A stretch of 32,598 bases of DNA from NCBI GenBank assembly GCA_003244145.1, contig QHBM01000084.1, forward strand, positions 72,871-105,468, given 5' to 3'. The notes under the pieces were generated by a model. That model searched no databases, was not told the origin of the DNA, and saw only the letters and a program-made list of their open reading frames with translations. The translations under genes were made by a program, and so were the position numbers. The DNA is from Chthoniobacterales bacterium. GTDB lineage: Bacteria > Verrucomicrobiota > Verrucomicrobiia > Chthoniobacterales > UBA10450. Below, piece by piece: positions 1 to 32,598 of the stretch. Numbering within the stretch: position 1 is the first letter of the stretch; each line of letters opens with the position of its first letter.

Positions 1-71
1 GGAAAGTGAAGATCAGACCCCGTGCATGCCACTGTTCCTCTCCGTACTCGAATTTTGCGGCGGCAACGGTC

Positions 72-1385
72 TTACGGCTTGGCCGATTCGATCGGTTTCA
101 AGGTGGCGGCGTCGAAAAATAGCAAACGTTCCTGGTCTGTCTTTCCCTGATGGATCAGGAGCCTGCGGCCATCCGGGGAGAGCGCCACATTCGCCACGTA
201 ATCGAGCACCCGAATCAATCCCGCGACTTTCAAATCCGGAAAGCTGAGCTTCACCACGTAGTTGTCATAGTGACCTTCCACAAGAAAAGCGCTGTTATCG
301 AAAAGGACATAGCAGGCAGAAGAACCCGGCGACATCACGACCTTACCCACTGCTGCCGAGCTCAGGTAATTATTGGCCAGCTTGCCCGTAGCGGCATCGA
401 ACAAGTCGAGCCGCTTGTCCGGCCCCCAGGTGATGAGCCATTTGTTATCCGGAGAAAGATCGACCTTTGGGCCGTCGAGCTCGTCGTGAGGCCGGAGGGC
501 ATAGAGGATTTTCATCGATGGCAGCTCGCGCACATTGGCCTGGCCGCGCGCTGGCATAATCACGATGCGATTTGTCCCGAAAAATCGGCCCTCGAATCCG
601 TTGACCGCTACGAGTGGTTTACCCACCTGCTTGCTCGCGACAGCATCCCAAACCTGGAGGTTGCCTTCCGGGCCGTTCTCGCCAGCATCGTCGAATGTTA
701 CGACCCACTTGCCATCGTCGCTGGCATTGAAGAAAAATTCGTAGGCTAACTTCGCGGCCGGATGCCGCATCGGTTTGCCGGCCGGCTTCCAATTTTTTGT
801 TTCGTACCGGGTCACGCTCCCGCCGCCGTCCATGACAAAACATTCGGCGCCATTGGAAGTGAAGAGCGCTGATCCCGGCGCATCGTCATTGGTGCCGGGG
901 GTGAGGGGAATGGTTGTAATACGCTCACCGCTTCGAACATTGAAGAGTTTGAGTTCCTTGTCCGCAAAGACCGCCACCATTGTTCCATCCGGCGAGAAGA
1001 GAGCCGGCGTGCGCAATTGAGCATGCAGTCCCGCATCAAGGACCGGGGACACAAAGGAGGCAGAGTTAGCATCGAACACTCGCGAGTGCCCGTCTTTGAA
1101 ACCGAGTAAGACCAATTTTGAATCGGAGCTTACGACCAGCGCTTCGGAGATGGTGTTGGATCCAAGGTCGCCTGGAACCAGTGTGCCTGCCGCCGCATCC
1201 CAGAGCGTCGTTTGTCCGCCCCTTAGCCGGACCACTACGCGCGAGCCATCTTGATTGAAATGCGCTTGCTCTACACCGCGTAGGTCTCCGAGCTTCTCGG
1301 GTTCAGCCCCAGGTGCCAGCGTCGCGATCGCGAAATAACCAAGAAGAAGTGGGAGGGAGAGGCGTTGATGCAGGCCGGTTCTCAT
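72..1385 (-). CDS. Exported WD40-like beta-propeller protein
   Basis: The 437-residue product starts with a signal peptide (basic MRTGLHQR, then a hydrophobic stretch ending near ATLAPGAE). The rest is a series of WD40/YVTN-like blades. Recurring units of the form SPDG or SPDNKW, then a short strand, then LFDAATGKL or LWDAAAGTL, can be seen near residues 45-75, 125-155, 225-260, 305-340 and 395-430. Such propellers usually act as binding scaffolds. No catalytic motif or extra domain is visible, so the partner is unknown. The gene lies 55 bases downstream of the CPBP protease gene on the same strand and may be co-transcribed with it, but it has no obvious functional tie. The fold call is firm; the role is not. 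Confidence 0.85.
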   Translation of the reverse strand: MRTGLHQRLSLPLLLGYFAIATLAPGAEPEKLGDLRGVEQAHFNQDGSRVVVRLRGGQTTLWDAAAGTLVPGDLGSNTISEALVVSSDSKLVLLGFKDGHSRVFDANSASFVSPVLDAGLHAQLRTPALFSPDGTMVAVFADKELKLFNVRSGERITTIPLTPGTNDDAPGSALFTSNGAECFVMDGGGSVTRYETKNWKPAGKPMRHPAAKLAYEFFFNASDDGKWVVTFDDAGENGPEGNLQVWDAVASKQVGKPLVAVNGFEGRFFGTNRIVIMPARGQANVRELPSMKILYALRPHDELDGPKVDLSPDNKWLITWGPDKRLDLFDAATGKLANNYLSSAAVGKVVMSPGSSACYVLFDNSAFLVEGHYDNYVVKLSFPDLKVAGLIRVLDYVANVALSPDGRRLLIHQGKTDQERLLFFDAATLKPIESAKP

Positions 1386-1440
1386 CAGGCGCGCAGGCTA
1401 ACACCCGGCAATTCATCGCGTCGAGCGTCCAGGCAATTCG

Positions 1441-2166
1441 TCAGCGTGGGAAAAGACCGCCGATCACGTCGACGCAGGTATGGGCAATGGCGCCGGGGAC
1501 GATGCTTTTGCGCCAGGCCGCGAGAAGTCCGAAGGCAAGTCCGTAAATCGCGGTGATGAGCGCTGGCCGCCACCCCTGGTAGGCGTGACCGATCCCAAAG
1601 ATCAGGGCCTGCAAGAGGATCGCCAAAGGGAGGCTACCACAGAGCGCCCAGAGTTGCCGTTGCAGATAGCCGCGATAAACAATCTCCTCGCCGACGCCGG
1701 CGACGATCGACACTGCCACCCAGAGAGCTGATTCCAAGGGGCCGTTCGGGAGAAGGAAAGCCGCGTTGGCCGATGATTGTCCGAGCAGATGTTGGAGGAG
1801 ACCGAAGCAACCGCGCAATAAAACCACGAAGAAGACCGCCAGCGCGGTATCCCTGAGTCCATCCAATGGAAATCGCCAGCGTCTGCCGATGAGGTCGAGC
1901 AACTGGATGCCGCGGGCGCGAATTCCAAGCCGGACGAACCAAACGAAAAGCAATTGGAGACCCACGATTGTCAGATAAAGCGGCAGATGCGATCCGGCGG
2001 AGGAAGTGGCAGCCTGCCGTCCATTGAGCAGACCCGCCAGCGCGATTCCTCCAACGATTAGGAGAAAACGGAACGTATGAAGGCGCGACGCAAGCGGCTC
2101 CGGAGTCGGATCTCCAAAACCGTGAAAAGCTTTCGGCGCAAGACTGGATTGGGCTGGTTCGTTCAT
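1441..2166 (-). CDS. CPBP family intramembrane metalloprotease (first of two)
   Basis: This 241-residue polytopic membrane protein carries the CPBP (Abi/CAAX-processing) signature. GEEIVYRGYLQ is the EExxxR motif that supplies the glutamates, FGIGHAYQG is the second motif with a histidine, and a third conserved block near the C-terminus reads IAHTCVD. The family contains Rce1-like prenyl-protein proteases and bacterial proteins linked to bacteriocin immunity, membrane-protein processing or signalling; the substrate cannot be told here. The start codon overlaps the stop of the upstream TetR gene (ATGA overlap at 2163-2166). The two are therefore almost certainly translated together, and the protease is probably controlled by that repressor. 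The N-terminal 30 residues are polar and probably cytoplasmic. Confidence 0.88.
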   Translation of the reverse strand: MNEPAQSSLAPKAFHGFGDPTPEPLASRLHTFRFLLIVGGIALAGLLNGRQAATSSAGSHLPLYLTIVGLQLLFVWFVRLGIRARGIQLLDLIGRRWRFPLDGLRDTALAVFFVVLLRGCFGLLQHLLGQSSANAAFLLPNGPLESALWVAVSIVAGVGEEIVYRGYLQRQLWALCGSLPLAILLQALIFGIGHAYQGWRPALITAIYGLAFGLLAAWRKSIVPGAIAHTCVDVIGGLFPR

Positions 2167-2708
2167 TTTTGCTTCCTCAGGAGCGTGAGAAAAATGTCGA
2201 TGGCCTTCGACGTCCGGCTCAGGTTGCCGGTAGCCAGGTATTCGAGGGTTAACCCATCGACCACGGCCAGGCAGAGAGTAGCCATGACGGCATTGCTCTT
2301 GTCCCGAGGAAGAGCGCGCCGGATCAGGCGGAGCCAGGTGGCCGAGGTATCGATCAGGTAACGCTGATAGCGGCGCGGATTTTGGAGCGCCAGGATTTGC
2401 ACTTCGAAAAGGAGCCGAAGATAGGGGCGATACTTTCTGCTCGTTACCACCTTCCAGAAACCGAGCATGATTTCGCCCGGCTTCCTTTTACTGGCATCCG
2501 TGATTAAAGGCTCGAACGACGACTGGAGGCGCGCGCGGACCTGATCCATGACGGCGGCGATCAACCCTTCCTTCGATCCGAAATGATGGATGAGCATCCG
2601 GGCGCTCGTTCCGGCCGCCGCGGCGAGGGGGCGAAGGGAGAGATTGGCGACACCATGCTTGAGAAAGTAATCAAGACACTTTCGGAGGAGTTCGTCACGA
2701 GCGGACAT
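2163..2708 (-). CDS. TetR/AcrR family transcriptional regulator
   Basis: The 181-residue product has the TetR layout. An N-terminal helix-turn-helix covers about residues 10-50, with VANLSLRPLAAAAGTSARML as the DNA-binding unit and HHFGSKEGLI as the typical end of the domain (the usual form is YYHFxSKExL). A helical ligand domain follows, and its ligand is not predictable. TetR proteins are mostly repressors released by a small molecule. The start is the ATG whose complement is at 2706-2708. It lies inside a perfect palindrome (2707-2724), which suggests autorepression. The stop overlaps the start of the CPBP protease gene, giving a two-gene operon. No good Shine-Dalgarno sequence sits right in front of this ATG. 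Confidence 0.9.
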   Translation of the reverse strand: MSARDELLRKCLDYFLKHGVANLSLRPLAAAAGTSARMLIHHFGSKEGLIAAVMDQVRARLQSSFEPLITDASKRKPGEIMLGFWKVVTSRKYRPYLRLLFEVQILALQNPRRYQRYLIDTSATWLRLIRRALPRDKSNAVMATLCLAVVDGLTLEYLATGNLSRTSKAIDIFLTLLRKQK

Positions 2709-2724
2709 GTAACGACTGTTACAT
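2707..2724. promoter_or_regulatory. Putative TetR operator (perfect inverted repeat)
   Basis: The 18 bases form ATGTAAC-gact-GTTACAT, a perfect 7-base inverted repeat with a 4-base centre. It overlaps the TetR start codon (complement at 2706-2708) and lies in the 96-base gap to the divergent gene at 2805. Size, symmetry and position are those of an autoregulatory TetR operator. A possible -35 box (TTGACC on the minus strand, about 2735-2740) sits just upstream, so bound repressor would block initiation or early elongation. That this TetR binds it is inference. Confidence 0.65.
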
Positions 2725-2804
2725 TCATTCGGTCTCGGTCAAGTTTCCTCCTTGTTTGAATTCGGGCTCGCCTTCGAAAGCCGCCTGTGGTTTGCTGGAC
2801 GCGA

Positions 2805-3227
2805 ATGGCAAGAGCATGGCGGTATCGAGTGACTCTGGGGATCAGCGCCGTCACTCTGATCGGCACGGCAGTCGGCGAGCTTCCGCCCTGGGTCTACAAA
2901 GAGCGGCAGATTAAGGCGCCGGAATCGCTGGTCATCAAAGTCCGCTCAGTGGTGAGGACTGAGACCGCCGAGGCGGATGGGAAAAGCATCGCTTTCAAGG
3001 TTATCGCAGAGGTGGAAAAAGTGGAGCGCACGTCGACGAGGTTAATGCCAGGCGCGGTGATTGAAATCCGTTACCTGCAGCATAATTACTCTCAGCCAAT
3101 GGCCGGTCCCAGTGAGGTCCCCGCTCTAAAGGAAGGCCAGGTTTGCCCCGCTTATCTTGAAAGCGCGGTAGAGGGGAGGTCGTACTCGCCTGCCGCCGGC
3201 GGATTCTCCTTTACGCAGCTGGATTGA
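2805..3227 (+). CDS. Small exported protein of unknown function
   Basis: About 140 residues. The N-terminus (MARAWRYR, then a hydrophobic run ending near GTAVGE) is a signal peptide or anchor, and the mature part begins LPPWVYKERQ. The rest looks beta-rich, with a likely strand pair around EADGKSIAFKVIAEVEKVER and a C-terminal AAGGFSFTQLD. Two in-frame starts are possible, GTG at 2787 and ATG at 2805; I chose the ATG because it gives a cleaner signal sequence. It diverges from the TetR gene, so the palindrome at 2707-2724 could influence it too. I do not recognise a characterised family. Confidence 0.7.
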   Translation: MARAWRYRVTLGISAVTLIGTAVGELPPWVYKERQIKAPESLVIKVRSVVRTETAEADGKSIAFKVIAEVEKVERTSTRLMPGAVIEIRYLQHNYSQPMAGPSEVPALKEGQVCPAYLESAVEGRSYSPAAGGFSFTQLD

Positions 3228-3398
3228 GGGCGGCGGCGAGACCGCGTCCTAACTTTCGCCGCTCACCGGAGGAAGATGGAATGCGGTCTGCTAAAGAGAA
3301 GGCGCTCTCCGGCTTAAACTTCTGTGCAATCCCTGACCATTTCATCCGAAACAAACCAGGCGAATGGATGGCTTCCGGACGTCTCGCTCTATTCCAGG

Positions 3399-3875
3399 AT
3401 GAAGATCCTGATCATCGACGACGAACCGGCCAACGTGGCGTTGCTCGAAGACATGGTCTCGAGCAGCGGCTATACGCGGGTCAAATCGATCACCGATTCC
3501 CGCCAGGCTCGGGAGGCTTGCGACAGTTTTGGCCCGGATTTGATCCTGCTCGATTTGATGATGCCGCACGTCGATGGTTTCACCGTTCTGGAATCCGTGC
3601 GAGCCACGGGCGGCGACACGTTCCTGCCGGTTATCGTCCTGACCGCCGACGTAAATGAAGGAACAAAGCTTCGCGCGCTGCGCGCCGGCGCGACCGATTT
3701 CTTGCTCAAGCCGTTCGATCAAATCGAAGTCCTTCTCCGCATGGCGAACCTGCTCGAAACGCGCCGTCTCTATTTGCAACTCGATACCCAGCGCGCCGCT
3801 TATGAAGACGCCGTGCGCGACCGCACCTCGGAGCTTCGCGAAGCACAGTCGCAACTTCAGGAAGTCCGGCGCTAG
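3399..3875 (+). CDS. Response regulator, receiver domain plus short coiled coil, no output domain
   Basis: The start is ATG at 3399, where the receiver fold begins directly (MKILIIDDEPANVALLE); an upstream GTG at 3324 would only add an unstructured tail. All receiver landmarks are present: acidic pair D7/D8, phospho-acceptor D52 in LLDLMMP, T82 in VLTAD, and K104 in LLKPF. Residues about 118-158 form a charged helix (ETRRLYLQL...RDRTSELREAQSQL) of the kind that links a receiver to an HD-GYP, GGDEF or kinase domain. The protein ends there at 158 residues, only 16 bases before the converging tonB-like gene, so no room remains for an output domain. It may act by phospho-dependent protein contact, or be the remnant of a longer regulator. 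No partner kinase is in the window. Confidence 0.88.
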   Translation: MKILIIDDEPANVALLEDMVSSSGYTRVKSITDSRQAREACDSFGPDLILLDLMMPHVDGFTVLESVRATGGDTFLPVIVLTADVNEGTKLRALRAGATDFLLKPFDQIEVLLRMANLLETRRLYLQLDTQRAAYEDAVRDRTSELREAQSQLQEVRR

Positions 3876-3891
3876 TTTGACCGGATTTACT

Positions 3892-4521
3892 TCAATACGA
3901 CGCGCCCGCGAGCGTAAACGTAATAGGGCATTTGAGCGTGGAGACCGTGCCCGGTCTGAACCGCCATCGGCGAAAGCCTGTCAGCGCAGCGTTGTCCAGG
4001 AAAGCGTTGCCGGTGCTCTTCCACATGGCGACCTCCACGACTCTGCCAGTGGACGGATCCACGTTTAGCGTCACAATTCCATCACCAGTAATTTTCTGCC
4101 GCCTTGCCTCATACGGATATGCAGGCCGAGGCGCGCTAAGCGCGAGCACTGTGGCTGAAGCTGAGCTAAGCGAGCCGGGAATATTAGTCCCTGTTTTCCT
4201 GAAGAATGGCGCGGTTGGCCGCTTCTCTTGCCGGTGCACGGGAGGGGGAGTCGGCCTCTCGTCTGGAAACGAAGAGTCAGTCGCCCATTCCGGGATGGGC
4301 GTTGGCGCGGTTACCTCGGGCAAGGGCGGCTCGTCGTGGGAAGGAATGTCCTCCACTTCAACCACAGGAAATTCACTCGCTCCTATTAGCGGCCCGTCCA
4401 CCTTTTCCTGCTGATGGATACTAGCCAACGCCACTGCCGCAAAATGAAGCAGCGCCGCCGCGCCAAAAGCAAATCCGATTCGCCAGCGTTGCCGCGGTTG
4501 GTAAAGTAGAGCTCCAGTCAT
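3892..4521 (-). CDS. TonB family energy-transducing protein
   Basis: The 209-residue product has the TonB layout: a short cytoplasmic N-terminus, one transmembrane helix (about residues 15-33, IGFAFGAAALLHFAAVALA), a proline-rich spacer (about 50-100, with PPLPEVTAPTPIP and PTPPPVH), and a C-terminal TonB domain (about 130-207). The domain holds YPYEARRQKITGDGIVTLNV and the typical FRRWRFRPG. TonB couples the inner-membrane proton gradient, through ExbB/ExbD, to outer-membrane receptors, so the cell should have an outer membrane. No exbB, exbD or receptor gene is nearby, so it may belong to one of several paralogous systems. It converges with the response regulator and has a hairpin over its ribosome binding site. 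Confidence 0.88.
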   Translation of the reverse strand: MTGALLYQPRQRWRIGFAFGAAALLHFAAVALASIHQQEKVDGPLIGASEFPVVEVEDIPSHDEPPLPEVTAPTPIPEWATDSSFPDERPTPPPVHRQEKRPTAPFFRKTGTNIPGSLSSASATVLALSAPRPAYPYEARRQKITGDGIVTLNVDPSTGRVVEVAMWKSTGNAFLDNAALTGFRRWRFRPGTVSTLKCPITFTLAGASY

Positions 4522-4523
4522 AA

Positions 4524-4543
4524 CGTAGTCCTTTAAAACTACG
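4524..4543 (-). promoter_or_regulatory. Hairpin presenting the ribosome binding site of the tonB-like gene
   Basis: Read on the minus strand, CGTAGT and ACTACG form a perfect 6-base inverted repeat separated by TTTAAAGG. The loop and first stem base carry AAAGGA, a good Shine-Dalgarno sequence seven bases before the ATG at 4521. The stem could modulate ribosome access, or the repeat could be a DNA operator. Either role is inference from position. Confidence 0.4.
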
Positions 4544-4606
4544 AGTTAGACACTTTGAGGCTGGAAAACTTAAGAGCTCATCTTTCCACCAGACTCGGCT
4601 GCCCAA

Positions 4607-6688
4607 TCACCAAATCCTCACCCGGTCTTTCGGATCGACGAAGAGCTTCTCCTCCGGCTTGACCTTGAATGCCTCATACCAGGCATCGACGTTCCTGACC
4701 ACGCCATTCACTCGATACTGGCGGGGCGAATGCGGATCGCTCACCACCTGCCGGCGAATCGCATCATCGCGTAGCTTGCCGCGCCAGGCTTGCGCCCAGC
4801 CCAAAAGGACGCGTTGCTCGCCGGTGAGTCCGTCTATCACTGGCGAGGGCTTGCCTTTGAGTGACGCGCGGTATGCATCGAGCGCGATTGTTACGCCGCC
4901 GAGGTCCGCGATGTTCTCTCCCATGGTTAGCTCGCCGTTTACCTTTGCGCCGGGCAATGGCTCAAACTTCGCATACTGCGCTCCCAAAACCGCCGCGCGC
5001 GCTTCGAACGTCTTCGCGTCTTCCGCCGTCCACCAGTCGTTCAACTTACCTTCCGCGTCGAACTTTCGCCCCTGATCGTCGAACCCATGGGTTAGTTCGT
5101 GACCGATGACAGCGCCAATAGCGCCGTAGTTAATCGCGGGATCAGCGTTAGCATCGAACATGGGTGGTTGGAGGATGCCGGCCGGGAAGACGATGTCGCG
5201 CAGCGAACCGTTGTAGGCATCGTTTGTTTGCGGCGTCATGCCCCAGTCCGCCATATCGACTGGGCCGGGCAGCCGCCGGACATAGAAGGCCCAGTCCGCC
5301 TCTCCCGCTCGGCGCACGTTGCCGATGAGATCGTCATCGCGAATCTCGACTTTTGAATAATCGTGCTTCTTATCCGGATAACCGACCTTGATGTTATAGG
5401 TATCGAGTTTCTTGAGCGCCTGGACCTTGGTTGCTTCGCCCATCCAATCCAGACCTTTGATGCGCTCATGCATTGCCACCTTCAGGTTTGCCACCAGTTC
5501 TTCGATCTTGACCTTGGCTTGCGGCGGAAAATACTTCGCGCTGTAAAGCTCACCTACCGCCCAACCCAGATTCCCGAAACGGTCGTAACGATCTCCCGCC
5601 CCATAATCTCCGCCCGCGACCGCGTGCACGCCGCGCTTCCACCGGACTTGCTCTTCCGCTTGTCCTGAAAGCGTCTTCTTGCGCAGATCGAAGAACGCAT
5701 CGTTAAATCCATTCGACAGGTAGGGAGCGGCATGGTCGGCGATGTTAAAAGCCTGCCAGGCTTGCAATGTTTCCACCGGCGTCTGCTCATAGACAGAGGC
5801 GATCTTTGGAAAGGCTGACTTCTCGCCTACGATCACGTGGTCCACCTTGCCGAGTCCCGCCTGTTCCAGAAATTGGCGCCAGGCAAAGTTCGGCGCCAGC
5901 TTCTCCAGTTCCACTACCGTCATCGGATTGTAAGTCTTGTTCGGATCGCGCTGCTCAGTCTTGGACCAACTTGCTTCGGCGATCTTTGTTTCAAAATCGA
6001 CGATCTCGCCCGCGCGCTTATCCGCCTCCGGCCAATCCATCAGTCGCAGCAGTTGCGCGATATAAGTTTGATACTTCCCTTTCTGCGCTGCGAAGTCCGG
6101 CTTCAGAAAGTAATCGCGATCCGGAAGTCCCAGTCCGGCCTGGCCAAGGTAAACGGCGTATTTCTTCGGCTCCTTGGCATCAACGTCGATGAATATCCCG
6201 AAGATGCCTCCTTCGAAATCCGCGTTCTGCCGGCCCATCATGGCGGCGAGAGCTTCTCGCGTCGCGGCGGAACGAACCTTCGCTAACTGTTCCTTTAAGG
6301 GCGACGCGCCCGCCGTTTCAATGCGCGCCTCATCCATGAACGACTTGTAGAAAGCGCCTACCTTTCCCGCCATCGTGGCAGGCTTCGGTTCGGCTTTCCT
6401 GGCGGCTTCGTCTATCAGGTCGTGCAGCCGTTGCTCGGTCGTATCCGTCATCGCCAGCCGCAAGCTGTAAGCAGGTTTGTCCGCGGGAATCTGGACCCGG
6501 TCGAGCCAAACGCCGTTCGCGTAGCGAAAGAAATCGTCGCCCGGTTTCGTGGCGGGATCAGCCCCGGCGGTATCAAAGCCCCACGCGCCATATTGTGGCT
6601 TGGCCTCGTTCCCGGTTGGCTTGTTTTCAGCGTGAGCGGCGAAAGCCAGCAATCCGAGAGAACAAATCGATGCGATAAATAATTTCAT
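4607..6688 (-). CDS. M13 family (neprilysin-like) zinc metallopeptidase
   Basis: At 693 residues this is full length for the PepO/neprilysin family. A signal peptide comes first (MKLFIASICSLGLLAFAAHA). The N-terminal M13 domain follows, beginning around YGAWGFDTAGADPATKPGDD with the usual DDFFRYANG.W. The C-terminal catalytic domain has the gluzincin motif HELTH at about 530-534 and the third ligand in GENIADLGG (E591). YRVNGVVRNVDAWYEAF near the end matches the substrate-binding segment of the family. These enzymes cleave short peptides on the amino side of hydrophobic residues, here presumably in the periplasm. The frame is intact with all catalytic residues, and no partner gene is evident next to it. 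Confidence 0.95.
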   Translation of the reverse strand: MKLFIASICSLGLLAFAAHAENKPTGNEAKPQYGAWGFDTAGADPATKPGDDFFRYANGVWLDRVQIPADKPAYSLRLAMTDTTEQRLHDLIDEAARKAEPKPATMAGKVGAFYKSFMDEARIETAGASPLKEQLAKVRSAATREALAAMMGRQNADFEGGIFGIFIDVDAKEPKKYAVYLGQAGLGLPDRDYFLKPDFAAQKGKYQTYIAQLLRLMDWPEADKRAGEIVDFETKIAEASWSKTEQRDPNKTYNPMTVVELEKLAPNFAWRQFLEQAGLGKVDHVIVGEKSAFPKIASVYEQTPVETLQAWQAFNIADHAAPYLSNGFNDAFFDLRKKTLSGQAEEQVRWKRGVHAVAGGDYGAGDRYDRFGNLGWAVGELYSAKYFPPQAKVKIEELVANLKVAMHERIKGLDWMGEATKVQALKKLDTYNIKVGYPDKKHDYSKVEIRDDDLIGNVRRAGEADWAFYVRRLPGPVDMADWGMTPQTNDAYNGSLRDIVFPAGILQPPMFDANADPAINYGAIGAVIGHELTHGFDDQGRKFDAEGKLNDWWTAEDAKTFEARAAVLGAQYAKFEPLPGAKVNGELTMGENIADLGGVTIALDAYRASLKGKPSPVIDGLTGEQRVLLGWAQAWRGKLRDDAIRRQVVSDPHSPRQYRVNGVVRNVDAWYEAFKVKPEEKLFVDPKDRVRIW

Positions 6689-6720
6689 GTCGAGCGTAGA
6701 TTACGGCAGGCCAGGCAGCG

Positions 6721-6768
6721 GGCAAACGAATTCCGGTTTGCCTACTCAGTAGCTTTCATTCGAGTAGG
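6721..6768. repeat. Two adjacent hairpins between genes
   Basis: GGCAAAC (6721-6727) pairs with GTTTGCC (6736-6742), and CCTACTC (6741-6747) pairs with GAGTAGG (6762-6768). The two stems share two bases, so in RNA they would be adjacent and partly competing. They fill most of the 95-base gap between the M13 gene and the broken channel gene, just downstream of the latter's stop. There is no T-run, so intrinsic termination is only weakly suggested. Confidence 0.4.
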
Positions 6769-6783
6769 TCTCCTTCGCAAGCG

Positions 6784-7873
6784 TTACAATTCCGGAGTAG
6801 AGCCGAACCATTTCTTCTCTAGCTGCGTCATGAACCCGCGTTCGTTCAGGGCGAGCAGCGCCCGGTTTATGGCAAGACGGAACGGACTCTCCTGTTGAAG
6901 ACCAATCCCGTAGAGCTGCTTCTCGAACACCTGGCCCACCAGCCGGAAGCGCGTCCCGGAGTTCCTGGTCAGGTAATAACGCAATACCGGCGCGTCATAG
7001 ACGACCGCTTTCAATTCGCCTGGGTTAAGGGCGGCCGCCGCGCTCGCCACATCGGGGTAGGGGTAGACTTTTGCCTGGTTGTTCCTAAGCCAGGTTTCTC
7101 AGCAGTGCTCCCGGCCACCGTGCCTACCTTGAGGCCGGGCAGGTCCGCGGGCCCGCTGATATCGCCCGTAAGACTCTTGACTGTCATCTCGGTGGTAACT
7201 GCGGCCGTGAAGTAAGCGATCAGGACTATGCTGGAACCATCCAAAGGATGGCGACGAGTCGCGCGGGAACGCCCATGGGACCTTTGGCTTCGCAACCGCC
7301 CGTGCAAAGCATGCTGATCGTCCACCAGAAAGATTCCCAGACGCCTGGCGCGTACGCCTCCGGATACATCTCGGCATTTTTGCGGCGCTCGAACCACCAG
7401 ACAAAATGAGAAACCAGGAACATGACCAGGAAGACTAGCCCGATGACCTTGAAGCTACTCCAGTTAAAGAACTGGCGCGTCAGGTTACTGGCCACGTTTC
7501 CGCTCCGGGCCGCATTCGTCGCCACAAGAATCTGCAAGCCGGAGTCGTAATAAGGCTGGGAGAAATCCATGAAGCCGTGACGCTCCGCCGTGATGCTTAT
7601 GGCGGCGATCGCCACATCTGCTTCCTTCTTTTTTAGGACATCGAGCATTTGCGGAACGGTCTCGACGTTACGCATCTCGAATTGGAAGCCGGCTTCCTTG
7701 GCCACCGCTTCCCACAGATCGATGCTGAATCCAACCTGTCTTCCGTTGTCCGTGAAGGAAAACGGCGGAACGGGCTTGGTCACGACGCGGATTTTTTGCT
7801 GTCCAAAAGCAGCAGTCGCGAGGAGAGAGCAAGAAACCGCTCCGAGGAGAAAGCGCCAGAGGGTCGTTCGCAT
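6784..7873 (-). pseudogene. Frameshifted glutamate-receptor-like ligand-gated channel (SBP-channel-SBP)
   Basis: Three reading frames together spell one protein. Frame one (7873 to about 7236) has a signal peptide (MRTTLWRFLLGAVSCSLLA...), the first lobe of a type 3 solute-binding domain (IRVVTKPVPPFSF, GFSIDLWEAVAKEAGF), a transmembrane helix (VIGLVFLVMFLVSHFVWWF) and a pore region. Frame two (about 7235-7098) gives the second channel helix (SIVLIAYFTAAVTTEMTV, like the SYTANL helix of receptors) and the start of the second lobe. Frame three (about 7097-6784) completes it through FMTQLEKKWFG. This is the layout of GluR0-type bacterial glutamate receptors. Both breaks fit single-base losses, at 7235-7236 (GGTTCC, expected GGTTTCC) and 7095-7097 (AAA, expected AAAA on the minus strand). 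Either the gene has decayed or the assembly is wrong. The pore filter is also unusual. Confidence 0.85.
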
Positions 7874-7905
7874 GAGCGAGGGATACGAGGATTGCGGTCG
7901 ATCTG

Positions 7906-8229
7906 TCAACGAGATGGTTTGCTCCGGACGGCCGCCATCGCCTTCGTAATTTTCTCTTCCTGACGTTGCCAGGCGGACTCGAATAACTTCTGCGCATCAT
8001 CGCCACCTTCCGGATGGGTCAGGGAGAGGTACGCGCCCAGAAAACGTTTCATGTTTGCAGGATCGGAGGTCTGGAACGTGGCCACCAGGACCGAGCCGAA
8101 GAAAGCTTCGACATCAAAGTCGACCCCAGCCGCATTCTTCTGCTCGCCAAAACAGTGGTGCATCGCGGTCACCGCAATCAGCGATGCGACGAGAAGCACG
8201 ATTCCTCGCCGAAATCTGCCGGGGTTCAT
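7906..8229 (-). CDS. Small exported protein of unknown function
   Basis: The product is 107 residues. It has a basic start (MNPGRFRRG), a hydrophobic signal or anchor helix (IVLLVASLIAVTAMHHC) and a mostly helical, charged remainder (DPANMKRFLGAYLSLTHPEG, FESAWQRQEEKITKAMAAV). I do not recognise the family. The gene ends 32 bases before the channel gene on the same strand, and follows the M24 peptidase gene after a 56-base gap, so all three may be one transcript. Conserved lengths and a clean signal sequence argue that it is real. Confidence 0.65.
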   Translation of the reverse strand: MNPGRFRRGIVLLVASLIAVTAMHHCFGEQKNAAGVDFDVEAFFGSVLVATFQTSDPANMKRFLGAYLSLTHPEGGDDAQKLFESAWQRQEEKITKAMAAVRSKPSR

Positions 8230-8285
8230 CGGGCGGCGATTTTAGAAAGGCGGCTTCGAATTGTAAAGCGCGGCTTAACCGGCGA

Positions 8286-9587
8286 CTACGGCGTTTTCAA
8301 AATCGGGACGATCTCGGTTTGGATCGGTTGGCCGTAGATTTCGATGTCTTTCTCGCCGACGTAAAGATCGATCTCCGACCGCACACCGAATTTGGCTTCG
8401 AGATAGATGCCCGGCTCGATCGAGAAACAAACGCCGGTCGTGATGCGACGCGAATCGCGCGTCTCGAAGTTATCGATGTTAACCCCGTTGCCGTGCACTT
8501 CTTCCCCGATGGAATGCCCAGTGCGATGCGTAAACTGCTCGCCGTAGCCGGCCCGTTTGATCACGCCGCGCGAGACATCGTCCACTTCCGCGCCACGAAT
8601 GCTTTTGCCGGCGCGCACATTGGTGCGAACGAACGCGATCGCCGCATCGCGTGCTTCGCGGACAATGTTGAAGATCCGAACGAATTCCTCCGGCACATTT
8701 TCACCTACGTAGCCGGTCCAGGTCTGGTCGGTATAGACCGCGCCCGGCTTCTTCAGTTTTCCGACAATGTCGAGGAGCACGAAGTCGCCCCGCTTGATCG
8801 GCAAGGTTACTTCGGCGGTAGGCGCGTAGTGGGGATTAGCCGTGTTGGCATTGACGGCGACGATGCCGTTCTCCCGCCCCATGCCTTCTTCCTCCAGGCG
8901 GCGCGCGATGAATTGCTGGATGTCGTAATCGCTCGTTGGTTGATCGGCGCGGATCCGTTTCCCGATCTCCGCGAACGCTTCCAAAATGATGCGATGCAAT
9001 TTATCGGAGGCCTCGATGTGAGACTGTTTCTGCGCCGGGGTCCAGACCGCTTCGAATTGCTGCACGAGTTCGGCGCTGGTCACTACTTCTACGCCGAAGG
9101 AGCGAATCAGCTCGATCGTTCCGGCATCGACGCGCGACATGTAGGGGACGTCATTCATGGGCGAATACTGCATCGCGATGCGCTTCGAGGTTTCATGGCG
9201 CGGCTTGGACTCGACGGGTCCGGCCAGGGTGCCGGCAATACGCGCACGCAACTCTTCCCAGCCGCGATAAATGACGCGGGTTCCAGGAAGCGCATCGAGT
9301 TTGGCTCGCTCGATCGAGTGCACAATTTTCGTCGGCTCACCCGACGCCGGGATGTAGTAAAACCAGCGACGCGACCCCGAAGCATGCTCGCCTAATCTCA
9401 GAATACGCGGCGCCAGCGGGTCGCTTCCGCGGAAATCGTAGAAGAGCCAGCCGTCAAGCTTCGCGGCTCGCAGCGCGGTTTGGATTTCAGTGACACGGTC
9501 GGCGGGTGTGGGCTCGGCACGCATAAGTGCGGAGAAGATGAAGAAAAGGACGAACGCTGCCAGAAAGAAAAAGCGATTTTGTTTCAT
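8286..9587 (-). CDS. Exported M24 family metallopeptidase (Xaa-Pro aminopeptidase-like)
   Basis: I start the gene at ATG 9587 because it gives a signal peptide (MKQNRFFFLAAFVLFFIFSA) and a 433-residue protein; the upstream extension reads as non-coding. Residues about 30-170 are the creatinase N-terminal domain (TALRAAKLDGWLFYDFRGSD). The rest is the pita-bread catalytic domain. The five metal ligands are visible: D in FVLLDIVG, D in VYTDQTW, H in THRTGHSIGEE, E in FSIEPGIYL and E in RSEIDLYV. Such enzymes remove the N-terminal residue before proline using two metal ions; a signal sequence points to periplasmic peptide turnover. It diverges from the FMN reductase gene. Confidence 0.93.
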   Translation of the reverse strand: MKQNRFFFLAAFVLFFIFSALMRAEPTPADRVTEIQTALRAAKLDGWLFYDFRGSDPLAPRILRLGEHASGSRRWFYYIPASGEPTKIVHSIERAKLDALPGTRVIYRGWEELRARIAGTLAGPVESKPRHETSKRIAMQYSPMNDVPYMSRVDAGTIELIRSFGVEVVTSAELVQQFEAVWTPAQKQSHIEASDKLHRIILEAFAEIGKRIRADQPTSDYDIQQFIARRLEEEGMGRENGIVAVNANTANPHYAPTAEVTLPIKRGDFVLLDIVGKLKKPGAVYTDQTWTGYVGENVPEEFVRIFNIVREARDAAIAFVRTNVRAGKSIRGAEVDDVSRGVIKRAGYGEQFTHRTGHSIGEEVHGNGVNIDNFETRDSRRITTGVCFSIEPGIYLEAKFGVRSEIDLYVGEKDIEIYGQPIQTEIVPILKTP

Positions 9588-9675
9588 GCCGAAGTTTCTC
9601 CATCCTACGTTCTCGATCGAGCCGAAGGCAACGAAAGTTCTTGTTCGTCGGGCCGACAAAGGAAATCCTAGCCCG

Positions 9676-10200
9676 GTGAAATACCTTGTCGTCAGCACGA
9701 GCGGCAATCCGGATAGCAATAGCCGAAGAATGGGGCGCATTGCTTTCGATTACCTTCAGAAGGCGAAGGTGCCCTGTGAATTTCTCGACATCAGCGAGCT
9801 AGGCTTGCCTTTGTGCGATGCGGACACCTGCTATACGCAACCGGCGGCGCAGCAATTGAACAAGGCTGTGGAAGCGGCGGACGGGATTCTGATCGCCACC
9901 CCCGTTTACAACTACGATGTAAGCGCAGCGACCAAGAACATGGTCGAGCTCACAGGCACCTCGTGGGAAGACAAGGTCGTCGGATTTCTTTGCGCGGCCG
10001 GCGGCATGAACAGTTACATGTCCGTCATGGCCTTCGCCAACAGCCTGATGCTCGACTTTCGCTCGGTGATTATTCCACGATTTGTTTATGCGACCGGGGG
10101 CGCTTTCGAGGGTGACGATTTGAAGGACGACAAAATCGCCCAGCGAATCAACGAAGTCGCCGCGGAGTTGATCCGCTTCACTCAGGCGCTGCGCGGCTGA
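9676..10200 (+). CDS. NADPH-dependent FMN reductase / NAD(P)H:quinone reductase family
   Basis: A flavodoxin-fold protein of about 174 residues. STSGNPDSNSRRMG near the N-terminus is the phosphate-binding loop for FMN, TPVYNYDVSAATKNMVE is the isoalloxazine-contact loop (usual form PxYNxSxPxxLKN), and GFLCAAGGMNSY is the third flavin loop. Members reduce FMN, quinones, azo dyes or chromate; the natural substrate is not predictable. The start is taken as GTG 9676 because the beta-alpha-beta fold begins there (VKYLVVSTSG), with AAAGGAAA about 12 bases upstream. The gene ends three bases before the CPBP gene start, so the two form an operon. Confidence 0.85.
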   Translation: MKYLVVSTSGNPDSNSRRMGRIAFDYLQKAKVPCEFLDISELGLPLCDADTCYTQPAAQQLNKAVEAADGILIATPVYNYDVSAATKNMVELTGTSWEDKVVGFLCAAGGMNSYMSVMAFANSLMLDFRSVIIPRFVYATGGAFEGDDLKDDKIAQRINEVAAELIRFTQALRG

Positions 10201-10203
10201 TTG

Positions 10204-11073
10204 ATGAAACCCTCGGCGACGGAGCCGGCCGCAACGGTTTGGAAGAAGATCGCGCTCTTCTACGTCCTTACTCTTCTCTTCAGCAATGTGTTTAACGCTT
10301 TGGTCCTGCACGCCGGGAAAATGGGGGCGGGGGACCTGCTCTATGTGACTGGCGCGATGTGGAGCCCGGCCCTGGCGGCATTTGCGACCAAGGCATTCTT
10401 TGGCGAGAGCGTGCGCGATCTGCCGTGGAGTTTCGGACCGGCCCGTTACGCGTGGCTCGCTTACCTTATCCCGGTCGCTTACGCGCTTCCGGTTTATCTG
10501 GTGGTTTGGTTCGGTGGGCTGGGCGGCTTCGCCGACGCAACTTTCGTCCAGCGGATCGCCGCGCAATTTGGCTGGACGGGTTTTCCCGCCGGACTAACGC
10601 TGGCGCTTTTCGTTTTGCTCACGGCCACCGTGGGACTTGTCGGGAAAACCTCTCGATCTTTGGGCGAGGAGATAGGCTGGCGAGGTTTCCTGGTGCCTGA
10701 GTTAGCCAAGGTTGTCGGCTTTCCCGGAGTCGCGATCATCAGCGGCTTGATGTGGGCCGCCTACCATTTTCCTGTCCTTCTTTTTGCCGACTACAACGCC
10801 GGCACTCCGGCCTGGTATGGGCTTACGTGTTTCACGCTGATGGTGGTAGCAGACAGCTTCATCCTTGCCTGGCTGACCCTGCGTTCACGCAGTCTTTGGC
10901 CGGCTGCGATCCTTCACGGCAGCCACAATTTGTTTATTCAGTCCATCTTCACCCCGCTAACGCGCGAGACCGGCCCGACGAAATACATCATCGACGAGTT
11001 TGGCTTTGGTCTCGTCATCACGGTGACGATCGCTGCCGTCTTCGCCTGGCGGTCCTTTGGGCGGACCAGGTAA
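10204..11073 (+). CDS. CPBP family intramembrane metalloprotease (second)
   Basis: A polytopic membrane protein of 289 residues with six or more hydrophobic helices. The CPBP motifs are complete: LGEEIGWRGFLVPEL (the EExxWRGF form), MWAAYHFPVLLF with the second histidine, and LHGSHNLFIQ with the third. This WRGF subtype differs from the YRGYL subtype encoded at 1441-2166, so the two are not recent duplicates. The start is ATG 10204, three bases after the FMN reductase stop; a TTG at 10201 is less likely. Function beyond probable intramembrane proteolysis is unknown. The coupling to a flavin reductase may be only positional. Confidence 0.88.
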   Translation: MKPSATEPAATVWKKIALFYVLTLLFSNVFNALVLHAGKMGAGDLLYVTGAMWSPALAAFATKAFFGESVRDLPWSFGPARYAWLAYLIPVAYALPVYLVVWFGGLGGFADATFVQRIAAQFGWTGFPAGLTLALFVLLTATVGLVGKTSRSLGEEIGWRGFLVPELAKVVGFPGVAIISGLMWAAYHFPVLLFADYNAGTPAWYGLTCFTLMVVADSFILAWLTLRSRSLWPAAILHGSHNLFIQSIFTPLTRETGPTKYIIDEFGFGLVITVTIAAVFAWRSFGRTR

Positions 11074-11074
11074 G

Positions 11075-11227
11075 TTACTTCCCGATCAAGATCAGAATCC
11101 CGGCAACGAGCGCCAGGATTGGAAGCAGGATGCTGGCGGCGCCGAGACTAACGCCGAAGATGCCGATGATGCCGACGATGATGAGGTAGATGGCAAGCAC
11201 GAGCATGCCGATGTTTTTGGTGATCAT
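11075..11227 (-). CDS. 50-residue hydrophobic membrane protein
   Basis: On the minus strand an ATG at 11227 opens a 50-codon frame ending in TAA at 11075-11077. The peptide starts MITKNIGMLVLAIYLIIVG, continues through a glycine/isoleucine-rich helix (IIGIFGVSLGAAS), and ends in a second helix (ILLPILALVAGILILIGK). It has two membrane segments with a short turn and almost no polar residues. I recall similar small proteins opening MTKNLG..LLAIYLI in many bacteria, without known function. It lies one base past the stop of the converging CPBP gene. Codon choice matches the neighbours, and the frame explains the ATG/ATC-rich repeats seen here. Confidence 0.72.
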   Translation of the reverse strand: MITKNIGMLVLAIYLIIVGIIGIFGVSLGAASILLPILALVAGILILIGK

Positions 11228-11352
11228 TGGAGCAATGCTGGACGGCTGCGATTCATTGTCACGCTTAAACGACGGCGTGACCGTGCGAGACGCTTGCTTG
11301 CCGAATGCGATTGCGTGTTGACGGGCAGAGGATAAAACGCCCAGTTAGTCTC

Positions 11353-12066
11353 ATGAATCTTTGGGTAGGAACATCCGGTTTTCAGTACGCGGAGTGGAAG
11401 GGAACCTTCTACCCGGAAGATTTATCGACGACAAAAATGCTGCCGTTTTACGCTGAGCGTTTCGCGACGACGGAAGTGAATTACACCTTCCGAAGAATCC
11501 CCAGCGCGAAAACAATTCAGAATTGGTGGGACGCTACTCCGGAACGCTTCAAGTTCAGCTTGAAAGCGCCCCAAAAAATCACTCACTTCTCGAAGCTGCG
11601 CGATTGCGGGGACACCATGCGTTACTTCTGCCAGGTCATCGCAGACTTGGAGACGAAGCTTGGCCCGGTCTTGTTTCAATTGCCGCCAGCGTTCAAGAAA
11701 GACGCGGCTCTTCTCGCTTCTTTTTTGAACGACATTCCCGCCGGCCTGCGCGCCGCGTTCGAGTTCCGTCATCCCTCCTGGTTCGACGAGGAAATCTACT
11801 CATTGCTTAAACAGAAGAACATCGCGATGTGCCTCGCCGACAGCGAGAAGTTGAGCACGCCAATAGTGGCGACGGCCGACTATGGCTACCTGCGTTTACG
11901 GCGCGAGGATTACCAAAGTGAAGACATGACCCGCTGGGCGGAAACCATCGAAGCCAGGAAGAACGTCTGGGCCGATGCCTTCGTTTATCTCAAGCACGAA
12001 GAAAGCGGGAAGGGTCCGAAGCTGGCTACTCAGCTTCTCGAAATCCTCCAAAAACCCGCGGCCTAG
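11353..12066 (+). CDS. DUF72 (YecE-like) domain protein
   Basis: The product is about 237 residues, the normal size for the family, and starts MNLWVGTSGFQYAEWKG. The family landmarks are present: GTSG.....W...FYP at the start, F.ttE.N.TF.R.P around FATTEVNYTFRRIPSAKTI, FKFSLKAPQKITH, LGPVLFQLPPAFKKD, and AAFEFRHPSWFDEE. The fold is a TIM-barrel-like domain and the biochemical role is unknown. Start ATG 11353 is preferred to 11305, because homologues start at the GTSG strand. The stop overlaps the stop of the converging Ku gene by four bases. DUF72 genes are sometimes found near DNA-repair genes, so a functional tie with Ku is possible but not shown. Confidence 0.9.
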   Translation: MNLWVGTSGFQYAEWKGTFYPEDLSTTKMLPFYAERFATTEVNYTFRRIPSAKTIQNWWDATPERFKFSLKAPQKITHFSKLRDCGDTMRYFCQVIADLETKLGPVLFQLPPAFKKDAALLASFLNDIPAGLRAAFEFRHPSWFDEEIYSLLKQKNIAMCLADSEKLSTPIVATADYGYLRLRREDYQSEDMTRWAETIEARKNVWADAFVYLKHEESGKGPKLATQLLEILQKPAA

Positions 12067-12917
12067 GCAGCGGCGCGCCGCTTCTGTTTCACCAACGTCG
12101 AGGTGGAACGGCTGGAGGACCTGGCCCCGTTGCGCTTTGGCTTGAGCGATTGATTCCGGTTCAGGCTTTCCTGAAGCACCTTCACGAGGTCCACCACGTT
12201 GGTCGTCCGCACCGCCGTGACCGGCTTGTCCTTGATCTCCTTGTGCTGCGCTTTCTGCTCGATCAACTCCATCACCGCGTTTCGATATTCGTCGCGATAC
12301 TTTTCCGGTTCCCACGCCACCGACATGCTCTCGATGAGCGACTGCGCCATCTTCAATTCCTTTTCCGTGAGTGCGCTAGTCGGTGCCTGCTTCAATTCCT
12401 CCGGAGTTAGAATCTCGGAGGCGAAATGCATTAACTCCAGGATCAGGAACAACCCATCGGGCTTAACGGAAGCCAGATGTTCGCGATTGCTGATAACGAC
12501 CTTGGCGATGCCGATTTTTCCAGTGCCACTGAGCGCTTTGTGCAAAAGCGCATACGCCTTCTCACCGCCTTTTTGCGGCTCGAGAAAGTAAGGCTTATAA
12601 AAAAACTTCGGGTCCACCTGACCAAGATCGACGAAATCGGTGATGTCGATAGAGTGCGTCGATTCGATCCGCACCTTGGCGAAGTCCTCGTCCTTCATGA
12701 CCACGAATTGCCCGCGCTCGTACTCGAAGCCCTTTACGATCTGATCGGCGGCGACCTCTTTTGAATCGGCTTCGGCGACCTTCTTGTACTTAATCGGGCT
12801 GAGATCCGTCGCCCGAAGCTGACGGAAACTAAGCTTCTCTTCGCGGGTCGCCGGATAAACGGCTATCGGTATGTAAACCAAGCCAAAGCTGATGCTACCT
12901 TTCCAAATCGCACGCAT
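12063..12917 (-). CDS. ku: Non-homologous end-joining protein Ku
   Basis: The 284-residue product starts MRAIWKGSISFGLVYIPIAV, the typical start of bacterial Ku (usual form WKGxIsFGLVxIPVxl). The core follows with LSPIKYKKVAEAD, KGFEYERGQFVVMKDEDF, and the helical arm regions VDPKFFYKPYFLEP and ALTEKELKMAQSLIESM. The last 35 residues are basic and serine-rich (RNQSLKPKRNGARSSSRS, ending KQKRRAAA), as expected for a DNA-contacting C-terminal tail. Ku binds double-strand ends as a homodimer and recruits ligase LigD. No ligD is in the window, so it must be encoded elsewhere. The gene diverges from the lipid operon and converges with DUF72, with overlapping stops. Confidence 0.96.
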   Translation of the reverse strand: MRAIWKGSISFGLVYIPIAVYPATREEKLSFRQLRATDLSPIKYKKVAEADSKEVAADQIVKGFEYERGQFVVMKDEDFAKVRIESTHSIDITDFVDLGQVDPKFFYKPYFLEPQKGGEKAYALLHKALSGTGKIGIAKVVISNREHLASVKPDGLFLILELMHFASEILTPEELKQAPTSALTEKELKMAQSLIESMSVAWEPEKYRDEYRNAVMELIEQKAQHKEIKDKPVTAVRTTNVVDLVKVLQESLNRNQSLKPKRNGARSSSRSTSTLVKQKRRAAA

Positions 12918-13009
12918 AGTGCCGCCATCTTATTCACAACCCTCGCGCAATGTCAATCGCCTCAATCCCTTGGAGTTGTTTAAGGGCGAGTTAGGGTCTG
13001 CTTCTAAAG

Positions 13010-13675
13010 ATGTCTGAGTACAAACCCACTTCACGTCGTCCCATCGCGGATGTCTTTCGTCTGACGGCACAAGGCGCCACCCGGCTTTGCGTTCGCTATC
13101 GAATTCATCCTGACGCGATCTCTTATCTATCCATCGTCGCCGCCGCGATCGCCGCGATCCTTTTTTGGAAATCCGGAAGACGTCCTAGCTTCCTTTTGTT
13201 CGCGCCGGCGTTTTCCTACCTGAGGCTGTGGTTCAACATGCTCGACGGCATGGTCGCCCTCGCCGCAGGGAAAGGAAGTTGGCGCGGAGAAATCCTGAAT
13301 GATCTGCCGGACCGCGTTTCAGACGTGCTAATCTTTGCCGGCGTCGCGCACAGCGGGTGGATGAATCCGATCATTGGCTATTGGGCGGCCATCTTTGCGC
13401 TTCTCACTGCCTACGTGGGAATGTTCGGGCAAGCCGTCGGCGTCCAACGCGAATTCAGCGGCGTGATGGCGAAGCCGTGGCGGATGGTGACGGTGCATCT
13501 CGCCGCTTGGATTACTTTCGGCGCCATCTGTTGGAACAACGGATCGATTCGATTCGCGAGCTTGACCATTTTCGACTGGGCCTGCCTTACTGTCGTGGCA
13601 GGCTGCTTGCAGACGATCGCCATCCGTTTGAAACGGATCATGGCCGCGTTGCGAGCGAAGTCGGCCGCTCCTTAA
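13010..13675 (+). CDS. ynbA: CDP-alcohol phosphatidyltransferase family protein, YnbA-like, with altered active-site motif
   Basis: A membrane protein of 221 residues with about six helices. It holds the CDP-alcohol phosphatidyltransferase signature D-x2-DG-x2-AR-x8-G-x3-D-x3-D in altered form, NMLDGMVAL at 76-84 and GEILNDLPD at 93-101. Aligned to the pattern, the first and third aspartates are asparagine (N76, N97) and the arginine is leucine (L84); D79 and D101 remain, and D98 and D105 are close. The family transfers a phosphatidyl group from CDP-diacylglycerol to an alcohol. The next gene makes CDP-diacylglycerol and overlaps by one base (TAATG). With the genes after it, this matches E. 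coli ynbABCD, whose function is uncharacterised. As I remember it, E. coli YnbA has the same asparagines; I could not check. Activity and acceptor are unknown. Confidence 0.88.
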   Translation: MSEYKPTSRRPIADVFRLTAQGATRLCVRYRIHPDAISYLSIVAAAIAAILFWKSGRRPSFLLFAPAFSYLRLWFNMLDGMVALAAGKGSWRGEILNDLPDRVSDVLIFAGVAHSGWMNPIIGYWAAIFALLTAYVGMFGQAVGVQREFSGVMAKPWRMVTVHLAAWITFGAICWNNGSIRFASLTIFDWACLTVVAGCLQTIAIRLKRIMAALRAKSAAP

Positions 13676-14628
13676 TGTCGCCGCACCACGCCCTTCACGA
13701 TCCGATCTTCCTCGCCTACCTGCGCATCATTTTCTTTTCGCTGGTCGCGGGGGGAATCGTGCTGGCGATCCTGCAATGGGGCTTCAAGAAACAACTCGGC
13801 GCGATCTGGAGCACTTATCGGTCGTGGCTGGTGCTGGCGCCCATCGGCATGGCCGTCCTCTTTGCGGGCCGCGCCCCGACGATCATAGGTGTCACTCTCC
13901 TTGCCATTTTCAGTTTCAAAGAATTCGCGCGCGCTTCCGGTTTGTATCGCGACTGGTGGACGGTCGGCGCCGTTTATGCCGGCATCGTCACGGTCGGCAT
14001 CGCCTCGTTGATGCCGCATCCCCGCGGCGAAGAACCGGGCCCGGGCTGGTACGGGTTTTTCGTGGCTGTGCCGGTCTTCGCGATTGCGCTCATCCTGCTC
14101 GTGCCGATCCTGCGCAACCGCGCGCGCGGCGAACTCCAGCGCATGTCGTTAGGCATTGTCGGCTTCATTTACATCGGCTGGATGTTCGGCCATCTCGGTT
14201 TCGTCGCGAACTCAGTCAACGCCTACGGCTACCTCCTCTACGTTATTTTCGCGACCGAGTTGAACGACGTCGCGGCGTTTACCTTCGGTCGAATTTTTGG
14301 CCGGCATCCGCTGCGGAGCGAGATCAGTCCCAAAAAAACCTGGGAAGGTGCGCTGGGCGCGCTCGTCATTTCCATGATGTTACCGTGGCTGCTGCGTTTC
14401 TCGTTTCCCGAGTTCGGTCCCTGGCAATTGATTCTGACTGGATTGATCATCGGCATCGGCGGACAACTCGGCGATCTCTCGATCAGCGTGATCAAGCGTG
14501 ACATCGGGACGAAGGATATGGGAGGTTTGATTCCCGGGCACGGCGGCATCCTCGATCGGATCGATAGTTTGATTTATGTTGCGCCGCTCTTCATGCACAT
14601 GGCCGGTTACTACCACGAACTGCGATGA
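13675..14628 (+). CDS. ynbB: Phosphatidate cytidylyltransferase (CDP-diacylglycerol synthase), YnbB-like
   Basis: The 317-residue product has about eight membrane helices. It carries the complete CTP-transferase signature near the C-terminus (residues 271-297): SVIKRDIGTKDMGG, then LIPGHGGILDRID. The enzyme makes CDP-diacylglycerol from CTP and phosphatidate in the inner membrane, which would supply the transferase encoded just upstream. FATELNDVAAFTFGRIFG and SPKKTWEGALG are the two other conserved blocks of the family. The start ATG shares its A with the TAA stop of the previous gene, and its own stop overlaps the acyltransferase start, so translation is tightly coupled. Since a housekeeping cdsA must exist elsewhere, this is probably a dedicated copy. 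Confidence 0.93.
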   Translation: MSPHHALHDPIFLAYLRIIFFSLVAGGIVLAILQWGFKKQLGAIWSTYRSWLVLAPIGMAVLFAGRAPTIIGVTLLAIFSFKEFARASGLYRDWWTVGAVYAGIVTVGIASLMPHPRGEEPGPGWYGFFVAVPVFAIALILLVPILRNRARGELQRMSLGIVGFIYIGWMFGHLGFVANSVNAYGYLLYVIFATELNDVAAFTFGRIFGRHPLRSEISPKKTWEGALGALVISMMLPWLLRFSFPEFGPWQLILTGLIIGIGGQLGDLSISVIKRDIGTKDMGGLIPGHGGILDRIDSLIYVAPLFMHMAGYYHELR

Positions 14629-15353
14629 AGAAATGGCAATACGAACCGGCCCACGATCTCGATCAAACGCTGATCGAGCGGCTGCGGAATTTTCCCCGCG
14701 AACCGGACATGCTCGTCTACGGCCTCCGTTCGCTCGTGGCCCTGGTCATTCGCGCGCTGCTCCGCGGCTACTGCCGGTTTGAGATCGTCGGAGAAGAACA
14801 TTTGCGGAGCAATCGTTCCTTCGTCCTCGTCGCCAACCATTCCAGTCATCTTGATGCTGTCTGTCTTCTTTCCGCCTTGCCGCTTCGGAGACTGCATCGG
14901 GCTTTCCCGGCCGCCGCGGCGGACTATTTCTTCAAGAGCGTCCCGCGGACCTGGATCGCGACGGTGGTGGTAAACGCGTTGCCCTTCGCGCGCCAGACGA
15001 ATGTGCGCCAGAGCCTCGCGATTTGCGGTGAACTCCTCGCGAACGCCGGCAATGTTCTCATCATTTTTCCTGAAGGGACCCGCTCGACCACCGGCGATCT
15101 CCAGGAATTCAAGTCCGGCATCGGCGCGCTCGTGGCGGGGCGCGACATTCCCGTTCTGCCTTGTTATCTCGACGGCGCGTTTCGGGCGTGGCCCAAGGGT
15201 CGGCGCTTGCCGCGGCCTCGGAAGATCCGCCTGATCATCGGCGCGGCGCGCAATTATTCGGAAGTGCCGCCAGAAAAAAACGCGAGCGCTGCGATCGCCG
15301 CGCAACTTCGCGATGCGGTGCAAGAGTTGGCGGCCCCGTATGCAAGCCGCTGA
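14625..15353 (+). CDS. 1-acyl-glycerol-3-phosphate acyltransferase (PlsC/LPLAT family)
   Basis: The product is 242 residues. The HX4D acyltransferase motif is NHSSHLD (H72, D77), and the substrate-binding motif is FPEGTRS (E150-R153). A third block, IPVLPCYLDGAF, matches the late family motif. A hydrophobic segment at about 33-48 likely anchors it to the membrane. The expected reaction is acylation of lysophosphatidate to phosphatidate, the substrate of the CDP-diacylglycerol synthase encoded upstream with a 4-base ATGA overlap. E. coli ynbABCD has no such gene, so the cluster here looks more self-sufficient. An acceptor other than lysophosphatidate is possible for this broad family. Confidence 0.92.
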   Translation: MKKWQYEPAHDLDQTLIERLRNFPREPDMLVYGLRSLVALVIRALLRGYCRFEIVGEEHLRSNRSFVLVANHSSHLDAVCLLSALPLRRLHRAFPAAAADYFFKSVPRTWIATVVVNALPFARQTNVRQSLAICGELLANAGNVLIIFPEGTRSTTGDLQEFKSGIGALVAGRDIPVLPCYLDGAFRAWPKGRRLPRPRKIRLIIGAARNYSEVPPEKNASAAIAAQLRDAVQELAAPYASR

Positions 15354-15360
15354 AGAAACG

Positions 15361-17082
15361 ATGGCGAGTTGGGACGGCGCGAAGATTTTTTACCGCGCCT
15401 GGATCCCGGCCGAAGCGACGAAGAAGGCGCTGCTGCTCTTCCATCGCGGCCACGAACATTCCGGTCGCTGGTCGGAGGTCGTCGAGGCTCTCGCGATGCC
15501 CGACGTGGCGGTTTTCGCCTGGGATGCGCGCGGTCACGGCCACTCGGACGGCGAGCGCGGTTCGGCGGAAAACTTTGGAGCGATGGTGAAGGACGTAGAC
15601 GCCTTCGTTCGCCACATCGGTGAACGCCACGGTTACGCGTTGGAAAACATGATCGTACTGGCGCACAGCGTCGGCGCGGTTTCGGTAGCGGCCTGGGTGC
15701 ATGATTACGCGCCGCCGATTCGCGCGATGATTCTGGCCACGCCCGCATTTCGCGTCCGGCTCTATGTTCCGCTCGCCATCCCGTCTCTCCGGCTGAAACC
15801 AAAATTTCTCGGGCCTAGTTTCGTGAAGAGCTACGTGAAAGCAAAAATGCTAACGCACGATCCCGTGCAGGCCGCCCGTTACGACGCTGATCCGCTCATC
15901 TTCCGGCAGATCGCCGTCAACGTTCTGATCGATCTGCACGACGCCGGAACGCGCCTGCTCGCGGATGCCGGCGCGATCAACGTGCCGACGCTGATGCTTG
16001 CCGCCGGCCGCGATTGGGTGGTGAGCGTGAAGGCGCAGCGCGAATTCTTCAACGCTCTCTCCTCTCCCGTGAAGCGGATGCACGTTTTCCCCGCGGCTTA
16101 TCACGCGATCTTTCACGAAAAGGAACGAGCGCAGGTGATCGAGCGCGCGCGAGAATTTATCCTGGAACGTTTCGCGGAAGCGCCCGCGACACCGTCGCTC
16201 CTGAAGGCCGATCAATTTGGTTACACCTGGGAGGAATACGAACGCCTGAAGCTGCGCGGCGGTCCGCAGTTCGCCATCGTCCGCGCCGGAATGAAAACTG
16301 GCGGACGCTTGAGCAAGGGGATCGATCTCGGTTGGCGGAGCGGTTTCGATTCCGGACTCACGCTCGATTACGTTTACGAAAACAAAGCGCAGGGATCGAC
16401 GGCGCTGGGCCGTTTCATCGATCACGGTTACCTGAACAGCATCGGCTGGCGCGGCATTCGGCAGCGGAAAAAGAATCTGGAAAAGCTGCTGCGAAACGTG
16501 ATCGAGAAAACCCACGCGGAAGGCCGGCCGGTGCGGATTGTCGATATCGCCGCGGGCGGAGGGCGATATCTTCTCGAGACAATCCGCGCGCTGCCAGAGA
16601 TCCCGATGACGGCGTTGTTGCGCGATTATAAACAGGAGAATGTGGACGCGGCGACTCGCCTCGCTCGCGACCTGGGTTTGAGCAACGTCACCGTCGGATC
16701 CGGCAACGCTTTCGATCGCGATTCGCTCGCGGCGCTCGAGCCGAGGCCGACCATCGGCATCGTCTCGGGTTTGTTCGAATTGTTTCCGTCCAACTCCGAA
16801 GTGCTGACCTCGCTGCGCGGATTGGCCGATGCAATCGAGCCGGATGGCTTTCTTGTTTACACGAACCAGCCGTGGCATCCGCAGGTGGAATTCATCGCAC
16901 GCGTCCTGCGCAACCGCGAAGGCGAACCCTGGATCATGCGCCGGCGGACCACTGGCGAGATGGATGAGCTCGTGCGCACCGCGGGATTCGAAAAGAGCAC
17001 AATGGAAGTAGACGAGTGGGGGATCTTCACGGTGTCGGTGGCGCGGCGTGGGAGTAGAAATGGCGCCAATGGCGCACACTGA
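15361..17082 (+). CDS. ynbC: Alpha/beta-hydrolase and class I methyltransferase fusion, YnbC-like
   Basis: A 573-residue two-domain protein. Residues 1-270 are a monoacylglycerol-lipase-like alpha/beta hydrolase: LLLFHRGHEHSGRW (oxyanion region), WDARGHGHSDG, nucleophile elbow LAHSVGA (S103), acid D218 in AAGRDWV, and base H248 in AYHAIFHE. Residues about 285-573 form a class I SAM-dependent methyltransferase with motif I VRIVDIAAGGGRYLLE at 391-406. The same fusion, at similar length, occurs in E. coli YnbC. Fusing a likely lipase or acyl hydrolase to a methyltransferase inside a phospholipid operon suggests head-group or acyl-chain modification, but the substrate is unknown. I chose ATG 15361, seven bases after the acyltransferase stop and preceded by GAAGA; ATG 15340 would overlap that gene. 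Confidence 0.9.
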   Translation: MASWDGAKIFYRAWIPAEATKKALLLFHRGHEHSGRWSEVVEALAMPDVAVFAWDARGHGHSDGERGSAENFGAMVKDVDAFVRHIGERHGYALENMIVLAHSVGAVSVAAWVHDYAPPIRAMILATPAFRVRLYVPLAIPSLRLKPKFLGPSFVKSYVKAKMLTHDPVQAARYDADPLIFRQIAVNVLIDLHDAGTRLLADAGAINVPTLMLAAGRDWVVSVKAQREFFNALSSPVKRMHVFPAAYHAIFHEKERAQVIERAREFILERFAEAPATPSLLKADQFGYTWEEYERLKLRGGPQFAIVRAGMKTGGRLSKGIDLGWRSGFDSGLTLDYVYENKAQGSTALGRFIDHGYLNSIGWRGIRQRKKNLEKLLRNVIEKTHAEGRPVRIVDIAAGGGRYLLETIRALPEIPMTALLRDYKQENVDAATRLARDLGLSNVTVGSGNAFDRDSLAALEPRPTIGIVSGLFELFPSNSEVLTSLRGLADAIEPDGFLVYTNQPWHPQVEFIARVLRNREGEPWIMRRRTTGEMDELVRTAGFEKSTMEVDEWGIFTVSVARRGSRNGANGAH

Positions 17083-18427
17083 TCGGTCCCGCGGCGGCGG
17101 GACTCGCTCCACCTTAAACGCTCTCGCCGCCTCGGTAGGACTCTCGGTCCTCTTCCTCGTCGTTTACGGCTGGTGTAATTGGTTCACCGCGCAACGCGGT
17201 AATGTTCCGTCGCTGTTCTTCGAGTGGGAGCGCTCGATCCCGTTCGTCCCGCTCATGATTGTTCCTTACATGTCGATCGACTTGTTCTTTGTCGCAGCGC
17301 CATTTCTTTGCCGCAGCGACCGTGAGCTTGCGACGTTTTCGAAACGCATTGTCGCCGCGATCCTTATCGCAGGGATTTGCTTTCTTCTTTTTCCGCTCCG
17401 TTTTGCGTTCGCGCGGCCACACCCCAGCGGATGGCTCGGCGCGTTCTTCGATTGGTTCCGCGGGATGGATCAGCCTTACAATCTGCTTCCCTCGCTCCAC
17501 ATCGCGCTGCGGACCATTCTCGCGGAAATTTATGCGCGACACACTCGCGGGATCCTGCGGAGCGCTTCGAATATTTGGTTTGTCTTGATCGGGTTTTCCG
17601 CGGTCCTGACCTATCAGCACCACGTCATGGACGTTGTCGCCGGGTTCGCGCTCGGCGCTTACTGCCTCTATTTCATTCCAGAACGCGCGCCGCATCTTCC
17701 GGTGACCGCGAACCGTCGACTCGGAGCGTATTATGTGATCAGCGCACTCATCGTCGCTGGCTTTGTTTTTTTATGGTGGCAGTGGGGCGCGTTACTGATT
17801 TGGCCGCTGACAGCTCTCGCAATCACGGCGGCAGCGTACATCGGCTGGGGATCGGCAATTTTTCGAAAGACGGACGGACGCGTGCCTTGGACCACATGGT
17901 GGGCGCTGGGTCCTTGTTTGTTAGGCCAGCACCTTTCTCTGATGCACTATCGCCGGCAATGCCGGGCCTGGGATCAACTCTCACCCCAGGTTTGGATTGG
18001 CCGGATGCTGAACAACAGCGAGGCCGCGACCGCGGTGCGGCTCGGCGTCACCGCTATTCTCGATCTGACTGCGGAATTTTCGGAGGCGCGTCCGTTCCGG
18101 ATATTGCGTTACCGGAACATTCAGATTCTCGATCTCACGGCGCCGCGCCTCGATCAATTGCAGGAGATGGCGGCATACATCGAGGAGGAATCGGGAAAGG
18201 GAATCGTCTACATCCATTGCAAGATCGGATATTCGCGCACCGCTGCCGCCGCTGCCGCCTATCTGCTTTCCAGCGGGATGGTCGGCACGGTCTCCCAAGC
18301 CATGGATCTTGTCCGACAAGTTCGACCTACCGTCGTCGTGCGGCCAGAGATCCTCGCTGCGCTGAACGATTTCGCACGCGAGACGGCGCGCGTTTCTCCT
18401 CGCCTCAATCCCGTGCTCCTCCAATAA
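17060..18427 (+). CDS. ynbD: PAP2-like membrane domain fused to dual-specificity phosphatase, YnbD-like
   Basis: A 455-residue protein. The N-terminal half is a polytopic PAP2-superfamily domain with NLLPSLHIAL (PSLH at 144-147) and TYQHHVMDVVAG (H187, D191). Classic PAP2 phosphatases have an Arg six residues before that His; here the position is Ala. That resembles the Aur1/sphingomyelin-synthase-like branch (PAP2_3) more than true phosphatases. The C-terminal 150 residues form a dual-specificity or tyrosine phosphatase domain with VYIHCKIGYSRTA (C387, R393; the CX5R motif). Likely roles are dephosphorylating a phosphatidylglycerophosphate-like product or moving a head group. The start is ATG 17060, with GGAG about six bases upstream, and it overlaps ynbC by 23 bases. 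Architecture matches E. coli YnbD. Confidence 0.88.
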   Translation: MAPMAHTDRSRGGGTRSTLNALAASVGLSVLFLVVYGWCNWFTAQRGNVPSLFFEWERSIPFVPLMIVPYMSIDLFFVAAPFLCRSDRELATFSKRIVAAILIAGICFLLFPLRFAFARPHPSGWLGAFFDWFRGMDQPYNLLPSLHIALRTILAEIYARHTRGILRSASNIWFVLIGFSAVLTYQHHVMDVVAGFALGAYCLYFIPERAPHLPVTANRRLGAYYVISALIVAGFVFLWWQWGALLIWPLTALAITAAAYIGWGSAIFRKTDGRVPWTTWWALGPCLLGQHLSLMHYRRQCRAWDQLSPQVWIGRMLNNSEAATAVRLGVTAILDLTAEFSEARPFRILRYRNIQILDLTAPRLDQLQEMAAYIEEESGKGIVYIHCKIGYSRTAAAAAAYLLSSGMVGTVSQAMDLVRQVRPTVVVRPEILAALNDFARETARVSPRLNPVLLQ

Positions 18428-18439
18428 TCGGCGCTGCTT

Positions 18440-18868
18440 ATGAAATACAACGATTTGATCCAACTCTACTTTGAACGCACCACCGCATTGCAGAATTATT
18501 GGACGCTTTACGTCGTCATCGTCGGAGGTTTGCTCGCGTTCTCGTCACTGCGAAAACAGCCGGCCGCACTGACGACCCTCGTTGTCTCGATTCTGTTCGG
18601 CCTGTTCGCCTACGAAAATCTCGATGCCATTAAGGCCACGGCCACGCAGCGCCACGCCACCCTCGCCGCGATCAAACAATCCGACGCCGGTTCGACCGCG
18701 CCCGAAATCAAACCGATGCGCGAACTTCTCGAGCCGACTCTCAATCCGGCGTCAATCAGCTCCACCCAGACGACGCATCTCATTAGCGACATCCTTACGA
18801 TTGCGGGTCTTTGGGTAATGGAATTGCGCCGGCGCAAAAATGTCGCGGCCGTCGCGGTAGTGGTTTAG
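18440..18868 (+). CDS. Small membrane protein of unknown function in the lipid operon
   Basis: The product is 142 residues. Two hydrophobic helices lie near the N-terminus (about 20-35, LYVVIVGGLLAF, and 43-58, LTTLVVSILFGLFAY), then a polar stretch of about 55 residues, then a third helix near HLISDILTIAGLWVMEL and a basic patch RRRK. I do not recognise the family. It starts 12 bases after ynbD and ends 13 bases before corA, all in one direction, so it is probably co-transcribed. Whether it belongs to the lipid pathway or to CorA is unclear. Confidence 0.7.
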   Translation: MKYNDLIQLYFERTTALQNYWTLYVVIVGGLLAFSSLRKQPAALTTLVVSILFGLFAYENLDAIKATATQRHATLAAIKQSDAGSTAPEIKPMRELLEPTLNPASISSTQTTHLISDILTIAGLWVMELRRRKNVAAVAVVV

Positions 18869-18881
18869 CGCGCGAGTCTTC

Positions 18882-19967
18882 ATGTTCAAGACGCGTAATC
18901 CCATTCCGGGCGAATCGCCGGGAACGTTGCGGCCACGGGAAGAACTCGAGAGGCGCCCTCCGGTCATCACCTTGATCGAATACGATCGCGGCTATCTGGA
19001 AGAACGCGTCATCAACGAGAAGGAAGAGTTGCTGCCCCACCTCGACAATCAGCGCGTAACCTGGATCAACATCGACGGCCTGGGCGACATCGACGTTCTG
19101 CGCGCTCTCGGGTCCCGCTTCAATCTGCATCCTCTCGCGCTCGAAGACGTTCTCGACACCAGCCAGCGCCCGAAGGTCGAGCAGTACGACAATTACCTCT
19201 TCATCGTCGCACACATGCTCTACCTCGATCATGGCAAAGCCATTTGCGGCGAACAGGTCAGCATGTTTCTGGGCAAGAATTTTCTGATCACGCTCCAGGA
19301 AGAAGCGGAGTTCGATGTTTTCGAACCGGTGCGCGCCCGCATCCGCGCCGCTAACGGCACCATTCGCAAAATGGGACCTGATTACCTCGCGTATGCCCTG
19401 CTCGATTCGATCATCGATTATTATTATCCGGTGCTCGAAGCCGTCGGCGCGAAAATCGAGCTGATCGAAGACCATCTGGTGGATGTCCCGAGAACGAACC
19501 CGATCGGAGAACTGCACGGGCACAAGCGCGCCTTGTCGCAAATCCGACGCTTCATCTGGCCGGTGCGGGATCTGGTTAATTTCCTCATCCATGAAGAGAG
19601 CGGAATCATCACTAAGGGCACGAAAGTGTATCTCCGGGATTGTTACGATCACACGGTCCAATTGATGGACCTGGTCGAGAGCTATCGTGATGTTCTTTCG
19701 GGGCTGATGGATTTGTATCTTTCCGCTGTCGGAATTCGGACGAACGAGATCATGCGGGTCCTGACTGTGATTTCATCGGTCTTCATTCCGCTGACTTTTA
19801 TCGCTGGAGTTTACGGGATGAATTTTGCGCGCGAGGTTGATGGCAAGAGGTTGCCCTGGAACATGCCGGAGCTTTACTCTCCCTATGGCTACATCGGCTG
19901 TCTCTTGTTCATGCTGGCCGTGGCCATTTTCCAGATCGTCTATTTCAAAAAGCGCCGCTGGTTGTAG
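18882..19967 (+). CDS. corA: CorA family magnesium/cobalt transporter
   Basis: The 361-residue product is full length for CorA. A large soluble N-terminal domain (about 1-290) contains LHPLALEDVLDTSQRPKVEQ, the typical family block. Two C-terminal membrane helices follow. The first is followed by the signature YGMNF (the GMN filter motif) and the short periplasmic loop with MPEL, and the protein ends in the basic FKKRRWL. CorA forms a pentameric inner-membrane channel for Mg2+, also passing Co2+ and Ni2+. It lies 13 bases behind the small membrane protein at the end of the lipid operon. Many CDP-alcohol transferases and phosphatases need Mg2+, but this link may be only positional. Confidence 0.95.
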   Translation: MFKTRNPIPGESPGTLRPREELERRPPVITLIEYDRGYLEERVINEKEELLPHLDNQRVTWINIDGLGDIDVLRALGSRFNLHPLALEDVLDTSQRPKVEQYDNYLFIVAHMLYLDHGKAICGEQVSMFLGKNFLITLQEEAEFDVFEPVRARIRAANGTIRKMGPDYLAYALLDSIIDYYYPVLEAVGAKIELIEDHLVDVPRTNPIGELHGHKRALSQIRRFIWPVRDLVNFLIHEESGIITKGTKVYLRDCYDHTVQLMDLVESYRDVLSGLMDLYLSAVGIRTNEIMRVLTVISSVFIPLTFIAGVYGMNFAREVDGKRLPWNMPELYSPYGYIGCLLFMLAVAIFQIVYFKKRRWL

Positions 19968-19978
19968 AGATCCTCTGC

Positions 19979-20041
19979 TGTAGCGACGGCGCTCTGTCGC
20001 CGTATTCACGCGTGTAACGGTGACAGAGCGCCGTCGCTACA
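19979..20041. repeat. REP-like inverted palindrome pair after corA
   Basis: A 24-base arm (19979-20002) starting TGTAGCGACGGCGCTCTGTC is followed, after a 15-base spacer, by its inverted copy (20018-20041) with one mismatch that would be G-U in RNA. Each arm is itself a small hairpin: ACGGCG, loop CTCTGT, CGCCGT. This is the layout of paired REP (BIME-like) elements. It lies between corA and the secreted repeat protein and may also stop or stabilise the operon transcript. A related single unit is at 30862-30887. Confidence 0.7.
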
Positions 20042-20080
20042 ACGAACTGGCGGGCGTAATTACTGCTCCCTTTTGTCTTC

Positions 20081-22183
20081 ATGCGTCGGGTTTTCTTGGT
20101 CCTCCTTACGTTGACGTGCGTGGCTCGCGCCGAACGAATTAATCACGAAGGCCGGATCCTCGGTCCGGCTCCAGTCGTGACCGTGCCGACTTTGTTCAAC
20201 ACGGCGGCGGCGGATGCGATCGTTTCTGCGATGCAGATCATGCCGCGCGAGAATCCGTGGAACGAAGATATCTCGCGTCGCTCGGTCCTGGCGAATTCCG
20301 ATGCGATCATCGCTCAAATCACCAGCGATCTGAGCGCGAATCGCCGGACGCTCCGGCCGTTTTACGAAATGAATTACGTGCTCGTCCCGGACAACCAGCC
20401 GCGCGTAACAATTCCGTTTCTCGATTATCCGGATGAATCGGACCTGGACGGCGGCCCGTATCCGAAAGGGAGTTATCCGATTCCATCGAACATGCCGATC
20501 GAGACCTGGCCGCGCGGAACCGGCAATCTGACTTTGCAACAATGGCAGCAGGACGTGAACAACACGGGTGGCGATCGTCATGGGATCATGGTCGCGCCCG
20601 GCGCGGGATTCATTTGGGAAACGTGGCAAATGAAACTGGCGCCAAGCGGATGGCAATCTTCCAATGGCGCCAAGTTCAAACTCAATTCCAACGCGCTGCG
20701 ACCGGCGGGCTGGACTTCCGGTGATGCGGCGGGTCTGCCGATGTTTCCCGCACTGGTGCGCTACGATGAGTGCCAGCGCGGAATGGTCGAGCACGCGATG
20801 CGGATCGTCGTCGCCAAATCGAGGCGCGAATACATCTACCCGGCCAATCACTACGCTTCCTCCATTCCGGCGAGCTCGACGAATTATCCGGCGATGGGCC
20901 AGCGCGTCCGGCTCAAATCCGGTTTCGTGATTCAAGACAACTGGACGACCGAAGAAAAAGCGGTCCTGCGCGCGCTGAAAAAATATGGAGCGCTCGTCGC
21001 GGACAATGGGAATTTCTTCTCGATCTCGGTTTGTCCCGACGATCGCTTTGCGGCGAATGCGTTCGATCATCTTTCCACAATCGGCATCAGCAACTTCGAG
21101 ATCGTGCAAACGACCGGCGCGACCGAAGGCCCGCGCTCAGTCGGCGCGGCCAGTGTGGATGCGGGGCCGGATCAGTTTCTCGAGGCCGCGACAAATGTAA
21201 CGCTCAATGGAACGGCGAACGTTCCGTCCGGCAACGCCGCGATTCTTTGGAAAGTTTATTCGGGACCGCCCGGCGTCGTGGTCGCCAATCCGAATCAAGC
21301 CTCCACGACTGCGACAATCGCCACGCCCGGCACTTACACCTTCCTCTTGAGCGCGGAGGATGGCGTGCACGCTGTCGCCTACGACGCCGTGGTCGTTCGC
21401 GTCACGGGGCAAGACGCACTCGCGAATATCTCGACGCGGGTTCAAGTCGGCACAGGCAACAACATTGCCATCGGCGGTTTCATTATTGTCGGAAACACAG
21501 CGAAGCAGGTTGTTGTCCGCGGCCTTGGTCCGTCGCTTGCGGCCGGGGGCGTGGCGGTCCCGCTGGGCGATCCGGTCCTCGACCTTTACGACGGCGGCGG
21601 AAATTTGCTCCAGAGCAACGACAACTGGCAGGAGACGCAGGCGCAAAGTTTGCGTGACCTGCATCTCGCGCCGACGAACGATTCTGAATCTGCGATTTTG
21701 CGAAGCCTGGCGCCCGGCGCGTACACGGTTGCGCTGCGCGGACAGAACAGCGGCAGCGGCGTCGGTCTCGTCGAAGTTTACGATTTACAGGAAAGCGCGC
21801 AGTCGAAGCTGGGGAACATCAGCACGCGCGGTCTTGTCGGCGTGGGAGAGAACGTCATGATCGGCGGAACAATCGTGACGGGGCCCGAGTCGGCGCGAGT
21901 CGTCTTTCGCGGTCTGGGCCCGTCGTTGGCTGCCGCCGGCATCGCGAATCCGATCAGCGATCCGCAACTGGAATTGTTCAACGCGAACGGAAACAAGATC
22001 GCGGCGAATAATAATTGGAAGGAATCGCAGCCGGGCGCGATCGCGCTCACCGGCCTCGCGCCCACGAACGATCTCGAATCCGCGATCCTGATCGATTTGC
22101 CGCCGGGGAACTACACCGCGGTGGTCAGCCAGGCCAGCGGCGCCCTCGGCGTCGCGTTGGTAGAAGCTTATCATTTGCAATAG
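20081..22183 (+). CDS. Large secreted protein with PKD/Ig-like domain and two verrucomicrobial repeats
   Basis: A 700-residue protein with a signal peptide (MRRVFLVLLTLTCVARA). Residues about 20-350 form an unrecognised domain rich in aromatic residues, with signatures such as NPWNEDISRRSV and FPALVRYDECQRGMVEHAMR; its histidines and aspartates could be catalytic or structural. Residues about 360-445 look like a PKD or Ig-like module (VDAGPDQFLEAATNVTLNG, TYTFLLSAEDG). Two tandem copies of a roughly 122-residue repeat complete the protein. Each opens NISTR, holds RGLGPSLAA in the middle and LAPTNDSESAIL or LAPTNDLESAIL late, and ends with VEVYDLQ or VEAYHLQ. I associate this repeat with Verrucomicrobiota surface proteins. 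The role is unknown; the terminal repeats may anchor or display it. Confidence 0.85.
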   Translation: MRRVFLVLLTLTCVARAERINHEGRILGPAPVVTVPTLFNTAAADAIVSAMQIMPRENPWNEDISRRSVLANSDAIIAQITSDLSANRRTLRPFYEMNYVLVPDNQPRVTIPFLDYPDESDLDGGPYPKGSYPIPSNMPIETWPRGTGNLTLQQWQQDVNNTGGDRHGIMVAPGAGFIWETWQMKLAPSGWQSSNGAKFKLNSNALRPAGWTSGDAAGLPMFPALVRYDECQRGMVEHAMRIVVAKSRREYIYPANHYASSIPASSTNYPAMGQRVRLKSGFVIQDNWTTEEKAVLRALKKYGALVADNGNFFSISVCPDDRFAANAFDHLSTIGISNFEIVQTTGATEGPRSVGAASVDAGPDQFLEAATNVTLNGTANVPSGNAAILWKVYSGPPGVVVANPNQASTTATIATPGTYTFLLSAEDGVHAVAYDAVVVRVTGQDALANISTRVQVGTGNNIAIGGFIIVGNTAKQVVVRGLGPSLAAGGVAVPLGDPVLDLYDGGGNLLQSNDNWQETQAQSLRDLHLAPTNDSESAILRSLAPGAYTVALRGQNSGSGVGLVEVYDLQESAQSKLGNISTRGLVGVGENVMIGGTIVTGPESARVVFRGLGPSLAAAGIANPISDPQLELFNANGNKIAANNNWKESQPGAIALTGLAPTNDLESAILIDLPPGNYTAVVSQASGALGVALVEAYHLQ

Positions 22184-22184
22184 C

Positions 22185-22204
22185 GCGAGCACGAACCTGC
22201 TCGC
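22185..22204. repeat. Hairpin downstream of the secreted protein
   Basis: GCGAGCA (22185-22191), loop CGAACC, TGCTCGC (22198-22204): a perfect 7-base stem starting two bases after the stop codon at 22181-22183. There is no T-run, so intrinsic termination is uncertain; it may instead be a short extragenic palindrome. Confidence 0.4.
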
Positions 22205-22237
22205 ACGCCCTCGCTGCCTCGCTATAGCTAATGAGCG

Positions 22238-22894
22238 ATGGACGCGCCTCCTCATTTGGATAAACCCGAGCCGCGTTGGCAGGCGCTGCTCGCCTTTCTT
22301 GCAGTGGGCGGGATTTACCTGGCACTGCCGCGCGAACTTATCGTTGGTCCAGTTTGGCTGCTGCCGACACTCATTGTGATCCTGCTCGTGCCGACGGTGG
22401 TGGCTCATCGAACCGGAAAGCGCTCGCTCAATCGCTACCTTGGATTGCTCATCAATGGAATCACCACCATTGCGCTGATTGGGTCGGTGGTGCTTCTGGT
22501 AAAAATGTTGCCGTCGCATAAGGAAGATCCGTTACGTCTGCTCATTTCCGGCGCGGAGCTTTGGCTCACCAATGTGCTTGTGTTTGCGCTCTGGTACTGG
22601 CGGCTCGATGGCGGCGGACCGACCGTTCGGCACGAGCTGAAAAAATTCGGCAGCACCAGTTTTCTTTTCCCCCAGATGCAGGTCCCGCACGATGAACGCG
22701 CTCAATTCGCTTGTTCGCATTGGCGGCCGCGCTTCATCGATTATTTGTTCGTGGCGTTTACCCAAAGCTCGACTTTCGGTCCCACGGACGCTCCGCTGCT
22801 CGCGCGCTGGGCGAAGATCCTGACCATGATCCAGGTATTTATTTCGTTGACCATCATAATTCTGCTGATTTCGCGCGCGGTCGGCGGTATCTAA
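22238..22894 (+). CDS. Conserved membrane protein with channel-like C-terminal segment
   Basis: A 218-residue protein with about five hydrophobic helices. WYWRLDGGGPTVRHELKK follows the fourth helix. The C-terminal 50 residues look like the pore-loop and inner helix of potassium-channel subunits: FIDYLFVAFTQSSTFGPTD sits where channels have YFSFVTLTTVGYGD, then PLLARWAKILTMIQ and a long hydrophobic helix ending LISRAVGGI. I recall similar uncharacterised bacterial proteins with a T.FSPTD variant. The filter sequence is not that of a K+ channel, so ion conduction is doubtful. The gene is followed after 14 bases by the dioxygenase gene on the same strand. Confidence 0.75.
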   Translation: MDAPPHLDKPEPRWQALLAFLAVGGIYLALPRELIVGPVWLLPTLIVILLVPTVVAHRTGKRSLNRYLGLLINGITTIALIGSVVLLVKMLPSHKEDPLRLLISGAELWLTNVLVFALWYWRLDGGGPTVRHELKKFGSTSFLFPQMQVPHDERAQFACSHWRPRFIDYLFVAFTQSSTFGPTDAPLLARWAKILTMIQVFISLTIIILLISRAVGGI

Positions 22895-22908
22895 AAAGCC
22901 TTTCAGTC

Positions 22909-23859
22909 ATGCAATCTGTAAGAGGGCTCCATCACGTCACGGCCATCGCCGGGCCGGCCCAGGAAAATCTCGATTTCTACGCGGGCGTGCTCGGCCTGCG
23001 GCTAGTGAAGAAGAGTGTGAACCAGGATGATCCGGGCACGTATCATCTTTTCTACGCCGACGCCGAAGGTCATCCCGGAACCGACCTGACATTTTTTCCA
23101 TGGGCGCAGATGGCGCCGAGTCGCGAGGGTCATGGGCTGAGCAGCGAAGTCTCGCTCGCCGTGCCGCCGGGCAGTCTCACTTTTTGGGCCAGCCGGTTGC
23201 AACGCTGCGGCGTGACCATGTCCGCGCCCGAAGTGCGTTTCGGCCAACAGGTCTTGCCGTTCCGTGATCCGCACGGGCTCCACGTCGCGCTGGTGGAAAG
23301 CGAGGATTCGTTAGGCCGGACTTTCACTCCATGGGACGGAAGTCCAATTCCAGTCGAGCAGCAGATTCGCGGCTTGGAAAGCGCGCGGCTGGTGGAACGC
23401 GACCTGGTCCGCACGACCTCGTTTCTATTGAGCGCGATGGATTTCACCCATCTTGGCAGCGAGAACGGCTGGAATCGCTATGGGGTGGGGGAAGGAAAAT
23501 CCGGGACCTATGTCGATGTGCGCGAAATGCCGACGGCCAATCGCGGCGCGTGGGGCACCGGCAGCATTCATCATCTCGCCTGGCGCGTGGACGATGAAGC
23601 GCACCAGCTCGCAGTTCGCCAGCGCTTGAGCGACGGCGGCTCGCGACCGACGCTGGTCATCGATCGCTTTTGGTTCAAGTCGGTTTATTTCCCGGAGCCC
23701 GGCGGCGTTCTCTTCGAGCTGGCGACCGAAGGCCCCGGGTTCGGCGTTGACGAGGACCCGGCGCATCTTGGCGAATCGCTGGTGCTGCCGCCTTGGTTGG
23801 AGAAGGATCGCACCGGGATTGAATCAGTTCTTCCCAAGCTGACACCACCGCGCAAGTAG
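22909..23859 (+). CDS. VOC family ring-cleaving dioxygenase (MhqO/LinE-like)
   Basis: The 316-residue product has two vicinal-oxygen-chelate modules in tandem. Module one begins SVRGLHHVTAIAGPAQENLD, with the expected metal-binding H near residue 8. Its second half holds DPHGLHVALVE. Module two begins GSIHHLAWRVDDEA with another metal-ligand H, and ends GGVLFELATEGPGF with the third-ligand E. GLRLVKKSVNQDDPGTYHLF is typical of the MhqA/MhqO hydroquinone-dioxygenase-like group. The likely reaction is extradiol or hydroquinone ring cleavage using Fe(II) or Mn(II), but the substrate cannot be read from sequence. The start is ATG 22909; longer in-frame starts run into the previous gene. Confidence 0.9.
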   Translation: MQSVRGLHHVTAIAGPAQENLDFYAGVLGLRLVKKSVNQDDPGTYHLFYADAEGHPGTDLTFFPWAQMAPSREGHGLSSEVSLAVPPGSLTFWASRLQRCGVTMSAPEVRFGQQVLPFRDPHGLHVALVESEDSLGRTFTPWDGSPIPVEQQIRGLESARLVERDLVRTTSFLLSAMDFTHLGSENGWNRYGVGEGKSGTYVDVREMPTANRGAWGTGSIHHLAWRVDDEAHQLAVRQRLSDGGSRPTLVIDRFWFKSVYFPEPGGVLFELATEGPGFGVDEDPAHLGESLVLPPWLEKDRTGIESVLPKLTPPRK

Positions 23860-23925
23860 CGACCTCGCGTCCGTCTAGGAACTTGCGCGTTAGAGGCTTG
23901 TAAGGCCGGAACGCGTCAGATATTT

Positions 23926-25743
23926 ATGTCCGCCGTGTCACCTCGTCCGACCATTTTTATTTCCGCCGTCAGCAAGGAGCTGCGCAGTGCGCGCCAGCTT
24001 GTTGCCAACACCCTGACCTTTCTCGGTTACGAACCGATTTGGCAGGACATTTTCGGCACCGAAACTGGCGACCTTCGGCAAATGCTGCGGAGTCAAATCG
24101 ACCAAAGCAAAGGTGTCGTCCAATTGGTTGGGCAATGCTATGGCGCGGAACCGCCCACACCGGATCCGGAGTTCGGACGGGTGAGCTACACGCAATACGA
24201 AGCGCTCTACGCGCGGAAAAAGGGAATCAAGGTCTGGTACCTTTTCATGGACGAGAACTTCCCGATCGATCCGCATGAACCCGAACCAGAGGAGGTCCGG
24301 CAACTCCAGGCGGCGTATCGAAATGTTCTCAAGGTCGATACCCACCTTTTCCACCCGCTGAAGACACGCGAAGCGCTGGAGGCCGGCGTCCTTAAGCTGC
24401 GCGACGATCTCACCCAGTTGCGCAAGGGCGCGAAACGTTGGGCCTGGATGATAGCAGCGCTTCTCGTCTTTGTGGCGCTCCTTGCGCTCTGGCTGGTTTG
24501 GGGACAGGGCCGCATGTCCACCAAGATCGATAAGAGCCAGGTGACCTTGGAGAAGATCGCCGACCGATTCGAAGCGCTCTCCTCGAACGGAGGAATCATT
24601 CAAAACGCCAAGACGCCCGAGGAGCATTATCATAATGCGCGCATCCACGAGTTGGGCGGAAATTTTTCCGCCGCGCGCAAGGAATACACCAATTATCTCT
24701 TTTCCAATCTCGAGGCGATCGATCCGTGGCTGAGCTACCTGGCGATGCTCAAGTCCGCAGAGGGCAAGGCGGGCGCGGCTGAAGCCATGCGCTACATGGC
24801 TGACAAGCTCAAGCCGCCAACCGTTTCCTACCAAACCGCGATGGCGCTTCTCGAAGATGGTGATGCCCGGATCGCAAAACTAACGAAGCTCGCTGAGGCG
24901 AACCCCGATTTCGGTCCGCTCCCCTGGCTTATTAGCCAGGAATTTTCCGAGGCTCGAAAGGGTGATCAAACCCTCGCCGACCAGCGTGCGGAAAAAGAAT
25001 GGCTCGAGAAATTTCGCGCAGCGCATGCCGCGGGAAAGTTCGAAAAATATTTCCTCGATAAAAAAGAATCACAGAAATGGATCGAAGCGGCCGACGCGCG
25101 TTGGGCCAAGCTCACCAGCACACCGGAGACTGTCCTGGAAAATCCGGTCGCGCTTACCGCGCAGGAAAGCAATGGCGGTTGGTCCATTATTTTCACCCTG
25201 TCCGATTTCAAGGCGAAGGAGCTTTTCTACAAACTGGACGGCAAAGGCGATTTCCAATCGACCGGTCAACTTCCGTACAAGAATCCGCAGACCGGTATGC
25301 CGATGATCAACACCAACGTTCCGCTGCCGAATCTTCCGCCCGGTGAGCACACGGTCGAAGTGAAATATACGGATAAGAATGGGAAAACGAACGGTCCCTA
25401 CACGCTCAAGTTTTCTACCGGCGACGAGCGGCTGGCGCAGGGCAAGATGATTCTGAATATGACCGCGGGCTCGTGGCTGGAGTTCCGCGATTTCCAAGGG
25501 AAAGTGATACTCTATTTCACTCACCTGATATCTTATAGATCGGTCCTGAAAGAGATCCGATATTCGCTGAATAGCGACGCGCTGGACAAAACGTTCCCGT
25601 TCAAGCCAACCGACAAGACGTTCGAGGTTGGTGACGAACAGCTCCTGATCTACGTGCCCCCCGATACCCAGTTTGCGAGTGTGCAGGTAACGTTCAAGGA
25701 CGACACAAAATCCGCGGTGCAGAAAGTCCTGCGGAAGAAATAG
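23926..25743 (+). CDS. DUF4062 domain protein with central membrane anchor
   Basis: A 605-residue protein. Residues about 8-100 are a DUF4062 domain: TIFISAVSKELRSARQ, FGTETGDLRQMLRSQIDQ, VVQLVGQCYGAEP, SYTQYEALYARKKG. DUF4062 is thought to be related to TIR-like folds and usually heads STAND NTPases or other signalling proteins. Here no NTPase follows. There is instead one transmembrane helix (about 174-193, WMIAALLVFVALLALWLVWG), then helical tetratricopeptide-like material (about 230-330, HYHNARIHELGGNFSAARKE), then a probable beta-sandwich C-terminus (about 410-605, FTLSDFKAKELFYKLDGKG, PPGEHTVEVKYTDKNG). This puts the DUF4062 domain in the cytoplasm and the sensing or binding part outside it. 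Function is unknown. The gene stands alone, convergent with the broken S9 gene. Confidence 0.85.
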   Translation: MSAVSPRPTIFISAVSKELRSARQLVANTLTFLGYEPIWQDIFGTETGDLRQMLRSQIDQSKGVVQLVGQCYGAEPPTPDPEFGRVSYTQYEALYARKKGIKVWYLFMDENFPIDPHEPEPEEVRQLQAAYRNVLKVDTHLFHPLKTREALEAGVLKLRDDLTQLRKGAKRWAWMIAALLVFVALLALWLVWGQGRMSTKIDKSQVTLEKIADRFEALSSNGGIIQNAKTPEEHYHNARIHELGGNFSAARKEYTNYLFSNLEAIDPWLSYLAMLKSAEGKAGAAEAMRYMADKLKPPTVSYQTAMALLEDGDARIAKLTKLAEANPDFGPLPWLISQEFSEARKGDQTLADQRAEKEWLEKFRAAHAAGKFEKYFLDKKESQKWIEAADARWAKLTSTPETVLENPVALTAQESNGGWSIIFTLSDFKAKELFYKLDGKGDFQSTGQLPYKNPQTGMPMINTNVPLPNLPPGEHTVEVKYTDKNGKTNGPYTLKFSTGDERLAQGKMILNMTAGSWLEFRDFQGKVILYFTHLISYRSVLKEIRYSLNSDALDKTFPFKPTDKTFEVGDEQLLIYVPPDTQFASVQVTFKDDTKSAVQKVLRKK

Positions 25744-25747
25744 GTGC

Positions 25748-25772
25748 GGGCGATTTCGGGATCAATCGTCCC
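25748..25772. terminator. Imperfect hairpin between convergent genes
   Basis: GGGCGATT (25748-25755), an 8-base loop, and AATCG-t-CCC (25764-25772) give an eight-pair stem with one bulged base between the DUF4062 gene and the broken S9 gene. No strong T-run follows on either strand, so a terminator role is only suggested by position. Confidence 0.3.
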
Positions 25773-27596
25773 TACTTTGATTTCAAGATGTTGTCGAAGA
25801 ACTCGACGATGCGGGTCTGGCGGCGGAGCCGCAGCAGCGGCTCGCTTACCATGTGGGTGCCGAGCAGCGGCAGAAAATTGAAAGTCTTGCCCGCATTGAA
25901 AAGCGCATCGGAAAGTTGCATCGAGTGCTGCGCATAGACGTTGTCGTCCGTCAGGCCATGAATGAGTAGGAGCGGCTGGCGCAGATCATTCGCGTAGGTG
26001 AGGACGCTGCTCGCGCGATATCCCTCGGCATTTTCCGACGGCAGCCCGAGATAACGCTCGGTGTAATGCGTGTCGTAATTCTCCCAGGTCACCACCGGCG
26101 CGCCGGCGACCGCGCAGCGAAAAATTTCCGGACGCCGGCTGATCGCCATCGCGGAAAAATATCCGCCGAAAGACCAGCCGACCACGCCAACACGTTTGAG
26201 ATCCATCGCGGGTTCCTGTTTCGCGAGTGCCTGCAAACCGGCGATCTGATCGCCGAGTGCGACATCGATCAGATTCCCGCGGATCGCGCGTTCCCATTCG
26301 CGGCCGTGGCCCGGCGTGCCACGGCCATCCAGCGCGACTACGATGTAACCGCGGCCCGCCATCCATTGATCGATCATGTAACGGTCGGGCTGTGCCAGCC
26401 CTTTTTGTGGCCGGGGCCGGCGTAAACATCGCGGATCACCGGATAATGATTCCCTTTTTTAAAATCACGCGGCCGCACAATGGCTGCGTCCATGGCTTGA
26501 GCACCGGCAGTCCGGGTTAAAACCCCCGTCCGTCCTTTTGCCAAACCGGTATTGGTTTGTGCGGGAGATTGAGCCAGGCCGCGTCTTTCTCGCGCAGGAG
26601 TTCGCGAGTCGTGCCGGTGGCCGGATCGACTGCCACTAAAATTTCTTCCTGCTGGGCGCGATTTTGCACGAGAACGCAAAGCGGTGCCGCGGCTTCCGCC
26701 CAAACGACGCGCGCGAGATAAGGAAATCTCTCACGGTCCCATTCGATGCAGCGGGTGGCGCCGCCGCCGCGCGCGACCAGACCGAGCCGGACCTTCGCGT
26801 TATTGGTTCCCGCGCGCGGATAAAAATTTTTGACCGGCGCGGTCTCTGGATGCAACGGGTCCGCGATGAAACGGCTCTCCACGCCGCTATTGTCGCTTTC
26901 CTGATAAACAATTGTTTGTGAATCGGGCGCCCACCAGAATCCTTCGTGCCGATCCATTTCCTCCTGGGCCACGAACTCAGCCACGCCATGCTGCAGCGTT
27001 TCGTTCGCGCCCGAAGTCAGCGCCACGTCCGCCTGCGTTTCCAGGTCGATCACATGGAGATCGCCCCCGCTTTCCGCCGCGACGGCGCGGCCATCGGGAG
27101 AAAAATGCGGATCGATCCAACTGCGGCCTGGCAATTCCGTGATCTGCGAATCGGCGCGCGTGATGACATAAAGTTTGCTCGAGAGTGTCACGAGCAGTTT
27201 CCCGCCATCTTTCGACAACTGAAAATTGGTGAAGCCGCGCAGGCTTTGCCGCTCGCGCTCGCGCCGGCTCCGCTCTTCCGACGTGAGTTTTTCCTCCGCG
27301 CCCTGGAGCAATTTCTCCGGAGTCAGGATTTCGCGCAGCTTCGCATCGGCGATCGTGAATTCGTAAAGACGGAGGACGGGATCGCGGGCGCCGCCGCGGA
27401 GAAAAATTACAGCTTTCCCATCCGGCGTGAGTTGGGGCGAGACGGGCTGGCCTAACGAATAATTGCGCGTCTCGACCAGCTCGCGGAAATAACGCAGATC
27501 GACCGACTCCGGCTCCGCCGCGCCAACCGGTGCGGCCATGAAGGCTGGCAGAATTATTGCGAACGCAGCGGAGCAGGGGAAACGATGAAGTCGCAT
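25772..27596 (-). pseudogene. Broken S9 family peptidase (dipeptidyl-peptidase IV/prolyl oligopeptidase-like)
   Basis: Three frames spell one S9 peptidase. Frame one (27596-26517) has a signal peptide and the DPP-IV-like propeller start (RYFRELVETRNYSLGQPVSP, WAPDSQTIVYQ), then stops after PVWQKDGRGF. Frame two (about 26516-26374) enters at AAIVRPRDFKKGNHYPVI and gives VYAGPGHKKGWHSPTV, the start of the catalytic domain. Frame three (about 26377-25772) holds MIDQWMAGRGYIVVALDGRG, the nucleophile motif GWSFGGY, the acid in TDDNVYAQH, and the His in LGTHMVSEP. Intact relatives have roughly a hundred or more residues between DGRGF and AAIVRPRDF that are missing here, so a deletion of 3n+1 bases is likely there. 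The second break fits loss of one T (GTTACATG, expected GTTTACATG). The triad is intact but unreachable from the start codon. Confidence 0.85.
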
Positions 27597-27663
27597 GCTC
27601 ACGTTTTCAACCACTGCGACCGCTTTGCAAATGACGAATCAAAGGAAGCCGCGTCATGCAGGC

Positions 27664-27706
27664 AAAAAAATACGGCAGAGTGTCTCGTCACTCTGCCGCA
27701 TTTTTC
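27664..27706 (-). terminator. Intrinsic terminator after the 116-residue exported protein gene
   Basis: CGGCAGAGTG (27673-27682), loop TCTCGT, CACTCTGCCG (27689-27698): a perfect 10-base stem. On the minus strand it is followed by a run of seven T, as an intrinsic terminator should be; on the plus strand it is followed by five T, so it may work both ways. It lies about 25 bases past the stop of the gene at 27723-28073. Confidence 0.85.
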
Positions 27707-27722
27707 TTAATTGAATCTAAGC

Positions 27723-28073
27723 TTAAAATTCAAGCTGGAGATCTTTCTCGCAGAAATCGAATTTCACCGGTTTGCCTTCTTCGCCGCTGGCCCAGATCGC
27801 CTTGAACCACTGGTGGCAGGAGTCGCTGTTGGTGGACTTGTCCCAGACCAGAGTCATGGTTTCGCCCGGCTTGATCCCAGCGCCGATATCGAAGAAACCG
27901 TATTTCTCGCCATCTTCGGAAACCAGGATTTTGGTGATCAGCTCTTTGGTGGTGTTTTTCACCTTAAAGGAATAATCGCCTTCTCCGCTCAGGGCCACGC
28001 GCGGGACGAAGGCCATGACCAAAACGGCGCACGCCACGAGGGCCGTTCTCTTGAATTGAGTTTGAAGTTTCAT
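27723..28073 (-). CDS. Small exported protein of unknown function
   Basis: The product is 116 residues. A signal peptide (MKLQTQFKRTALVACAVLVM... cleaved near ALSG) precedes a compact acidic domain that looks beta-rich: DYSFKVKNTTKELITKILVS, then GEKYGFFDIGAGIKPGETMT, then LVWDKSTNSDSCHQWFKAIW and FDFCEKDLQLEF. Two cysteines in the mature part (SCHQW and FCEKD) could form a disulfide in the periplasm. I do not recognise a named family. The gene stands alone with its own intrinsic terminator and an A-rich leader, which suggests independent and perhaps strong expression. Confidence 0.75.
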   Translation of the reverse strand: MKLQTQFKRTALVACAVLVMAFVPRVALSGEGDYSFKVKNTTKELITKILVSEDGEKYGFFDIGAGIKPGETMTLVWDKSTNSDSCHQWFKAIWASGEEGKPVKFDFCEKDLQLEF

Positions 28074-28182
28074 AATTGTTTTCGGTTTTTTTGTGAGTTG
28101 TGATTGATCTACCAGCCGAGCTTAATCGGCGAACCATTTCGCAACCGCAAACAATATCGCGCCCGTTCCCGGCGATCGCTCG

Positions 28183-28626
28183 TCAATAAACCCGGTAATC
28201 TGCCACGGACCAATGCCCGGCGTCGTGGCTGAGAATCACGCGCTCGGCCGCAAGCGCCTTGTGTTCGAAGGAGGTTCGAAAAAGTATGCTTTCGTAGCGT
28301 CCGTCGGGCGAGCCGGTGAGTTTGCGGGTGAAGGCCGCACCGATAAACGAGCGCGCCAGAACCTGGCCAAAGGGGACCCGTCGGCCTTCCATGGAACGAA
28401 CGAACTGCTCCTGCGTGGTGGAGGCGCGAAGTCGCGCCGGTTCCATCCCGTAGGCATGCGCGTAATCGGCCGCGTCGATCAGGGCGAGCCATTCCAGCGC
28501 AGCAGCGTGCGCCTCTTTTTCACGGACACGTTTTTCCGCGAGCGATCGGGAGACCGACTGATGGATGGCGCAGCCTGGGAAAAGGAGAAAGCACAGGCCC
28601 GCAGTAAGGACGAAAACGCGTCGCAT
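28183..28626 (-). CDS. DUF4019 family lipoprotein
   Basis: The product is 147 residues. The signal sequence MRRVFVLTAGLCFLLFPGC ends in a lipobox (FPGC), so C19 is the likely lipidated residue. The mature part has the DUF4019 pattern: AALEWLALIDAADYAHAYGM near residues 42-61, then FGQVLARSFIGAAFTRKL, and a final strand GHWSVADYRVY. DUF4019 is a small NTF2-like-looking domain of unknown role, often on lipoproteins. It ends about 110 bases before the next gene on the strand. Its upstream neighbour region (28627-28903) holds hairpins. Confidence 0.82.
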   Translation of the reverse strand: MRRVFVLTAGLCFLLFPGCAIHQSVSRSLAEKRVREKEAHAAALEWLALIDAADYAHAYGMEPARLRASTTQEQFVRSMEGRRVPFGQVLARSFIGAAFTRKLTGSPDGRYESILFRTSFEHKALAAERVILSHDAGHWSVADYRVY

Positions 28627-28786
28627 CGTTTCGACGGTTTAACGAGTGGCCCCCGATATCTCAATGGAAAAACCGTTTCCGCTGCTGAGATGCCCGGGGT
28701 TGGGGGGAACAGCCGGCGGTAAAGGGGACAGCCCATTCCGGTACAAAACGCTCTTCAAGGGCGTAATACGAGAAACGGGAGTCGAA

Positions 28787-28821
28787 GTTCGAAAATTTCT
28801 TTCGAACGATTGAAAAATCGT
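28787..28821. repeat. Two adjacent hairpins in the longest intergenic region
   Basis: GTTCGAAA (28787-28794), loop ATTTC, TTTCGAAC (28800-28807) is a perfect 8-base stem. ACGATT (28806-28811), loop GAAA, AATCGT (28816-28821) is a 6-base stem with a GNRA tetraloop. They share two bases. They lie in the 277 bases between the DUF4019 gene and the small exported protein gene, where I see no convincing coding frame. A structured leader of the DUF4019 gene or a small RNA are both possible. Confidence 0.4.
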
Positions 28822-28903
28822 CGCAGAGCCGTGTCTGCCCCTGGGTTTTCCGACTCGCGACAGAGGGGGCGGCCACGTCTCCAAGGCCGAACTTACCGAC
28901 GGA

Positions 28904-29197
28904 CTATTTGCTCTTTGTTCGAACGATTACAGCGGCCACGTCCGTGGTATCGACCACGGCTTCGAAAAATTCCGCACCGGTCAATTGAGAAAGGTGAACA
29001 AGCTTGTCTCCGACCTTCTCTACTTTTCCACCGAGCTTTTCTCCGGATTTCATCCGCAGCTCGACCATCTGGCCGGTGTTGCGTTGCAGAATGCTGACGA
29101 TCGTATCCGAGGGCTGCAATTCGATTTTGTTTTGGGCGAATGCCGCGGAGCAAGCAAGGGTGAGGGCGACGGCAATAATAAGGGACAGGCGTTTCAT
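28904..29197 (-). CDS. Small exported protein with an Sm-like domain
   Basis: The product is 97 residues. A signal peptide (MKRLSLIIAVALTLACSAAFA) precedes a single small domain. GQMVELRMKSGEKLGGKVEK, then VGDKLVHLSQL, and finally VVDTTDVAAVIV resemble the Sm/LSm beta-barrel strand order (Sm1-like GxxVxVxLxxGxxxxGxV, later I..AV). The Sm resemblance is inference by eye. Export makes an RNA-binding role unlikely; Sm-like barrels also serve in membrane and envelope proteins. The start is ATG 29197 for its clean signal sequence; the longer frame upstream overlaps the divergent YggS gene. Confidence 0.72.
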   Translation of the reverse strand: MKRLSLIIAVALTLACSAAFAQNKIELQPSDTIVSILQRNTGQMVELRMKSGEKLGGKVEKVGDKLVHLSQLTGAEFFEAVVDTTDVAAVIVRTKSK

Positions 29198-29297
29198 GAT
29201 CGGATTGTTCTGCCGGAGAACGGCGTGGCTTGCCAGAGAATAGTTGCGGCGATGTCTGCGGGCTTGCCGCTCGATTGCAGCGGTGGGAAATTCACGC

Positions 29298-30017
29298 GTG
29301 GAGGAAATCGGCCAGAACCTAGAGCGCGTGCGGACGCAGATCGCGGACGCCGCGAAAAGGAGCGGGCGTTCTGCGGACGAGATCGAGCTTGTCGCCATTT
29401 CGAAAACTCACGAAGTAGAAAAGGTCCACGCCGCTTTCGACGCCGGCCAGCGGCTCTTCGGCGAGAGCCGTGTCCAGGAAGCGCGCGCGAAAATTCCGCT
29501 CCTGCCTTCAGCCGCGCGCTGGCATTTCGTCGGGCGGCTCCAGAAAAATAAGATTCGTCACGCGGTGCCGCTCTTCGAACTTTTCCACAGCGTCGATTCC
29601 ATCGAACTGGCGCGCGACATGAACCGGATCGCGGAGGAAGAAGGCTTGCATCCGCGCGTCCTGCTCGAAGTGAACCTGGCGGGCGAGGGGAGCAAGATCG
29701 GTTTCGCGCCGGATGCTCTCCGTGCCGGAATGGAAACGCTCCTCGCCTTTCCCCGCCTGATGGTCGAAGGCCTCATGACCATTCCGCCCCTGGCACCCGA
29801 GGGCGAAGCGTCTCGTCCATTCTTTATCGCCCTGCGTGAGTTGAAGGAACAAATCGAGAAGGAATTCGGTGCGCCACTGCCACAACTTTCCATGGGGATG
29901 AGCGGCGATTTTCCTGTCGCGATCGAAGAAGGCGCCACGCTAGTGCGGGTCGGCACTGCGATATTTGGAAAACGGACGCCCGCCAAGGTCCGCGCGGAAA
30001 GAGCCGGCGAGATCTAG
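29298..30017 (+). CDS. yggS: YggS/PLPBP family pyridoxal 5'-phosphate homeostasis protein
   Basis: The product is about 239 residues from GTG 29298 ([15 protein letters not shown]), preceded by a GGTGGGAAA Shine-Dalgarno-like stretch; several upstream GTG/TTG codons are possible but would add non-homologous residues. The PLP lysine is K36 in LVAISKTH. Other family marks are [44 protein letters not shown], and [28 protein letters not shown], which binds the cofactor phosphate. This single-domain TIM barrel has no known enzyme activity and buffers free PLP and amino/keto acid pools. It is followed after 10 bases by DUF971. It diverges from the small Sm-like exported protein gene. Confidence 0.95.
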
Positions 30018-30027
30018 GAAACACAGC

Positions 30028-30342
30028 ATGCGAACTGAGCTAAAGAACATCCAGTTGATCGGTCGAGAACTGGCGGTGCAATGGAACGACGGTGACGAAT
30101 CTTACTTTCAGCTCGAGCGCCTGCGTCGCGCTTGCCCTTGCGCCGCCTGTGGGGGGGAGCCGGATGTGCTTGGAAATATTTCCCGGCCGGATGTCAGTTA
30201 CATGTCTTCGAGTTTTGATTTAGTCGGCTGGCAAATGATCGGCAGCTACGCGCTGCAACCGCAGTGGGGTGATGGGCACAGCACGGGACTATACTCCTTC
30301 CAATATCTTCGCCGTCTCGCGGCGGCCCCTTCGAAATCCTAG
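30028..30342 (+). CDS. DUF971 domain protein (GBBH-like N-terminal domain)
   Basis: The product is 104 residues. It matches the DUF971/gamma-butyrobetaine-hydroxylase-like N-terminal domain: ELAVQWNDGDESYFQLERLR, RRACPCAACGGE (the conserved paired cysteines), FDLVGWQMIGSYALQPQWG, and DGHSTGLYSFQYLRRL. In eukaryotic hydroxylases this domain binds zinc; in bacteria it often stands alone near Fe-S or folate genes with no agreed role. The start is ATG 30028 with AGGAA eight bases upstream, right after the YggS stop. The paired cysteines are intact, so metal binding is plausible. Confidence 0.9.
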   Translation: MRTELKNIQLIGRELAVQWNDGDESYFQLERLRRACPCAACGGEPDVLGNISRPDVSYMSSSFDLVGWQMIGSYALQPQWGDGHSTGLYSFQYLRRLAAAPSKS

Positions 30343-30396
30343 TCCGATCCGGGAGCAGGAGTGGGACTTGACGGGTCTGGTAGGCTCTACATTCCC

Positions 30397-30858
30397 GTGA
30401 CGCGAACGATCAAAGCCTCGCTTCTGTTCTTCCTCTTTTCGCTTTGCGCCTCGGCTATTGTCGTGACCCATCAGGTGCGCTCCCAGGCGCCGCCGCCCGC
30501 GCCGCACGAGCTTTTCGCTGCGGTTGAGAAACAACTCGCGGCCTTGCGTGCGGCCGATTACTCCAGCGCCTATCGCCACGCCGCGAGCGGGGTGCAGCAG
30601 AAATTCACCGCGCCGCAATTCGAGGCCATGATCCGCCATGATTACGGCGACATGATGAACGCGCAGCGCGTCGAATTTGGCTCGGTGAAGGTCAGTGGCT
30701 CAACGGCGGTGGTGCAGGTGTTTTTCCGAGGTGCCGGCGGTTCTGCGCGCTCCTTCCTCTACAGTCTGATCGCCGAAGACAATTCGTGGAAAATAAACGG
30801 CGTCCAGTTGATGGAAAGTGTGCCCTACGAGTCCCAGCTCACCGGTTTGCACATTTAG
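30397..30858 (+). CDS. DUF4864-like exported protein
   Basis: About 153 residues from GTG 30397, or 165 from GTG 30361; I prefer the shorter form because it begins with the signal sequence (TRTIKASLLFFLFSLCASA). The mature part reads ELFAAVEKQLAALRAADYSS, AYRHAASGVQQKFTAPQFEA, MIRHDYGDM, and ends with strands GSTAVVQVFF and SFLYSLIAEDNSWKINGVQL. This matches the DUF4864 pattern, an NTF2-like-looking domain of unknown role. It is reminiscent of the DUF4019 lipoprotein at 28183-28626 (AADYxxAY near the start). It follows DUF971 by 54 bases and is the last gene before a REP-like palindrome. Confidence 0.72.
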   Translation: MTRTIKASLLFFLFSLCASAIVVTHQVRSQAPPPAPHELFAAVEKQLAALRAADYSSAYRHAASGVQQKFTAPQFEAMIRHDYGDMMNAQRVEFGSVKVSGSTAVVQVFFRGAGGSARSFLYSLIAEDNSWKINGVQLMESVPYESQLTGLHI

Positions 30859-30861
30859 CGT

Positions 30862-30887
30862 TGTAGCCGCGTCGCTCGGTCGACGCG
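30862..30887. repeat. REP-like palindrome (single unit)
   Basis: TGTAGCC, then GCGTCG, loop CTCGGT, CGACGC: a 6- to 7-base stem. Layout and flanks match one arm of the pair at 19979-20041: TGTAGC at the start and a CTCKGT loop, but with different, self-consistent stem bases. It sits between the convergent DUF4864 and mannose-6-phosphate isomerase genes. Confidence 0.6.
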
Positions 30888-30903
30888 AATCTCCGGCGGA
30901 GTT

Positions 30904-31857
30904 TCAATTCCGCGGCATCATCACGCGCAACAGCGAAACATTTTTGCCTTTGGGCCGGAGTACACGGTCCTTCAATTGCGTCGGCACGAGAAAGAAATCG
31001 CCCGGTTTGAACTGGCGCTCGCAGCATTCGAGCTCGCCCGTCAGACAAACCACGATTGCGAAACGTTCCGGCTCTGCGATCTCGCGTTCCTCTGCAAGAA
31101 TCCATTTATCGATCTCGAAAGACGGATGCCTAACGAGTGATTCGCCCTTTGCTTTCAGCAGCGCCGGTTCGTCATCGCCGAAGTCGATGCACTGTAGGGC
31201 TTCGACAATATGCATTTCGCGGCGGACGCGGCCTTTCTTCACCCGATTCCAATCATACACGCGGTAGGTGGTGTCGCTGTTCTCCTGGATTTCCACGATG
31301 AGATTGCCGCCGCCCAGAGCATGCAGGCGGCCGCTCGGAAGAAAGATTGCGTCGCCTGCCGCGACATCGAGCGAATGGATATTGTGCTCCACCTTTCCCT
31401 CGCTGAGGGCTTTTTTGAAAATCGCGCGTGTCGCACCTTTCTTCACTCCGGCAAATAGCCGCGCTTTTGGGGCGGCGTCGGCGACGTACCAAAGTTCCGA
31501 TTTCGATTCGCCCCCGAGCTCCTTCGCGATTTCGGCCGGAGGATGCACTTGCAGCGAAAGATTTTCCTGCGCATCGAGCAACTTCGCCAAGATCGGAAAC
31601 CGAGGAACGTCCGGCACATCTCCGAAAATTTCCTTCCGATCTTTCATCCAAAGCTGGTGCAGGGTTCGGCCGCGCAACGGCCCTTCGTGCACGACACTCT
31701 GCGCTTCCGGACGATCGACAATTTCCCACGACTCGCCGATGAGCGCCGCTGTGGGCAGGCGTTTTCCGTAGAGCGATTCAAGCCGGCGTCCGCCCCAAAC
31801 CCGCTCCATGAAAATCGGCTCGAAGACGAGCGGTTGGGAAAGTTTGAGAGCGGCCAC
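30904..31857 (-). CDS. manA: Type I mannose-6-phosphate isomerase (short form)
   Basis: The 317-residue product is of the short, Bacillus-type class I phosphomannose isomerase. The start FEPIFMERVWGGRRLESLYG and IGESWEIVDRPE are characteristic. The zinc ligands are visible in SLQVHPP (Q103, H105), SELWYV (E121) and SGRLHALGGG (H179). The C-terminal part is a second cupin-like barrel. The enzyme interconverts fructose 6-phosphate and mannose 6-phosphate, supplying GDP-mannose for polysaccharide and glycan synthesis, or taking mannose into glycolysis. No mannose gene cluster surrounds it. It diverges from the VanZ-like gene with a 23-base gap and converges on the REP-like unit. Confidence 0.94.
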   Translation of the reverse strand: MAALKLSQPLVFEPIFMERVWGGRRLESLYGKRLPTAALIGESWEIVDRPEAQSVVHEGPLRGRTLHQLWMKDRKEIFGDVPDVPRFPILAKLLDAQENLSLQVHPPAEIAKELGGESKSELWYVADAAPKARLFAGVKKGATRAIFKKALSEGKVEHNIHSLDVAAGDAIFLPSGRLHALGGGNLIVEIQENSDTTYRVYDWNRVKKGRVRREMHIVEALQCIDFGDDEPALLKAKGESLVRHPSFEIDKWILAEEREIAEPERFAIVVCLTGELECCERQFKPGDFFLVPTQLKDRVLRPKGKNVSLLRVMMPRN

Positions 31858-31880
31858 GCGGCGAGATTAGCACAACTGCC

Positions 31881-32348
31881 TTGCTTGTGGTTTCGTTTTT
31901 GGTGCGTTTGCTTTTGAAATATTGGCTACCGGTGGTGGCCTGGATGATTTTGCTCTTCGTCGCCTCCGGCGATTTGATGTCGGCCGAGCACACGTCGCGT
32001 TTTATCGGCCCGTTTCTGCGTTGGTTGGTTCCCGATGTTTCCGCAGCGACGGTGGCCTCGTTCCAGCTTGTCGTCCGCAAGTGTGCGCACCTCACGTGCT
32101 ATGCAATTCTGGCGGCCTTGCTCTATCGCGCCTTCCGCCAGGACCAAAAACGCTCAGCGCGCGCCGGCGTTCTCGCTCTTATCGGCGCCGCTATTTACGC
32201 CTCGCTCGATGAATTCCACCAATCGTTTGTTCCCTCGCGAACCGGATCGCCTTGGGACGTAGCGATCGACTGTGCCGGAGCTTTGGCTGGACTGTTGCTC
32301 TACTGGCTCCTCCGCAATCGCAAATCCAATCCGCCTCAGGCGGACTAA
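31881..32348 (+). CDS. VanZ family membrane protein
   Basis: The product is about 155 residues with four hydrophobic helices. The family marks are WLPVVAWMILLFVASGD at the start, VVRKCAHLTCYAILAALLYRA (the usual form is K.aH...Y..L..ll.r), and YASLDEFHQSFVPSRTGSPW, which matches the VanZ motif DE.HQ.F.PgR....D. VanZ itself gives low-level teicoplanin resistance; most homologues are uncharacterised, and resistance should not be assumed. The start is unclear: TTG 31881, GTG 31887 and later codons all lie in or before the first helix. A short frame and a tRNA follow. Confidence 0.88.
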   Translation: MLVVSFLVRLLLKYWLPVVAWMILLFVASGDLMSAEHTSRFIGPFLRWLVPDVSAATVASFQLVVRKCAHLTCYAILAALLYRAFRQDQKRSARAGVLALIGAAIYASLDEFHQSFVPSRTGSPWDVAIDCAGALAGLLLYWLLRNRKSNPPQAD

Positions 32349-32356
32349 AATCGCAA

Positions 32357-32485
32357 ATGGCCCCCGTCCTCCTTCCACGTGATGAGCTCGACGCGATTTG
32401 GCCGAGAACATACGAATATGAATTCGAACGCCTGCCCATCGAAGTCTTGCTGGGCGGCCCGGTGGCGGATTTTTTCGGCGACTGA
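32357..32485 (+). CDS. Possible 42-residue protein
   Basis: An ATG nine bases after the VanZ stop opens a 42-codon frame. It reads MAPVLLPRDELDAIWPRTYE, continues YEFERLPIEVLLGG, and ends PVADFFGD. Composition is protein-like and codon choice fits the neighbours, but no family is recognised and the length is short. It could be a genuine small protein or the leftover of a longer gene. Spacing behind VanZ suggests co-transcription if real. Confidence 0.35.
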   Translation: MAPVLLPRDELDAIWPRTYEYEFERLPIEVLLGGPVADFFGD

Positions 32486-32559
32486 ACGCCGCGCCGTTCC
32501 CTTGACCAATCACCAATCACCGCTCACTATTCACGTCCGCGACAAAGCCGCCGCGACGC

Positions 32560-32598
32560 GGGCCTGTAGCTCAGTTGGTTAGAGCATGCGCTTGATAA
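32560..32598 (+). tRNA. tRNA-Ile (GAT anticodon), 5' part only
   Basis: GGGCCTGTAGCTCAGTTGGT starts the acceptor and D-arm; GAGC closes the D stem, then TGCGC and the loop TTGATAA follow, with anticodon GAT at 32594-32596. The window ends inside the anticodon arm. The sequence matches bacterial tRNA-Ile(GAT). No 16S gene precedes it, so it is not the spacer copy behind a 16S gene inside this window. Confidence 0.92.

Follow-up and report, generated by a model that had tools for sequence, protein, structure and literature searches.

The first gene of a five-gene operon from a Chthoniobacterales bacterium encodes a YnbA-like protein (A) whose catalytic signature, as read from the aligned sequences, is altered to N-D-N-D and strictly conserved, and is new here. 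Gene A, a CdsA-like gene (B) and a PlsC-type acyltransferase gene (P) are the core of this system; the two further genes, C and D, are accessory. The open-licence literature searched gave no account of an N-D-N-D signature or of A-B-P forming a unit, and neither the term ynbABCD nor three or more of the four family names together gave a match. Our preferred reading, held tentatively at a probability of about 0.4, is that the operon would be a dedicated phospholipid branch in which a phosphatidyl-alcohol phosphate is made, dephosphorylated and remodelled, every reaction of which we infer.

The window, that is, the whole stretch of 32,598 nucleotides that was analysed, contains five open and coupled reading frames on the + strand. 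These are A (13010..13675; 221 amino acids), B (13675..14628; 317 amino acids; a YnbB/CdsA-like CDP-diacylglycerol synthase), P (14625..15353; 242 amino acids), C (15361..17082; a YnbC-like fusion of an alpha/beta hydrolase and a methyltransferase) and D (17060..18427; a YnbD-like fusion of a PAP2_3 membrane domain and a dual-specificity phosphatase domain). The last base of A, 13675, is the first base of B within TAATG, B and P overlap by 4 bases (ATGA), P and C are spaced by 7 bases, and C and D overlap by 23 bases. An alternative start of C is possible at the in-frame ATG 15340, and would turn the 7-base spacing into a 14-base overlap. The ORF coordinates bear out the tight coupling and the four junctions given in a preliminary description of this DNA, while domain searches and matches in E. 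coli K-12 agree with its five families and its assignment to the Ynb type; A, B, the hydrolase-methyltransferase fusion and the PAP2-phosphatase fusion, which define such an operon, occur here together. Among 23 loci retrieved with C, nine have A-B-P-C-D in the window's order and another four have four of the five genes in a cluster that reaches a contig end, so that the arrangement is not due to chance. The host is a soil bacterium. Further 3′, after 12 bases, lies the gene of a small protein (18440..18868, + strand) without any family above cut-off, which follows D in close relatives and is found 3′ of the operon in 9 of the 23 loci. After another 13 bases it is followed by the gene of a CorA-type transporter (18882..19967, + strand; Pfam CorA, 8.2e-65; TIGR00383, 1.2e-96). 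The two genes had been proposed to complete the transcript; CorA, however, is near the operon in only 4 of the 23 loci, one of them partial, and was therefore rejected as a component of the system. Predicted promoters (1 found versus 2.1 expected) and terminators (11 versus 9.0) were at chance level.

Protein A has no Pfam match at an E-value of 0.1. PF01066 is matched at that value or better by 20 of 23 aligned homologues, and A itself matches the NCBIfam inositol-phosphate transferases far under their cut-offs (best 6.1e-19). Its AlphaFold model (pLDDT 86) is predicted to adopt the membrane fold of the CDP-alcohol phosphotransferases (CDP-APs): Foldseek places PIP synthases and AF2299 on top, then CEPT1 and PSS, with mycobacterial PIPS as the closest solved structure (6h5a; TM 0.69 and 0.74), and the profile of A finds PDB 6h53 with an E-value of 7.3e-19. 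The CDP-AP signature is described as eight conserved residues, D1xxD2GxxAR...GxxxD3xxxD4 (PMC4634129). Protein A departs from it, D1 and D3 being asparagine in all 94 members and the arginine being variable; D2, G, A, G and D4 are retained. In the window, the signature consists of N76 (13235-13237), D79, N97 (13298-13300) and D101. This replacement of D-D-D-D by N-D-N-D had been missed in the preliminary description; among 16 weaker matches, hand-picked from the weaker rows of the genome search, 15 have D-D-D-D. Residues D79, G80, A83, G93, D101 and D105 are invariant in 94/94 members, and K155, R158 and R206 are kept in all 92 members with letters at these positions, in either case across five phyla. 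By profile alignment, R158 and R206 correspond to R155 and R195 of the M. tuberculosis PIP synthase, residues assigned in the work on that enzyme to the phosphate group of inositol phosphate (PMC4634129), and since these arginines are kept, A would use a phosphorylated acceptor. The mycobacterial enzyme (PgsA1) thus shares with A the predicted fold and both acceptor-phosphate arginines, but has aspartate where A has asparagine. For MjPSS, a serine enzyme from archaea, every change made to the motif is reported to have reduced or abolished activity, with little or no rescue of D62N, at the third aspartate, by magnesium (PMC8633023). Given these effects, A could be something other than an ordinary transferase. 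For its departure from the signature, it is filed as a homologue with the CDP-AP fold and not as a canonical member.

The other two core proteins conform to their families. Protein B matches PF01148 (3.5e-55) and, in an alignment of 25 sequences, conserves the C-terminal positions of what we take to be the CdsA family signature, which places it in the CdsA/YnbB family. Protein P matches PF01553 (1.5e-21). PlsC-type acyltransferases carry the motifs NHxxxxD and FPEGTR; the window reads NHSSHLD and FPEGTR, and N71, H72, S74, D77, F148, P149, E150 and G151 are conserved in an alignment of 26 sequences, with a score against NCBIfam AGP_acyltrn of 46.3 bits, under the 102.95-bit cut-off. Besides B and P, the window's genome contains another CdsA match and two more acyltransferase matches, which makes these two genes additional copies.

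Protein C combines Hydrolase_4 (PF12146, 6.6e-67) with Methyltransf_20 (PF12147, 3.3e-123). Its hydrolase part is closest to monoacylglycerol lipases and conserves S103, D218 and H248 (alignment of 39); the nearest solved structures of its methyltransferase part, modelled with a pLDDT of 93, are diverse O- and C-methyltransferases and one unassigned Bordetella protein. The gene is present in 13 of 387 Verrucomicrobiota genomes, all 13 of which have A, compared with 23 of the 374 genomes without C (Fisher 4e-15, kinship ignored), and in seven of the 13 A lies on another contig than C. P is absent from 8 of 18 clusters with C versus 7 of 76 without it. Protein D matches DSPc (PF00782, 7.3e-14) and PAP2_3 (PF14378, 2.8e-8), and H147, H187, H188, D191, C387, G390 and R393 are conserved in an alignment of 25; C387 and R393 belong to the CX5R loop of the phosphatase domain, HCKIGYSRT. 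Among the many dual-specificity phosphatases of solved structure that this domain matches, PTPMT1 comes second (9.6e-7). In rhizobia, Paracoccus and Bacteroides, no D was seen near A-B-P, so that some of these clusters do not bring the phosphatase step with them.

In the proposed phospholipid branch, P would acylate lysophosphatidate to phosphatidate and B would convert the latter to CDP-diacylglycerol, as judged from their families. Protein A, whose N-D-N-D signature makes up the metal site, would by virtue of its kept arginines transfer the phosphatidyl group from CDP-diacylglycerol onto a phosphorylated small alcohol. PTPMT1 removes the terminal phosphate of phosphatidylglycerol phosphate, and the phosphatase half of D would act likewise on the product of A. 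This product would then be remodelled or recycled by the PAP2_3 domain of D together with C, the lipase-methyltransferase. A route from lysophosphatidate to a finished and trimmed phospholipid, as formerly suggested, is plausible. Myo-inositol 1-phosphate was rejected as universal acceptor, since E. coli has ynbA but no match to the inositol-1-phosphate synthase family; for the same reason, glycerol phosphate as acceptor would fit E. coli. The window's genome does have a match to that family, and inositol phosphate may serve as acceptor there. An observation that stands against the phospholipid branch, besides the MjPSS results, the clusters without D nearby, the uneven occurrence of P and the loose overall tracking of A with B and P, is that in E. 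coli YnbB is described to have restored the glycolipid MPIase and not phospholipid (PMC7018664).

It is rather unlikely that the operon provides backup or stress-induced phosphatidylglycerol synthesis, with glycerol 3-phosphate as substrate of A, D as phosphatase, and C and D recycling the lipid. The resemblance of the D phosphatase domain to PTPMT1, shared with other dual-specificity phosphatases, would suit such a role, as would the reported activation of ynbA by BglJ-RcsB and its 3.0-fold increase in work on acid tolerance (PMC12871917). Yet in both sequence and fold PgsA is less close to A than the inositol-phosphate synthases are, A is not D-D-D-D, and CdsA is stated not to be replaceable by YnbB (PMC6362211).

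It is unlikely that the operon contributes to an MPIase-type glycolipid with a pyrophosphate link, for which B, possibly together with A, would join CDP-diacylglycerol to a sugar 1-phosphate. YnbB is a published CdsA paralogue whose overproduction raised MPIase and which the authors place in GlcNAc-PP-diacylglycerol synthesis (PMC6362211, PMC7018664); hence, the view that E. coli ynbABCD is uncharacterised does not hold for YnbB. The retained phosphate-pocket arginines of A point in the same direction, as does the depletion of ynbB insertions in E. coli making only phosphoglyceride-linked enterobacterial common antigen, although the same report states that ynbB is unnecessary for this antigen (PMC8609368). 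The MPIase level is, moreover, described as not significantly altered by a ynbB knockout (PMC6362211), no glycan gene was recognised by eye among the 30 listed recurring neighbour families, and P, C and D would be left without an evident role.

The asparagines at two of the four catalytic aspartates in 94/94 members, together with the crippling of MjPSS by D62N, could also mean that A has lost catalysis and serves B as a partner or regulator, the operon being mainly for lipid turnover. This is distinctly unlikely: a site no longer in use should drift, and the signature and pocket residues of A are kept throughout. Quite improbable, finally, is that, among proteins with the CDP-alcohol transferase fold, the A family would constitute a catalytic class of its own, new to this fold, in which, at a rebuilt metal site, a phosphate rather than a hydroxyl may attack CDP-diacylglycerol to yield X-PP-diacylglycerol. 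Such a reaction would account for the retention of the phosphate pocket as well as for the reported connection between YnbB and GlcNAc-PP-diacylglycerol and, if true, would make A-B-P a widespread, unrecognised route to pyrophosphate-linked lipids.

The assignment of a core rests on a search of 929 genomes, which yielded 77 strong A loci; as no more than 8 to 12 candidates per genome were scored at the first look, misses are possible. The 77 include the window and three places already known from the C search (G387, G388 and G390). The 94 members comprise, in addition, 17 named loci that are not a random sample: one was taken by accession (L001), five were found via C, three with P itself (L075, L076, L077) and eight via rhizobial A, all eight of which have P; L007 (A not found) and L078 (same operon as L001) were left out. 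A was also seen in a Fusobacterium record. Within 6 kb of A, P is found in 65 of the 77 strong loci, namely 31/39 in Verrucomicrobiota, 29/32 in Planctomycetota (the phylum of G388) and 5/6 in Bacteroidota (that of G387); the respective figures for B are 33/39, 32/32 and 6/6. Of the 30 neighbour families listed around A (100 loci), most seem to be shadow frames of the five operon genes.

Outside the window, clusters with B, P and an N-D-N-D A occur in Rhizobium, Sinorhizobium, Paracoccus, Azospirillum, Bacteroides, Planctomycetota and Verrucomicrobiota; unlike the window, they are without C and D within 6 kb and vary in gene order. E. coli ynbABCD (b1408-b1411) has four of the five families in identical order, as had been noted before, and YnbA shares the N-D-N-D signature, but the chromosomal operon is without P and its proteins are 23-49% identical (BLASTP against K-12: A, 23% over 131 amino acids; B, 45% over 119; C, 49% over 578; D, 33% over 416). 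Of 5426 E. coli genomes, 4242 match at least 80% of these four genes taken as one stretch. A cluster on the E. coli plasmid NZ_CP027341, matched at 80% cover in 3 of the 5426, has the window's A-B-P-C order and tight coupling, with no more than a remnant of D. Chromosomal YnbA is sister to the YnbA of this P-bearing operon (SH-aLRT 99), and the chromosomal operon, which belongs to the minority that has no P, looks reduced.

The preliminary description had regarded PlsC as an addition to the Ynb operon in this lineage and had asked whether the insertion is phylum-specific. P is found alongside A in four phyla and in each of the three A subfamilies. P-less rows (14 of 98 scored, L022 being counted as absent and two rows as unknown) are scattered on the A tree with 11 changes; some of these loci are close to contig ends (L020, L140), and the trees were built by a quick procedure, with SH-aLRT as their only support and long branches for L006, L066 and L079. 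In favour of the core, the distances of B and P co-vary (rank correlation 0.72 for 83 loci taken together and 0.83-0.97 inside the A subfamilies). Distances of A and those of B or P correlate at 0.42-0.72 within subfamilies and only weakly across all 83 loci (0.24 with B, 0.20 with P), nor do the A subfamilies form clades on the P tree (14 changes versus a minimum of 3), so that genes have been exchanged among clusters. With the 83 cluster P sequences kept as one group apart from three other acyltransferases, the test gives no rejection (p-AU 0.64), which is no proof of a single origin. A recent or phylum-specific insertion of PlsC conferring a new ability is thus very improbable and finds no support here, even though P has moved between clusters and is absent from the E. 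coli chromosomal operon and 13 other rows of the A tree.

A-B-P, sometimes with two tailoring genes, is present in four phyla, and most E. coli carry a P-less relative. The core indicates which genes to co-express, E. coli ynbABCD being without the acyltransferase that usually stands beside A and B. As the enzymes of the same fold treated in PMC8633023 and PMC4634129 depend on their aspartates, the invariant N-D-N-D signature lends itself to an inexpensive and clear-cut test. Activity of A would mean an exception, common to several phyla, to the accepted catalytic rule; if A is inactive, a membrane protein would have retained its active-site pocket for another role.

The five coupled genes at positions 13010-18427 (forward strand) of the window, designated A, B, P, C, and D, are followed downstream by a gene for a small protein and then by corA. 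Pfam assigns four of them, B to the CDP-diacylglycerol synthases, P to the PlsC-type acyltransferases, C to a hydrolase joined to a Methyltransf_20 domain, and D to a PAP2_3 domain joined to a dual-specificity phosphatase, while A alone is without a Pfam match. A profile built from 23 A homologues matches mycobacterial phosphatidylinositol-phosphate synthase (7.3e-19), and such synthases are also closest to the predicted structure of A. The coupled five-gene operon of the preliminary description is borne out. E. coli YnbA-D are homologues of A, B, C, and D; the window's C has its closest named relatives in Spartobacteria and Verrucomicrobia MAGs (80-89% identity). Just upstream, a Ku-type DNA end-joining protein is encoded divergently (12063-12917, reverse strand).

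The further proposal that PlsC had been added to the E. coli ynb plan, perhaps specifically in one phylum, did not hold in a genome co-occurrence search. A was used as query in three phyla: that of the window (387 genomes), that of G388, a Phycisphaeraceae MAG (246 genomes), and that of G387, from Weeksellaceae (296 genomes). Strong matches (above about 110 bits) lay at 39 loci (36 genomes), 32 loci (32 genomes), and 6 loci (6 genomes), respectively; all 77 places, which include the window and four loci from the C search, were scanned with family profiles. Within 6 kb of A, P is present at 31/39, 29/32, and 5/6 loci, and B at 33/39, 32/32, and 6/6. Among 17 named loci, a set not neutral for P as three were found by P itself and five by C, P occurs in 14, and it occurs in all eight of those found via rhizobial A. 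Rhizobium pRL9, S. meliloti pSymB, Paracoccus, Azospirillum, and Bacteroides carry A, B, and P only, Shinella and Burkholderia all five genes, and an E. coli plasmid A-B-P-C in the window's gene order. P is, thus, no oddity of the window's operon.

The A tree comprises three subfamilies, with P found in every one; in E. coli, the chromosomal YnbA, which has no P beside it, groups as sister to the plasmid YnbA, which has one, and 14 of the 98 scored rows lack P, with 11 changes. The simplest reading is an old partnership from which P was lost repeatedly. On the P tree, the A subfamilies do not form clades, which indicates exchange of genes and counts against a simple history. A single origin of all cluster P genes is not rejected (p-AU 0.64), which is no proof of one origin. 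The divergence of B parallels that of P, with a rank correlation of distances of 0.72 over all loci and of 0.83-0.97 inside the A subfamilies.

C and D are accessory genes. Of 387 Verrucomicrobiota genomes, 13 carry full-length C (PF12147 above 300 bits); strong A is present in all 13, versus 23 of the 374 without C (Fisher 4e-15, kinship ignored), with A and C on separate contigs in seven of the 13. P is absent from 8/18 clusters with C versus 7/76 without it. A distant C relative (32.5% identity) on a Kosakonia cowanii plasmid (L007, 5965-7593) lies in a fatty-acid-type cluster beside a carrier protein, ketosynthase, MaoC, and FabG, a setting that may hint at the methyltransferase's substrate. 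On a Moraxella osloensis plasmid (L006, 5248-7740), with a patatin-like phospholipase and an SDR gene as neighbours, a single open frame holds A together with the beginning of C, and C is divided between two frames; this may be either a broken gene or a fusion of A with C. The cluster on E. coli plasmid NZ_CP027341 ends after 7716 in a short D remnant upstream of insertion-sequence genes, and in E. coli ET12567 (NZ_CP045457, 1780550-1786468) an IS4-like element interrupts the ynb operon. A small membrane protein resembling EamA or SMR-type transporters adjoins A on the same strand at L144 (5789-6334, reverse strand) and at some further loci; this group comprises 11 loci, among which may be shadow frames.

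Families, motifs, synteny, and co-occurrence are what was observed; the most likely pathway, inferred reaction by reaction, is one of phospholipid synthesis. P would form phosphatidate, which B would convert into CDP-diacylglycerol; A would transfer the phosphatidyl group onto a phosphorylated alcohol, and D would remove the phosphate from the product. Remodelling or recycling of this lipid would fall to C, the lipase-methyltransferase, and to D's PAP2 half. The window's genome has B and P as additional copies, which fits a dedicated branch. Inositol-1-phosphate synthase has a match in this genome and none in the E. coli control. According to the respective reports, YnbB overproduction raises MPIase, its knockout is without marked effect, and YnbB does not replace CdsA (PMC6362211; PMC7018664); ynbB surfaced when a strain making common antigen solely in its phosphoglyceride-linked form was screened with transposons, but is stated not to be required for that antigen (PMC8609368); and BglJ-RcsB activates ynbA (PMC12871917). 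In the open-licence literature searched, no description of A-B-P as a unit or of the signature treated below was found.

CDP-alcohol transferases are described by the motif D1xxD2GxxAR...GxxxD3xxxD4, in which three aspartates bind metal and D4 probably acts as the base (PMC4634129; PMC8633023). In all 94 strong A members, asparagine occupies D1 and D3, and D2, D4, both glycines, and the alanine are retained; earlier A sets gave N-D-N-D in 30/30 and in 71/71 with letters. Fifteen of 16 weaker matches examined are D-D-D-D; the remaining one, L199, spread over two frames next to a P match, resembles a broken A-family gene. In the window's genome, the ordinary transferase family has six matches, five with D-D-D-D and one without the motif in a pattern search. 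In the archaeal serine enzyme MjPSS, every motif change is reported to cut or abolish activity, and D62N, the same change as at D3 of A, showed little or no magnesium rescue (PMC8633023). In the M. tuberculosis enzyme, R155 and R195 are assigned to the acceptor phosphate (PMC4634129); a sequence-profile alignment pairs them with A's R158 and R206, both retained in 92/92 members with letters. The A family is the part worth a second look.
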